DNA from: Fervidobacterium sp.
GTDB taxonomy: Bacteria > Thermotogota > Thermotogae > Thermotogales > Fervidobacteriaceae
Assembly: GCA_026419195.1 (NCBI GenBank)
Contig: JANZZV010000013.1
Location: 1-54,017, forward strand
Length of the DNA: 54,017 bases
Direction: 5' to 3'
Shown: one piece after another, positions 1 through 54,017 of the stretch
Position numbering within the stretch: position 1 is the stretch's first letter
Layout of the letters: each line of letters starts with the position of its first letter
Notes under the pieces: generated by a model
Told to the model about the DNA's origin: nothing
What the model saw: only the letters and a program-made list of their open reading frames with translations
Database searches by the model: none
Position numbers and translations under genes: made by a program

Positions 1-482
1 CAAACATAGATGCAGGGAGTGGGTTAACAAGGATGTTGATGGAGATAAACTATGGGATAGACTACAGTCAACAGCAGTTGAGAGATATAAGTAGGAATAT
101 GAGGAAAGGGATAATGAAAGAGGATGTAGATTTGTTGATGAGAAGTTTACAAGAAGGGATAGGGCAGATAAGTTACAGGGTACAGGTAGAGAAAGAAAGG
201 ACATACGAAGCGATAATGATGGGGTTATTGATAGGAGGGCAGATAAAAGCGCAAGCGGAAAGGGAAGTATCAGGAGGGATAATAGACATATTGATAGAGA
301 ACAATGGAGTGGTGTACATAATAGAGTTGAAGGTAGACAGAAGTGCAAAAGAAGCACTTGAGCAGATAAAAGAAAGAAGGTATTATGAAGGTTTTGCAGG
401 TAAGAAGTGCTATTTGATAGGAGTGAATATAGACAGTAGTAAGAGGAACATATCGGAATGGGAATATGAGGTGGTAAACTGA
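1..482 (+). CDS. C-terminal part of a PD-(D/E)XK nuclease-type protein (AAA-ATPase-like/DUF1703 kind), cut by window edge
   Basis: The reading frame is open to the left edge, so the first ATG at 33 is probably internal and the N-terminal part lies outside the window. Counted from that ATG, residues 81-101 carry a PD-(D/E)XK core: Asp85 in GGIIDILI, then Glu98 and Lys100 in IIELKV, followed by a helix with QIKERRYYEGF. This is the C-terminal nuclease-like module of the AAA-ATPase-like family, which is often multicopy in Thermotogales; its biological role is unknown. Codon use is odd: Ile is almost always ATA, Arg AGA or AGG, and the coding strand is very purine-rich compared with the genes that follow. 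Transfer or recent duplication is possible. Family assignment is fairly sure, function is not. Confidence 0.75.
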   Translation, partial: NIDAGSGLTRMLMEINYGIDYSQQQLRDISRNMRKGIMKEDVDLLMRSLQEGIGQISYRVQVEKERTYEAIMMGLLIGGQIKAQAEREVSGGIIDILIENNGVVYIIELKVDRSAKEALEQIKERRYYEGFAGKKCYLIGVNIDSSKRNISEWEYEVVN

Positions 483-1039
483 TATATCAACAATAAAACA
501 AATAGCTCGTTAATATTTTTGTTGTTAATGGTTGGCAAAGATTATAAGTCTATATCAAACGAGATATACCAGTGTTAATTGCTGAATTATAAATTTTTAC
601 AAGTTTACTCGTCTATAAAATGGATAGCCGAAAGAATAAAGCAAATCATTCCCAACACACGTCGACGGGTGATAAATAAGAAAAGAATTTAAGTTAAACT
701 TACGTTAGTCGGTAAGTAGAAGAGCATGGATGGAACACTTAGAGATTGTACGTTATCGTTTGATGAACAAATATAAGAAATTTTGTTCAGTTATTTATCG
801 GACAAGGCAGTTGAATGAAATCGTAGAGGTGGAAATTCTACTAAAGCAATCTTTAGTTTGTTACTTTCAGTCCAAATATTAATCCGCGCTGTGGGAGGTT
901 GTTTATAGTTAGAAAAGTAAATAAGGAAATATGAAAATTACCTCAGGAACTATAAGAAAGGATAGTATTTTTAGAAAGTCGATTATATAATAGATATAAG
1001 GACAAAAGTTCAAACGAAGCGTCTTGAAAATTAGAAAAC
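483..1039. other. Gene-poor intergenic stretch
   Basis: I see no convincing gene in these ~560 bases. One 37-codon stretch, about 576-689 on the plus strand, is open but has no ribosome binding site and starts from a TTG. No clear terminator follows the stop at 480-482. AT-rich sequence near 984-996 (tatataat) could be the -10 of the HIT gene, but no matching -35 is obvious. Confidence 0.5.
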
Positions 1040-1052
1040 GGAGGTGTTTTCA

Positions 1053-1388
1053 ATGGCAGATTGTGTATTTTGCAAGATTGTTGAAGGAAGTATCTCATCT
1101 GACAAATTATACGAGGATGAAGATTTTATAGTTATAAAAGATATTAGACCTGTTGCACCTATGCATTTACTTGTCATATATAAGAATCATATTGCAACAA
1201 TAAACGAGCTTTCAGAAGAAGATTCAAAAAGAATGTGGAAACTGTTTGAAGTTATAAAAGTGGTAACAAAAAATCAAGGTATTGAGAGCTATAGAATTGT
1301 ACAGAACAATGGAAAAGATGCTGGACAAGAGGTTCATCACATACATTTTCACGTAATCGGTGGTAGAAAGCTCGGAATACTTGGATAA
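1053..1388 (+). CDS. HIT family protein (HinT-like purine nucleoside phosphoramidase)
   Basis: This 111-residue protein has the complete histidine triad HHIHFHVIGG near its C-terminus and the N-terminal CVFCKI start typical of bacterial HinT proteins, which hydrolyse AMP-lysine and other nucleoside phosphoramidates in the cytoplasm. I chose the ATG at 1053 (MADCVFC) because a ggaggtg Shine-Dalgarno lies at 1040-1046; the GTG at 1044 is inside that site. Length is normal for the family. It lies ~55 bp upstream of the TPR gene in the same direction and may be cotranscribed with it. The physiological substrate cannot be told from sequence. Confidence 0.9.
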   Translation: MADCVFCKIVEGSISSDKLYEDEDFIVIKDIRPVAPMHLLVIYKNHIATINELSEEDSKRMWKLFEVIKVVTKNQGIESYRIVQNNGKDAGQEVHHIHFHVIGGRKLGILG

Positions 1389-1430
1389 GTTTGAGGGGTA
1401 ATTTAGAGGTTGAACAAGTATTCAACGTTT

Positions 1431-1438
1431 GGAGGTGA
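1431..1438 (+). promoter_or_regulatory. Shine-Dalgarno that points to an ATA start
   Basis: GGAGGTGA is a perfect 8-base anti-SD match. It is followed after 5 bases by ATA AAG at 1444. The only NTG codons near it, TTG 1429 and GTG 1435, overlap the site itself, and the next in-frame NTG (1462) is too far away. Confidence 0.6.
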
Positions 1439-1443
1439 ATTAC

Positions 1444-3033
1444 ATAAAGGCTATCGTATACTTGCCATTGAAGGTTGATGTTGCTAAAAGGCTAAATTTG
1501 CCAGTTAAATTACCGGTATTGGCTGAAGATTTGTTGTTGATAACTGATCAGGATAATATCCCCATAGACGTGGTAATAAGAGGTCTTGAAGAACAATGTA
1601 AGATAGAAAAAAGCGATTACTGGTTATCATACTTGGTGTATTTTTATTATGAGAAATTCAAAATAGCTTTAAACGAGAAAGATTTTTCAGCAGCTCACCA
1701 GCTGCTTAGTAAAGCTAAAGAGCTTCAATATGATTACAGATATCATTTTTACAATGCTTTATTACAGTCAAGACTTGGTAATTATGAGATAGCCGAGATT
1801 GAACTTAAGCAATCGTTAGGTTTAAATCCAGATTTCTCGCTTGCTTATTACGAGCTTGGAAATATACTTTTTATACAAAAGGATTATGAAGATGCTATAG
1901 AGGCTTATAAAAAGGCTTATCAGATGGAACCAACTTTTCTACTTCCGTTATTAAAAATTGGCGATATATATATGGAGTTAAACCAACTTGATGATGCTGA
2001 AATAGTATATAAATCTATAATATCCAAAGATACCCTTCACCGCTACAGTACAAGAGAAGGACTTGAAATCGCACCTATTCCTGAAGCTTACTTACGATTA
2101 GGTGTTGTGTACAATTTACGACAACAATTTGACAAGGCTGAAGAGATTTTCAAATTGGGATTAAATGTTGGCAAAAAGGCAGAAATTTCCTATAACTTGG
2201 CTTACACACTTACAAGGCTTGGAAAGCACCTGGAGGCTTACAAAGTATTGTTTGATCTTGCAAAAGAATATAGATCACCTGAGGTATTGAACGAGTTGGG
2301 CATCCTTCAGCGAAGGCTTGGGTTGTACGAAGAAGCCTATAAGACATTTGAGGAGATACAAGAACAATTTCCAGAAAATTTTGAGCGAATACAGTATTTT
2401 GTTGGTGAAAAAAATTTTGAAAGTGAGTATGAAAATGAATTGAAAAGATCAGAAAATGTGCTTGAAAGGATTGAATTCCCTTTCCAAGATCAATTAAATT
2501 TAATAATAGAATCAACCGACGATGATGGAAACATTTTAATTGACAAATTTGCCGAGTTAACAGGTCTGGTTATAGCTCCTCAAGACAATAATCAACCAAA
2601 AAGTGAACATTTTCCGTATATATTCGCTGGCATGTACATAGCAGGTACGCAACCTATTGTGATGGAAAAGAACGCAACTATTCTGACTGTAGCCACACTT
2701 GGTACAGGTTTACCAATAGCTTGTACGACAGCAATACTTAGGTTATATCAATATATACTTTCAGGATTGCACAACATAGATCATTTTATTGAAGAGATTT
2801 ACCCGGAAATTGAAGAACTACATTTTGATTTTGCAAGAAAGTTGCTAAGTTTAACAGAACAACCATTGGATAATTTCTTTGACGTTGCGTCGGAAAATTA
2901 CGAAGATTTAGCTTTGAATATCATAAGAGCCGTAGGATACTTTCCAACTGCGGAGGAGATAGAAAACATAAAAGACAGCATTCTAAGAAATACAGTTGCG
3001 TTTTTGGTCAGTATAATGAAAAACGTTATTTAA
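1444..3033 (+). CDS. TPR repeat protein, probably initiated at ATA
   Basis: From about residue 50 to 320 the protein is a run of tetratricopeptide-like helical pairs, for example AYYELGNILFIQKDYEDAIEAY and AYLRLGVVYNLRQQFDKAEEIF, interspersed with longer spacers. The C-terminal ~190 residues show no motif I recognise. There is no signal peptide or membrane segment, so it should be a cytoplasmic scaffold or adaptor. The ATA at 1444 is preferred because of the Shine-Dalgarno placement; standard start rules would give TTG 1429 or GTG 1435, adding 5 or 3 residues. The first sense residues after it are KAIVYLPLKV. A terminator follows the stop. Function unknown. Confidence 0.8.
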   Translation: MKAIVYLPLKVDVAKRLNLPVKLPVLAEDLLLITDQDNIPIDVVIRGLEEQCKIEKSDYWLSYLVYFYYEKFKIALNEKDFSAAHQLLSKAKELQYDYRYHFYNALLQSRLGNYEIAEIELKQSLGLNPDFSLAYYELGNILFIQKDYEDAIEAYKKAYQMEPTFLLPLLKIGDIYMELNQLDDAEIVYKSIISKDTLHRYSTREGLEIAPIPEAYLRLGVVYNLRQQFDKAEEIFKLGLNVGKKAEISYNLAYTLTRLGKHLEAYKVLFDLAKEYRSPEVLNELGILQRRLGLYEEAYKTFEEIQEQFPENFERIQYFVGEKNFESEYENELKRSENVLERIEFPFQDQLNLIIESTDDDGNILIDKFAELTGLVIAPQDNNQPKSEHFPYIFAGMYIAGTQPIVMEKNATILTVATLGTGLPIACTTAILRLYQYILSGLHNIDHFIEEIYPEIEELHFDFARKLLSLTEQPLDNFFDVASENYEDLALNIIRAVGYFPTAEEIENIKDSILRNTVAFLVSIMKNVI

Positions 3034-3058
3034 CATCTGAATATCTTAAAACGGATTT

Positions 3059-3091
3059 ACGCCCAAAGCTTGTTGTCTTTGGGCGTTTTAA
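3059..3091 (+). terminator. Rho-independent terminator after TPR gene
   Basis: A 10-bp stem (acgcccaaag with ctttgggcgt), 8-base loop, then a short T-rich run. It separates the TPR gene from the NAD promoter just downstream. Confidence 0.8.
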
Positions 3092-3102
3092 TTTATCGTT
3101 AT

Positions 3103-3131
3103 TTGACATCATATTACATTTACAGTATAAT
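3103..3131 (+). promoter_or_regulatory. Consensus sigma-70 promoter of the nadXAC operon
   Basis: TTGACA (3103-3108), 17-bp spacer, TATAAT (3126-3131): a perfect match in both hexamers and spacing, 38 bp upstream of the nadX start. I see no clear operator, so regulation by an NAD-responsive repressor is not evident from sequence. Confidence 0.85.
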
Positions 3132-3168
3132 AAAGTTGAACATTGTAATGTATGAGGTGGTGGGAAAT

Positions 3169-3897
3169 GTGAAGGTATTTTTCGTTGGTGGAGGAAACAT
3201 CGCAAGAATAGTTCTTAAGGAGCTTGGTAGCTGTATAGACAGTTGTTGGTATTACGATAAGGTAGAGACTGGTCTTGAATGCAAGTATTTATCGAGCTTT
3301 TATATCCCATCGGATTGTGACGTTGTAGTTGAGTGTGCATCTACTGAAGCTGTTAGAGAATTTGGATTGGAAGTACTTGAGTCAGGGAAAGACTTATATG
3401 TTATGAGCTCTGGTGCATTTGCCGATGAAGAGTTCTTTAAGAGATTCTCAGAAAAGTTAAGTACATCAAAATCGAATGTTTATATACCTTCAGGTGCTAT
3501 TGGTGGGCTGGATATTATCTATGCTATTCGTAATTACATAAATAGTGTTAAGATTACAACAAGAAAACCACCAAAGGCATTTGGGTTAGAGGAACTATCC
3601 ACACAAAGAACGATATTTTATGGTAAAGTTGTAGACGCTATTAAGCAGTTCCCGCAAAATGCAAATGTTTCAATTACACTATCGCTTGCCGTTGGAGATT
3701 TTGAAAAGGTTTTTGTAGAGATTGTTGCTGACCCAAAGATAGAACAAAACATACACGAGATAAATATTTCATCAAGTGTAGGTGAGTACACGATTATACA
3801 CAAAAACAAACCCTCTCCAAACCCAAAGACAAGTTACTTAGCTCCGTTATCACTTGCTGCAGAACTGAAGAAAAGATTTGAGAAGTTAAAAATATGA
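3169..3897 (+). CDS. nadX: L-aspartate dehydrogenase
   Basis: NadX oxidises L-aspartate to iminoaspartate with NAD(P)+, replacing the FAD-dependent NadB; it is the enzyme known from Thermotoga maritima. The 242-residue protein opens with a Rossmann motif (FFVGGGNIAR), has the VVVECAS segment and the GAIGGLD and ATTRKPP-like (TTRKPP) motifs of the family, and ends with APLSLAAELKK. The GTG at 3169 is chosen because gaggtgg lies just upstream and the start then falls directly before the Rossmann strand; an upstream extension to 3070 would run through the terminator. It is first in a nadX-nadA-nadC operon, 19 bp before nadA. Confidence 0.92.
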   Translation: MKVFFVGGGNIARIVLKELGSCIDSCWYYDKVETGLECKYLSSFYIPSDCDVVVECASTEAVREFGLEVLESGKDLYVMSSGAFADEEFFKRFSEKLSTSKSNVYIPSGAIGGLDIIYAIRNYINSVKITTRKPPKAFGLEELSTQRTIFYGKVVDAIKQFPQNANVSITLSLAVGDFEKVFVEIVADPKIEQNIHEINISSSVGEYTIIHKNKPSPNPKTSYLAPLSLAAELKKRFEKLKI

Positions 3898-3916
3898 ACT
3901 GTGGAGGGAAGGAAGA

Positions 3917-4849
3917 ATGTACACCATAACACCAAATGATATTAAATCACTCGCAAGAGAAAAAGGATATGTAATAGTCGCTCATAATTACCAGATCAGA
4001 GAACTTCAAGAAATAGCTGATTATGTTGGAGATTCGCTGCAACTTGCAAGAATTGCGACACAGATAGATGCGTCCAAAATATTGTTCCTTGGAGTAGATT
4101 TTATGGCAGAATTGATAAAAGTCTTGAATCCTGAGAAAAAGATAATAGTGCCGGTAAGATACTCAACTTGCCCAATGGCAAATTCTCTTAACGTTGAAGA
4201 TGTAGTAAACGCGAAGAAAGTTTATAACGCACCTTTTGTTGCTTATGTGAACAGTAAAACGGAAGTTAAAGCTGTTGCAGACGTAGTTTGCACGTCGGCT
4301 AATGCAGTTGATGTGGTAAGAAACATCGATAGCGATATAGTTTTAATGGGTCCTGATAAGAATTTGGCCTCATTTGTAGCAGAAAAAACAGGTAAAAAAG
4401 TTATATCAGTTCCCGGCGAAAGTGGATACTGCTATGTACATAACTATGTGAGCAAAGAGCAAGTAAAAAAACTTGCTGAAAGATATCCTCAGGCTGAAAT
4501 AATGGCACATCCAGAAGTGCCAGAATGTGTGAGGCAAATTGCACATTTTGTTGGAAGTACTTCTCAGATGGAGAAATATCCATTAAAATCTGCTGCGAAA
4601 GAATTCATTGTTGTTACAGAAATAGGAATGATAGAAAAGCTTAGAAAGGTCTATCCCGATAGAACGTTTATACCAGTAAGTTCGATGGTATGTTACAACA
4701 TGAAAAAGAATAATCTAAGAAATACCTACACAGCATTGGTTAAAGAAAAAGAAGAGGTATTGGTTGACGAAAAACTGGTTGAGAGGGTAAGAAAAGCAAT
4801 AAATCGCATGATAGAACTTACAGAAAAGGTTGTGAATTTAAATGTTTGA
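3917..4849 (+). CDS. nadA: Quinolinate synthase
   Basis: NadA condenses iminoaspartate with dihydroxyacetone phosphate to quinolinate on a [4Fe-4S] cluster. At 310 residues it is the compact Thermotoga/archaeal form. The expected cluster ligands are Cys85 (STCPMA), Cys172 (GYCYVHN) and Cys259 (SMVCYNMKKN); spacing matches the known T. maritima enzyme. Other family motifs present are VAHNYQ near the N-terminus, GDS, PGESG and AHPEVPECV. The ATG at 3917 follows a ggaggg site. It overlaps nadC by 8 bp, suggesting translational coupling. As the cluster is oxygen-sensitive, the enzyme fits an anaerobic host. Confidence 0.96.
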   Translation: MYTITPNDIKSLAREKGYVIVAHNYQIRELQEIADYVGDSLQLARIATQIDASKILFLGVDFMAELIKVLNPEKKIIVPVRYSTCPMANSLNVEDVVNAKKVYNAPFVAYVNSKTEVKAVADVVCTSANAVDVVRNIDSDIVLMGPDKNLASFVAEKTGKKVISVPGESGYCYVHNYVSKEQVKKLAERYPQAEIMAHPEVPECVRQIAHFVGSTSQMEKYPLKSAAKEFIVVTEIGMIEKLRKVYPDRTFIPVSSMVCYNMKKNNLRNTYTALVKEKEEVLVDEKLVERVRKAINRMIELTEKVVNLNV

Positions 4850-5681
4850 AAAACTGGCGGAGAAGATTGCTGAGCTTGTAATTGAAGACGAAAATTTCAT
4901 AGATTTTGCATCTTATCCTCTAAGAGGGAAGATGGTGTCGGGTAACATTATCCTAAAGAGCAACTACGCTGTGCTTTCTGGTTCTGAAATTGTTGTTAAG
5001 GTGTTAAAGAAATTCTCAATAGATAGCGAATTTTATTATACAGACGGTGATATAATTTATAGTGGAGCGAATAATGTCATAGCAAAAATTTCTGGTGATG
5101 CGTACAACGTACTCATATGTGAGCGTACAGTCTTAAATGTTCTATCTTTTATGTCATCAGTGGCGACAAAAGTCAGAAAACTTGTAGAAAAAGCTAAGCA
5201 AAAAGCTCCACATGTGAAAATTGCGGCAACCCGGAAAACCATACCATTTTCAGGCGAACTACAAAAAATTGCTATTATCCATGGTGGGGGGGATACACAT
5301 AGGTTAAATTTGTCAGATTGTGCTATGATAAAAGATAATCACATAAAGCTTTATGGCTCAGTAGCAAATGCGATAAGACGAGTAAAAGAAAATTTGAGTT
5401 TCAGCAAGAAAATAGAAGTGGAAGTTGAAAATGAACAAATGGCTTTAGAAGCGTGTGAATGCAAAGCTGATATTATAATGCTCGATAATTTTCCTCCAGA
5501 GTTAGCATGTAAAGTTGCTGAAAAAATAAAAAAATTTAATCATAGCATATTGGTGGAGGTTTCTGGAGGTATAGACCCTGATACAATAGAAAGCTATCTG
5601 TGCGAGTATATAGACATAATATCCTTAGGAAAAATCACGTCGGAAGTAAAATATATCGATTTCAGTCTCGAACTAATTTGA
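4842..5681 (+). CDS. nadC: Nicotinate-nucleotide diphosphorylase (carboxylating)
   Basis: NadC converts quinolinate and PRPP to nicotinate mononucleotide, completing the aspartate-to-NaMN pathway encoded by this operon. The 279-residue protein has the family signatures: ERTVLNVLSFMS, ATRKT for phosphate binding, a glycine-rich GGGDTHRLNLSD, MIKDNH with the catalytic Lys-Asp-Asn-His, EVEVEN, IMLDN and VSGGI. It starts within the last codons of nadA and has no separate promoter. Its TGA stop at 5679-5681 lies inside the -35 hexamer of the next promoter. Confidence 0.95.
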   Translation: MFEKLAEKIAELVIEDENFIDFASYPLRGKMVSGNIILKSNYAVLSGSEIVVKVLKKFSIDSEFYYTDGDIIYSGANNVIAKISGDAYNVLICERTVLNVLSFMSSVATKVRKLVEKAKQKAPHVKIAATRKTIPFSGELQKIAIIHGGGDTHRLNLSDCAMIKDNHIKLYGSVANAIRRVKENLSFSKKIEVEVENEQMALEACECKADIIMLDNFPPELACKVAEKIKKFNHSILVEVSGGIDPDTIESYLCEYIDIISLGKITSEVKYIDFSLELI

Positions 5682-5706
5682 CAAACAAAATTAGATTTGG
5701 TATAAT
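5678..5706 (+). promoter_or_regulatory. Consensus promoter of the peroxiredoxin-ferritin pair
   Basis: TTGACA (5678-5683), 17 bp, TATAAT (5701-5706) with an added TGG extended -10. The -35 overlaps the nadC stop codon. No inverted repeat typical of PerR or Fur is obvious next to it. Confidence 0.85.
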
Positions 5707-5771
5707 ATAAAACACAATCCGTGTTTCAAGATTAGTCAGTAGTTTATTTTGTGAAGAAAGAGGGTGAAAGA

Positions 5772-6227
5772 ATGTTAGAGGTTGGACAAAAGGCTCCAGA
5801 TTTTGAGCTTGTAGATCATGAGTTAAAACCATTTAAACTTTCAGAACTCAAAGGCAAGGTGGTACTCGCCTTTTATCCTGGTGCATTCACAAGTGTTTGT
5901 GAAAAGGAGCTTTGCAGCTTTAGGGACATGCTTTACAAGCTGAACAACTTAAATGCAACGGTTGTGGGCATAAGCGTTGATACTCCATTTTCAAACAAAG
6001 CATTTGCTGAAAGAAACAAGCTGAATTTTAGATTGCTATCCGATTTTGGTGGGTTAGTTTCCAGGCAATATGGAGGAGTACATGAGAATTTTATAAACAT
6101 ACCTAATTATACAGTTTCAAAACGTTCGGTTTTCGTAGTCGGCGACGGAATAGTTATTTACAAGTGGGTGACGGACAACCCGGCTGTAGAGCCTCCATAT
6201 GATGATATAGAGAAAGTGCTCAAGTAA
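5772..6227 (+). CDS. Peroxiredoxin (BCP/AhpE-like thioredoxin fold)
   Basis: This 151-residue thiol peroxidase reduces hydroperoxides in the cytoplasm. It carries the peroxidatic motif PGAFTSVC with Cys43 and a second cysteine five residues on (Cys48, CEKELC), the arrangement of BCP-type atypical two-cysteine enzymes. N-terminal APDFELVD and later GISVD, and RSVFVVGDGIV, are standard family segments. I chose the ATG at 5772, after an agggtga site, which gives the usual MLEVGQKAPDF start; an upstream in-frame ATG does not add conserved sequence. It sits 23 bp before ferritin, so peroxide removal and iron storage are coupled. Confidence 0.92.
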   Translation: MLEVGQKAPDFELVDHELKPFKLSELKGKVVLAFYPGAFTSVCEKELCSFRDMLYKLNNLNATVVGISVDTPFSNKAFAERNKLNFRLLSDFGGLVSRQYGGVHENFINIPNYTVSKRSVFVVGDGIVIYKWVTDNPAVEPPYDDIEKVLK

Positions 6228-6250
6228 ATATAATTTAGGAGGGGTCTGAT

Positions 6251-6739
6251 ATGATAGGTGAAAAAGTTTATAAAATGTTAAATGAACAAGTTGGAAAGGA
6301 GTTATATTCGGCTTATCTTTATTTGTCCATGGCGGCATATTTTGACGCAATAGATCTGCCTGGATTTGCAAAATGGATGAAAGTCCAAGCAAAAGAGGAA
6401 GTGGGGCATGCTATGAAAATATATGAGTTCATATACGAACGAGGTGAAAGAGTCGAATTCCCTACACTTGAAAAGCCACAACCTTCTTGGGAAAGTCCTC
6501 TTAAAGCCTTTGAAGCAGCATATACCCACGAAAGGTTTGTGACTGAAAGTATCAACAAAATATACGAATGTGCTAAGGAAGAAAATGATTACGCAACGGA
6601 GCAATTTTTACATTGGTTTATAAAAGAACAAGTAGAAGAAGAAGCTCAAACAGAGTTAATAGTTAGAAAGCTTAGAAAGCTTCAAGACTCACCAACAGGT
6701 TTGTATATGCTTGATAAAGAACTGGGATCGAGAGAGTGA
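6251..6739 (+). CDS. ftnA: Ferritin (iron storage, ferroxidase)
   Basis: At 162 residues this is a normal non-haem bacterial ferritin. The four-helix bundle ligands are in place: Glu17 in the first helix, Glu50 and His53 in KEEVGHA, Glu94, Gln127 and the EEE at 129-131. It oxidises Fe(II) and stores it as a ferric core, limiting Fenton chemistry. A strong aggagggg Shine-Dalgarno precedes the ATG. Cotranscribed with the peroxiredoxin, the pair forms an oxidative-stress unit ending at the strong hairpin downstream. Confidence 0.95.
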   Translation: MIGEKVYKMLNEQVGKELYSAYLYLSMAAYFDAIDLPGFAKWMKVQAKEEVGHAMKIYEFIYERGERVEFPTLEKPQPSWESPLKAFEAAYTHERFVTESINKIYECAKEENDYATEQFLHWFIKEQVEEEAQTELIVRKLRKLQDSPTGLYMLDKELGSRE

Positions 6740-6751
6740 ATTGGTTAATCT

Positions 6752-6786
6752 AAAAAACAGAGTGTCTTAAAGACACTCTGTTTTTT
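6752..6786. terminator. Bidirectional terminator
   Basis: A 10-bp stem (cagagtgtct with agacactctg) and 3-base loop, flanked by A6 on the left and T6 on the right, so it can end transcription from the ferritin gene (+) and from the Nudix gene (-). Confidence 0.88.
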
Positions 6787-6895
6787 ATTTCTGATTTGTT
6801 CTCTTTAGAAAGTACATATCGCTGATAATGAACTTTTTGAATAACTTTTTGCAGAAACTTTAGGTTGGATTCATGTCCTGCTACAATCAACATAG

Positions 6896-7423
6896 TTAAT
6901 GAGTTTTTTCTTGATCGTTTAAAAATTGCTCTATTTCAAAAATCTTAAGGTTTGAAACCTCCTTATTGTTTGAATAGTCTATATAAGCAATTTTTAGACC
7001 TCCAGTAAAAATATGAGGAATCAAAAGTTTATCGATTGGTGAAAGGTTTTCTGAAAATAAGTTTTTCTCATTGATCCAAACTAATTCTCCTTCTTCACAG
7101 TTAATTACATTCATTGAATCTAATTCTGCTGAGAATATAAAAAGTATCCAGTTATACTTATCAGGTCCTATTTCAGAGGTGATCATTCTTAATTGCAAAT
7201 TTTTCGGTTTAAGCCCTGTCTCTTCAATGAACTCTCTTTGTATTGCATCTTGTACACTTTCATGACTTTCCACTTTTCCACCTGGTGGTACAAGAAACCC
7301 AGCAAATGGTTCGTTTTTTCTTTTCATAAATAAAAAATTTGTTTTATATTTTGCATAGCATATAACTGCCAGCTTTTGTTTATCACTTCTTTTGATTCTG
7401 TTTATAAGTGTTTGGTAGTCCAC
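6896..7423 (-). CDS. Nudix hydrolase (MutT-like)
   Basis: A full Nudix box is present at residues 49-71: Gly49, Glu55, then REFIEETGL with Arg63, Glu64, Glu67, Glu68 and Gly70. Such enzymes split nucleoside diphosphates linked to another moiety, such as 8-oxo-dGTP, with Mg2+. The FLVPPGGKVE context and the RKNEPFAG segment resemble 8-oxo-dGTP diphosphatases, but substrate cannot be assigned. The GTG at 7423 is set by a caggaggtga site 7 bases upstream. The C-terminal ~60 residues are less typical. It is a single-gene unit with its own promoter. Confidence 0.88.
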   Translation of the reverse strand: MDYQTLINRIKRSDKQKLAVICYAKYKTNFLFMKRKNEPFAGFLVPPGGKVESHESVQDAIQREFIEETGLKPKNLQLRMITSEIGPDKYNWILFIFSAELDSMNVINCEEGELVWINEKNLFSENLSPIDKLLIPHIFTGGLKIAYIDYSNNKEVSNLKIFEIEQFLNDQEKTH

Positions 7424-7456
7424 AAATCTTTCACCTCCTGTCTTATTGCTTAAGAT

Positions 7457-7465
7457 ATTATATCA
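7457..7465 (-). promoter_or_regulatory. Extended -10 promoter of the Nudix gene
   Basis: On the minus strand TGA-TATAAT lies ~35 bp upstream of the GTG; no good -35 is visible at 17 bp, typical of an extended -10 promoter. Confidence 0.5.
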
Positions 7466-7594
7466 CCAGAGCCAAGTTCATGCTTCTGAATTTAGATTGC
7501 GTAATTCAAAGTTTTTTAACGCAAAGTGCAATAAATTTAGGATTGGCGTGATCATAGGATTTATTAAATTATGAACTGTCTTTCACTTTGTTCA

Positions 7595-7603
7595 TGATAT
7601 AAT
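7595..7603 (+). promoter_or_regulatory. Extended -10 promoter of the aldo/keto reductase-PotD pair
   Basis: TGA-TATAAT, 21 bp before the ATG at 7625, with an aagggggtgg Shine-Dalgarno between. The -35 is weak. Confidence 0.5.
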
Positions 7604-7624
7604 TTATATTAAGGGGGTGGCAAA

Positions 7625-8551
7625 ATGAGATACATAAAACTCGGTGGTGTAATTGACGTACCTGTGATAGGGTTAGGGTGTATGAGAATATGGAATAAAA
7701 CCTTGAAAGATGTTGTAAAGCTTGTGGAAACAGCCTATGATCTTGGAATAAATTTCTATGACCATGCTGACATATACGGTGAAGGACTGTCAGAAAAGAT
7801 ATTTGCTCAGGCACTCAAGCAACTGGACATTCCCCGGGAAAAGGTAATTATTCAAACAAAGTGTGGTATAAGGAATGCATTTTACGATCTTTCAAAAGAA
7901 CACATTATACAGTCTGTCGAAAATAGTCTTAAAAGGTTAGAAACAGATTACATAGACATTCTGCTTCTGCATCGGCCAGATACACTTATGGAACCTGAAG
8001 AGATTGGAGAGGCTTTTTCTTATCTTCATTCGAAAGGGATGGTAAAATATTTTGGTGTAAGCAATTTTAATCCTATGCAGATAGAATTATTGAAAAGTGG
8101 TGTTAGTTACAAGATACTGGCTAATCAATTACAATTGAGTTTAACTAACTCTGGGATGATTGATTTTGGATTGTTTACAAATACAAAGTTTCCCCAGTCG
8201 ATAAATAGAGATGGTAGCGTGTTAGAATACTGTAGAATGAATGATATAACAATTCAAGCTTGGTCGCCATTTCAATATGGGGATGAATCTGGAAATATAA
8301 AGGGTACATTTATAGATAATCCAAATTTTCAACGACTCAACGAAAGAATGAAAGAAATATCTGAAAAATATGGAGTTTCGAAAGAGGCTATAGCCACAGC
8401 CTGGATAATCAGACACCCTGCGAATATTCAAGTCATTGTAGGTACAACCGATTCAGAAAGACTTACAAAAATCTCGGAAGCTTCAAATGTATACTTAACA
8501 AAAGAAGAGTGGTATGGACTGTACATATCGGCTGGGAATATGATACCTTGA
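7625..8551 (+). CDS. Aldo/keto reductase (YdhF-like)
   Basis: A 308-residue (beta/alpha)8 NADPH-dependent oxidoreductase. The catalytic tetrad is visible: Asp46 and Tyr51 in FYDHADIYG, Lys79 in QTKCG and His116 in LLLHRPD. The YFGVSNFNP segment and NQLQLSL are family hallmarks, and the IVGTTDSERL near the end binds the cofactor adenosine phosphate. The order and TNSGMIDFG region most resemble E. coli YdhF. Physiological substrate unknown. It lies 24 bp before the PotD-like gene and shares its promoter, but the functional link is unclear. Confidence 0.9.
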   Translation: MRYIKLGGVIDVPVIGLGCMRIWNKTLKDVVKLVETAYDLGINFYDHADIYGEGLSEKIFAQALKQLDIPREKVIIQTKCGIRNAFYDLSKEHIIQSVENSLKRLETDYIDILLLHRPDTLMEPEEIGEAFSYLHSKGMVKYFGVSNFNPMQIELLKSGVSYKILANQLQLSLTNSGMIDFGLFTNTKFPQSINRDGSVLEYCRMNDITIQAWSPFQYGDESGNIKGTFIDNPNFQRLNERMKEISEKYGVSKEAIATAWIIRHPANIQVIVGTTDSERLTKISEASNVYLTKEEWYGLYISAGNMIP

Positions 8552-8575
8552 TAATATAGGAAAGGAGGAATATAC

Positions 8576-9610
8576 GTGAAAACTCAGAAGAAATTTATAT
8601 ATGTGGGTGGTCTGTTTAGTGTTATTTTTCTGCTTTTTTTCTTGTTTGATTGTGCCAAACAAAACACACTTCATATTTACAATTGGGCAGATTACATCCC
8701 GCAAGAAGTTATTAAAGAATTTGAAAGGGAATATAATTGCAAAGTTATTTACGACACTTACTCTTCTAACGAAGAGATGTACTCAAAAATAAAACAAGGT
8801 GGTTCTGGATACGACATAGTTTTTCCTTCAGGTGATCACGTTAAAATGATGATTAATGACGGTATACTTGAGAAATTGGACTTGAGTAAAATACCAAATT
8901 TCAAAAACATAGATCCTATGGTTTTGGAAAAGACAACTTTTGACCCAGAGCACAAGTATTCTGTACCATATATGATGGGAACGACAGGGATTATAGTTAA
9001 TAAAAAGCTTGTCAAGAATTACGAAAAATCCTGGAGTATTTATGAGAGAACAGACTTGAAAGATAAGATGACGTTGTTGGACGATATGAGAGAGGTCTTT
9101 GGTGCTGCTCTTAAATACCTTGGTTATTCAGTTAATTCGACTGATCCTGAGCAGATAGAAAAAGCAAAGCAAATTATTCTGAATTGGAAAAAGAATATCT
9201 TGAAATTTGACGCAACTACTTATGCTCAAGGTATTGTAAATGGTGAATTTGCCGTGGTTCACGGTTATCCAGAAAATGTCTTTCAGTTGATTCCTGAGGA
9301 AGAAAGAGAGAATTTTGAATTCTTTATACCAAAAGAAGGTAGTACTCTTTGGATAGATAGTATGGTGATATTGAAAGATTCAAAGAACAAAGAACTTGCT
9401 TATAAGTTTATAGATTTCATCCTTAGACCAGAGGTAGCTGGAAAAATTTCCGATTTTCTAATGATACCTTCACCTGTAATAGGGGCATCGAAGTACGTAA
9501 AATCTACGTTATCCTACCAGATTTCTGATCTCAAGAATTGCGAAATTATTGATTATTTAGGCGAAAAAATTGATTTGTATAACAAAGCGTGGGAAGAAAT
9601 AATTAAATAA
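8576..9610 (+). CDS. potD: Polyamine-type ABC transporter substrate-binding lipoprotein (PotD-like)
   Basis: A 344-residue extracytoplasmic solute-binding protein. The N-terminus has a Lys-rich start, a hydrophobic stretch and a probable lipoprotein cysteine at 26 (LFDCAKQ). The mature part begins LHIYNWADYIPQEVIKEF, the classic PotD/PotF opening, and contains GYDIVFPSGD and LWIDSMVILKDSKN, so spermidine or putrescine is the likely ligand. The GTG start follows a strong aaggaggaa site. Permease and ATPase genes are not adjacent, so it must pair with components elsewhere. Placement downstream of an aldo/keto reductase is unusual. Confidence 0.85.
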   Translation: MKTQKKFIYVGGLFSVIFLLFFLFDCAKQNTLHIYNWADYIPQEVIKEFEREYNCKVIYDTYSSNEEMYSKIKQGGSGYDIVFPSGDHVKMMINDGILEKLDLSKIPNFKNIDPMVLEKTTFDPEHKYSVPYMMGTTGIIVNKKLVKNYEKSWSIYERTDLKDKMTLLDDMREVFGAALKYLGYSVNSTDPEQIEKAKQIILNWKKNILKFDATTYAQGIVNGEFAVVHGYPENVFQLIPEEERENFEFFIPKEGSTLWIDSMVILKDSKNKELAYKFIDFILRPEVAGKISDFLMIPSPVIGASKYVKSTLSYQISDLKNCEIIDYLGEKIDLYNKAWEEIIK

Positions 9611-9645
9611 AACAAACCTCGGACTTTCCGAGGTTTGTTTTATTT
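9609..9645. terminator. Bidirectional terminator
   Basis: A 14-bp stem (aaacaaacctcgga with tccgaggtttgttt) and 3-base loop, flanked by A and T runs. It ends the PotD gene on the plus strand and contains the stop codon of the convergent M48 protease gene on the minus strand. Confidence 0.85.
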
Positions 9646-10872
9646 TTCGAGTTTCGATAATTTGTTTATTCTTTCTTCAGGTGCTGGATGACTGTAATAC
9701 CAAGTTTTGTATAAAGGTAACGGACTAAGGCTTGTAAGGTTTTCTTTAATGAGTCTTTTAAGAGCGTTCATCAATGGTTTTGAACTTCCAATAAGTTCAG
9801 CAGAGTATTTATCTGCTTCGTATTCTAATTTTCTATTCATGTAGTTCATAAGCGGTGTTAAAAAGAAAATTATAGAAACAACAAATAACGAGCAGTAGAA
9901 GAATACCGCATAAGGTTGTGATATTCCAGGTTTTGTGGAAGAAAATATTTTGTATAGCTGGTTCATCAAGAAAAGTACGAAGAATTCATACAACGCAAAG
10001 ACAAACATTAGTTTTGGAATATGTCTTTTCTCGTGATGGCCCAATTCATGAGCAATCACAGATAAAATCTCTTCCTTAGGATATGATAGCAAGTTGTCAA
10101 AAAGCACGAGCCTTCTTGATGTACCAAAACCTGTTACATAAGCATTTTGCTTTTTTGTTCGTTTTGAAGCATCCACTACGTATATTTTAGGTATTTTGAC
10201 TTTGGCTTTTTCCAACAAAGTTCTTATTTTGTCTTTTAATTCAATATCTTCAAGTTCCTTGAACTTGTTAAATAGTGGCGCAATAAGAACTGGTGATATG
10301 TATGAATAAAAAAAGGTAACTGCTATTCCAAATATAGATGCTTGCCACCACCATGTTTCAAATTTTATCAAAAACCACATTAAAATTAAAATAATAGGTG
10401 TACCAAATGTTACAGTAAGAACTAGAGATTTTAGTATGTCTATGAGGAATGTTTTTGGTGTGGTTGTATTAAAGCCGTATTTTTGTTCTAAAACGAATGT
10501 TGAATAAATATCAAATGGCATGTCTATGATAAACTGGATAATACCGAGCACTCCAAAGAAGAGCAAGCTTTGGATAAAAATGTTTTCTGAAATGTTTTTT
10601 GCTATATTCTCAAGTTCTGGTACGCCTTTTAAAATTAACCATAGTAGTACGAGTAAATTTACAGCTGTCGATAAAATCGACATTAGCATCTTATCTTTCG
10701 TGTAATTTTTATTTTTTTCAAAAATTTCCAGATCAATAACATCTGAAAAAACTTCAGGAATTTTTACTTTGCGATTTGTTGAATAAACAAGGTTAGCTAT
10801 GGACAGTACTATAGTCCAAAGGTTTTTTATCAACACAAGTACAATTAGGATATTTAACAAACTGTTGTTCAA
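9640..10872 (-). CDS. M48 (Ste24/CaaX-protease-like) membrane zinc metallopeptidase
   Basis: 410 residues with several membrane segments (about 5-28, 62-82, 98-116, 147-168, 178-200, and two after the active site). The zinc site is HELGHH at 275-280 (His275, Glu276, His279) with the third ligand Glu350 in EYEAD. The order and length match subfamily M48A (Ste24-like) rather than the shorter HtpX. It probably cleaves membrane or misfolded proteins; prenylated substrates are not expected in bacteria. Start is TTG at 10872 after a gggggag site, overlapping the methyltransferase stop as TTGA. It is the last gene of the long minus-strand train. Confidence 0.88.
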   Translation of the reverse strand: MNNSLLNILIVLVLIKNLWTIVLSIANLVYSTNRKVKIPEVFSDVIDLEIFEKNKNYTKDKMLMSILSTAVNLLVLLWLILKGVPELENIAKNISENIFIQSLLFFGVLGIIQFIIDMPFDIYSTFVLEQKYGFNTTTPKTFLIDILKSLVLTVTFGTPIILILMWFLIKFETWWWQASIFGIAVTFFYSYISPVLIAPLFNKFKELEDIELKDKIRTLLEKAKVKIPKIYVVDASKRTKKQNAYVTGFGTSRRLVLFDNLLSYPKEEILSVIAHELGHHEKRHIPKLMFVFALYEFFVLFLMNQLYKIFSSTKPGISQPYAVFFYCSLFVVSIIFFLTPLMNYMNRKLEYEADKYSAELIGSSKPLMNALKRLIKENLTSLSPLPLYKTWYYSHPAPEERINKLSKLEK

Positions 10873-11621
10873 AGAGACTCCCCCACTCTCACTCTAAGTG
10901 TGAAAAGTAAATGTTCGGCTTCTTTGAGAAAGTATTTTCCATATCTTTCATTTAGGTGAGAATTTTTGAAAATTGCCAGTCCAGTAAGTTCTAAAACTTC
11001 CATTTTGTATCTTTCAGCTAGTTGTCTTATATCTTCCTCATCGAATGCTCTTGATATGAAGTAACCGTATTTGGAGCCTATTGGTAATTTTTGATTACTT
11101 TTTAAATAAATAAAATCCTTCCATTCACCGTAAGTAACGACGTCTTTTAGGTAACTATAGTAATTGTCCACCGTACCAAACACTAATGTACCATATTTTG
11201 AAAAATGTAATATCTTTCTCATGACGATATCGTAATCTTTTACGTAACTAAGCACATCGCCAAGTAAAAGAATTACATCATATTTTCCAATCTCGATGAC
11301 GTTTTCTATAGTATCGTTTATGAACAAACAATTATGCGAAACACTTTTGAGTTTTTCTTCTGCTATCTTCATCATGTTTTGTGCCGGTTCAACTAAAGTT
11401 ACATGTGCACCTCTTTCTACAACCCATCTAGCCCAGTTTCCTGTACCAGACCCAATGTCGAGTACTTTCAAATTCACAAAGTTGCTTACGTATTTTTCCA
11501 TAATTGTCTTAATATGCTCTTGTGAACACTTCCAATATTCATCGTTGTACATACTGTCATAATCGTGTGCTATGTCGTTGTAATAATGATATGAATTCTT
11601 GTACAGCTTTGACATATCCAA
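10869..11621 (-). CDS. Class I SAM-dependent methyltransferase
   Basis: The 250-residue protein has the SAM-binding motif I VLDIGSGTGNWA, an acidic motif II end (VTLVEP) and YDVILLLGDVL for motif IV. The N-terminal YNDIAHDYDSMY is typical of small-molecule methyltransferases of the UbiE-like type, but the substrate cannot be inferred. The TTG at 11621 fits the partial gagagg site 5 bases upstream; an ATG two codons later (11615) is the alternative. It overlaps the M48 gene by 4 bp, so the two are translationally coupled. Confidence 0.85.
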   Translation of the reverse strand: MDMSKLYKNSYHYYNDIAHDYDSMYNDEYWKCSQEHIKTIMEKYVSNFVNLKVLDIGSGTGNWARWVVERGAHVTLVEPAQNMMKIAEEKLKSVSHNCLFINDTIENVIEIGKYDVILLLGDVLSYVKDYDIVMRKILHFSKYGTLVFGTVDNYYSYLKDVVTYGEWKDFIYLKSNQKLPIGSKYGYFISRAFDEEDIRQLAERYKMEVLELTGLAIFKNSHLNERYGKYFLKEAEHLLFTLRVRVGESL

Positions 11622-11648
11622 GGTTGCCTCTCTTATACTTGCTTTAGC

Positions 11649-12956
11649 TTAAGTAGAAAATTCTATAATCTTTTCTACTTCCTTTTCATCGCATAGTTTT
11701 TTGAACAAACTGTCTACTTTTGCATTAGTTCCAATTACGAGAGGTTTAGCTATACTTTCGTTTAAAGTCTTTTCTAAAGCATCAATAGGTTTTCTTAAAT
11801 CAACATTGATTACAAAATACCCGTCTTCAGTTATCGCAATTACGGAATATTTGGGCATTATTTGTAATAAGAAGAATATTAATTTTTCGTCTTCTTGAAA
11901 TTCTAAAAGGTCTATTTGTTTTCTTAACATAATGTTCTCGATAAAGAATGCCAAAGCTATCTTTTCTTTTGGTTCTAAATAATTGTACCGTACAAGTTCT
12001 TTATTTTTTAATATTTCTTTTATCAATTCTTCATCTTCTATCTCATTGTAAGCCACTGTTGAAAAGGTGCTTTCTTTTAGTTTTCTTGCAAGGTCGTTTG
12101 TAAGTTTTCTAAGAGCAACTATTTCCCCAGATAATTCACATATTCTATTTCCAGACTTTTTCAAATCTACCAAGCTTGTGGGAAGATTACCCGATAATCC
12201 GACAATTATGTTTGGATTTAGGTAGTTAATTATGGCACCAATTATTATTGCAAGGGAATTGTGAGCGTATTTAGAAAGTTTTACGAATCTTTCACCCACT
12301 TTGTCTAAAACTTCGTAGTCAAACTGTGGACTTATGAATCTTTCAAACGTCATATGGTCAAATTTTTCGGAAGCAAAAAGTTCAGACAAAACCCTATGAA
12401 TTGTTGCGTCGTATTTCATGGTATGGTAAAATGCCTTGAGTGCAAACATTCGTCTATCATGTAGTTGAACATCACCACACAAATCAAGTGATTTTATAAC
12501 TTTATTGTAATCGGCTGGATCACAGATGACAACAACATTTCTATGATTTTTAGCAGCAGCTCTTAACAATGCGACACCACCTATGTCGATGTTTTCTATA
12601 AGTATATCTTCATCTCTCGTTTTCTTCTGTACTTCATCAAATGGATAGAGATTAACCACTACCATGTCGATGGGGTCAATTTGATTTGTCTCAAGTTCTT
12701 TGATATGTGTTTTATCACCTAAGTCAGCAAGTATTCCACCAAATATTTTTGGATGTAGGGTTTTCACTCTACCGCCAAGTATTTCTGGAAAGTTTGTCAC
12801 TTCTGAAACTTGTTTAACTGGGATACTGTTTTCTGCCAAAAGCTTGGCTGTTCCACCTGTAGTTATTATTTCTATACCCCTGTTAACCAACTCTTTTGCA
12901 AATTCAACGATACCAGTCTTATCAGATACGCTTATGAGTGCCCTTTTAATGTTCAT
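11649..12956 (-). CDS. purH: PurH-like protein: intact IMP cyclohydrolase domain, unrecognisable AICAR transformylase half
   Basis: Residues 1-200 are a clear IMP cyclohydrolase (MGS-fold) domain: ALISVSDKTG, KTLHPKIFGG (65-74), VNLYPF and ENIDIGGVALLRAAAKN (121-137). Bifunctional PurH then has an AICAR transformylase domain with RYGENPH and a catalytic Lys-His in KHxNPCG (KHQSPCG in T. maritima, as I recall it). Neither motif occurs here. The remaining ~235 residues are helix-rich, with only a faint echo of the end of PurH (SVIAITEDGYFV). Either the transformylase domain has decayed, or it has been replaced. IMP cyclohydrolase activity is likely; the formyl transfer must then be done by another enzyme. 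The ATG follows ggggga. Confidence 0.82.
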   Translation of the reverse strand: MNIKRALISVSDKTGIVEFAKELVNRGIEIITTGGTAKLLAENSIPVKQVSEVTNFPEILGGRVKTLHPKIFGGILADLGDKTHIKELETNQIDPIDMVVVNLYPFDEVQKKTRDEDILIENIDIGGVALLRAAAKNHRNVVVICDPADYNKVIKSLDLCGDVQLHDRRMFALKAFYHTMKYDATIHRVLSELFASEKFDHMTFERFISPQFDYEVLDKVGERFVKLSKYAHNSLAIIIGAIINYLNPNIIVGLSGNLPTSLVDLKKSGNRICELSGEIVALRKLTNDLARKLKESTFSTVAYNEIEDEELIKEILKNKELVRYNYLEPKEKIALAFFIENIMLRKQIDLLEFQEDEKLIFFLLQIMPKYSVIAITEDGYFVINVDLRKPIDALEKTLNESIAKPLVIGTNAKVDSLFKKLCDEKEVEKIIEFST

Positions 12957-12998
12957 TCTAATTCCCCCACACTCATCGTTTTTTTGTCTATTTATTTA

Positions 12999-13643
12999 TT
13001 ACCATTCGATAATCTTGCCAGTATAATCAAGAAATATACCTGTTTTGTTTACTGTCTTTGCAATTTTAATTATACCTTCCGCCGATTCTTCTGGCAATAT
13101 TGGAGCATTCATACCTCCCATGTCTGTCTTAACCCATCCTGGATGGATAGATATAACATACATGTCTTTCAACCTATGGGCAAGTAACTTGGTAACCATA
13201 TTTAACGCCGCCTTTGATATTGAATATGGAATCGATGTTGTTCCTCCAGTGTTTGCGATACTACCGAGAATACTTGATACGTTTATTATCTTTGTTCCTT
13301 GTTTGATTTTACCAGCCTTATAAAGTTCTTGCACAATGATATACGGTCCTAAGGTATTAACTTTGAAAGATAGCAAAAGTCCTTCTTCTGTAACATCTGG
13401 AAAACGCTCTTCAATAAGTATTCCAGCGTTATTTATTAAAATATCGACTGGTTTATCGATATTTCGCACGAACTCTTCTATAGACACAGGATTAGAGGTA
13501 TCAAGCTTTAGAACTCTCAACTTAGGATGTTGCAATGGCATTGAACTTCTTATACCCACTGTTACCTCTTCATTCTCTTTAATCAGTTCCTTCACGATTG
13601 CTAAACCAATACCTCTATTTGCACCAGTAACTACCCAGTGCAT
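12999..13643 (-). CDS. Short-chain dehydrogenase/reductase
   Basis: A 214-residue NAD(P)-dependent SDR with TGANRGIG at the N-terminus, NNAG at ~72-75, a catalytic Ser in INVSSI, and YSISK with Tyr and Lys of the active site. After it comes HPGWVKTDMGG, typical of the carbonyl reductase/YciK-like group. VGIRSS after the second strand, with an Arg, suggests NADPH preference. Substrate unknown. A perfect ggaggtga site precedes the ATG. It sits 21 bp downstream of the SurA-like gene and 42 bp upstream of purH. Confidence 0.9.
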   Translation of the reverse strand: MHWVVTGANRGIGLAIVKELIKENEEVTVGIRSSMPLQHPKLRVLKLDTSNPVSIEEFVRNIDKPVDILINNAGILIEERFPDVTEEGLLLSFKVNTLGPYIIVQELYKAGKIKQGTKIINVSSILGSIANTGGTTSIPYSISKAALNMVTKLLAHRLKDMYVISIHPGWVKTDMGGMNAPILPEESAEGIIKIAKTVNKTGIFLDYTGKIIEW

Positions 13644-13664
13644 AAATTCACCTCCGTGATGGTG

Positions 13665-14960
13665 TTAATGTCTTTCGAATTTGTAATTCGGCTGTTCCTT
13701 TATTATATTATTATAGTACTCTTCAGCATGGTCGTCTTCAAGAGCTTTATACATGTAATATAGATATTCCATAGCTTTCAGTCTTATATCCTTATTAGAG
13801 GAGTTTGAAAGTTCCTCAAGTTCACTAAGGTTGTTGTATATGTATTGAAGCACGTTCATAATTTCTTCCTGTTCGATGTATTCGAGAAGTATCTTAGAAA
13901 GTTCAACATTATATTCTAATTTTACTCTTTCTGAATTATCAAACTGTCTCATACGAGAAAGTACCGAGAAAGTCTTATAACCCATATTGTACAACTTTGA
14001 GACGGCAGACTGATACTCTGCCCTAAACTCTTCATTGCTTTTTGAATCTTCTATAGCAGTTACTATACCCGCGATAAGCCAACTGTTGTTTGTTATAACT
14101 GCTTTATTCGCGCTAAAAACTTTTGGAGAATATTCATTAAAAATCTTTTTTGGATCTTTTCCATTAACGAAATCTAACCAAATCAAGTAGGCATCAGAAG
14201 TGTTAACTTTGATGTTTTCAGATTTGATTTTGGCATCTATGTAAGACTTGAGTTTCTCTTTCCCAATTTTATCTGCAACTTCTGAGTAGTTTGGCCACGA
14301 TTTGAACTTTTCGAAAGTCGATAAATCGTTATGATTTCTCACAAAGAAAACATAGTTACCTCTTTCTGTGTATTGTATCCTTATGTTGTTCTCATATTTT
14401 CCAAATAACACATCCAAAAATAATTCGTTTGTCTCTGATTTTTTCAATCCGTCGTATGAATCACTTTGAACATCTTCAGTTGACTCAATTGCTTTTTGGA
14501 ATCCTTCTTTTAAAGCTTTTTCGTAGAATTTTTGTGCTTCTTCTTGTGTTTCAAAGATAGCATAATCAATATCCACGTACTCTTCTTCCATTAGTTGTTC
14601 CCTGTTATCAGTATAATATTTTTTCAAATCATCTTCTGTAACAAAAGAGTATTTCTTAACAAATTCATCCGAGGCAAGCTTCTCAACACTAGCTAAATAT
14701 CCTATAACTCGCTCTCTCAAAAAATCGTTTAGTATGTAGGCTTTGACGTAAGGTTCTTCGAATAGTTCATCAAAGCTTCCGTAATAAGACAAATAATGTT
14801 CGTATACTTCCATTACCTCTTCCTCGTAAACTTGGGTACCTTCGATGGATTTCCCACTTTTTTCCAAAAAGGCAACAGTTTTTGACTCTCCAAAAAGGCT
14901 TGTTACTGCAATTAAGCTCATGAGAACGGCAAAGGATAATAGCCGCGATATCTTTACCAT
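13665..14960 (-). CDS. Exported SurA-like periplasmic chaperone paralogue
   Basis: 431 residues with an N-terminal signal peptide (hydrophobic LLSFAVLMSLIAVTSLF, cleavage probably after FG). An N-terminal helical region resembles the SurA chaperone domain (EEPYVKAYILNDFL), followed by a weak parvulin-like stretch around residues 115-215 (YVDIDYAIFETQEEAQKFYE). It is paralogous to the gene just upstream, with the same PY(V/I)K..I..DFL pattern. I see no conserved prolyl isomerase catalytic residues, so chaperone or holdase activity is more likely than catalysis. Start ATG at 14960 follows ggaggtg; an upstream extension is unneeded. Role in outer-sheath (toga) protein handling is an inference. 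Confidence 0.7.
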   Translation of the reverse strand: MVKISRLLSFAVLMSLIAVTSLFGESKTVAFLEKSGKSIEGTQVYEEEVMEVYEHYLSYYGSFDELFEEPYVKAYILNDFLRERVIGYLASVEKLASDEFVKKYSFVTEDDLKKYYTDNREQLMEEEYVDIDYAIFETQEEAQKFYEKALKEGFQKAIESTEDVQSDSYDGLKKSETNELFLDVLFGKYENNIRIQYTERGNYVFFVRNHNDLSTFEKFKSWPNYSEVADKIGKEKLKSYIDAKIKSENIKVNTSDAYLIWLDFVNGKDPKKIFNEYSPKVFSANKAVITNNSWLIAGIVTAIEDSKSNEEFRAEYQSAVSKLYNMGYKTFSVLSRMRQFDNSERVKLEYNVELSKILLEYIEQEEIMNVLQYIYNNLSELEELSNSSNKDIRLKAMEYLYYMYKALEDDHAEEYYNNIIKEQPNYKFERH

Positions 14961-14995
14961 AAAAAACACCTCCAACTTTTTATGAATGAAATTAT

Positions 14996-15015
14996 CCCCC
15001 GCTATAACGCGGGGG
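14996..15015 (-). other. Intercistronic GC-rich hairpin between the SurA-like genes
   Basis: cccccgc-tataac-gcggggg forms a perfect 7-bp GC stem between the stop of the upstream gene and the start of the downstream one. No T-run follows on the minus strand, so it may be an mRNA processing or stability element, or a weak terminator. Confidence 0.6.
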
Positions 15016-15023
15016 CGTAATGT

Positions 15024-16763
15024 TTACTTTTTGTTGTTTTTAGTAGTGGTTGATTTAGAATTTGTTTGGGTGCTTGTTGATTCAGTTACATCGACAGAAG
15101 TTGATGTTGAACTTTTAGTTTCTTTTGCAGCCGCTTCTTTGTTCTTTATCATTTCATCAAGTTCTTTTTCTGCTTTGGTAAAGTCTAAACTATAATCGGG
15201 TTTCAATTCTTTTAGTTTTTGAAGATAACTTTTCGCCGTTTTTGGATCGTCCAAAGCCTTGTTCATATCGTAAAGTTTGTAGTAAGAGTCTGCTCTAATC
15301 TTTATATCAGTTTTTGTTGATTCAGCAAGTTCTGCAAAGCCTTGATAGATTTCAAAGATCTGATTCATTACATAGTACGCTCCGCCAACAGAGAGATATG
15401 GTTTTACCTCATCGTACAACTTTGAATAATACTGAAACGCTATGTCTTTCTTCTCCGGATAATAATTTTTCATTCTTCTGAGTATTTCTCTCGAACTCCC
15501 CTTCGATGTTTCGTAAACGGAATTTACTAGTTTTTTCTCAAATTCTTTCACGTCCGACTTAATTTTTTCAAGAGCTGTATCCGTACTTTCGGCTATTCTA
15601 TCAGCAATCACTAAAAATGCGGTTTTTTGCTCAGCTGGTATATCTGTTCTAACTTCACCTTTATCAGTAAAGAGCATCTCGTACATTTTTTTGTATGCAT
15701 TCATTAAATCTTTGTTTTCAGTAGTAAGTGCAGTATACCAAGCTTTGTAGACGGCATCTCTCAGTTCGAACGAAATCTTTTGCTCATCCTTCCACTTTTT
15801 GAAGTTCTCAGCGAATTTTTTGTTTAACAATTCGTCTCGTATTTCTTTATAAGCACTGCTTTTTGCAAAAGATTCGTATTTATCGACTTTTTGAACGTTT
15901 TTTATGTTGAAAACAAAATAATTTTCGTTGTACGGGATTGAGACTATAGTCGAAGTGGCATCAAAGATCATTTTTTCAATTTCCTCTGGGAATGTTCCTT
16001 TTGTCAATGTGTGTGGGGTAAGATTCACTGACAATTCCGAGGCTGCTTGCGTAATACCTTTTTCAGTAGCAAGTTTAATAAATTTGTTCATTTCTTCTTT
16101 TGTTTTGAAGGTGGCATAATCTACTTCTGCTTTAGTATACTTGTTTATTATATCGTTTTTATTCTTGTTGTAATAGCTTTTGACTTCATTTTCGCTAACT
16201 CCACCGAGTTTTTCTCTAACAGCTGCTAACAGCAATTCTTGTTCTTTTTGTTTTCTGAATTCCTTTTCATAATTTGTTAAACTTCCATATTGTGTTTTTA
16301 TTTGTTTAGATTTGTTGTTGTCCTTTTTTACTTCATTCATTTCACTTTTGACAGCTTCGTCGAGCTTCTTCTTATCTGATTTTATGTTGTTGATTTTTGC
16401 ATAATAAAGCATTGTTTTGTTGTTTAAGAAATCAACAGCTATAAGGGTTTTAATGTACGGTGTTTCGATATATGGATCAAGTTGTGGATTTCCATACATT
16501 GCAAGCAATTCACCGTACTTTTCCTCAATCTCTTCTGAGAATAACCAATAGTTTTCGTCTTTCATAGGCTCGTTGTTGATCGTTAAATATCCAGCTGTTT
16601 CCTCTATCGTCCTTTTGATTTTCTTTGCACCTGGAGTATAGTTGACTGCAAATGCCCAGAGAGCAATACCTGCAACAAATGCAACAGCAATAATCCATAT
16701 GAAGACTTGTTGCCACTTACTTATGGTCCTTCTTATTTTGATATCTTTACTTTCTTTACTCAT
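15024..16763 (-). CDS. Membrane-anchored SurA-like chaperone with Ser/Thr-rich tail
   Basis: 579 residues. A single membrane segment at about 19-41 ([20 protein letters not shown]) follows a basic, cytoplasmic N-terminus, with no cleavage site, so the protein is anchored with the bulk outside. Residues 75-190 resemble the SurA N-terminal chaperone helices, and 215-300 a degenerate parvulin domain ([18 protein letters not shown]). The last ~35 residues are Ser/Thr/Lys low-complexity. This resembles PpiD-type periplasmic folding factors in layout. The ATG overlaps the lysS stop as ATGA, so its translation is coupled to lysyl-tRNA synthetase. Confidence 0.75.
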
Positions 16764-18295
16764 GTACGATCTCCCCTTTCTAATTCTAAGTTTTCAATTT
16801 TTTTATCATCTTGAATTTCAATTTCCTCGATATCAATGTCTCCTTCTGGTCTTACAAGAGGGAATGCTATAACATCTCTAATGTTCGCACTGTCGGTGAG
16901 TAACATCACAAGTCTGTCAATACCTATGCCAAGCCCTCCTGTGGGAGGCATTCCGTATTCCAGTGCCCTTATGAAATCTCTATCAAGCATCTGTGCTTCT
17001 TCATCACCAAGGTCTCTTAACCTGAGCTGGTTCATAAACCTCTCAAGCTGATCAATTGGGTCGTTCAGCTCACTAAAAGCATTTGCCATCTCTCTTCCGT
17101 AGATAATCAATTCAAATCTTTCTGTAAGTCTTGGATCTTTTCTATGTTTTTTTGCTAAAGGTGATATTTCAACAGGGTGATCAATTAAAAATGTTGGTTG
17201 GATAACTTTATCTTCGACAAGATCCCAAAGTTTTTCTATCATGTGTCCTCTGTCATTTATGTCAATTTCGATGTTATGTTTTCTCAAAACTTTTACCAAT
17301 GTCTCATCGCTATCTTCGAGAATGTCTACACCAAGATTCTCTTTTATGAAATCTCTCATTTTTATTCTTTTCCAAGGTCGTTTAAAATCAATCTCTTGAC
17401 CTTGGTAAACTATCTTTGTTGTTCCAAAAAGTTTTTCAACTAAGTATGTTATAAGTTCTTCAGTTAAATTCATCATATCTTCGTAGTCAGCATAAGCTTG
17501 GTAAAGTTCTATCGATGTAAATTCAGGATGATGCTTGTAAGAAATTCCTTCATTTCTAAAGATTTTTCCTATTTCGTATACCTTATCAAAACCACCGACA
17601 ATAAATCTCTTAAGATGAAGCTCTGTTGCTATTCTCAAATACATATCTATATCGAGTACGTTTAAATGGGTTACAAAAGGTCTTGCGGAGGCTCCACCAA
17701 TTAAATATTGCAATACAGGTGTTTCAACTTCGTAAAATCCTTTGGAATTAAGAAATTCTCTTATCATCTTTATTACGTCAGATCTTATTCTAAATCTTTT
17801 GATCGTTTCATCGTTTGCTATCATATCAACGTATCGTTGTCTGTAAAGTATTTCTTTGTCTTTAATTCCATGCCATTTCTCTGGCATAGGTCTTAGTGGT
17901 TTATTCAAAAGCTGAAACTTTTCTACAAGAATTGTTATCTCACCTGTGTTACTTTTGAAAACTATACCTTCTACACCTACAATATCACCAACTGTAATGT
18001 GCTGTTTGAAAAATTCAAAGTTTTCTGTCTTATCTTTTTTCACGTACGCTTGTATCCTACCAAAGGTGTCCTTTATATGAAAAAATGCGCTTTTACCATG
18101 TTCTCTGATTGACATTACTCTTCCAGCTGTCGAGACTTTATGCTCCGTGACTTCCCCGTTTGTCAAGTATTCGAAATGTTTTTTTATGTCTTCGGTTGTG
18201 TGAGTCTTATTGTAAGAATAAGGATAAGGATTTACTCCAAGTTGACGTATTTTCTCAATCTCTTTCAATCTTGATTCTCTAAATTCTCTAAGCAA
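16760..18295 (-). CDS. lysS: Lysyl-tRNA synthetase, class II
   Basis: Charges tRNA-Lys with lysine in the cytoplasm. The 511-residue protein has the N-terminal OB-fold anticodon domain ([21 protein letters not shown]) and the class II catalytic core: motif 1 region ending [15 protein letters not shown], motif 2 FRNEGIS with [17 protein letters not shown], and motif 3 [14 protein letters not shown]. Length is normal with a short acidic tail. Start is TTG at 18295, set by taggaggga 8 bases upstream. greA ends 34 bp upstream, a common lysS partner in Firmicutes and Thermotogae. Confidence 0.96.
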
Positions 18296-18328
18296 AACAA
18301 ATCCCTCCTAAGTTGGTTTCTATAAGAA

Positions 18329-18799
18329 TTATCTCGCGCTTATCTCTATAACCTGATATTTAACTATCCCTTTGGGAGCTTTTATCTTAACAGTTTGTCC
18401 TTTCTTCGCTCCATTTATCCCCCTTCCGAGTGGTGAGTCAACACTTATTTTGTTAGCAAATATGTCTGCCTCTTGAGGATTGACGAGTTGGACCTTTAAT
18501 TCTTCGCCCGTATCAATGTTTTTCAACAAAACCCAGTCACCCAAATTAACAGTTGATGAATCAAAATTTTCTGATATTATCTCTGCATTCATCAACATTT
18601 GTTCAAGCTCATTTATTCTTGAAGCAATTCTTCCCTGTTCATTCTTTGCCTCTTGGTATTCTGAATTTTCTGAAAGATCACCAAGTTCGCGTGCAGCTTT
18701 TATCCTTTCAGGAATTTCGAACATGAGCTGGCGTTTTAATTCGTCAAGCTCCATCTTAAGCTTTTCATAACCCTCTTTTGTTAGCTTTACCTTTTCCAT
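18329..18799 (-). CDS. greA: Transcription elongation factor GreA
   Basis: GreA enters the RNA polymerase secondary channel and stimulates cleavage of backtracked transcripts. The 156-residue protein has the N-terminal coiled coil with the acidic tip (LGDLSENSEYQEAKNEQ) and the C-terminal FKBP-like domain ending SPLGRGINGAKKGQTV. Length and domain order are standard. The ATG follows caggaggga. It lies 43 bp downstream of nrdR and upstream of lysS. Confidence 0.97.
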   Translation of the reverse strand: MEKVKLTKEGYEKLKMELDELKRQLMFEIPERIKAARELGDLSENSEYQEAKNEQGRIASRINELEQMLMNAEIISENFDSSTVNLGDWVLLKNIDTGEELKVQLVNPQEADIFANKISVDSPLGRGINGAKKGQTVKIKAPKGIVKYQVIEISAR

Positions 18800-18841
18800 A
18801 TGCGATCCCTCCTGAACGTTGTTTTACAAAACTTTCTAAAA

Positions 18842-19303
18842 CTATATCTGTCCTTCATTTCTTAATTCTCTAATAACTTCTATAAATTGATCAATCTCTC
18901 TAAAGTCCTTATAAACTGAGGCGAACCTTACGTACGCAACTTGATCGACCTTCTTTAGCTCCTCCATTACGAGTTTTCCTATAAGCTCTGTTGATACCTC
19001 GAGTGTACCACTTTTTTGAAGCTTTGATACAATATTATCAACAATTCTTTCTATATCATCGGTAGTGACTGGTCGTTTTTCAAAGGCTTTGAGCAAACCG
19101 TTAAGGATCTTCTTTCTGTCAAACTTTTCCCTCCTGCCATCTTTTTTTACAACTGTTATTGGGCCTGTTTCGTATCTTTCATATGTTGTAAATCTTGCAT
19201 GACACTGAGGACATTCTCTCCTTCTCCTGATGGCACGTCCTTCACTCAGTTCTCTTGAATCAAGCACTCGTGTATCTTCGTATCCACAAAACGGGCATTT
19301 CAC
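18842..19303 (-). CDS. nrdR: Ribonucleotide reductase transcriptional repressor
   Basis: NrdR is a zinc-ribbon plus ATP-cone repressor of ribonucleotide reductase genes. Starting at the GTG at 19303 gives MKCPFCG and places the zinc ligands at Cys3, Cys6, Cys31 and Cys34, exactly the canonical positions, and the taggtga site is then 6 bases upstream. The GTG at 19312 (overlapping the whiA stop as GTGA) would add three residues. The ATP-cone follows ([17 protein letters not shown] to FREIDQF). 153 residues. No NrdR box or nrd gene is seen in this window. Confidence 0.95.
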
Positions 19304-19308
19304 TACAA

Positions 19309-20298
19309 TCACCTACTCTCTAAATCTTTATCTATAACAAAAGTGTTTTCTTCGTTTTTACAGTCTTGTTGTATTTCTTCTAACTGCACCTGTTCCAAAT
19401 TCCTTAATTCTTCGGCAATATTCATAAGTTTTTTTATTCTGTTGTAAACCATACTCTTTGTAAGTGGTGGATTAAACAATTCGCCAATTTCTGATAAAGA
19501 GAGTTCTTCGTTCTCCAATCTTAACTGAGCAATTTGTTTGAGTTCTTCTGGAAGATTGTCGAGTCCCAGCTTATCTTTGATTAAATTAATACATTCTATT
19601 TGCTTAGCGTTACTTTCACCAGTTCTTTTAGCGTTTGCAGTTAAAAAATTTAGAGAGCGATTTATATCGCCCTTTATTTCCCTCGATGTAAGTATTTTTT
19701 CAAAGTGTAGGGCGGCACGTCCAGCACCCATAAGTTCGAGTATTTCCTGAATATCCCGCCCTCTTTTTATATAATATCTGTAATTGTAATTCATCTTTGA
19801 AATTTTTCCGGAGATTCCAAGAGCTTCGGTCAATAGCGAGTCAACGTATTCCAATAAAGCTTGGTTATAGGAAACAAATTCTAAATGATAATGTTTTGAC
19901 GGATCTGTTATTGAACCTACTGACACAAAGAGTCCACGAACAAAAGCACCAAAAAATCCTATATCATCATTTATTATACTGGGGATTTCAAGTATGGAAA
20001 CATCTATCTTTTCGAGTATGTCCAAGGGTATAAATATCTGTACTCTCTTCTTTTGCAATCGATTTTTTAGTAACGTAAGTCGTTTCTTATCAACACCAAG
20101 TAAGTGCATTAGATTCATTATTCTTCGTGCTGCTGGAATAAAACCAACTTCTAAGGAAATATAAACATCTACTGCACTTTTGACGATGATTCCCTTTCCT
20201 TTTAAATAACCCGCAAGCTCGGCACGTGCTTCATCCGAACTCAATACTTCAACTTGACATAATTCACCTTTTACTTCTTCGGAAAAAGTATATCTCAC
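19309..20298 (-). CDS. whiA: DNA-binding protein WhiA
   Basis: WhiA combines a degenerate LAGLIDADG homing-endonuclease fold with a C-terminal helix-turn-helix. Here the first domain spans residues ~1-220 ([20 protein letters not shown] is the diagnostic segment) and the HTH lies at ~255-300 ([26 protein letters not shown]). In Gram-positive bacteria it affects division and sporulation genes; in Thermotogales its targets are unknown. 329 residues. GTG start after gaggtga. It forms the conserved rapZ-glmR-whiA cluster together with the next two genes. Confidence 0.95.
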
Positions 20299-20323
20299 AA
20301 CTTCACCTCAATAAATTTTAATT

Positions 20324-21277
20324 TCACAAACCTACCTTTTCAGCTATCAGATCATACACCACTTTTGCGATAATAAAATGGTCATGTCTGATGCGTGCTT
20401 CTTCTTCTTCAAATACAACTTTCGAGAAACGCCCGACTATTAACCTTTCATCTTGAAGATCGATTTCGACAGGTATTGAATCCTTAGTTTCATACCTTTC
20501 AAGAACATCTTGATTGTGTGGAGGAAGCGAATGAATTACAAAATCGATCTTTGTGCCAAGATATTTTTCAATTTCAGCTACGTGATCGCTTAGTTTATAA
20601 TCGTTTGTTTCACCTGGTTGGGTCATGATATTCGATATGTAGATCTTTACGGCTCTTGATTGTTTAACAGCATCACTGAAATCTGGAACTATGAGATTTG
20701 CAATAACACTGGTGTACAAACTGCCAGGCCCTAATATAATAATATCACAGTCTAATAAAGCTCCGTAAACAGCTGGATTCAGATTAATAATCTTATCTAA
20801 GCTTAGTTTCTTAATCCTTCTTTTATGAACCTTACCGTATTCTACAATTTTTGTTTCACCAAAAACTTCTTTACCATCGTCGAATACTGCAACAAGTCGT
20901 GCCATCTCCGTTGAGACAGGTAACACTCGTCCTTTTATTGCCAGTATATCTGCCACTTTTGATATCGCTTCTGTAAAACTTCCAGTTATTTTAGTCAATG
21001 CCGCCAATATTATATTACCGACCGTGTGACCGTTCAACGAACCATTTTTAAACCTATAATTGAATAATTCACCGAGTATATTTTCATCATTTGCCATTGC
21101 AACTAAATTGTTCCTTATATCACCAGGTGGTGGAACGTTCAGTTCTTCGCGTAAAATACCAGAACTACCACCTTCATCGGTGATGGTAACAACAGCAGTT
21201 ATATCACATGGATAGTGTTTTAGTCCTTTTAAAAGCGTTGAAAGGCCTGTTCCTCCACCAACGACAACTACCTTCAT
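20324..21277 (-). CDS. glmR: UDP-GlcNAc-binding regulator GlmR/YvcK (gluconeogenesis factor)
   Basis: 317 residues of the YvcK/CofD-like family: N-terminal VVVGGGTGLSTLLKGLK, TDEGGSSG, PPPGDIRN, LNGHTVGNI and ILGPGSLYTSV. In Bacillus GlmR binds UDP-GlcNAc and stimulates GlmS, linking carbon supply to cell-wall synthesis. The ATG overlaps the rapZ stop as ATGA. With murI upstream and whiA downstream the context is envelope growth. Confidence 0.95.
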   Translation of the reverse strand: MKVVVVGGGTGLSTLLKGLKHYPCDITAVVTITDEGGSSGILREELNVPPPGDIRNNLVAMANDENILGELFNYRFKNGSLNGHTVGNIILAALTKITGSFTEAISKVADILAIKGRVLPVSTEMARLVAVFDDGKEVFGETKIVEYGKVHKRRIKKLSLDKIINLNPAVYGALLDCDIIILGPGSLYTSVIANLIVPDFSDAVKQSRAVKIYISNIMTQPGETNDYKLSDHVAEIEKYLGTKIDFVIHSLPPHNQDVLERYETKDSIPVEIDLQDERLIVGRFSKVVFEEEEARIRHDHFIIAKVVYDLIAEKVGL

Positions 21278-22122
21278 CCAAGTTCAACATCCCTGTGACT
21301 TAAAGTAACTTTGTAGCCTTGGTTTTTGAAAAAGCTTGCTAATTCTTCGGCAAAATAAACAGATCTGTGACGACCTCCAGTGCAGCCTATGGCAGTTGTT
21401 AATTCCTTCCGTCCTTCTATTTCATACCTTGCCATAGCTATTTTGAGTAGATCAATTATTTTCTGCGTGTAATCGGTTACACCATCTATGTTTTTCAAAA
21501 ATTCTTTTACTTCTTCATCTTTACCTGTCTTGGTTCGAAGGGAGGTTATATAAAAAGGATTAGGGAAAAATCTTACATCGAACACAAAATCGGCATCCAA
21601 CGGGATTCCGTATTTGAAGCCAAAGCTTATTATATGAACAACAAAATTTTTTTCAGATTTTTCTTCGAGAATATCTGTTAGTTTTTCTCTTAGTTGATGA
21701 GGATTCAACATTGTTGTGTCAATAACCAGATCGGCTATTTCCATCACATCCCTCATCATATTCATTTCCTTATCAATTGCCTCACCGATAGAAGTTGTTT
21801 GTTTTGAGAGAGGGTGGGAACGACGGGTATGCGCAAATCTTTGTATAATGGTATCCTTCGCCGCGGTGAGAAAAACAACCTTTGTGAAAGGATATCTATC
21901 TTTCACATCGTTTATTGCTTTAATTATGTCGCCAAACAGAAAACTTCTAACATCAAGCACAAGTGCAAGTTTATCTACAGTGTTTGACAGTATACTTGCT
22001 ACTTGGTAAACTACTTCGGGAGGTAAATTATCTATACAAAAAAATCCCAGGTCTTCAAGAAGACCTGCTGCTGTCGATTTGCCCGCTCCCGAATGCCCTG
22101 TCAATATCACAAGCTCTTTCAA
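21274..22122 (-). CDS. rapZ: RNase adapter/nucleotide-binding protein RapZ (YvcJ)
   Basis: A 282-residue P-loop protein with Walker A at residues 9-16 (GHSGAGKS) and the C-terminal RapZ signature FGFKYGIP, DVRFFPNPFY and CTGGRHRSV. E. coli RapZ controls glmS mRNA through small RNAs; Bacillus YvcJ is a nucleotide-binding protein in the same neighbourhood as here. Start is TTG at 22122, with an aaggtgat site 5-6 bases upstream, inside the end of murI. Its first 68 bases are read out of frame by murI. Confidence 0.94.
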   Translation of the reverse strand: MKELVILTGHSGAGKSTAAGLLEDLGFFCIDNLPPEVVYQVASILSNTVDKLALVLDVRSFLFGDIIKAINDVKDRYPFTKVVFLTAAKDTIIQRFAHTRRSHPLSKQTTSIGEAIDKEMNMMRDVMEIADLVIDTTMLNPHQLREKLTDILEEKSEKNFVVHIISFGFKYGIPLDADFVFDVRFFPNPFYITSLRTKTGKDEEVKEFLKNIDGVTDYTQKIIDLLKIAMARYEIEGRKELTTAIGCTGGRHRSVYFAEELASFFKNQGYKVTLSHRDVELG

Positions 22123-22885
22123 AATATATCACCTTCTGTTCAAGCTCGGTAATTTCAAGATGTTTGATTTGATACGGGTGTTTGAATCCTATTTTCTTCA
22201 ATTTTTTCTCAAACTCGTCAGGATTACCTGTTACGTAAAATTCTACAAAGGGTCTCCCATTAACTACTAAATGCGATACTTCGCGAACAAGTTCATCCGC
22301 AGGATCTATTATTCTCACGTTCTCCATAACTCTCGCAATTATATCTCTTAAAAAAGGAAAATGAGTGCAGCCAAGTATTAACTCCTGGGGCTTAAACCTT
22401 CTAAACGGTTCAAGATAAAATTTAACGACAGCTTCGACCATATTTCCATAAAAAATTCCCTCTTCAACTAGCGAGACAAAAAGTTGAGCAGGTCTTTGTG
22501 ATACTTTCTTGCCTTTATCTTCCAATGCGTGTTTGTATATTCCACTTTGTACCGTTGTATGAGTGCCTATAACGGCAACACGTTCATACTTTGATGCGTT
22601 TACACCTGCTTGTATTATGCTGTGATATGGTATTTTGAAATAACTTCGGTACCTTGCAAGAGTAGAATCTGAAGTATTACAGGCAGCGAAGATTCGCTCA
22701 ACTCTTCTTTCCATAAGAAACCCTATGATTTCTCTACTGAAAGTCTCTATGGTTTCGCGAGACTTAGTACCATATGGCGCGCGCATAGTATCTGCAACGT
22801 AGACATAACGTGCTGGAAGCGTTTCTATTAGTTTTTTTAAAACTGATAACCCTCCAATTCCTGAGTCAAATAAGCCAATGACCAT
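22055..22885 (-). CDS. murI: Glutamate racemase
   Basis: MurI makes D-glutamate for peptidoglycan. Both catalytic cysteines are present: Cys69 in FAACNTSD and Cys173 in LGCTHFPFL; the N-terminal GLFDSGIGGLSV and ADTMRAPYG are typical. At 276 residues it is slightly long; the last ~22 residues (ending FGSGQIDSSRSS) are encoded in the region that also encodes the start and P-loop of rapZ in another frame, and look non-homologous. The ATG at 22885 is the first codon after an in-frame stop; a ggaggg site is 14 bases away, longer than usual. Confidence 0.94.
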   Translation of the reverse strand: MVIGLFDSGIGGLSVLKKLIETLPARYVYVADTMRAPYGTKSRETIETFSREIIGFLMERRVERIFAACNTSDSTLARYRSYFKIPYHSIIQAGVNASKYERVAVIGTHTTVQSGIYKHALEDKGKKVSQRPAQLFVSLVEEGIFYGNMVEAVVKFYLEPFRRFKPQELILGCTHFPFLRDIIARVMENVRIIDPADELVREVSHLVVNGRPFVEFYVTGNPDEFEKKLKKIGFKHPYQIKHLEITELEQKVIYFERACDIDRAFGSGQIDSSRSS

Positions 22886-22919
22886 ATTCTAAGGTTTCAC
22901 CCTCCAATTGTTTACGTAC

Positions 22920-23174
22920 CTATCTTAATGTGGAAACTCTCTCCTTTAACTTATTCACCAAGTTTTCAATTTTTTTACGTGAATTGTATTCGTTTTCTAA
23001 TAAATCACACAAAATTAATACTAATAGTTCATCGAATGGAACTTCTTCATAAAGCTTTTTGTAGTTAGCTTGTAGTTCTTTTATTCTTTTAGCGACGTAA
23101 TCTATTAATTCATCCGAGCTATCTGTTGAAAATTCATAATCCTTACCAAAAAGAGTTATCTTAACTCTCTTCAT
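22920..23174 (-). CDS. zapA: Cell division protein ZapA
   Basis: 84 residues with the typical ZapA opening (KRVKITLFGKDYEFSTD), a short middle part and a C-terminal coiled coil (ENEYNSRKKIENLVNKLKERV). ZapA tetramers cross-link FtsZ protofilaments. It overlaps the upstream coiled-coil gene by 14 bp, so the two products are probably made in step. Assignment rests on the N-terminal motif and size. Confidence 0.85.
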   Translation of the reverse strand: MKRVKITLFGKDYEFSTDSSDELIDYVAKRIKELQANYKKLYEEVPFDELLVLILCDLLENEYNSRKKIENLVNKLKERVSTLR

Positions 23175-23412
23175 GCTCGCTCACATCCAATATCTTCATC
23201 AGGTCTCTCACCCTGATGACAAGCTTATTTATTATCTCTTCATTGTTTCTTAATATGTTTTCCAAATGTTGCTTTTCCCTTTCTAAAATTCCGATTTTTT
23301 CAATTGCCTGATTTAGTTCATTCCAAAGTTTTTCGTTTTCCTTTTTTAACTCCGTATAACTTGTTATTATTCCTTCCACCAATCTTTCTAACTCTTGCAC
23401 TTTATCATTCAT
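23161..23412 (-). CDS. Small coiled-coil protein, possible division partner of ZapA (ZapB-like)
   Basis: 83 residues, almost all predicted coiled coil: heptad-like LERLVEGIITSY, LKKENEKLWNELNQAIEKI and LEREKQHLENIL. No membrane segment. Size, composition and position directly upstream of zapA suggest a ZapB-like or septum-associated role, but this is inference from neighbourhood; no sequence signature proves it. The ATG follows an aagggggcg site. Confidence 0.7.
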   Translation of the reverse strand: MNDKVQELERLVEGIITSYTELKKENEKLWNELNQAIEKIGILEREKQHLENILRNNEEIINKLVIRVRDLMKILDVSEHEES

Positions 23413-23442
23413 TATAACACGCCCCCTTGCGTTTTACCAGTT

Positions 23443-24060
23443 TCAAAATATGATAAAGTTTGTTACATTTGAGATAAAATTAATCAAAGGTTGCATTATC
23501 ATGGGCAAAATCCAAAGGATCAGTAGTCCTAACATAAATATGATCCCATAAAAATTAAACTTCAGATACCATTCGTAATATTTACTTGGCAGAAAAGATA
23601 GTATCATCCTTGATCCATCCAGGGGCGGGATCGGAAAAATTGAAACGATCCCAAGTGTTAGACTCCATTTTGAAGCTGTATAAAGGACATTAAATAGTAT
23701 ATTTGAATAAAAAATTTTACACAATAATCCATATAAAAAGAAAAGTATGAAGCTTGACAAGATTCCGGATAAAGAATAGACAAACAATTTTTTACCTCTT
23801 GACTTTGAATAATCTATTGCTGGACTATGAGTCCAGCCGAAATCAAAAAAAATAAAAGTGAAAAGTCCTATAGGATCTAAGAAGTTTACTAAATCTTTTA
23901 GTTTGCTTTGTTTCTTTGAAAGCTTAATTTCATCAGAATTACTCATGGTGAAGAGTTTGTATAAAGTGTTTCTAAATACTTCTCGTGGCCAACTTATCAA
24001 AAAGTATGCAATGAAGCCAAATATGACTTTTCTAATCAACGATATTAAAATGCTGTTCAA
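23443..24060 (-). CDS. M50-like (site-2 protease fold) membrane protein lacking the HExxH zinc motif
   Basis: 205 residues, multi-pass. It aligns with compact M50 proteases by the LDPIG at 61-65, GWTHSP at 75-80 (usually GWAKPVP), LSGILSSF at ~97-104 (usually AGPLSN) and PIPPLDGSR at 143-151. Where HExxH should lie there is RExxR (Arg26, Glu27, Arg30). Both zinc histidines are therefore replaced, so it is probably a catalytically dead relative. I chose TTG at 24060, which has a gggggg site 5 bases upstream, over an ATG at 24105 without a ribosome binding site; this also puts the first membrane helix at the start. Confidence 0.72.
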   Translation of the reverse strand: MNSILISLIRKVIFGFIAYFLISWPREVFRNTLYKLFTMSNSDEIKLSKKQSKLKDLVNFLDPIGLFTFIFFDFGWTHSPAIDYSKSRGKKLFVYSLSGILSSFILFFLYGLLCKIFYSNILFNVLYTASKWSLTLGIVSIFPIPPLDGSRMILSFLPSKYYEWYLKFNFYGIIFMLGLLILWILPMIMQPLINFISNVTNFIIF

Positions 24061-24139
24061 ACACTTCCCCCCTGAGCTAAACCTTAGAAACTTGAAGTCA
24101 TACATATTCTGTTTCTGTGGCTCATCGTCAGCGAAAATA

Positions 24140-25513
24140 CTAGAGTTTTACACAAGTTTTCATCTCCAATTTTTTTATTTTAGCATATTCTTTTAGTTTT
24201 TGTATTTGCTCATAAGACATATTACCCCACCAATATGGTAGAACAGTGTTGTTAAGTAATAGTGGATCTTCTGTTCCTTTGAGTCTTCCTTTGTTTACGA
24301 GATCTATCCATATATCCGTACCAACTATTGGTGTGAATTCATTTAATGAATAATCTATTCCAACAGAAGCACATACATCAACTGCATTTCTTATATCCTC
24401 TTCAGTTTGTTCCGGTAAGTTTATCATTATATAAGCGCTCACTTCTTCATGAGTGAAACCTGATTTATGTAATATCTCAGCTGCTCTTATAACATCCTCA
24501 TCATATACTTTTCCACCAGTTTGTTCTTGCAATTTGCCAGATGTTTCATACCCAAGTTTAATGGTTTTGAAATTAGATTCAAACAACAAATCGGATATCT
24601 CTTGATTCAAAAGCCGAGCATGAATACCATTAGGAAGGTGAAATCTTAGTCTTTTATTTAGCCCTCTTCTTATTATCTCAAGCAAGATAATTTTTAAATG
24701 TTTTTTCCAATTAATAAGTATGGCATCGTCAAAAAAAACTACGTCATTAACTTTTAAAAGATCAGAGTATTTTTCTATTTCTTCAATGATCTTGATCGGA
24801 TCTTTAAATTTCATCCTTTCCCAATTCCTATGTGCAACACAATACGTACATTTGTACGGACAACCAAGAGTAGTTAACAAAACAACATAACCAACCCTCT
24901 CATAAAGTTCATAAGCTGGTGAAAAATCCAAAAACCAATCTTTTTCATTTTCCGGTAAGTCCCATCCAAATGTTTTGTTTAAGAATCTTGGCAAATATCT
25001 CAAGTCAGTTTGTGTAAACAAATAAGCACCGCTTCTTATTGCTACATGTGGCTGATTTCTAACAAAGAATCCTCCGAAAACAATTGGGCAATTTAACTCT
25101 TGCTTAATTATATTTATTGTATCAAAATAGCCTGGGTACCAGTAAGTTAGCGTTGAGGTAACAAACACCGCATCAACGTCTCCGTTTTCTTTGACTTTTC
25201 TCAACTTAATCCTAAATAATTCTTCTGGCATTCCATATCTTTTATATTTTCTTGGGATGAATTTTAATATATTAGGTTTTTCTATTTCAGTATGTGGAAA
25301 CTTACCTGTACCGTAGAATTTATCTCTTGGAACCTTTACGTAGTTTTGCAAGTCTGGATCATATCTATTTGTTAAATCAATCAATTCAACTTCGACACCA
25401 AGAGATTTAAGAAAAGAGCCGACGTATAGTAATCCAACAGGTTTAAGCCAAAAATCGTAAGCTGCAAAATCTTCTATCCATGGATTAATGAGTAATATTT
25501 TTATTTTCTTCAT
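24140..25513 (-). CDS. B12-binding-domain radical SAM protein
   Basis: 457 residues. The N-terminal ~165 residues resemble a cobalamin-binding Rossmann domain (KILLINPW, GLLYVGSFLKSLGVEVELIDL), without a clear DxHxxG motif. The radical SAM cluster motif is CPYKCTYC (Cys218, Cys222, Cys225), followed by EE...VFFDDAIL and the GYETSG of the barrel. Such B12-radical SAM enzymes perform methylations or ring rearrangements; the substrate is unknown. It overlaps the 3' end of coaX by 29 bp, so expression is coupled to CoA synthesis, though this says little about function. Confidence 0.85.
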   Translation of the reverse strand: MKKIKILLINPWIEDFAAYDFWLKPVGLLYVGSFLKSLGVEVELIDLTNRYDPDLQNYVKVPRDKFYGTGKFPHTEIEKPNILKFIPRKYKRYGMPEELFRIKLRKVKENGDVDAVFVTSTLTYWYPGYFDTINIIKQELNCPIVFGGFFVRNQPHVAIRSGAYLFTQTDLRYLPRFLNKTFGWDLPENEKDWFLDFSPAYELYERVGYVVLLTTLGCPYKCTYCVAHRNWERMKFKDPIKIIEEIEKYSDLLKVNDVVFFDDAILINWKKHLKIILLEIIRRGLNKRLRFHLPNGIHARLLNQEISDLLFESNFKTIKLGYETSGKLQEQTGGKVYDEDVIRAAEILHKSGFTHEEVSAYIMINLPEQTEEDIRNAVDVCASVGIDYSLNEFTPIVGTDIWIDLVNKGRLKGTEDPLLLNNTVLPYWWGNMSYEQIQKLKEYAKIKKLEMKTCVKL

Positions 25514-26243
25514 AAAAGTAATACATCCCTCTCAATGTCAAGTCTTTATCTATTATTCCTTCAACTTCGTTTTGAACATACATTGCTTGTCCGCCTGTAT
25601 GTATTATAACAGGTCTCTCTTTGTATTCTTCTTGTATTTTCTCAACAACGTATTTTATTGCTCCAACCATAGCGTTTATGGCTCCTATTCTAATATTCGA
25701 TTCCGTGTCCTTTCCAATAAAACCTTCATAAGGCTTAAGCTCAACAAGAGGTAGTTTGGCAGTACCTCTGAAAAGAGCGTCTATCATCATTGCAAAACCA
25801 GGCATTATAACTCCACCTTCGTATGTCCCTTCTTTAAGCACTTCTATAGTGATTGCTGTTCCGTAGTCTATAATTATGCAGTTTTTACCGTAATCTTCAA
25901 AAGCAGCTATCACATCACACACTCTATCCGCACCTATCTCTTTTGGGTAATAAACGTTCCACTCTATTTTGCTGTAGTTTTGTGAACTGACAAAGTATAT
26001 CTGCCCATTGCTATATTTGTTGGCAAAATATTCAAACACAACGTTAACTGATGGAACAACAGAAGATACAACTATTGGTAAATTAATTATGTTTTCTCCT
26101 CCAAACAAATTTCTTAAAAAGACATACAATTCGTCTTCTGTTTCATATTTTTTTGTCGCTATTCTATAACTTTTAAATTCCTTCCCATTATCTGTTACGG
26201 CTACTGTTGTATGTGTATTTCCAACGTCAAACAAAAGAACCAA
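25485..26243 (-). CDS. coaX: Type III pantothenate kinase
   Basis: CoaX phosphorylates pantothenate in CoA synthesis and, unlike CoaA, needs a monovalent cation and is not feedback-inhibited. 252 residues with FDVGNTHT at 5-12 (Asp6), GADRVCD at 104-110, IDYGTAIT at 125-132, the GGVIMPG loop and HTGGQA near the C-terminus. TTG start at 26243 after gaggtgg. It follows the HD-domain gene by 34 bp. Confidence 0.95.
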   Translation of the reverse strand: MVLLFDVGNTHTTVAVTDNGKEFKSYRIATKKYETEDELYVFLRNLFGGENIINLPIVVSSVVPSVNVVFEYFANKYSNGQIYFVSSQNYSKIEWNVYYPKEIGADRVCDVIAAFEDYGKNCIIIDYGTAITIEVLKEGTYEGGVIMPGFAMMIDALFRGTAKLPLVELKPYEGFIGKDTESNIRIGAINAMVGAIKYVVEKIQEEYKERPVIIHTGGQAMYVQNEVEGIIDKDLTLRGMYYFYEENKNITH

Positions 26244-26277
26244 GATACCACCTCACATTACGTTAAATACAAAATTT

Positions 26278-27774
26278 TCACCATCTTGTTGTAATTTCTG
26301 TACTTGTTTCCGGTAAAATTTTATATTTATCCAGTATTTCTCTTACATCTTTTGTAACGTAAATTCGAATGATTTGGATGAGATTACTCTTCATAAAATT
26401 GTAAGCTGGAAAGAGCTTTACGTATTCTTCAAATGTCATCAACTGATTTTTTCTGAGAATGTATATGTTACTTTTTAAAAATTCCTCAGGATGTACTATA
26501 GTTAATTTGTACGGAGTATCGATTCTAAATATTTCGTCAAAGTTATTCATAAGATGCATGATAATCTTTTTATCCTCTTCATCCGCTACTTCAAATGCTC
26601 TTTCAAGTTTGAGTCTGATCTTTTGCAATAAATCACTTGCTATTCCTTGGCTAACCAACGAAGGATCAACACCTTCTATTGAAAATGGCGTCTCAAGCAC
26701 TACCTTCCAAAGATTTCTTCTTTTAAGTCTTTCAACAATCTCGTATGCCATTACAATATCAAGTTCAAGTGGTTGTAAATCAACTTCATATTTTAAAAGG
26801 CTCTCTTTGACATCTTCGCCCCCACCATATCGCTCGACAATTTCATAAAATTCGCGGATCACTTCGTTGATTACAGTTTGATCGGTTAAATCAAGGAACG
26901 TCTCAATATTCATTACTCTTTCATCAAGTCTCAAGGCTTTGTATGAAAGTTCCAATAGTTCTTGAATCATCATATCTGCTGCTCGTGACGTTTTGTGGAA
27001 ATAAACGTTTTTGTACATCATAAACCTACCAAAAAGTATGGTGTAAATCTCATCTACAACTTTTGAATCGTACGCTAAAAGTTCTCTTGCATCCTTCCTT
27101 ACAATCGTTGCATTTCGGATAAGTCTATCGATAGCTCCTGTTCCAAAACCCCTTGTTCCTGCGTAATAAGAATCTCTAAGTACAAAATCTAATCTGTCGG
27201 CGCCAAGTGGACCTTGTACAATTGCAAAATCGATAGTTCCAAATTTTTCACCTTCGTAAACTTTAATTATTTCTTCAATTAGCTGTTGAAAATTTTCTTC
27301 CATATTCTCAGATATTTGACCAAGCGTTATCTCAAGGTCTTCTACAACTGCTTTTTTTAACTTTGACGGGGCTTCTTCGTATCCTTTTAGAAGTTCCTTT
27401 GGAAGATAATTTCTCAACAATGTAAGTCTATATTCATCATGTCCATCGTTAAATCCAAGTTTTTTGTAAACAACATCATCAAATTGGTGACTGAATGGTC
27501 CGTGGCCTATATCATGCAACAAGCCAGCGAGCCTAAGTATTCTAACTTTGTCTGGAGCATCGTAAAGTTGTTCTGCATATATTCCGGAAAGGTGCATAAC
27601 ACCAAGTGAATGGGCAAATCTTGTGTGTGTTGCTCCAGGATATACATATTCGGCACCAGCTAACTGAGTCAAATATCTCAATCTCTGTATTGCCTTAGTA
27701 TCGATGGCTAAAATCTCAAGTGGATAAAGCATTATTTCGGAATAAATCGGATCTCTGGAAACTTTGTAATACAA
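26278..27774 (-). CDS. HD-domain phosphohydrolase (SAMHD1/dGTPase-like)
   Basis: 498 residues. The HD metal site is His55 (TRFAHSLG), His87-Asp88 (LLHDIGHGPFSH) and Asp193 (GADRLDFVLRD). The GPLGADRLDFVLRDSYYAGT segment and the overall order match the SAMHD1/YwfO group, which hydrolyse dNTPs to deoxynucleosides and triphosphate; the C-terminal ~220 residues are family-typical helical. TTG start with a near-perfect aaggaggtga site. It heads the minus-strand train and is transcribed away from the ABC importer. Confidence 0.88.
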   Translation of the reverse strand: MYYKVSRDPIYSEIMLYPLEILAIDTKAIQRLRYLTQLAGAEYVYPGATHTRFAHSLGVMHLSGIYAEQLYDAPDKVRILRLAGLLHDIGHGPFSHQFDDVVYKKLGFNDGHDEYRLTLLRNYLPKELLKGYEEAPSKLKKAVVEDLEITLGQISENMEENFQQLIEEIIKVYEGEKFGTIDFAIVQGPLGADRLDFVLRDSYYAGTRGFGTGAIDRLIRNATIVRKDARELLAYDSKVVDEIYTILFGRFMMYKNVYFHKTSRAADMMIQELLELSYKALRLDERVMNIETFLDLTDQTVINEVIREFYEIVERYGGGEDVKESLLKYEVDLQPLELDIVMAYEIVERLKRRNLWKVVLETPFSIEGVDPSLVSQGIASDLLQKIRLKLERAFEVADEEDKKIIMHLMNNFDEIFRIDTPYKLTIVHPEEFLKSNIYILRKNQLMTFEEYVKLFPAYNFMKSNLIQIIRIYVTKDVREILDKYKILPETSTEITTRW

Positions 27775-27794
27775 TCAAAATCACCTCCTTTTTT

Positions 27795-27824
27795 ATTTTA
27801 TCACAACATTCTTAATTTTTGCAA
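27795..27824 (-). promoter_or_regulatory. Candidate promoter of the minus-strand train
   Basis: TTGCAA, 18 bp, TAAAAT with a TGA extended -10. The transcript would start almost at the Shine-Dalgarno, leaving a very short leader, so this is tentative. Confidence 0.3.
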
Positions 27825-27868
27825 AGATATAATATTTAAGACAACTTCAAAATTAAATTTGCAATCTG

Positions 27869-27888
27869 ATACCAAAATGTTGTATAAT
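27869..27888 (+). promoter_or_regulatory. Candidate promoter of the family-5 ABC importer operon
   Basis: TTGCAA at 27869-27874 and TATAAT at 27883-27888 are the visible elements but are only 8 bp apart, so the TATAAT is probably used with a different, weak -35. The -10 is 42 bp before the Shine-Dalgarno. No copy of the TGGAAATGTTCCA repeat is found here. Confidence 0.4.
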
Positions 27889-27935
27889 ATAAATTAAACG
27901 ATGTACATCTACTCTACGAAAAGGAGGGGTCGGTT

Positions 27936-29756
27936 GTGAAAAGGGTTTTGGTGCTTTTTGCGGTTCTTCTTTCGTTTTCACTTTTTGCTGTCCAAGTCAA
28001 CTACGGTATATTCTCTGATCTTACAACAACAAACATTTGGAACTTACTTGGATCAGGGTCATCTGCTTGGAACTTTGTGGTCCAACTTTGGAAATATCCT
28101 TCACTACTTGGAATGAACAAAGAAGGACAACTAATACCATCAGCAGCTGCAGAAATACCAAAAATAGTTAAGGAAGGTAACATGTATACGGTAACAGTGA
28201 AACTAAGAAAAGACATGCGCTGGTCAAACGGTGCGCCATTTACAGCTGACGATGTTGTCTTTACGTATAGCACAGTCAAAGAGATGCAAATTCCCGGTGG
28301 TAACTGGGGTGGGGCTTACGAACCAGAGAAAGTCGAAAAGATTGACACATGGACAGTAAAGTTTTATTTCAAAGAAAAGAAAACGATGACAATTTATTAC
28401 GATACTCTTATGACAGCAATTGTGTGCAGTAACTATTGGAAACCAATAGTTGAAAAAGCAAAGAAGCAAAAAGATCCTGTGAAATGGTTGCTTTCTCAGG
28501 AAGTTATTGATCCTGGTATAGCAGCTCTCAATATTGGAAAGGTTGAAAAAGGTGCGTTTGTTCAGGTAGTTAAACAAATATCTGACGACAAATACTGGTC
28601 TTACGGTGAGAAGAACTTGTACTACAAAAATGGTGGTTTCTCAATAATCAATCCAAAAACAGGCTTTAAATGGTCAACAGACAATCCAAAGCCAGCTGGT
28701 GAAGTCGCACTTGAAGTTACAACAGGACCTTATGTAGATACGATTGTTTACAAAGTTTATGGAAACAAACAAGTTGCTATTCAGGCACTCATTGCCGGTG
28801 ATATTGACTACATTTACAACCCAGTTGGAATTACAGCGGGTGAAGCAGAACAACTTAGAGGACAAAAAGACATAAAGATAGTTTCGAATCCACAGCTCGG
28901 TTTCAGATATCTTGCGTTTAATATGAGAAAATTCCCAATGAACGTTAAAGAGTTCAGACAAGCACTTGCGGCACTAATCGATAGAGATTTCATATGTAAC
29001 CAAGTGTTACAAGGTAGAGCTATTCCTCTTGCTACACCTGTACCGCCCGCTAATACATTTTGGTTTAACTCTGCAGTTAAAACAATTGGTGAAGGACTCG
29101 GCATGGGTGAAAGATATCAACTTGCAGTTAGCTTGCTCAAAAAAGCTGGTTTCAAGTGGGATACGGAACCTGTTATAGATCCAAAAGATGCAAAGAACCC
29201 AGTTAAAACACCTGGTAGGGGCTTAAGAGGACCAGATGGTAAGCCAGTTCCTACGGTAACACTTCTTTCACCGGGCATGGATTACGATCCAATGAGAGCG
29301 CAAACAGCTATGTACATAGAACAATGGGCGAAGAATATTGGTATACCACTCAATCTGAAACTTACTGATTTCAATGAAATTGTTACAAAAGCATTTGACG
29401 ACGTAGACTTTGATATGTACATACTCGGTTGGGGTATTGGAAGAGTACCAACATACTTTAAATCGTTCTGGCACAGCTCGCAGATGGCTCCAGATGGTTT
29501 CAACACACCTGGTTACAAGAACCCAGAATTTGATGCTCTTGTTGAAGAATTTGAATATGCAGACACATTTGAGCAAGCAAGAAAGGCAATATTTGAAGCT
29601 CAAAAAATCCTTGCGGAGGATTTGCCATACATAATTCTTTACACAAACCCAATGATAGAAGCTTACAGAACATCTATTAGATTCCCATTTGATAACATGC
29701 TGGATGGTATACAAGGTTACTACGGATTCCCAGAAGGTGTAAGAAAGGTTCAATAA
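27936..29756 (+). CDS. Family-5 extracellular solute-binding protein (oligopeptide/oligosaccharide type)
   Basis: 606 residues with a signal peptide (VLVLFAVLLSFSLFA, cleavage about residue 18) and no lipobox. The family-5 fold is shown by LRKDMRWSNGAPFTADDVVFTY, GPYVDT, FRQALAALIDRDFI and DMYILGWGIGRVPTYFKSFWHS. Family-5 proteins usually bind peptides, but several T. maritima members bind beta- or manno-oligosaccharides. Next to an amylase locus, an oligosaccharide ligand is plausible here; that is inference. GTG start after aaggagggg. It is followed by an mRNA hairpin before the permease genes. Confidence 0.9.
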   Translation: MKRVLVLFAVLLSFSLFAVQVNYGIFSDLTTTNIWNLLGSGSSAWNFVVQLWKYPSLLGMNKEGQLIPSAAAEIPKIVKEGNMYTVTVKLRKDMRWSNGAPFTADDVVFTYSTVKEMQIPGGNWGGAYEPEKVEKIDTWTVKFYFKEKKTMTIYYDTLMTAIVCSNYWKPIVEKAKKQKDPVKWLLSQEVIDPGIAALNIGKVEKGAFVQVVKQISDDKYWSYGEKNLYYKNGGFSIINPKTGFKWSTDNPKPAGEVALEVTTGPYVDTIVYKVYGNKQVAIQALIAGDIDYIYNPVGITAGEAEQLRGQKDIKIVSNPQLGFRYLAFNMRKFPMNVKEFRQALAALIDRDFICNQVLQGRAIPLATPVPPANTFWFNSAVKTIGEGLGMGERYQLAVSLLKKAGFKWDTEPVIDPKDAKNPVKTPGRGLRGPDGKPVPTVTLLSPGMDYDPMRAQTAMYIEQWAKNIGIPLNLKLTDFNEIVTKAFDDVDFDMYILGWGIGRVPTYFKSFWHSSQMAPDGFNTPGYKNPEFDALVEEFEYADTFEQARKAIFEAQKILAEDLPYIILYTNPMIEAYRTSIRFPFDNMLDGIQGYYGFPEGVRKVQ

Positions 29757-29781
29757 TAATTTACACTAAATTTATAATCCG

Positions 29782-29803
29782 AATCCCCCCGCAAGGGGGG
29801 ATT
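29782..29803 (+). other. Intercistronic GNRA-tetraloop hairpin downstream of the binding protein
   Basis: aatcccccc-gcaa-ggggggatt: a 9-bp stem closed by a GCAA tetraloop, with no T-run after it. It likely protects the binding-protein mRNA 3' end so that it is made in excess over the permeases. Confidence 0.65.
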
Positions 29804-29869
29804 GTATATACTCAGCTTACGGAATTCTTTTGTGGTGCAACTTGCAACTTTAACAAGGGAGAGGTGAAG

Positions 29870-31252
29870 ATGACAAAACAAGTACTATTAGTTATTTTTG
29901 GAATAATCCTGCCATTGATAGGTGTGTTTTATTCGCTTAAAAAGGGTAAAAAACCCATCAACTACATATTCCTTGGAATTTCACTTGCATTGTATTACGG
30001 CGCATTATTCAACATAAAATATCTGTACTTATTTAGTCCCAGATTCAATTTTATCGTTGCACCAATTGTATATTTTTACGGTTTCGATTTACCAGGCTTG
30101 GCAAAATTTATCAGGAATCGTATTGCCCAAATTGTGCTTTTACTCGTTATATATGTGACGGTTGTGTTTTTCATCTTTCTTGCGATGCCAGGTGATTATA
30201 CAACAAAGTTTTTGGACCCAAAATTGATGAGAAATCCAGAAATGTATGAAAGGATTAAGCAACTTTTCGGAGTGGAAGACCCGTGGTATGTTAAGTATTA
30301 TAAGCATATGAAAAACTTTTTCAATCTTGAGATGGGTATATCATTTAGTGAATATCCAAAGAGAGTTGAAGAAATAATCGCAGAGCGACTACCAAGGACT
30401 TTATTTTTGTTTCTCGCAAGCTCAGTTTTGTCTTTTCTACTTGGATTCGATCTTGGGAAAAGAATTGCATGGAAACGTGGAGGAATAACAGACAAAGCAG
30501 CAACATTCGTTGGTATCGTTTTTTGGACAATATTTACCCCGTTTTACATGCTTATAATAATATGGTTATTCGCAGTTACATTACGTTGGTTCCCACTCTC
30601 TGGATTTGTAACTCCTGCCAAGTGGTTTAACGCACCATTCAGCGCTCAGGATGTATTCATAAGACTTCTTTGGACTGAGTTATTTTTGCTTGTAGCTTGG
30701 ATCGTTGGAATATTTATTGCCTCAAGATTAAGGACTATAAGTTCAAAAAAGTTGGCAATTTGGTTCTCAGTAATAGTAGGATTTATCATGACTATGATAT
30801 ATTGGATGACGAACGGAATGGGAACATATGCTTTAGACATAATTTATCATCTTGCGCTCCCAGTTATAGCACTTGTTACACTACATTTTGCCGGTGACAT
30901 GCTCGTTATGAGAGATACAATGCTTGAAGTTATAAAAGAAGATTACATTACAACAGCACGTGCCAAAGGATTACCAGATAAGGTAATCCGTGATAAACAT
31001 GCAGCAAGAACAGCCCTCTTACCACTTATGACAAGTTTTGTTATTGGGTTAGCTTCAACAGTAAGTGGTGGGGTTATAACGGAGACAATGTTTTCTTGGA
31101 AAGGTATGGGGCTTACATTACTTGAAGCAACAACAGCGCAAGATACGCCTCTTGCCATTGGATGTCTTGTGTTTACCGGTGTACTTGTATTGTTTGCACA
31201 CTTGGTTGCAGACATACTTTACGCATTATTAGATCCGAGAATTAGATATTAA
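29870..31252 (+). CDS. ABC importer permease, DppB/OppB family
   Basis: 460 residues, longer than the usual ~310-330: extra hydrophobic segments at the N-terminus (about 3-20, 27-45, 55-72) precede the family core beginning RNRIAQIVLLLVIYV. It has the EAA loop DYITTARAKGLPDKVI that docks to the ATPase, and ends DILYALLDPRIRY as usual. It pairs with the DppC-type permease. I chose the ATG at 29870 because gggagaggtga lies directly upstream; GTG 29864 is inside that site. Confidence 0.9.
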   Translation: MTKQVLLVIFGIILPLIGVFYSLKKGKKPINYIFLGISLALYYGALFNIKYLYLFSPRFNFIVAPIVYFYGFDLPGLAKFIRNRIAQIVLLLVIYVTVVFFIFLAMPGDYTTKFLDPKLMRNPEMYERIKQLFGVEDPWYVKYYKHMKNFFNLEMGISFSEYPKRVEEIIAERLPRTLFLFLASSVLSFLLGFDLGKRIAWKRGGITDKAATFVGIVFWTIFTPFYMLIIIWLFAVTLRWFPLSGFVTPAKWFNAPFSAQDVFIRLLWTELFLLVAWIVGIFIASRLRTISSKKLAIWFSVIVGFIMTMIYWMTNGMGTYALDIIYHLALPVIALVTLHFAGDMLVMRDTMLEVIKEDYITTARAKGLPDKVIRDKHAARTALLPLMTSFVIGLASTVSGGVITETMFSWKGMGLTLLEATTAQDTPLAIGCLVFTGVLVLFAHLVADILYALLDPRIRY

Positions 31253-31277
31253 GTGTGTCAAAAGAGGTGAATGTGAA

Positions 31278-33749
31278 ATGGCAAACGAAATTAGGAAAAG
31301 AGAATCAATTGCTAAAATAAAATTCAAACTTTTCATTAAGAATTTCAAAAAGAACTGGGCGCTTTTCAAAGAAAGTAAAATGGGAATGTTTGGATTGTGG
31401 GTGATAATTGCATTTGGAATTTTTGGTGCCCTTTCACCTATTGTACTAAGCTTTCTTGATCCAAGTATATATGATCCAGTAGTTGGTTTAGATTCACGAA
31501 TATTGTCTTCAAAATACATAACAGATTATCTTTCTACACAAAACCTTGTAAAAGGTATTGAAATCCCTGCGGCACAACAATGGGTTTACTCATTTATGGA
31601 CAAGGGTGAAACATTCAAATCATCGATGGAAAACTTAGTGAGAAATTCACAGTATGAGATAATGACAACGTATGCACCAGATAGCTTTAGACACTTTCTT
31701 GATACTATAGCAGATAGTTATATACCTGCAAAAGAAAGACTATATTTCCAAACGAGCATTTCTGAACTTGTTGATAAAGGGATTATAAAGTTTTCCGCTA
31801 TATCTTCGGTAAAAGATATTGGAAATAGGGACAAATTTTCATTCCAAGATTTCTCCGAGTTACTTCAGAAGGTTGACCACAAAACACTGGCTATTGCACT
31901 TTCACCTTACGCAGATTCAGATGAAGTTTCTCGCGCAATGCTTTGGTTTAGAAGTTTGAATAGAGAAAAGCAAGAAGTTGTGGAAGAATTTAACTCATTG
32001 ATTACTCAAACGCACTCCGAAGATCAAATTAAATCTGCTCAGGAAAAGGTATTGGAAGTTGCAAAAAGTGTTGCCGATGTAAGTACCACAGGACAACTCT
32101 ATGTTCAATCAGACGCACAGTTGTCCGAAGTTATTCAAAATGATACTGTAGCTATAGAATCACTAGTCTTTGCTGCCGCATACAGTATTATACCTGACTT
32201 GATTGTTTTATCAAAAGAAAACAATTCAATTGAGCAAGAAATAAAAAAAGGGAAATTTGCTCCGCTATTTGAAATCGCAAAATCGAAGCTTTCTGATTTG
32301 TCGAAAAAAGAAATTTACGAACCTGCCTTGACAAAAGCTAAAAAGACGGTAAGTAATCTGGAAAAAGAAATGCAAGATTTAGGATTATCAGTGTTACATA
32401 CAGATACCGAGCGTTTCTTAGAGTTGTACGCTGGTATGGAATTAGCAAAAGTTTCTGTTGACATTCGTCCAGAACTTAGAGCCAAACTGGAAAATCAGAT
32501 ATCCAGATACTCCAAAACAGTCAGGCAAGGATATATTTACGAATTGAACAATATATTCATCAAAATCGCTACTGCAAGATCATTTATGGCTTCATTACTT
32601 AATAATGAAAACATACCGGAAAGTTATGAGTCCCTTGGCAGCCAAGTTATAAAGGTTTTATCAGAACCTATAGCATCACTTATTGCCTATGCTTTTCAGG
32701 GTACTAATAAACTTGATAAAGTAATTTCAAATATAGAAAATTCACAGCTTGATGACTTTAAACGTATTGATATAGTTGAAAAATTGAAATCCGCCAAAGA
32801 ACCTGTAGAAGCGGTTAGATTTTTAATCAACGAAGCTGAAATGAATGAAAACATATATCTCAGAATGGTTAATGAGCACAAGCAATATCTTGAAGATCCT
32901 TCAGAATGGTCAAATATGGAAAATATAAGAAAAATTGAAAAACCACAAAAAACTGCTTGGTCAAAGGATTTTGCCGAGAAAAAGCTTGTAGAGATATTCA
33001 ACGTGCTTTCTCTTACTAACAAAATTGGTGTTGGTCATCCACTACCACCAAGTAGATGGCATTGGCTTGGTACAGATCCTGTTGGTAGAGATATACTTAT
33101 CCAGCTTATGGTTAGTACTCCTAGTGAATTTGTACTCGGTGTGCTTGCAGCACTTATTACAGTTGTAATAGGTACTATAATAGGTACAGCGGCTGCTTAT
33201 TACGGCGGATTAGTTGATGTAATATTCATGCGTATAGCCGATCTTATGATGCTATTTCCATCCATAGCATTTCTCATTGTTCTTTCAGGTTTTATGACGA
33301 TGAACCTTTTCAAATTGGCTTTAATTCTTGGGTTACTTGGTGGTTTCGGTGGCATAACACTTGTTTTAAAAGCACAAGCGTTAACAATTAAGGTGAAGCC
33401 TTACATCGATGCAGCAAGGGTTTCAGGTGGTAGCCATGGATACATAATATTCAATCATATCATTCCAAATGTAATGCCCCTTTCGTTCCTTTACATGATG
33501 TTTAATGTAACTGGAGCCGTTTTTTCAGAGGCTGTATTGAGCTTTTTTGGCTTGATGAAAGTTAGGATGTCTTGGGGATTGATGATAAACACAGTATGGA
33601 GTTCCGGTTATCTTGGCTCTGGAAATATAGGTTCTTACTGGTGGATGTGGGTACCAGCAGGTGGTGCTATAACATTGCTGTGTGCTGCCTTCTATTTCCT
33701 TGGACGTGGTCTTGAAGAAATCGTTAACCCAAGACTCAGAAAGAGGTGA
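31278..33749 (+). CDS. ABC importer permease, DppC family, with ~530-residue extracytoplasmic insertion
   Basis: 823 residues against a normal ~280-350. The first membrane helix is at ~36-60 (GMFGLWVIIAFGIFGALSPIV) after the usual basic cytoplasmic start. The rest of the normal permease, from HWLGTDPVGRD at ~595, is intact: membrane helices, the EAA loop YIDAARVSGGS and a C-terminal RGLEEIVNPRLRKR. Between these, residues ~61-590 form a hydrophilic, mostly helical domain on the outer face, with no motif I recognise. It could contact the binding protein or the cell wall. The frame is uninterrupted and codon use is as in neighbours, so it is not a frameshift artefact. Confidence 0.88.
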   Translation: MANEIRKRESIAKIKFKLFIKNFKKNWALFKESKMGMFGLWVIIAFGIFGALSPIVLSFLDPSIYDPVVGLDSRILSSKYITDYLSTQNLVKGIEIPAAQQWVYSFMDKGETFKSSMENLVRNSQYEIMTTYAPDSFRHFLDTIADSYIPAKERLYFQTSISELVDKGIIKFSAISSVKDIGNRDKFSFQDFSELLQKVDHKTLAIALSPYADSDEVSRAMLWFRSLNREKQEVVEEFNSLITQTHSEDQIKSAQEKVLEVAKSVADVSTTGQLYVQSDAQLSEVIQNDTVAIESLVFAAAYSIIPDLIVLSKENNSIEQEIKKGKFAPLFEIAKSKLSDLSKKEIYEPALTKAKKTVSNLEKEMQDLGLSVLHTDTERFLELYAGMELAKVSVDIRPELRAKLENQISRYSKTVRQGYIYELNNIFIKIATARSFMASLLNNENIPESYESLGSQVIKVLSEPIASLIAYAFQGTNKLDKVISNIENSQLDDFKRIDIVEKLKSAKEPVEAVRFLINEAEMNENIYLRMVNEHKQYLEDPSEWSNMENIRKIEKPQKTAWSKDFAEKKLVEIFNVLSLTNKIGVGHPLPPSRWHWLGTDPVGRDILIQLMVSTPSEFVLGVLAALITVVIGTIIGTAAAYYGGLVDVIFMRIADLMMLFPSIAFLIVLSGFMTMNLFKLALILGLLGGFGGITLVLKAQALTIKVKPYIDAARVSGGSHGYIIFNHIIPNVMPLSFLYMMFNVTGAVFSEAVLSFFGLMKVRMSWGLMINTVWSSGYLGSGNIGSYWWMWVPAGGAITLLCAAFYFLGRGLEEIVNPRLRKR

Positions 33750-33754
33750 TAAAT

Positions 33755-34756
33755 ATGGCAATTTTAAAAGTCGAGAATTTGAAAATGCATTATAAAACAA
33801 AAAAAGGTTATGTTAAAGCAGTTGATGGTATATCGTTTGAGTTAGAAGCTGGGGAAAGCCTTGGAATAGTTGGTGAATCTGGTTGCGGTAAGACATCTGT
33901 GTCTATGACTTTACTGAGAATTCTTCCGGAAAATGCTCGCTTTATGGGTGGACATGTCTGGTTTAACGATGATGGTAATATGATAGATTTAGTTTCTTTG
34001 TCAGAAGAACAAATGCGGCACTATCGTTGGAAAGGAATATCCATGGTATTTCAGGCTGCCATGAATTCACTCAACCCTGTCTACAGGGTAGGAGATCAGA
34101 TAGTTGAAGCTATACTTAATCATTATCCTGAGACCCCTATTGATGAAGCAAAATCAAAGGTTGCAAAGCTTTTTGAGCTTGTAACACTCGATCCAAAACG
34201 CATGGATCAATATCCGCACCAGTATAGTGGTGGGATGAAACAGCGTGCAGTAATTGCGTTATCGCTTGCCTGTGATCCAAAAGTCATAATAGCTGATGAA
34301 CCAACCACAGCACTTGATGTTATTGTGCAAGACAAAATATTACGTGAAATGAAAAAAATACAAAAAGAATTAAATATGGCAATGATATATATATCACATG
34401 ATATAGCTGTCATAGCGGAAGTTAGTGATAAAATAGCTGTTATGTACGCTGGAAAGTTTGTTGAACAGGCTGATGCTACAACGGTTTTCAAGCGTCCCAT
34501 GCATCCATACACGTTCTTACTTATGAATGCATTCCCAAGTCATGTTGGTGAGAAGAAAAAACTCTTTACGATACCAGGAGAACCACCTGATCTACTCAAC
34601 CCACCAACTGGTTGTAGATTTGCACCACGTTGCCCTTGGGCAACCGATAAATGCAGAACAGATGAACCAGAATACAAAGAAATAGAAAAAGGACATTTTC
34701 TTGCTTGCTGGCATCCATTGACGGAAGAGGTGAGGCAAAATGAGTTCAGAAAATAA
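33755..34756 (+). CDS. ABC importer ATPase, DppD/OppD family
   Basis: 333 residues. Walker A GESGCGKT at ~36-43, signature YSGGMKQR, Walker B VIIADEPTT and the H-loop SHD are complete. The C-terminal oligopeptide-transport domain has the Cys pattern CRFAPRCPWATDKC with a later ACWHP, which in this family can hold an iron-sulfur cluster. ATG 33755 is chosen over GTG 33746, which lies in the aagaggtga site. It is followed by the DppF-type ATPase with a 17-bp overlap. Confidence 0.93.
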   Translation: MAILKVENLKMHYKTKKGYVKAVDGISFELEAGESLGIVGESGCGKTSVSMTLLRILPENARFMGGHVWFNDDGNMIDLVSLSEEQMRHYRWKGISMVFQAAMNSLNPVYRVGDQIVEAILNHYPETPIDEAKSKVAKLFELVTLDPKRMDQYPHQYSGGMKQRAVIALSLACDPKVIIADEPTTALDVIVQDKILREMKKIQKELNMAMIYISHDIAVIAEVSDKIAVMYAGKFVEQADATTVFKRPMHPYTFLLMNAFPSHVGEKKKLFTIPGEPPDLLNPPTGCRFAPRCPWATDKCRTDEPEYKEIEKGHFLACWHPLTEEVRQNEFRK

Positions 34757-35732
34757 AGTGTTACTTGTGGTAAAAAATCTGAAAAAATTTTTTCCAGCAG
34801 AACGTGCTTTATTCTCAAGGGCAAAGCACTTTGTTCATGCGGTAGATGACGTGTCATTTGAAATAAAACAAGGTGAATCACTTGGCTTGGTTGGTGAATC
34901 AGGATGTGGCAAGACAACAACTGGTAGGATGGTAGTGAGACTTGAGTCACCCACAGACGGGACTATAGAAGTTTTGGGAAAATCGGTGGAAGATTACGAC
35001 AGGATGGAGTATCATTCTATGGTACAAATGATATTCCAAGATCCGTATGAGTCATTGAATCCAAGAATGACTATATTTGATATAATTGCAGAACCTTTGA
35101 ACATACACAATGTTGGAACACTTGAAGAAAGGGAAGAAAAAGTTGCACAGTTATTACAAGAAGTTGGATTAACACCTCCTGATAGCTTTCTTTGGAGATA
35201 CCCACATGAACTGTCCGGTGGACAGAGACAGAGAGTAGCAATTGCAAGAGCACTTATACTTAACCCGAAATTAATAGTTGCAGACGAACCTACTTCAATG
35301 CTAGATGTTTCTGTTAGAACAGGTGTTATGCACTTGATGATGGAATTGCAAAAAAACCACGGGATGAGTTATTTGTACATAACTCATGACTTAGCAGTAG
35401 CAAGGTATATGGTAAATAGAATTGCTGTCATGTATCTTGGAAAAATTGTGGAATTGGCGGAAACAGAAGAATTATTACATCATCCAATGCATCCATACAC
35501 AAGAGCTTTGATGGATGCCGTACCTGTCCCAGATCCAGACTACAAACGTTCAGAACCAAACATAATCGGAAACATAAGTGTACCAATCGACCCACCACCT
35601 ATATGTAGATTTTACGACAGATGCCCCTTCAAGGAAGAAAAGTGTAAAATAAATCCACACCCAGAACTTAAAGAAGTTAGTTCTGGACACTTTGTAGCGT
35701 GTTATCCCGTGCAGGAAGGAAAAATCAAATAA
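34740..35732 (+). CDS. ABC importer ATPase, DppF/OppF family
   Basis: 330 residues with Walker A GESGCGKT, Q-loop FQDPYESLNPR, signature LSGGQRQR, Walker B LIVADEPTS and H-loop THD. C-terminal Cys cluster CRFYDRCPF..EKC and VACYP as in OppF. The start overlaps the previous ATPase gene. It is the last gene of the importer operon before the terminator. Both ATPases should form the heterodimer that powers the two permeases. Confidence 0.93.
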   Translation: MSSENKVLLVVKNLKKFFPAERALFSRAKHFVHAVDDVSFEIKQGESLGLVGESGCGKTTTGRMVVRLESPTDGTIEVLGKSVEDYDRMEYHSMVQMIFQDPYESLNPRMTIFDIIAEPLNIHNVGTLEEREEKVAQLLQEVGLTPPDSFLWRYPHELSGGQRQRVAIARALILNPKLIVADEPTSMLDVSVRTGVMHLMMELQKNHGMSYLYITHDLAVARYMVNRIAVMYLGKIVELAETEELLHHPMHPYTRALMDAVPVPDPDYKRSEPNIIGNISVPIDPPPICRFYDRCPFKEEKCKINPHPELKEVSSGHFVACYPVQEGKIK

Positions 35733-35751
35733 AAAACATGATTGTATTTTA

Positions 35752-35790
35752 AACCAAACCGCTTGCAATTTGCAGGCGGTTTGATTTTTT
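35752..35790 (+). terminator. Terminator of the importer operon
   Basis: caaaccgc and gcggtttg (35755-35762 and 35776-35783) form the stem, followed by A and T6. It separates importer and amylase transcripts. Confidence 0.8.
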
Positions 35791-35813
35791 GTTATTGCTA
35801 CATTTCTTGATTT

Positions 35814-35862
35814 TGGAAATGTTCCAAATGAGACTTTTTCAAGTATTTGCATTGATTATAAT
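35814..35862 (+). promoter_or_regulatory. Amylase promoter with inverted-repeat operator
   Basis: The near-palindrome TGGAAATGTTCCA (35814-35826) lies exactly 30 bp before TATAAT (35857-35862). The -35 region is poor. The same site, reverse-complemented and at the same spacing, stands before the DOMON lipoprotein gene at 37862. This fits an activator site centred near -49. Confidence 0.6.
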
Positions 35863-35905
35863 TCATAAAGTGAGCTAAAATATAATTGAAAAGGAGGTAG
35901 TATAT

Positions 35906-37855
35906 ATGAAAAAAAGTTTTAGTATCTTTATTATTATTTTTTTCATCACAGCTTTTCTACTTTTTGGTTGCTCATATAAACCCGTTGACCAAGAATTGGA
36001 ACAACTTCCCGTAGAAGAGCTCCCAGCAAACCAAGGAATTGTTACCTACAACCTAGATACCAACGAGCTTGTAGTTGATATTAAAGAAGACAACCTGAGC
36101 GTTTTCAAAGTGTTCAAGGATAAAACTCAAGAACAACTATTAGGACATTTCGTTGGTGGAATATTCACTTGTGAGTTTTCTGGGGAAGAGTTTTGGAATT
36201 TAGAAAGTCTGAGAATTGATATCTTAAGAAACAACCAGATCTACAAAACGTTAAGAATAACAAAGGAAAATATAAAAAAATTATCATTGACTATTCCCTC
36301 AACTTCAAATACTATGTACAAATTGTTTATAAGATCCTTTTATGACAGTACAGGGGATGGAATTGGAGACTTCAACGGTGTTGTACACAAAGTTAGCTAT
36401 CTGAAAGAACTTGGAATAGACACTATTTGGTTCTTGCCTTTCAACAGGGGAAAATCCTATCATTGTTATGATGTAGAAGATTACTATAATGTTGAACCAG
36501 ATTACGGAACATTAAGAGACATAGATAATATGATAAAAGTACTAAACGGAAATGGTATTAAGGTAATTATGGATTTAGTTGTAAACCATACAGCAGATAC
36601 ACATCCTTGGTTCTTAGATGCTATTGAGAAAACAACCTCTTCTGCATACTGGAATTACTACATCATGAGTCTAACCCAACCGGTAAATACAAATCATTGG
36701 CATTGGAAAATCAATTCAAAAGGTCAGAAAGTTTGGTATTTTGGTCTGTTCGACAGTTCAATGCCTGATTTGAATTATGATAATCCTAAAGTTTTAGAAG
36801 AAGTAAAGAAGATTATAGACTTTTGGATAATAATGGGAGTTGATGGTTTTAGATTGGATGCAGCAAAACATTACTATGGTTGGGATTGGGATGATGGAAT
36901 ACAAAAGTCAGCAAACGTTGCAAAACAATTGGAAAGCTATATAAGAAGTAAACTTGGCAACAATTGTATTATAGTAAGTGAAGTATACGATGGAAATCCT
37001 CATGTGCTCTTGCAATTTGCACCAATGCCCGTGTTCAATTTCAAGTTGATGTACGAACTAACGTCCAATTTCGAGGGCAGAGATAATTTACTTAGAGATT
37101 CCATTAACTGGGTGAATTCCATTTCCTCTCAATACTTTTTAAGTACTTATCATTTTCCTTTTATAGATAATCACGATCTTAATAGAATGGTATCTGTACT
37201 TGTAGACCAGAAATATTCTGGGAATGTTATTAATGGTACGAAACAATACCTTATTTTAAATGCTTTATTGCTTTCACTTAATGGAATGCCTGCAATATAC
37301 TACGGAAACGAAATAGGATTGCGTGGTTGGAAATGGTCTTCTGAACCGTGGGATATTCCCGTACGTGAGCCTATGCAATGGTACAAAAACCAACAAGGCA
37401 TTGGTCAAACAACTTGGACAAAGCCAATTTACCAATCAAAAAACATAACTTTTGGTAACGCAAATGTAGATGGTGCAATATATGATAATCCAAGCGATGG
37501 TATCTCTGTCGAAGAACAACAAAGTGGTTATACAATATTGAACTTCTTCAAACAATTCATAACTCTAAGGAAAACTTATTTTGCGCTGAGCCGTGGAACC
37601 ATTGCAATAGAAAGAGACTGGAAGAACTTGTATGTCATTAAAAGAACTCACCAGAATCAAGAGGTACTAGTTCTTGTAAACCTTGATCCTACATATTCAA
37701 ACACATACACAATACCATCTGGATACCGATGGGTATGGTACGCTTTCTTTAACGGGAATAATTTTGAATTTGGAAGTAAGCTTATGCCCCAGCTTAGCCA
37801 AAATACGAATTGGACAATCAATCCAAGGCAAGTATACGTCTTTGTAAAGAACTGA
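35906..37855 (+). CDS. GH13 alpha-amylase lipoprotein
   Basis: 649 residues. A lipoprotein signal ends at LLFGCS (Cys22). Residues ~40-130 form a beta-rich domain I do not recognise. The GH13 (beta/alpha)8 barrel follows with the four conserved regions: DLVVNH (223-228), GFRLDAAKH with nucleophile Asp318, SEVYD with acid/base Glu359, and FIDNHD with Asp424. It should cleave alpha-1,4 links of starch, glycogen or maltodextrins. Its layout recalls AmyA of Thermotoga maritima, a toga-associated lipoprotein. Strong aaggaggt site. It opens the surface glycan cluster. Confidence 0.9.
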   Translation: MKKSFSIFIIIFFITAFLLFGCSYKPVDQELEQLPVEELPANQGIVTYNLDTNELVVDIKEDNLSVFKVFKDKTQEQLLGHFVGGIFTCEFSGEEFWNLESLRIDILRNNQIYKTLRITKENIKKLSLTIPSTSNTMYKLFIRSFYDSTGDGIGDFNGVVHKVSYLKELGIDTIWFLPFNRGKSYHCYDVEDYYNVEPDYGTLRDIDNMIKVLNGNGIKVIMDLVVNHTADTHPWFLDAIEKTTSSAYWNYYIMSLTQPVNTNHWHWKINSKGQKVWYFGLFDSSMPDLNYDNPKVLEEVKKIIDFWIIMGVDGFRLDAAKHYYGWDWDDGIQKSANVAKQLESYIRSKLGNNCIIVSEVYDGNPHVLLQFAPMPVFNFKLMYELTSNFEGRDNLLRDSINWVNSISSQYFLSTYHFPFIDNHDLNRMVSVLVDQKYSGNVINGTKQYLILNALLLSLNGMPAIYYGNEIGLRGWKWSSEPWDIPVREPMQWYKNQQGIGQTTWTKPIYQSKNITFGNANVDGAIYDNPSDGISVEEQQSGYTILNFFKQFITLRKTYFALSRGTIAIERDWKNLYVIKRTHQNQEVLVLVNLDPTYSNTYTIPSGYRWVWYAFFNGNNFEFGSKLMPQLSQNTNWTINPRQVYVFVKN

Positions 37856-37861
37856 ACGTTA

Positions 37862-37910
37862 TGGAACATTTCCAATGTATCAAAAATCTGAGATCGAGAA
37901 GTTGTATAAT
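37862..37910 (+). promoter_or_regulatory. DOMON-lipoprotein promoter with the same operator
   Basis: TGGAACATTTCCA (37862-37874), reverse complement of the site at 35814, is 30 bp before TATAAT (37905-37910), a spacing identical to the amylase promoter. A 14-base core TGGAACATTTCCAA is shared. The -35 is poor. Confidence 0.6.
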
Positions 37911-37946
37911 ATTAAACGCATATTTTTTAAAAGGGAGGTAGATGGT

Positions 37947-38621
37947 ATGAAAAAGTTGCTGTTTATAACTCTCGCGGTAATGGTTTCTTTATTTGTGGTA
38001 AGTTGTGCTTTATTTGAAAAACCACCTCTACTTAAAACAGTAACTGTGGATGCAACGTTGACAGACTGGGCAAGTTATCTATATGAGGATGCTCCTAATG
38101 ACTCTAAATGGGGAACTGACAACGAAATTCACAAAGCTGGTATACTCTTTGATGCGACTAATCTTTACATAGCTGGAGAATTCACAAAAGCAGGATATAA
38201 CAACTTCATGGTTATGGTCGATCTTTCTGGTGTTACCGGTGCTCCAGATACCTCAAAGCATGAATGGGGAAGAAGTTATAAATTCGAGAAAGGTGATGTT
38301 GATTTCATAATTGAAACTTGGGGAGATGGATACAAAGCTTGGAGATTTACAAGTCAAGAAGCAACCGAAGTAACTGGAACACTTAAATCAACAGAAGTTG
38401 ATGGCAAAAAGAGAATAGAATTTTCTATTCCACTATCAAAACTTGGGGTAAGTAATTCAAGTAAACTCTCAGCTAAGGCGGTATTCGTTCTAACTGGTGG
38501 TAAGTATGGTGGCAAACAATGGGCAGGAGATTTCTATCCAGACCAAGGTTTTGAGACAGGAGAAGGAGGTTACACAGCACCTGTGGTAATCAAAAAGACA
38601 ATTTCCAATCCAACAAAATAG
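37947..38621 (+). CDS. Lipoprotein with DOMON/CBM9-like carbohydrate-binding domain
   Basis: 224 residues. Lipobox VVSCA (Cys20), then a single ~190-residue beta-sandwich with the pattern of DOMON/CBM9-like sugar-binding modules: VDATLTDWASYL, ILFDATNLYIAGEF, FMVMVDLSG, IEFSIPLSKLGV and a C-terminal FYPDQGFETGEGG. Related domains occur as C-terminal parts of glucan-degrading enzymes. The ATG at 37947 follows gggaggt; an upstream in-frame TTG-type extension would lack a lipoprotein signal. It probably binds starch or maltodextrins at the cell surface; binding itself is inferred. Confidence 0.75.
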   Translation: MKKLLFITLAVMVSLFVVSCALFEKPPLLKTVTVDATLTDWASYLYEDAPNDSKWGTDNEIHKAGILFDATNLYIAGEFTKAGYNNFMVMVDLSGVTGAPDTSKHEWGRSYKFEKGDVDFIIETWGDGYKAWRFTSQEATEVTGTLKSTEVDGKKRIEFSIPLSKLGVSNSSKLSAKAVFVLTGGKYGGKQWAGDFYPDQGFETGEGGYTAPVVIKKTISNPTK

Positions 38622-38653
38622 CTCTATAATTCGTAATTTTCCGAATAGCTTAC

Positions 38654-38675
38654 AGGGGGCTTAAGCCCCCTTTTT
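38654..38675 (+). terminator. Hairpin terminator or attenuator inside the surface glycan cluster
   Basis: The palindrome agggggcttaagccccct followed by T4 lies between the DOMON lipoprotein and the CBM48 lipoprotein genes, 31 bp before the next start. It may end or reduce transcription into the downstream genes. Confidence 0.7.
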
Positions 38676-38705
38676 ACAAGTACAAAAATCTGGAGGTGAC
38701 TTACC

Positions 38706-39437
38706 TTGAAACATTCAAAATATAAACTTGTGTTGCCTACCTTTTTAGTCCTACTTTTCGTATTGTTTGGTTGTATGAAAATATTAAACTTACAAATCGA
38801 AGATGGCATATACGTTGTTGGAGAATGGAATGAATGGATACCTACGTCAGGTGACAAAATGGTTTATTCAGAAGATGAAGGTTGCTATATCTTCGAGCTT
38901 CCGATAACATCTATGGTATTTAAACCGAGTCGTTCTGGGAATGAATACTCTATAGGATGGTACAAAGTAATATATAAAAGTCAAGGAGTTACCAAGGTAT
39001 CGTCAGGGATACCAGTGTGGAAAGAAAATCTAAACTCAGAGAAATTAATTATCTATGCGAAACCAAGTGAAATGACCAACGGACAACCAACAGGAGTAGG
39101 TGACAGCGAAAAATTCAAAACAACACTGAGTAAATGGTACGTTGGTGGAGAATTCAACAACTGGAACCTTTCAAATGGAGAGATGATTTGGGATAACACA
39201 GAGAAAGTATTTAAGTATACATTGACCAATTTCAACGCATCAAAGCAGACTTATCTGTTCAAAGTGACAAGAAATGTCGGAGATTGGAAACCGTGGGAAT
39301 TCAATTATGATGGAAAAAAATATGATGCTGGGTTTGATAACGCCGTTTTGCGACTTGAAAGAGCAGGGCTGGTGGACATAATAATCACATTTGATCCCAA
39401 GACTTCTAAGATAGGAACGATTGTCAACTACAAGTGA
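38706..39437 (+). CDS. Lipoprotein with two CBM48-like (glycogen/starch-binding) modules
   Basis: 243 residues. A lipoprotein signal with Cys23 (LFGCM). Two modules of the CBM48/AMPK glycogen-binding type are suggested by GIYVVGEWNEW at ~34-44 and KWYVGGEFNNWNL at ~143-155, the latter with the characteristic Gly-x-Phe-Asn-x-Trp motif, followed by YLFKVTRNVGDWKPW. The first module is more divergent. No catalytic domain. Start is TTG at 38706 with a perfect ggaggtga 6 bases upstream. Likely a surface starch-binding protein comparable in role to SusE/SusF, by inference. Confidence 0.75.
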   Translation: MKHSKYKLVLPTFLVLLFVLFGCMKILNLQIEDGIYVVGEWNEWIPTSGDKMVYSEDEGCYIFELPITSMVFKPSRSGNEYSIGWYKVIYKSQGVTKVSSGIPVWKENLNSEKLIIYAKPSEMTNGQPTGVGDSEKFKTTLSKWYVGGEFNNWNLSNGEMIWDNTEKVFKYTLTNFNASKQTYLFKVTRNVGDWKPWEFNYDGKKYDAGFDNAVLRLERAGLVDIIITFDPKTSKIGTIVNYK

Positions 39438-39448
39438 GGTGAAATAAC

Positions 39449-40639
39449 ATGAACTTAAAACTTACAGCCTTATTTATTGTTTTCACCGTCTTCTCCATCA
39501 CTGCCTTTGCATTGCAAACCAATTATTCAGCAAATTTTTCGTTTACAGTTGATTTTTCACAACAACCTTTTTCGACAAACTTTGGAAGCGAATTTAGAAT
39601 AATGGGGAGTTCTCTTGGAACGGGTTATGATTTATCTTTTAGCCTAAAAGGTAGTAATCTTGAATCCGCTAAGCTTACGCTTAAATTTGAAGAGCTAAAG
39701 TTATCACTTTATGATAATCAAATATTCGGTACAACAAATGATCCAATTGTGTTATATCAAATAACAACCGGACAAAACGGAGTAGAGATCGGTTATGGTA
39801 ATTATAAATTAGTTTTGTTTAATAGTTTAGACCTAATGTATTTGTCTGGTAATATAAATGAAATAGTATTCATCGTTGGCAAAAGAGGAAACTTAATTGA
39901 TACTGCTGCATCTTATAATATAAGATTATCCAGCGCAAATTTAAAAACAGAATGTATTATTCAGAACATTACGTCATTTGATCCCAAAAATTTTGTTGGT
40001 CTTGCTTTATTATATGATCAAAAACAAAATTGGGGTGTTAGATATGTTTTTGCTGGAGGCAAGGATACAAAATTGTCTTACAGTCCTCAGGAAATCAACG
40101 AGCAAAATAACTTGGTATTGTGGTACAAGTTTGGTAATTCGCCATCATTCAATACTTATTTGACTACATATTTTGGTTTCGAAAATCCAACTCGAGATCT
40201 AATTGATAATTCTGTAGTTGGTTTGGATATTACCTTAGGGCAAATGTACTTAAACCTCAAAAAAACTGGTTTTTCGAGCATATCTGGTTTACTACCTAAC
40301 AACTGGGGCAAATTTTATATAGCAGCGGGAACGCAATTTTCAATCTTTGATTTTTCAACAAAGTTAGGCTATGGCTTTGGAAAGCCGATCCATAATTCTA
40401 TAAGTACAATTGGCGAGTTATTTTACATTGAGGCAAGTAGAAATTTTGGAAATATTTCTTTATTTTCTAAATACCAAAAAATAGTTGGTTATTATGAAGA
40501 AAAGGATTTCTTCTATTCTGAGATAAAGTTTACTGGCTTTTCCAATGGTGATGTCGTTGTAAGAGTAGGTAACGGCGATTTTGATAAAGACAATCCTTTC
40601 AAACCCGTTGGAGGTATTTACTTTAACCTTTGGTGGTAA
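39449..40639 (+). CDS. Predicted outer-membrane (toga) beta-barrel protein
   Basis: 396 residues with a signal peptide (LTALFIVFTVFSITAFA, cleavage about residue 21). The mature part is alternating polar/hydrophobic strands rich in Gly, Tyr, Phe and Asn (LSFSLKGSNL, YYIEASRNFGNISLFSKY-like patterns) and ends FNLWW, an aromatic C-terminus as in outer-membrane barrels. I recognise no named family. It starts 12 bp after the CBM48 lipoprotein, so both are translated from the same message. A porin for maltodextrins is a reasonable guess from context only. Confidence 0.65.
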   Translation: MNLKLTALFIVFTVFSITAFALQTNYSANFSFTVDFSQQPFSTNFGSEFRIMGSSLGTGYDLSFSLKGSNLESAKLTLKFEELKLSLYDNQIFGTTNDPIVLYQITTGQNGVEIGYGNYKLVLFNSLDLMYLSGNINEIVFIVGKRGNLIDTAASYNIRLSSANLKTECIIQNITSFDPKNFVGLALLYDQKQNWGVRYVFAGGKDTKLSYSPQEINEQNNLVLWYKFGNSPSFNTYLTTYFGFENPTRDLIDNSVVGLDITLGQMYLNLKKTGFSSISGLLPNNWGKFYIAAGTQFSIFDFSTKLGYGFGKPIHNSISTIGELFYIEASRNFGNISLFSKYQKIVGYYEEKDFFYSEIKFTGFSNGDVVVRVGNGDFDKDNPFKPVGGIYFNLWW

Positions 40640-40685
40640 TTTAAAGCTATAAATATAAATTAAACTTAGGGAGGTGTACTTTCGA

Positions 40686-42614
40686 ATGCGTGTTTTAAGT
40701 TTTCTCAGGATAATAACAATGTTCGGGCTAATGGTTTCTTTAGTTGTTTTAGGTGGAGTGGCTTATAAAGATGGGAAAGTTGTGTTTACGTTCAAGACGG
40801 ATATTAAAGCAGACGTAGTTTACCTTGCTGGAAATTTCAACAACTGGAATCCCAGTTTATGGGCAATGAAACTCCTCAACGGAGTCTGGACATATGAGGT
40901 AGAACTCAAGCCTGGAAGCTATGAATATAAGTATGTTATAGATGGAAAAAACTGGAAAGAGGATCCAGAAGCTCCATCGTTTGTTGATGATGGGTTCGGC
41001 GGAAAGAATGGTGCTTTCACACTAACGGCTGATGGAAAAATACTTGGAAGTGGAAAGATAAGTCAAACTAAAAAGTATGAGCTAAATACGAAAAGAGAAA
41101 ATACGATATTTGTTGATCCAGAGGGTTATGTTGTGCTAAGGTTCTACAATAAAGATGCCAAATACGTTTTCATAGCAGGTTCATTCAATAACTGGAAAGA
41201 TAATGCTACTGAGTGTTATTATATTGAAAATGGTTGGTGGGAAGCCGTATTAGAAATACAACCTGGTGTTTATGAGTACAAATTTGTTGTGGATGGTAAA
41301 TGGGTTCTAGATCCAAATGCCTTTGCTTATGCTGACGATGGATTCGGCGGAAAGAATGGTGTCTTTGAACTTGTTAGAGAAGGTGGAAAGTTGATAGTAA
41401 GAGCACCTGTTAGCGCGGACAAACCATCCACCGAGAAAACTTACCAGACGGTAACTACCCAAAAAGTCAAACCTGGACTCTCTGTGGATGGAAAGAACGT
41501 TGTCTTTGCGGTTAAGAAAGAAAATGCTCAAGAAGCCTATTTGGCAGGATCCTTCAATAATTGGAATCCAAGAGCTATGAAAATGCAACTTGTAGAAGGT
41601 TATTGGATTGCAAATCTGCCATTACAACCAGGAACGCATAAATACAAATATGTTTTTGTGATTGGTGGTTCAGATGTGTGGGAAGAAGATCCGAATGCTC
41701 CATCATATGAACCAGACGGGTATGGTGGAAAAAACGGTGTTTTTAAACTTGTTGAAAAGGATGGTCTATTATCGATCGAGGGAATTGAACAAAAGGCTGG
41801 TGGATTATCTGTAAAAGGTAAGTATGAGTTCGAGTACAAGTTCAAAACAGATAGTGCAAAATACTTTGTTTCTTCTGGCTTTACAAACTCATTGGCGCTA
41901 CGTTTTGAACCAACAGCTGACTTTGCCATAGCACTGAAATACGATGGGGCGGATATATCAGAAGCGTTAATCAATTTTTCTCAAGAAAATTACTCTATAG
42001 TCATGTACTATAAATTACCTTTGAATTTTCTATCTGACATGACTTTCGCTGAAAGGAACACAGGGATTTTAGGAAAGTTGAAATTCTTGAATAAATACTA
42101 CCTCGTTGGTGGCTTGGTTCATAAGAATAATCAGTTACCTTGGATTGTAGGAATAGATGGTGAAACCTTTAAGTTATTTATGGCGAACAGCTATTTTACA
42201 GATGAGTTAGAATTCTTAGGTGAAATTATTTTAAGTAGCCCGTTTAATCTCTCAATATGTGGAATGTACAGCTTAAATAATACCTTCTTTGCAAGTATTA
42301 ACTTTTCAGCAGAGCAGTTTGGATTGTATTTGTCCATTTACAACTCAAAGTTAAGTTCCGAAATATATACAAAATTAGGACAAGATAAATTCAAACTTGG
42401 AGGGGCTTACGATTTGTATTACGGCGATTCAGAAATGTACGCTGCTTACTTGACACAACAAATTGAATATTACATTGGTTCTAATCTTTCTAATGTTGAA
42501 TTTAAGATTACAGCTCTTGGTAAAGATAGGGACATTGGTTTGGGCGTAAAAACAGAATTATCTGATCCTATAAATAAGACAAACCTGACAATATTTGGAA
42601 ACATTAGGTTCTAA
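40686..42614 (+). CDS. Exported protein: three tandem CBM48 modules fused to a C-terminal beta-barrel-like domain
   Basis: 642 residues. A signal peptide covers ~1-25. Modules lie at ~28-113, 145-230 and 268-356; each has (L/I)AGxFNNW, an EYK(Y/F) strand and DP(E/N)A...DGFGGKNG or DGYGGKNG. These are CBM48/AMPK-type glycogen-binding units. From ~378 to the end the protein is amphipathic beta strands, Tyr/Phe/Asn-rich, ending FGNIRF with a terminal Phe, as in outer-membrane barrels. I know of no described family with this order. The ATG at 40686 follows gggaggtg. Last gene of the surface glycan cluster. Confidence 0.8.
   Translation: MRVLSFLRIITMFGLMVSLVVLGGVAYKDGKVVFTFKTDIKADVVYLAGNFNNWNPSLWAMKLLNGVWTYEVELKPGSYEYKYVIDGKNWKEDPEAPSFVDDGFGGKNGAFTLTADGKILGSGKISQTKKYELNTKRENTIFVDPEGYVVLRFYNKDAKYVFIAGSFNNWKDNATECYYIENGWWEAVLEIQPGVYEYKFVVDGKWVLDPNAFAYADDGFGGKNGVFELVREGGKLIVRAPVSADKPSTEKTYQTVTTQKVKPGLSVDGKNVVFAVKKENAQEAYLAGSFNNWNPRAMKMQLVEGYWIANLPLQPGTHKYKYVFVIGGSDVWEEDPNAPSYEPDGYGGKNGVFKLVEKDGLLSIEGIEQKAGGLSVKGKYEFEYKFKTDSAKYFVSSGFTNSLALRFEPTADFAIALKYDGADISEALINFSQENYSIVMYYKLPLNFLSDMTFAERNTGILGKLKFLNKYYLVGGLVHKNNQLPWIVGIDGETFKLFMANSYFTDELEFLGEIILSSPFNLSICGMYSLNNTFFASINFSAEQFGLYLSIYNSKLSSEIYTKLGQDKFKLGGAYDLYYGDSEMYAAYLTQQIEYYIGSNLSNVEFKITALGKDRDIGLGVKTELSDPINKTNLTIFGNIRF
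40767..41753 (+). repeat. Three tandem CBM48-coding repeats
   Basis: Three in-frame units of ~258-267 bp (about 40767-41024, 41118-41375 and 41487-41753). Units 1 and 2 share the 19-base identity ttcggcggaaagaatggtg near their ends; unit 3 is more diverged. This suggests internal duplication. Confidence 0.8.
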
Positions 42615-42640
42615 ACATCCATAATTTACTGAGTACAAAG

Positions 42641-42690
42641 ATACAAACAGCTCCCTTTCAAACATTTTCAGGGGGCTGTTTGTATTTTTG
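42641..42690 (+). terminator. Strong terminator of the surface glycan cluster
   Basis: A 16-bp stem (42641-42656 with 42670-42685, one G-U pair), 13-base loop, then T5. Confidence 0.9.
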
Positions 42691-42781
42691 TACAACAACA
42701 ATAGGTTAGCAAGGCCTTGGCTAGTAGGATTTTGATTTTCCAAAAAGCAAAAAAGCATCATGGAAATTTTCAGTAACATTG

Positions 42782-42811
42782 CTGACTTACTGTTCTGAGT
42801 TATGATATAAT
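42782..42811 (+). promoter_or_regulatory. Promoter of the receiver/CheX/HD-GYP operon
   Basis: CTGACT at 42782-42787, 18 bp, TATAAT at 42806-42811 with an extended TGA. It is ~50 bp before the first start. Confidence 0.55.
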
Positions 42812-42862
42812 AAAACAAAAACTAATATACCGAACACCATAGACATAAATGGGGAGGGAAAA

Positions 42863-43249
42863 ATGATGAAAACTTTGAAATTTCTTATATGTGACGACTC
42901 AAAACTTATAAGAATGAAACTTTCGGAAATTCTGAAAAAGTTGGAAAACGAAGAGCAGACAGTTGAGCTGCATGAAGCATCTGATGGCGTAACTGCAGTG
43001 AATCTTTTCAAAGAAATAAAGCCGGATGTGGTTTTCTTAGATATAACAATGCCTGCTAAAAGTGGACTTGAAGCACTTGAAGAAATGGTTTCATTTGACA
43101 AAGATGCGAAAATTATAATGGCATCTTCTGTTGGAACAAAAGAGCATTTAAAAAGGGCTATAGACCTTGGGGCTGTAGATTTCATTCAAAAACCACTGGA
43201 AGAAGAAAAGGTTTTAGGTATTGTAAAAAAAATTTTAAACCTGCACTGA
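42863..43249 (+). CDS. CheY-like response regulator receiver
   Basis: 128 residues, receiver domain only. Acidic pair DD at 11-12, phosphorylated Asp in VVFLDITMP, the switch Ser in MASSVG and Lys in FIQKPL are present. No output domain. SD ggagg supports either of two adjacent ATGs (42863 or 42866). It opens a three-gene operon with a CheX-domain protein and an HD-GYP protein; a phosphosignal probably acts through protein contact. The cognate kinase is not in this window. Confidence 0.92.
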   Translation: MMKTLKFLICDDSKLIRMKLSEILKKLENEEQTVELHEASDGVTAVNLFKEIKPDVVFLDITMPAKSGLEALEEMVSFDKDAKIIMASSVGTKEHLKRAIDLGAVDFIQKPLEEEKVLGIVKKILNLH

Positions 43250-43268
43250 AGCATGGGAGGGAGTTCAA

Positions 43269-44144
43269 ATGTTTTTAATGTATTTCGGAAATTATCTTTT
43301 AAACAAAGGATACATTTCGAGGGAAAAATTCAAAGAAGTAATTAAAGCCGTCGAAACAAGTAGACCGCGCATAGGTGTTATTGCGCTGCACTTGGGATAT
43401 CTTAAGTCTGAGGATATAGAAAGGATTACTCGTGAACAACACAGGCAAAATAAAAAGTTTGGAGAAATCGCCATAGAACTCGGATTACTAACACAACAAC
43501 AACTTGAAGAAATCTTATCCCAACAACCAGGAGAATTTCTTGCGCTTTCACAAGTTTTAATAGATCAAGGAATCTTTTCATACCAAGAATTGGAAAGAAT
43601 TATGAACGAGTTTAAAGAACAAAATCAACTTTCAGATAATGTACTTGATTATTTAAAAAATAATGATTCAAAGATGATAGTGGAATCGTTCATAGAGAAA
43701 GACAAAAAATTACCGGATGAAATTAAAGAATACTTGGTGGTTTTTCTTAACAGTTGCATAAGATTTCTCACAAGAAATCTCATGATTTACAGCGCCGATG
43801 ATATAAACAACTTCGAACCTTTTAGAATTGTACATCAAAGAATAAAGGGCGACATCAATATTAATACATACATAATTTTCCCAGAAAAAGAAAGTACTGA
43901 AACATTTGTTAAAAAATACAGTCAGGTAGCCGACGAATTAATCTCCGAAATATTAGATGACAGTATAGCGGAATATCTTAATCTCGTGAACGGTTTAGCA
44001 GTTGTGAATTATTCTGAAAAAGGTTTAAACTGTGAGTTAGAACCTCCTGTGTTGTTAGATCGAACCGAATATCCTGAAAAGCAAATAACTTCAAAAATTG
44101 AAACTGATTTCGGCTGTTTTTATATATCTCAAATGGTGATTTAG
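43269..44144 (+). CDS. MshEN-type N-terminal repeats fused to a CheX/CheC-like phosphatase domain
   Basis: 291 residues. The first ~115 residues are helical repeats of the MshEN/GspE-N type (YLLNKGYISREKFKEVI, IALHLGYLKSEDIERI, IAIELGLLTQQQLEEIL), a fold that in other proteins can bind c-di-GMP. Residues ~150-262 resemble CheX, with the D-xxx-E-xx-N phosphatase signature at Asp231, Glu235, Asn238 (DSIAEYLN), a Gly four residues on, and Pro-Pro at 259-260. It should dephosphorylate a CheY-type receiver, the obvious partner being the gene just upstream. Assignment of both domains is by motif reading. Confidence 0.7.
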   Translation: MFLMYFGNYLLNKGYISREKFKEVIKAVETSRPRIGVIALHLGYLKSEDIERITREQHRQNKKFGEIAIELGLLTQQQLEEILSQQPGEFLALSQVLIDQGIFSYQELERIMNEFKEQNQLSDNVLDYLKNNDSKMIVESFIEKDKKLPDEIKEYLVVFLNSCIRFLTRNLMIYSADDINNFEPFRIVHQRIKGDININTYIIFPEKESTETFVKKYSQVADELISEILDDSIAEYLNLVNGLAVVNYSEKGLNCELEPPVLLDRTEYPEKQITSKIETDFGCFYISQMVI

Positions 44145-44183
44145 TAATTCACTGGTCCTCTTCAAAGTTGGGAGGAGTTTTCA

Positions 44184-46064
44184 TTGAGAGAGGAACGGAG
44201 AAGTAAGTTACTAAAATTAGAAACGGTATTGGACCGTACATTTTTGCGAAGTATGATTGGATATACGATAACCTTTTTGGTCGTATTAGTTTTGTTTTTT
44301 GCATTTGTTTTAAACTATTTTTACGAAAGTCAGATTAACTCGCTTACATCAAATTATTTAGCCCTACTTCACAGTCTTGAAAATCAGTATAAAATAGAGT
44401 TCTCAAAAGGATATGAAAGGCTTTTAGAAGAGTTTAAAGGTCTAAATATCGAGATAGAAAGGCAAGAATATACTGCCGAAGAGATTTTTGCAAAAGTGAA
44501 AGATATTATTCAAAGAACATACCCTATGCTCCAATCATTTGAAAAGATTGATAAAAAAGATTTAGAAGAAACTATGTACGGTTCCGTTCTAGAGAGCTAT
44601 CTTGTGGAAAATCCAAATAAAGTTGATTACTTAATATACAACATATACTTTGATGATTATTATACAAAGATTTTTTTGGTTAAGTTGAACGATAAAATAA
44701 TAACTGTGAAAATCAACACACCTTATTACCTAAGGATTTTCGAGACATTTCTGAATTTGAAAAGTTACAATAAGTTTATAGAGAGAATAAACTTGTTCAC
44801 AATTTCAAGAAATCAGATCAGCGTAATACATCAAAGCAAGCAGACGTATAAAGTTGGCGAGAATGAGGTTAAAAAGATTCAAAAAGACATTTATGAAAGT
44901 TACAGGAAATTTAGTACGAAAATTGCGAATAAATTCATATCCCATTTTAAGAAAGAAAACAACATTCCTATGCGGCAAGTACAAGGTACCAACAGTTCAA
45001 TAAGCGATTTTTACACCGTAAAAAAGGCTGATAAAGTTTATGCATATGTATTTTTGAATTTGTTAACTGGTAGAGAGATTGGTGACACAGTTATTGGCAG
45101 GGTGGTTCTCAACTTTTCGCAGATTACTACTACATTTTCCATAACTTTTACTATTCTCATGATCTTATCCATATTTACTTTGTTAGTTACAACAAAGAAG
45201 ACAAAGGCATTTGTTAAAGAACTTAGCACAACATTTTCCAAGTTGATTCAAAATATAAAAACCTTTAGCTATGAAAAGATATTTACGCTTGACACCCTTG
45301 ACTTTGAAAGTAGTGTTTTGGAGGTTCAAGAAATCTTAGAGGAATACACAAAGTTGGCACAAGAATTGACAGCAGCATATCAAGAACAAACGGCGCTTAC
45401 ACAACAACTTGAAGCATCTTACAAAGAGATTGAATACGCCCATAAGGAGCTTGAAAAGTCCTATCTTGAATTCGCAAGACAGCTGGCAATAATTGCTGAA
45501 AGTTATGACGAAAATACCGGTGCCCATATTCTAAGAGTAAGCAAGCTGACGAGTTTCATTGCAAGAAAACTTGGTTATCCCGAAGATTTCTGTGATAAAG
45601 TTGAAAAGTTCTCTCCTCTCCATGATATAGGAAAAGTACTTTGTCCAAAAGAAATTTTATTAAAAAACGGGCCACTTACAACTCAAGAATTTGAGATAAT
45701 GAAACTCCATACGATAAACGGCGCAAAACTAATAGGTGACAATCCAAACTTGGAGATTGCCAAAAATATAGCACTCCATCATCATGAAAAATACGACGGA
45801 ACCGGTTATCCGTTCGGTTTGTCAGGAGAAAGAATACCTATAGAAGCCAGAATAGTTGCTTTGGTTGATGTATACGACGCTCTCAGGTCTAACAGACCGT
45901 ACAAAAGAGCCTTTACTCATGAAGAAAGTATAAAAATACTTTTGCATGGTGATGGAAGAACAAAACCCGAACACTTTGATCCAGAAGTACTGAAGATATT
46001 CATAGAAAACGAAAAGTACATTAATGAGTTATGGAACAAAATAAGCGAAGGAAAAATAAACTAA
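44184..46064 (+). CDS. Membrane HD-GYP domain protein (putative c-di-GMP phosphodiesterase)
   Basis: 626 residues. Membrane helix at ~25-48, extracytoplasmic sensory region (~50-305), second helix at ~307-332, then a coiled coil and the HD-GYP domain from ~430: HDIGK, the HHHEKYDGTGYPFGLSG signature and DVYDALRSNRPYK. The metal and GYP residues are all present, so c-di-GMP hydrolysis is expected. No GGDEF or HAMP motif is clear. TTG start at 44184 after gggagg. Cotranscribed with the receiver and CheX-domain genes, it looks like the output arm of a small two-component/c-di-GMP system. Confidence 0.9.
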   Translation: MREERRSKLLKLETVLDRTFLRSMIGYTITFLVVLVLFFAFVLNYFYESQINSLTSNYLALLHSLENQYKIEFSKGYERLLEEFKGLNIEIERQEYTAEEIFAKVKDIIQRTYPMLQSFEKIDKKDLEETMYGSVLESYLVENPNKVDYLIYNIYFDDYYTKIFLVKLNDKIITVKINTPYYLRIFETFLNLKSYNKFIERINLFTISRNQISVIHQSKQTYKVGENEVKKIQKDIYESYRKFSTKIANKFISHFKKENNIPMRQVQGTNSSISDFYTVKKADKVYAYVFLNLLTGREIGDTVIGRVVLNFSQITTTFSITFTILMILSIFTLLVTTKKTKAFVKELSTTFSKLIQNIKTFSYEKIFTLDTLDFESSVLEVQEILEEYTKLAQELTAAYQEQTALTQQLEASYKEIEYAHKELEKSYLEFARQLAIIAESYDENTGAHILRVSKLTSFIARKLGYPEDFCDKVEKFSPLHDIGKVLCPKEILLKNGPLTTQEFEIMKLHTINGAKLIGDNPNLEIAKNIALHHHEKYDGTGYPFGLSGERIPIEARIVALVDVYDALRSNRPYKRAFTHEESIKILLHGDGRTKPEHFDPEVLKIFIENEKYINELWNKISEGKIN

Positions 46065-46104
46065 TGAAAATTAAGTTAAAAAATCGTCGCAGATTTCATG
46101 AAAA

Positions 46105-47301
46105 TTACCTTTTGAGTTCGTTATTATACTTTTTAATTCCTTCTCCAAGGATTTTCACTGCATCTGCCAATTTTTCTGCTTCGAGTACGTAAGCTATCCT
46201 TATCTCACTCATACCCGCACCGGGTGTGGCATAAAACCCGCTGAGAGGTGACACCATAGTTGTTTTACCATCCACGTTAAATTCCTTTAACATCCAGATG
46301 ATGAAGTCCTCAGCGTTTCCGACTGGTAACTTTGCTGACAAATAAAAAGCTCCCTCAGGTTTGTGAACCACAACTCCCGGGATTTCTTTCATTGCTTCAT
46401 AAGTAGCATCTCTTCTTTTTTGGTATTCTTCTCGAACTTGGTTTGTATATTCTTCTCCAAGTGTCAGTAAACCAATTGCACCAAATTGTGTCGTTTCAGC
46501 TGGGCAAAGTCTTGCTTGAGCAAATTTAAGCGCGTTTTTGTAAAATTCCTTATTTTTCGTAACAAATGTACCAATTCTTGCCCCACAGGCGCTGTATCTT
46601 TTCGAAACACTGTCAACCATTATCAATTGATCCTCTATACCATCAAAATGAAAGGCAGATATATGTTTTCTTCCATCGAAAGTAAACTCTCTATAAACTT
46701 CATCTGAAATTATCACAATATTGTGCTTTTTAGCAAAATCGATTATCTGTCTCATTTCTTCGTAAGTATAAACGGTACCGGTAGGATTAGATGGATTTGA
46801 AAATAGTATAGCCTTTGTTTTTGGAGTTAACACAGATTCAAATTTATCAACTGATGGGAGTCTGTAACCGTCCTCTGGATGTGCTGTTACAGGAACTAAC
46901 TTAACATTAAGATAAGATGCAAAACCAAGATAATTTGCGTAGAAAGGTTCTATTGTTATTACCTCATCACCCGGGTCACATACAACACCGAGTGCAAACA
47001 TAATTGCCTCACTTCCACCATTTGTGACTATGATATCATCTGGGGTAACGTGTATGTTGTGTCTTTGGTAATATTTAGAAAATGCCTCCCTCAACTCGGG
47101 CAGTCCTTGGGAATGTGTGTAAGCAACAACTTCAGGTTTGTATTTCTCAATGTATTCGTACCAGACATTTGGAGTCTTAATATCAGGTTGTCCAATGTTA
47201 AGATAATAAATATGTATCCCCCTTTTCTTGGCTTCATCTGCGTATGGTACAAGTCTTCTTATCGGGCTTGCGGGAGTTTCTATCGCTCTTTTCGATACCA
47301 T
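46105..47301 (-). CDS. PLP-dependent aminotransferase class I/II (aspartate aminotransferase-like)
   Basis: 398 residues of fold type I. The Schiff-base lysine is Lys234 in SVSKRYSACGARIG; SNPSNPTGTVY (cofactor-binding Asn), ISDEVYREF and a C-terminal Arg in GMSEIRIAYV (substrate carboxylate) complete the site. N-terminal YLNIGQPD is typical of AspAT subgroup Ib. It could transfer from aspartate, glutamate or aromatic amino acids; aspartate is the best guess. The ATG follows gaggagga. Convergent with the HD-GYP gene; no clear terminator in the 40-bp gap. Confidence 0.9.
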   Translation of the reverse strand: MVSKRAIETPASPIRRLVPYADEAKKRGIHIYYLNIGQPDIKTPNVWYEYIEKYKPEVVAYTHSQGLPELREAFSKYYQRHNIHVTPDDIIVTNGGSEAIMFALGVVCDPGDEVITIEPFYANYLGFASYLNVKLVPVTAHPEDGYRLPSVDKFESVLTPKTKAILFSNPSNPTGTVYTYEEMRQIIDFAKKHNIVIISDEVYREFTFDGRKHISAFHFDGIEDQLIMVDSVSKRYSACGARIGTFVTKNKEFYKNALKFAQARLCPAETTQFGAIGLLTLGEEYTNQVREEYQKRRDATYEAMKEIPGVVVHKPEGAFYLSAKLPVGNAEDFIIWMLKEFNVDGKTTMVSPLSGFYATPGAGMSEIRIAYVLEAEKLADAVKILGEGIKKYNNELKR

Positions 47302-47625
47302 TTTAATTCCTCCTCTTTTGATTGATACACATCATCTATGAAAATACCACTAAAATACCACTCAATCGGAAATCCACTAATCTCTCAATAAAAATTGAGA
47401 CGCAACCATCTGAAAAACGCATAATAAATTCTAGATACATAAATAACCAGCTAAAATATTCAAATGTGCATTAACTACTGACAGCTGTTTTGTGTTCATT
47501 TACCGTAATTAGCATTCTTAAACAATGGTGATGCTCAACCATAATTCTGAATTAATATCTTAATTTTACCAATTGCTTCTTTTTGATTTTCTTAGCAAAT
47601 TCAAAAGCAAAATACACATTTCATT
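47302..47625. other. Intergenic region with small repeats, likely aminotransferase control region
   Basis: No gene is visible. The sequence has an exact tandem 11-bp repeat (aaaataccact twice, 47341-47362) and an inverted repeat tctcaat-AAAA-attgaga (47383-47400), 40-100 bp upstream of the aminotransferase start; either could be an operator. I see no clear -10/-35 pair. Confidence 0.5.
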
Positions 47626-48243
47626 TTAAAGATATTCCACATAAACTACCTGTGTACTCTCGACTTCCTCAAGTTCAACTGGTTTTTGGCAAATTATCTC
47701 AAGATAAGCATATTCTTCTGTGTAAGAAATATCAAGTATATTAACTCCCATATAGCTCAGCGATTGCATTTTTTTACCATACGAATGAAAATCTATCTTC
47801 AATTTTTGCTTGTATGCTCTCTTTTTCAGTTGTATACTTTTTGTTTCAACCGCTTTATCTATAGTCACTTGAACGGCTTTTGAATAAGCATCTATCAGTC
47901 CACGAACACCAAGCTTTACACCGCCGAAATACCTTGAGACAACGGCTGCAACGTTAAGCAAATTATTCTTGCGGAGTGTGTTAAGTATTGGCAATCCAGC
48001 TGTCCCAGGTGGTTCTTTTCCATCAGAATAATACTCAACAACGTTATCTGAGCTAATATTTAATATTCTATAAGCTGTACAATTGTGAGTTGCATCTTGG
48101 TATTTTTTAGATATCTTTGAGATGAATTCCCTTGCATCTGTTTCATTTTCAGCAAAAGAGATAGTTGCAATAAAAACAGATCTCTCTACATTTATCTTCT
48201 CTTCAATGATGCCTTTAATTGTTTTGAACATCTCCGTTGGCAT
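47626..48243 (-). CDS. yigZ: YigZ/IMPACT family protein
   Basis: 205 residues. The N-terminal UPF0029/IMPACT domain is clear: RSVFIATI, THNCTAYRI, DGKEPPGTAG, AAVVSRYFGGVKLGVRGLIDAYSKA. The C-terminal ~70 residues fit the small ferredoxin-like domain of the family. Bacterial function is uncertain (a regulatory or ribosome-associated role has been suggested). I prefer the ATG at 48243; a longer TTG start at 48276 would place the aaggagg site inside the gene. The SD to ATG distance, 12 bases, is long. Confidence 0.88.
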   Translation of the reverse strand: MPTEMFKTIKGIIEEKINVERSVFIATISFAENETDAREFISKISKKYQDATHNCTAYRILNISSDNVVEYYSDGKEPPGTAGLPILNTLRKNNLLNVAAVVSRYFGGVKLGVRGLIDAYSKAVQVTIDKAVETKSIQLKKRAYKQKLKIDFHSYGKKMQSLSYMGVNILDISYTEEYAYLEIICQKPVELEEVESTQVVYVEYL

Positions 48244-48256
48244 TATTGAAATAATC

Positions 48257-48294
48257 CTCCTTAACTTTGGTGACAATTAACTAAACTTAAGGAG
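48257..48294 (-). promoter_or_regulatory. Inverted repeat that can hide the yigZ Shine-Dalgarno
   Basis: On the minus strand CTCCTTAA (plus 48287-48294) can pair with TTAAGGAG (48257-48264), the core of the yigZ ribosome binding site, in a 22-base loop. Could control translation. Confidence 0.35.
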
Positions 48295-48342
48295 TTAAAC
48301 AACTGGATAGAGCTTTTTCGATCTATTCCATTGTTCTTGAAT

Positions 48343-48351
48343 ATTATACCA
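48343..48351 (-). promoter_or_regulatory. Extended -10 promoter of yigZ
   Basis: TGG-TATAAT on the minus strand, with a leader of ~95 bases to the ATG. Confidence 0.5.
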
Positions 48352-48394
48352 TTAATGTCCTTATAAAGTATGTCTTAAATTTTCGTACAAAATT

Positions 48395-48416
48395 AAAAAG
48401 TGCCCAACAGGGCACC
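48395..48416 (-). terminator. Terminator of glpX
   Basis: On the minus strand gtgccc-tgtt-gggcac followed by T5, just after the glpX stop. Confidence 0.8.
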
Positions 48417-48424
48417 TTTTCAGC

Positions 48425-49432
48425 TCACAGTTTTTTTAACCCATTCAGATATTTTATTTCACCAGTACTCTTCAATGGTATCGTTTTGTATGTCATATTG
48501 TGTTGTGCTATTATACGTCTTATTGTTCTCGTTTTTGATCTCATGACAATTGATTCTGTTATAGCTGTATTCTTGTAAAATTTTACTCCTTTAAGCATAT
48601 CTCCGTCGGTTACGCCAGTTGCCGAAAAAATAACATTATCTGACTTTATCAAGTCATCTGTTTTATATACTTTCTCTAAGTTGTATCCTTGCTCTGTCAA
48701 TTTAATCTTCTCAGTTTCGTCGAGTGGCCACAGTTTAACTTGAATTTCACCACCAAGCGATTTTAAAGCAGCAGCTGCCAACAAGGCTTCAGGAGAACCA
48801 CCGATACCGATGTATATATCTACGTTGCTTTCTGGAAGGGCAGTCGCAATTGCGGCTGCTATGTCTCCATCACTTATCAGCTTGATTCTGGCGCCGACCT
48901 TTCTTATTTCATCAATTATTTCTCTATGTCTATCTCTGTTAAGTACAACACAGGTCAGTTCGGAAATTTCCATTCCAAGAATCGCTGCCGCTACTCGTAA
49001 GTTTTCCCTTATAGATGCATTTATATCTAATTTCCCTGCTAATTCAGGTCCTACTGCAAGCTTGTAAGAATAGTAAGTCGGCAGATACTCAATTGCACCT
49101 TTCTCAGTTGCTGCAATTACACTTATAGCGTTTGGAAGCCCATATGCTACAAGTCTTGTTCCATCTATAGGGTCAACAGCAATATCTAATTCTGGATCAT
49201 CTTCTGCCCATCTTCCGACTTGTTCACCTATATAAAGCATGGGTGCTTTATCCTTCTCACCCTCGCCAAGCACCACGGTCCCTTTCATCTCGATATAATC
49301 AAGCATACCTCTCATTGCATCAGATGCTGCTTTATCAACAATCTCCTTATCACCCCTTCCGAGATACCTACTTGCCATCAGTGCAGCTGCTTCCGTAACT
49401 CTCACAAGCTCTAACGTAATCTCTTTTTCCAT
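48425..49432 (-). CDS. glpX: Fructose-1,6-bisphosphatase, class II
   Basis: 335 residues. Gluconeogenic step from fructose 1,6-bisphosphate to fructose 6-phosphate. The Li+-sensitive phosphatase motifs are present: GEGEKDKAPMLYIGE, DIAVDPIDGT with metal ligands, ISDGDIAAAI and GIGGSPEA. Length is standard. The ATG follows gggggtg. With a sugar importer and amylase nearby, it provides the reverse flux of glycolysis when sugars are scarce; there is no direct operon link. Confidence 0.96.
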   Translation of the reverse strand: MEKEITLELVRVTEAAALMASRYLGRGDKEIVDKAASDAMRGMLDYIEMKGTVVLGEGEKDKAPMLYIGEQVGRWAEDDPELDIAVDPIDGTRLVAYGLPNAISVIAATEKGAIEYLPTYYSYKLAVGPELAGKLDINASIRENLRVAAAILGMEISELTCVVLNRDRHREIIDEIRKVGARIKLISDGDIAAAIATALPESNVDIYIGIGGSPEALLAAAALKSLGGEIQVKLWPLDETEKIKLTEQGYNLEKVYKTDDLIKSDNVIFSATGVTDGDMLKGVKFYKNTAITESIVMRSKTRTIRRIIAQHNMTYKTIPLKSTGEIKYLNGLKKL

Positions 49433-49839
49433 CGTGCCACCCCCTTCTCATGCTTTCACAATCATTTTACCACTTAGATAATTTTAATAGAATTGTTACA
49501 AATCATAGGATACTATTGCATGATTAAAGAAGAAAAAGTATAGTTGATAATGGAAAATTTTTGAAAAGAATTTACACGTTAAAACCTAAAATTTTCTATT
49601 CTTGCTCTCTTGAAGAGAATTAGTCAAGAAACATTTTCAGACTTACAAAACTAATGTTATAAAGATATTGAAATTGACCTGGTTTGGGGTTAGATAACCA
49701 AATTGTAGCTGCTAGCAAAGTATCAGCGGATAATAATTATGCTAATGTAAGGAGGTTTAGCAAAAAATAATACCTTTAGGTAAGCTCGTATTGGAGAGTT
49801 ATGTCTCGGATACAAAATAAATTTCCAATACGCATAATT
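49433..49839. other. Intergenic region without a recognisable gene
   Basis: About 400 bp, AT-rich. It holds the glpX upstream region, a taaggaggt sequence at ~49748 on the plus strand with no reading frame after it, and an inverted repeat (cgtattgga 49787-49795, tccaatacg 49824-49832). The orphan ribosome binding site may be a leftover of a lost gene. Confidence 0.4.
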
Positions 49840-50406
49840 TCACTTATTATTTCGAAAATCGTTGATTATTTCTATGTTTAAATCAATAAGTGTTACTTGG
49901 TTCCGATAACTTGTCTTTGTAAAATAGTATCCATCAGAATTACGGGTTATCGGGATAGGAGCTGTAATGGCGCATTCTTGAAACGGTTCTGCAGGAATAA
50001 CACAATAGAAAGGGAACATTTGACTTATCATCCAAGCCTTCTTCTTATCATCTGTTACGATAATCTTTACACCTTTTTTTTCAAATGCTCGAAGCCTTTT
50101 TAAATCAAAATCAGCTATATAGTCAACCAATTGTCCTTGACGCTGAATTTTATCATTTATTAACAAAATGTGCTTTTTTCTCGGATTTATGCCAGCATTT
50201 ACCAAATCACGCTCGTTGATATTTTTCCCAACGATTACATCCGCTGACTTAAGTTCAAGGTTGAATTCTACCGCTAACCTTTTGATATCATTTCCATCAA
50301 AATGAACAACAGCCAAAGTAACGACTCTTTTGTATTCCCTATTCTTCAGTGCAAACTTCTTTATCAGGATTTTAAACAGATTAATAAGTTCACTGAATTT
50401 AGACAT
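49840..50406 (-). CDS. Hypothetical protein of unknown family
   Basis: 188 residues. Basic N-terminal helix (ELINLFKILIKKFALK), no signal peptide, then a compact alpha/beta pattern: VVTLAVVHFDGNDIKRLAVEF, SADVIVGKNINERDLVNAGINPRKKHILLIND, KKGVKIIVTDDKKKAW. The order of strands ending in Asp and Asn suggests a Rossmann-like or NYN/PIN-like fold but I do not recognise it. It follows the NlpC/P60 gene by 12 bp and is probably cotranscribed. The ATG has a weak agtgaga ribosome binding site, consistent with coupling. Function unknown. Confidence 0.7.
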   Translation of the reverse strand: MSKFSELINLFKILIKKFALKNREYKRVVTLAVVHFDGNDIKRLAVEFNLELKSADVIVGKNINERDLVNAGINPRKKHILLINDKIQRQGQLVDYIADFDLKRLRAFEKKGVKIIVTDDKKKAWMISQMFPFYCVIPAEPFQECAITAPIPITRNSDGYYFTKTSYRNQVTLIDLNIEIINDFRNNK

Positions 50407-50418
50407 ATTTATATTTTC

Positions 50419-50979
50419 TCACTTAGTCTTATTTTTTGACTGTGTATTCGGTTGCTCTACAACTACCAAAATCCTGCCAAGAGCGTATTTTCTCGCTGAT
50501 AGCAAAAAGATTGGTTTTCTATCTACCTTATTTTGAAGAAGTCCATCAGACATTTCTGCTGCGTCCCAAACCCAAATATTACCGTATTCATCAATTGTCT
50601 CAAACACGGTAACATGGTCAAAAGTTCCATCTTCATTCATATCTAAAAAAATCAAGTCGCCTTTTTTCAAATCTTTCACGTCTTTGAGTGGTTTCGTATT
50701 GTATTTATAAAGATTATCAGCTGTAACATCTAAAACCAACGAACCTTTGTAGACGAATTTTTTAAAACCAAGTTTGTTGAGTATGTATACTACTAGTCCA
50801 CTGCAATCAATACCAAATTCATTTGTTCCTCCCCAAACGTATGGTGTATTTTTTAAGCTTGTTAAGAATTGAAACATGCGTTCTATTTCAGAAGCTGTGA
50901 GCTCTCTTGTTGTAAACGAAAAAACACCAACAGACAACATTATACTGAGTATGATCAGTATTTTGATAAAAGATTTCAT
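50419..50979 (-). CDS. Exported NlpC/P60 family cell-wall peptidase
   Basis: 186 residues. Signal peptide (IKILIILSIMLSVGVFS). The papain-like catalytic Cys59 is in YVWGGTNEFGIDCSGLV and His122 in TFDHVTVF; the third polar residue is likely in the WVWDAAE segment. NlpC/P60 enzymes split gamma-D-Glu-diamino acid bonds of stem peptides. No separate binding domain, so it is the minimal form. aaggag precedes the ATG. Transcribed divergently from asnS. Confidence 0.9.
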   Translation of the reverse strand: MKSFIKILIILSIMLSVGVFSFTTRELTASEIERMFQFLTSLKNTPYVWGGTNEFGIDCSGLVVYILNKLGFKKFVYKGSLVLDVTADNLYKYNTKPLKDVKDLKKGDLIFLDMNEDGTFDHVTVFETIDEYGNIWVWDAAEMSDGLLQNKVDRKPIFLLSARKYALGRILVVVEQPNTQSKNKTK

Positions 50980-51019
50980 AAATCAAAACTCCTTTCTGAT
51001 GAAATTGAAATCATCATAT

Positions 51020-51028
51020 ATTATACCA
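51020..51028 (-). promoter_or_regulatory. Extended -10 promoter of the NlpC/P60 gene
   Basis: TGG-TATAAT on the minus strand, ~40 bp before the ATG. Confidence 0.55.
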
Positions 51029-51085
51029 AAGATTCCTTACTTACTCCAGCTGAATTCTTAATACTTTTCTTTTTTTACTTACCTA

Positions 51086-51094
51086 TGGTATAAT
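51086..51094 (+). promoter_or_regulatory. Extended -10 promoter of asnS
   Basis: TGG-TATAAT, 54 bp before the asnS ATG; -35 weak. No T-box or other leader structure was recognised. Confidence 0.55.
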
Positions 51095-51148
51095 CTTGGT
51101 AGTCTGATTCCAAATCATTAGCGCAATTTTTCAAAGGAGGTCAAGTAG

Positions 51149-52447
51149 ATGGAGTGGGTGTATATAAAGGATTTAAAAAAGTTTATTGAAAAAGAAATAG
51201 AGTTAAGAGGTTGGGTAAGAAGGAAAAGATCGAGTGGTAAAATTGGATTTATAGAAATGAGAGACGGCACTGGATTTGTCCAAGTTGTAGTCGAAAAATC
51301 AACAGTTGGTGATGAGGACTTTGAAAAGGCTGACAAACTCAGATTAGAATCTTCCGTAATTATTCATGGAAAAGTCAGAAGTGATGAAAGGGCACCTGGG
51401 GGTGTCGAAGTACTCGCTACTAAAGTCATACCTGTTCAAACACCACAGGAAGATTTTCCTATTCAAAAGCCTGATCATAGCATAGAATACTTAATGGAAA
51501 ACAGGCACCTTTGGTTAAGGGCGAAAAGACAATTTCATATACTGAAAATAAGAGATGCCGTCATAAAAGCCATAAGAAAATTCTATTGGGAGAGAGATTT
51601 TGTACAAGTAGATACGCCTATATTTACAGGTGCCATTGGTGAAACAGCAGGTAATTTATTTGAGGTTGACTATTTTGATTATGGAAAAGTTTATTTAACT
51701 CAAACTGGACAACTATACCTCGAGGCAGCTTGTATGGCACTTGGAAAAGTTTTTAATCTTGGACCAACATTCAGAGCTGAAAAATCAAAAACAAGGAGAC
51801 ATCTTATAGAATTTTGGATGAACGAAGCAGAAGTTGCCTATTATGAACACGAAGATAACGTGAAACTTCAGGAGGACTTAGTGTATTACATAGTGCAATA
51901 CGTTTTAAACAACGCATACGAAGATCTCTTAGCTATTGGCAGAGATGTTTCGAAACTTGAAAAAGTACAAAAACCATTTCCGAGGATGACTTATACAGAA
52001 GCAATTAATTTCCTGCAAAAGCATGGCTTTGATATTAAATGGGGCGATGACTTTGGAGGGGATGAAGAAACAGCTCTTGCTAACCAATTCGATAGTCCAC
52101 TTTTTGTGACACATTATCCAAGACAAGCAAAAGCATTTTACATGCAACCAGATCCGACAAATCCCGCTGTGGTATTATGTGACGATCTTCTTGCACCAGA
52201 AGGATACGGCGAAATAATTGGTGCTTCGCAACGTATACATGATTACGATTTATTGGTTGAACGTCTCAAAGAACATAACTTGCCAGTTGAAAAATATGAC
52301 TGGTATCTCGATTTGAGAAAATTTGGAAGTGTTCCACACAGTGGCTTTGGCTTGGGAGTTGAAAGAACAATTGCCTGGATTGCTGGATTAGAGCACATAA
52401 GAGAAGCCATACCATTTGCAAGGACTCTTTATAGAGTTCATCCATAA
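51149..52447 (+). CDS. asnS: Asparaginyl-tRNA synthetase
   Basis: 432 residues, the compact class IIb form. N-terminal OB-fold (IELRGWVRRKRSSGKIGFIEMRD) then the catalytic domain: VDTPIFT, the AsnRS-type GAIGETAGNLFEV and YLTQTGQLYLEA, motif 2 FRAEKSKTRRHLIEFW, and motif 3 GFGLGVERTIAWIAGL, ending FARTLYRVHP. The GETAGNLF stretch separates it from AspRS. Strong aaaggaggt site. Its presence means Asn-tRNA can be made directly. Confidence 0.94.
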   Translation: MEWVYIKDLKKFIEKEIELRGWVRRKRSSGKIGFIEMRDGTGFVQVVVEKSTVGDEDFEKADKLRLESSVIIHGKVRSDERAPGGVEVLATKVIPVQTPQEDFPIQKPDHSIEYLMENRHLWLRAKRQFHILKIRDAVIKAIRKFYWERDFVQVDTPIFTGAIGETAGNLFEVDYFDYGKVYLTQTGQLYLEAACMALGKVFNLGPTFRAEKSKTRRHLIEFWMNEAEVAYYEHEDNVKLQEDLVYYIVQYVLNNAYEDLLAIGRDVSKLEKVQKPFPRMTYTEAINFLQKHGFDIKWGDDFGGDEETALANQFDSPLFVTHYPRQAKAFYMQPDPTNPAVVLCDDLLAPEGYGEIIGASQRIHDYDLLVERLKEHNLPVEKYDWYLDLRKFGSVPHSGFGLGVERTIAWIAGLEHIREAIPFARTLYRVHP

Positions 52448-52470
52448 ACTGATTGATTTGGAGAGAGAAT

Positions 52471-52749
52471 ATGCTTTGGTATGTACTAATCGTATTTTTT
52501 GCTGGATTCTTTCTTGGAAAATTTGTGAAAACTCAATGGATTGGTAAGTACAAGCTTGTACTTGTGCTTACCTTTCTCTTACTATTTACACTTGGTTTAG
52601 AGATAGGATCTAACGAAGAACTCTTTAAGAAAATAGACGAAATTATATTGTATGGATTTTTAATTGCATCATTTGGAAGTCTTGGTAGCTTTGTCACAGG
52701 GTACCTTTTAGAAAGGCTTGCCCTAAGTAAAAAAAAGATGGAGGGCTAA
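52471..52749 (+). CDS. lysO: Lysine exporter LysO, N-terminal part as a separate gene
   Basis: 92 residues, three membrane helices (about 2-18, 23-40 and 56-80), with TLGLEIGSNEEL matching the first half of LysO (DUF340, YbjE). In E. coli LysO is a single ~300-residue protein; here it is divided. ATG 52471 follows ggagaga; an upstream in-frame ATG at 52453 lies just before that site. The stop is 6 bp before the next gene, which carries the second half. Confidence 0.8.
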   Translation: MLWYVLIVFFAGFFLGKFVKTQWIGKYKLVLVLTFLLLFTLGLEIGSNEELFKKIDEIILYGFLIASFGSLGSFVTGYLLERLALSKKKMEG

Positions 52750-52755
52750 AGACAA

Positions 52756-53334
52756 ATGTCAGTGATATTGTTGCTTTCTTCAGTGATTTTAGGATTGATT
52801 TCTGGAAGAACATTAAAATTTCATTTACCTGACGGATCCGTATCTGTAGTTCTTTACTTGTTGGTATTTCTTGTAGGTCTTGATCTAAGCAAAGAAAAAA
52901 TAGAAAAACGCTTTATAAAAGATATTTCACTCGTAATAATTTCAACTATCTCCGGTACTATATTTTTCGTACTTCTTTTATCTTTTTTCTTACCTTTAAA
53001 AAAACTAGAAGTATTAGCAGCTGCATCTGGCTTTGGATGGTACAGCCTTTCGTCAGTTATAATCTCTACTTCGTATAATGCCTATCTGGGAAGCATATCT
53101 TTCTTTTCGAACGTTATTAGAGAACTCATTGCAATAATAATTGCTCCATTTGGAATAAAAAAATCAAGATACGGTACAATATCTGTAGCGGGTGCGACTT
53201 CTATGGATACTCTTCTTGGATTAATAACAATCTACAGTGATAGGGAAACTGCACTTGTCTCTTTTGGGCATGGCTTCTTTATCTCAATAATGGTACCATT
53301 TTCGGTTAATTTCTTTCTCAGCTTTATAAAATAA
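52756..53334 (+). CDS. lysO: Lysine exporter LysO, C-terminal part as a separate gene
   Basis: 192 residues, about five membrane helices. Family motifs: LVFLVGLDL, AAASGFGWYSLSS, RELIAIIIAPFGI, GATSMD and HGFFISIMVPF. These match the transport half of LysO, which exports lysine in exchange for protons. It has its own ATG with a ggagggc site, so the two halves are genuine separate cistrons forming a two-subunit exporter, not a sequencing frameshift. No clear terminator follows. Confidence 0.85.
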   Translation: MSVILLLSSVILGLISGRTLKFHLPDGSVSVVLYLLVFLVGLDLSKEKIEKRFIKDISLVIISTISGTIFFVLLLSFFLPLKKLEVLAAASGFGWYSLSSVIISTSYNAYLGSISFFSNVIRELIAIIIAPFGIKKSRYGTISVAGATSMDTLLGLITIYSDRETALVSFGHGFFISIMVPFSVNFFLSFIK

Positions 53335-53421
53335 TGGTGTATAACCACTTATTTTATGAAATTGAACGCCTGAGGCGGAGGAGTCGAATACTTAATCGTA
53401 ACACAAATAGGAACAAACACG

Positions 53422-53454
53422 TAACTGTAATAGACTTTACAGTTAACATATGTT
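53422..53454. other. Inverted repeats between lysO and the rRNA promoters
   Basis: taactgtaa-tagact-ttacagtta (53422-53445) overlaps the perfect palindrome taacatatgtta (53444-53455). No T-run follows. Possible operator or a hairpin insulating the rRNA promoters. Confidence 0.4.
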
Positions 53455-53527
53455 ATTGTAGAATTAGTTTCGCCGTGTGACAAAGAATCGAAAATAAACA
53501 AAAGTAGAGATATCAACGAAAAAGTGC

Positions 53528-53556
53528 TTGACAAAGAAAAGATAATATGATAAATT
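53528..53556 (+). promoter_or_regulatory. rRNA promoter P1
   Basis: TTGACA, 17-bp spacer ending TGA, TAAATT. About 195 bp upstream of 16S. Confidence 0.7.
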
Positions 53557-53634
53557 AATATACGCACTAATGTAGAGAATTTTAGGGGTGCTCAAAGTTT
53601 ATAATGTATTTCGATAGTGTAGTAAAAAAGATAG

Positions 53635-53663
53635 TTGACAAAAATCGAAAGCCATGGTAAATT
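53635..53663 (+). promoter_or_regulatory. rRNA promoter P2
   Basis: TTGACA, 17-bp spacer ending TGG, TAAATT; same architecture as P1, 107 bp downstream of it. The leader to 16S would be ~80 bases. Confidence 0.72.
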
Positions 53664-53751
53664 AAGAAACGCTGCGAGGAGAAGGGAGCCTGGTCATTGA
53701 AATAAGAATAGCAGCCACCGATGAAAAGACAGGGTTAAACCTTCAGAGATT

Positions 53752-54017
<266 letters not shown>

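Follow-up and report, generated by a model that had tools for sequence, protein, structure and literature searches.

How alpha-glucans are captured at, and pass through, the outer sheath (toga) of Thermotogota is the question raised by a group of five genes in Fervidobacterium sp. One study of the toga names only OmpA1, OmpB and two hydrolases as its established proteins (PMC3387000). The genes lie in a 54,017-nucleotide stretch of DNA, here called the window, and occupy positions 35906–42614 on the plus strand, where we read them as one conserved unit. An earlier note on this DNA had described them as an exported starch/glycogen system which, together with a family-5 importer just upstream, would bind, cut, transfer and import its substrate. 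Our analysis indicates that the five genes probably form an outer-envelope operon for alpha-glucan capture and entry, with a separately encoded MalEFG transporter as the last step.

Gene content and conservation of the operon

Gene 1 (35906–37855) codes for a GH13 alpha-amylase lipoprotein, gene 2 (37947–38621) for a lipoprotein that is putatively DOMON/CBM9-like, gene 3 (38706–39437) for a lipoprotein with two CBM48-like modules, gene 4 (39449–40639) for a predicted 24-strand outer-membrane barrel ending in LWW and gene 5 (40686–42614) for three CBM48 modules followed by a predicted C-terminal barrel. All five are transcribed from the plus strand. The products of genes 1–3 carry lipobox-type signals (LFGC, VVSC, and LFGC, respectively), and those of genes 4 and 5 have a hydrophobic N-terminus without cysteine and an aromatic last residue, so that the coordinates and signals agree with the earlier description of five same-strand genes for exported or lipid-anchored proteins. 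The likely start of gene 5 is the ATG at 40686, which is preceded by a GGAGGTG site.

The gene 4 profile was searched across the phylum Thermotogota (103 genomes) and found in 33 genomes of three families, whose gene neighbourhoods were all read. Genes 3, 4, and 5, coding for the CBM48-like lipoprotein, the barrel and the CBM48-barrel protein, are consecutive in each of them (33/33), as expected if the order were conserved in relatives, and another lipoprotein gene precedes gene 3 in nearly all. Gene 3 and gene 4 are each broken into two reading frames in one genome. The named relatives include Fervidobacterium sp. UBA5837, Thermosipho MAGs, and Marinitoga lauensis; below the first few matches, the scan of named genomes returned mostly CBM48 domains of other proteins. 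Since the order is conserved in 33 genomes, a chance origin of the set is excluded. The gene 4 tree divides by family; this suggests that the gene was inherited from an ancestor at class level and lost in the other lineages.

The gene 1 product matches PF00128 with 236 bits (cut-off 22). Its best solved relative is 5m99 (559 bits), the Thermotoga petrophila amylase, which belongs to GH13_36 (PMC10480278). Residues D318, E359, and D424 form the Asp/Glu/Asp triad and sit in the expected GH13 motifs; with the lipobox, these matches substantiate the assignment as an amylase lipoprotein. The T. maritima amylase of this cluster, AmyA, is a toga-anchored lipoprotein, and its catalytic domain was reported to face outward (PMC3387000; PMC4529897).

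An amylase gene stands ahead of the core in 18 of the 33 genomes: seven Fervidobacteriaceae (including the present genome), six Thermotoga-type and five Petrotogaceae-type. In the five Petrotogaceae-type genomes the amylase in this slot belongs to another family, its gene being split in one genome; three of these were tested and all scored above the NF006970 cut-off. Two unrelated amylase families in one slot are good evidence for an alpha-glucan as the substrate. Thermotoga-type genomes have, in addition, a pullulanase gene after the cluster. In Marinitoga-type and Thermosipho-type genomes the core is present but no amylase adjoins it, as might be expected if the barrels and binding proteins had a structural or house-keeping role and recognised an alpha-glucan made by the cell itself (envelope polysaccharide or glycogen) rather than food starch. 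We consider such a role quite unlikely, given the amylases of two families beside the core, the pullulanase and a candidate operator (described below) which is common to other CBM48 genes.

The cluster as such is not new. TM1840–TM1845 (amyA to pulA) of T. maritima were tabulated together, and the Thermotoga-type loci (MalEFG, amylase, four genes, pullulanase) match the order of TM1836–TM1845 in the same table (PMC2246101); from order and size, we infer that they are the TM loci. TM1840–TM1845, located beside mal2, are orthologous to the operon studied here and have the amylase, lipoproteins, barrel and CBM48-barrel in the same order. The T. maritima cluster, however, is flanked by MalEFG and pullulanase, neither of which is adjacent in the present genome. 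The statement in the earlier note that no description of this set was known in Thermotogales was thus too strong: the amylase was already known, as was the cluster itself, whereas for the genes in between (TM1841–TM1844) we found no functional account in the open-access literature. In that literature we found no description of the envelope part, its occurrence in three families, the CBM48-barrel protein, the hairpin or the candidate operator.

Predicted folds of the envelope proteins

The gene 2 protein is conserved across a 13-row alignment, but none of the comparisons places it in a known family: it has no match in Pfam or in PDB, matches TIGR04145 weakly (E 5e-6), and its hhalign alignment with a Glucodextran_C paralogue covers 31 residues only and is uninformative. 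Its lipoprotein nature stands; the DOMON/CBM9 label gained no support from the three tests and is kept as putative. Gene 3 likewise codes for a lipoprotein. Its product has no Pfam match, the CBM48 profile included, so the label “CBM48-like” is weaker than first claimed and draws on profile comparison with the gene 5 CBM48 modules (hhalign 97.6%) and on weak Pfam CBM48 matches of some gene 3 relatives. In the second module, W153 is found in 18 of 19 rows, K186 and W194 in all 19.

AlphaFold2 modelling of the gene 4 protein (20-row alignment) gave 24 strands after the signal peptide, with pLDDT 84.6 and pTM 0.70. No family match was found in Pfam or NCBIfam, and the best Foldseek matches in PDB are outer-membrane barrels (ushers, porins, OprD type).

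The gene 5 protein contains three CBM48/AMPK-type modules, at about residues 30–117, 147–236, and 268–362, each of two Pfam profiles matching three stretches (PF16561, E 3.5e-33; PF02922, E 7.8e-25). The predicted barrel covers residues 380–645, a region with no credible family match in Pfam. The AlphaFold2 model, also from a 20-row alignment (pLDDT 83.8, pTM 0.43), shows three beta-sandwich modules and, between residue 380 and the C-terminus, about 20 strands, and the best Foldseek matches in PDB are porins and other outer-membrane barrels as well as CBM48 proteins. The last residue, Phe646, is kept in 20 of 20 rows. These results corroborate the description of gene 5 as three CBM48 modules on a barrel-like domain ending in Phe. 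The CBM48-like fold accounts for a match, below cut-off, to the T9SS plug profile NF052315.

Each CBM48 copy of gene 5 has a W/K/W/N set which is invariant in all relatives having that copy and which we take to match W100, K126, W133, and N150, the glucan-contact residues of the AMPK beta domain. Alignments of gene 5 to 5ot1 and 2f15 show corresponding W and K positions. The homology to the glycogen-binding domain of AMPK beta and to pullulanase CBM48 is clear and the glucan-contact residues are the same, but in gene 5 three copies precede an outer-membrane barrel and no enzyme or kinase is attached.

Structure prediction therefore gives barrels for both last genes, with fair to good confidence and with outer-membrane barrels among the PDB matches. 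Both proteins combine a predicted up-and-down strand meander, an export signal and a conserved aromatic residue at the C-terminus, and the genome encodes an Omp85/BamA-type protein. No Foldseek TM-score exceeds 0.5, a low value that makes the strand numbers and barrel closure provisional. Comparison of the two barrels by hhalign gave 94%, a value that beta-rich repeats can inflate.

The order of modules followed by a C-terminal barrel resembles that of autotransporters. The gene 5 barrel might accordingly be a mere anchor without a channel, with the CBM48 modules outside holding the cells and the amylase on starch, and the outward-facing T. maritima amylase would fit such a surface scaffold. 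Classical autotransporter barrels have 12 strands, however, against about 20 predicted in gene 5, and no autotransporter domain was matched in Pfam, so we regard a scaffold of this kind as unlikely. The usual topology of a C-terminal barrel with an even strand number favours a periplasmic location of the gene 5 CBM48 modules; their display on the surface, as the earlier note had it, would need export through the barrel.

Candidate operator and hairpins

A first candidate operator, the exact palindrome TGGAAATGTTCCA, is located at 35814–35826, 92 nt before gene 1; none of 300 shuffled versions of the upstream region produced it. Its reverse complement, TGGAACATTTCCA, at 37862–37874, 85 nt before gene 2, is a second candidate operator. 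Exact copies precede gene 2 at 95–124 nt in four further Fervidobacterium genomes (G001, G003, G005, and G007), of which G003 and G007 are near-identical in this region. Copies with 0–1 mismatch precede paralogues with two CBM48 modules in several genomes including the present one, and within Fervidobacterium each exact intergenic TGGAAAYGTTCCA place examined precedes gene 1, gene 2 or a CBM48 paralogue. Some Fervidobacterium genomes, and genomes outside the genus, lack the candidate or have a poor copy of it.

Genome-wide, TGGAANNNTTCCA occurs in 15 places versus 3 for the control. Outside the window, 11 of its 12 places fall within reading frames, so this count alone is no evidence, and the argument is one of conserved position. 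In Thermosipho-type genomes the TGGAANNNTTCCA 13-mer is flanked by genes for a CTP synthase and a CinA-like protein; across genera, therefore, the motif is not confined to starch genes. We propose palindromic TGGAANNNTTCCA before the amylase gene, gene 2 and the CBM48 paralogue as a new candidate operator, through which these genes may be regulated. The Thermotoga regulon map lists no regulator for maltose and maltodextrins (PMC3750489, Table 1).

Genes 2 and 3 are separated by a G-rich hairpin followed by a T run (38654–38675, plus strand), possibly an attenuator or a stabiliser. Folding comparison found a strong G-rich hairpin in this interval in 13 of 13 Fervidobacteriaceae; the stems differ and T often follows. 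Its effect could be a lower expression of the barrel genes than of the lipoprotein genes before it, much as the intercistronic palindrome of the malE-malF interval may act in E. coli. Another hairpin, after gene 5 (42646–42680, plus strand; −19.3 kcal/mol and z −4.8, equalled by no shuffle), is the likely end of the operon.

The import step and comparison with known systems

The earlier note assigned the inner-membrane step to the family-5 importer directly upstream. This importer is on the same strand as the cluster and adjoins the amylase gene in five of the seven cluster-bearing Fervidobacterium genomes (G000, G003, G006, G007, and G008), and some family-5 binding proteins in PDB bind mannosides (4pfu). 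Its operon is closed, however, by an intrinsic terminator at 35755–35783 (plus strand; 13-pair stem and T run, −21.1 kcal/mol and z −5.2, equalled by no shuffle). Three unrelated genes separate it from the cluster in G005, it is not beside the cluster in G001, and among the 33 neighbourhoods it is found next to the cluster in no other genus. Among solved structures, its binding protein is best matched by AppA (1xoc), which binds oligopeptides. MalEFG is the neighbour of the cluster in Thermotoga-type genomes, and on another contig of the present genome there is a gene whose product shares 61% identity with Thermotoga-type MalE, with genes of MalF and MalG size after it; MalE is present in 11 of 11 genomes tested. 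With the terminator, the patchy adjacency and MalE in all genomes tested, MalEFG is the better candidate for the last import step, and participation of the family-5 importer in the path, now abandoned, appears very improbable.

As in the Bacteroides Sus system (SusCDEFG), one operon would encode an amylase at the surface, several lipoproteins for binding and a pore in the outer membrane. In contrast to Sus, the CBM48 modules are fused to a barrel, import would proceed by an ABC transporter encoded elsewhere, and there is no TonB-dependent receptor or SusD: PF00593 and the SusD-like PF14322 are absent from the genome and present in the Bacteroides control. The proposed system also resembles LamB with MalEFG, a porin plus an ABC importer for maltodextrins, but gene 4 matches no known family and LamB (PF02264) is itself absent from the genome. 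The comparison with Sus systems in logic, with no TonB receptor, is supported.

In the operon as we envisage it, the amylase lipoprotein would cut starch or glycogen at the toga, and the two lipoproteins and the CBM48 modules would hold the alpha-glucan chains. The 24-strand barrel, possibly with the 20-strand one, would pass malto-oligosaccharides across the outer membrane, and the three CBM48 modules, if on the periplasmic side, could retain those that have entered; their export to the surface is also possible. MalEFG would then carry the malto-oligosaccharides into the cell.

This reading is favoured by the conserved order, the amylase slot, the pullulanase, the CBM48 residues, the barrel folds, the BamA-type protein, toga-anchored AmyA, MalE in all 11 genomes tested and the candidate operator common to the CBM48 paralogue. 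We count against it the low TM-scores, the core without amylase in Marinitoga-type and Thermosipho-type genomes and the patchy operator. On the side of the earlier claim of an exported alpha-glucan system are the signals, the amylase, the CBM48 modules and the two predicted barrels.

More tentatively, and with somewhat less than even confidence, we speculate that the operon represents a TonB-independent form of glycan entry across the outer membrane, maltodextrins being selected and concentrated by two dedicated barrels of which one has a CBM48 array, and that it has existed since the ancestor of the three families, being placed beside amyA in Thermotoga. Overall, the operon names candidate proteins for binding alpha-glucans at the surface and admitting them across the toga, and Thermotoga has counterparts of these; TGGAANNNTTCCA supplies a candidate operator for the maltose/maltodextrin pathway.

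Family-5 permease and variants of the operon genes in relatives

The upstream family-5 ABC importer includes permease C (window 31278-33749), a protein of 823 aa in which an N-terminal segment (residues 26-57) and the permease domain (632-822) are separated by about 570 residues. This long form is also present in other Fervidobacterium.

In some Fervidobacterium the GH13 amylase encoded by gene 1 carries about 230 additional N-terminal residues, which have no clear family match (L035:14037-16688, 883 aa, and L036:13902-16526, 874 aa, versus 649 aa in the window). Gene 4, coding for the predicted 24-strand barrel, is divided in Marinitoga lauensis (L124:7536-8911) between one reading frame of 338 aa and another of 127 aa, a split attributed to a frameshift or a sequencing error.

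CBM48 paralogue and candidate operator

The genome of the window encodes, on contig C10 (L052:8243-10231), a paralogue in which a Glucodextran_C domain is combined with two CBM48 modules. It lies near genes for a regulator of the LacI type and for a sugar ABC importer, and the palindromic candidate operator TGGAACGTTTCCA is found, with one mismatch, about 90 nt 5' of it. Thermosipho-type genomes encode proteins, about 1,190 aa long, in which a GH57 domain has these same modules on either side. TGGAACGTTTCCA also lies between the CTP synthase and CinA-like genes in Thermosipho-type loci L198, L201, L202, L204 and L212-L215.

CBM48 proteins in other diderm phyla

Proteins of Cloacimonadota and Treponema (L092:8926-10845, L106:3409-5430, L120:8920-11100) have one N-terminal CBM48 followed by a long beta-rich C-terminal part with Phe as the last residue. 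Judging from sequence, fusions of CBM48 to a barrel may thus occur in other diderm phyla too.
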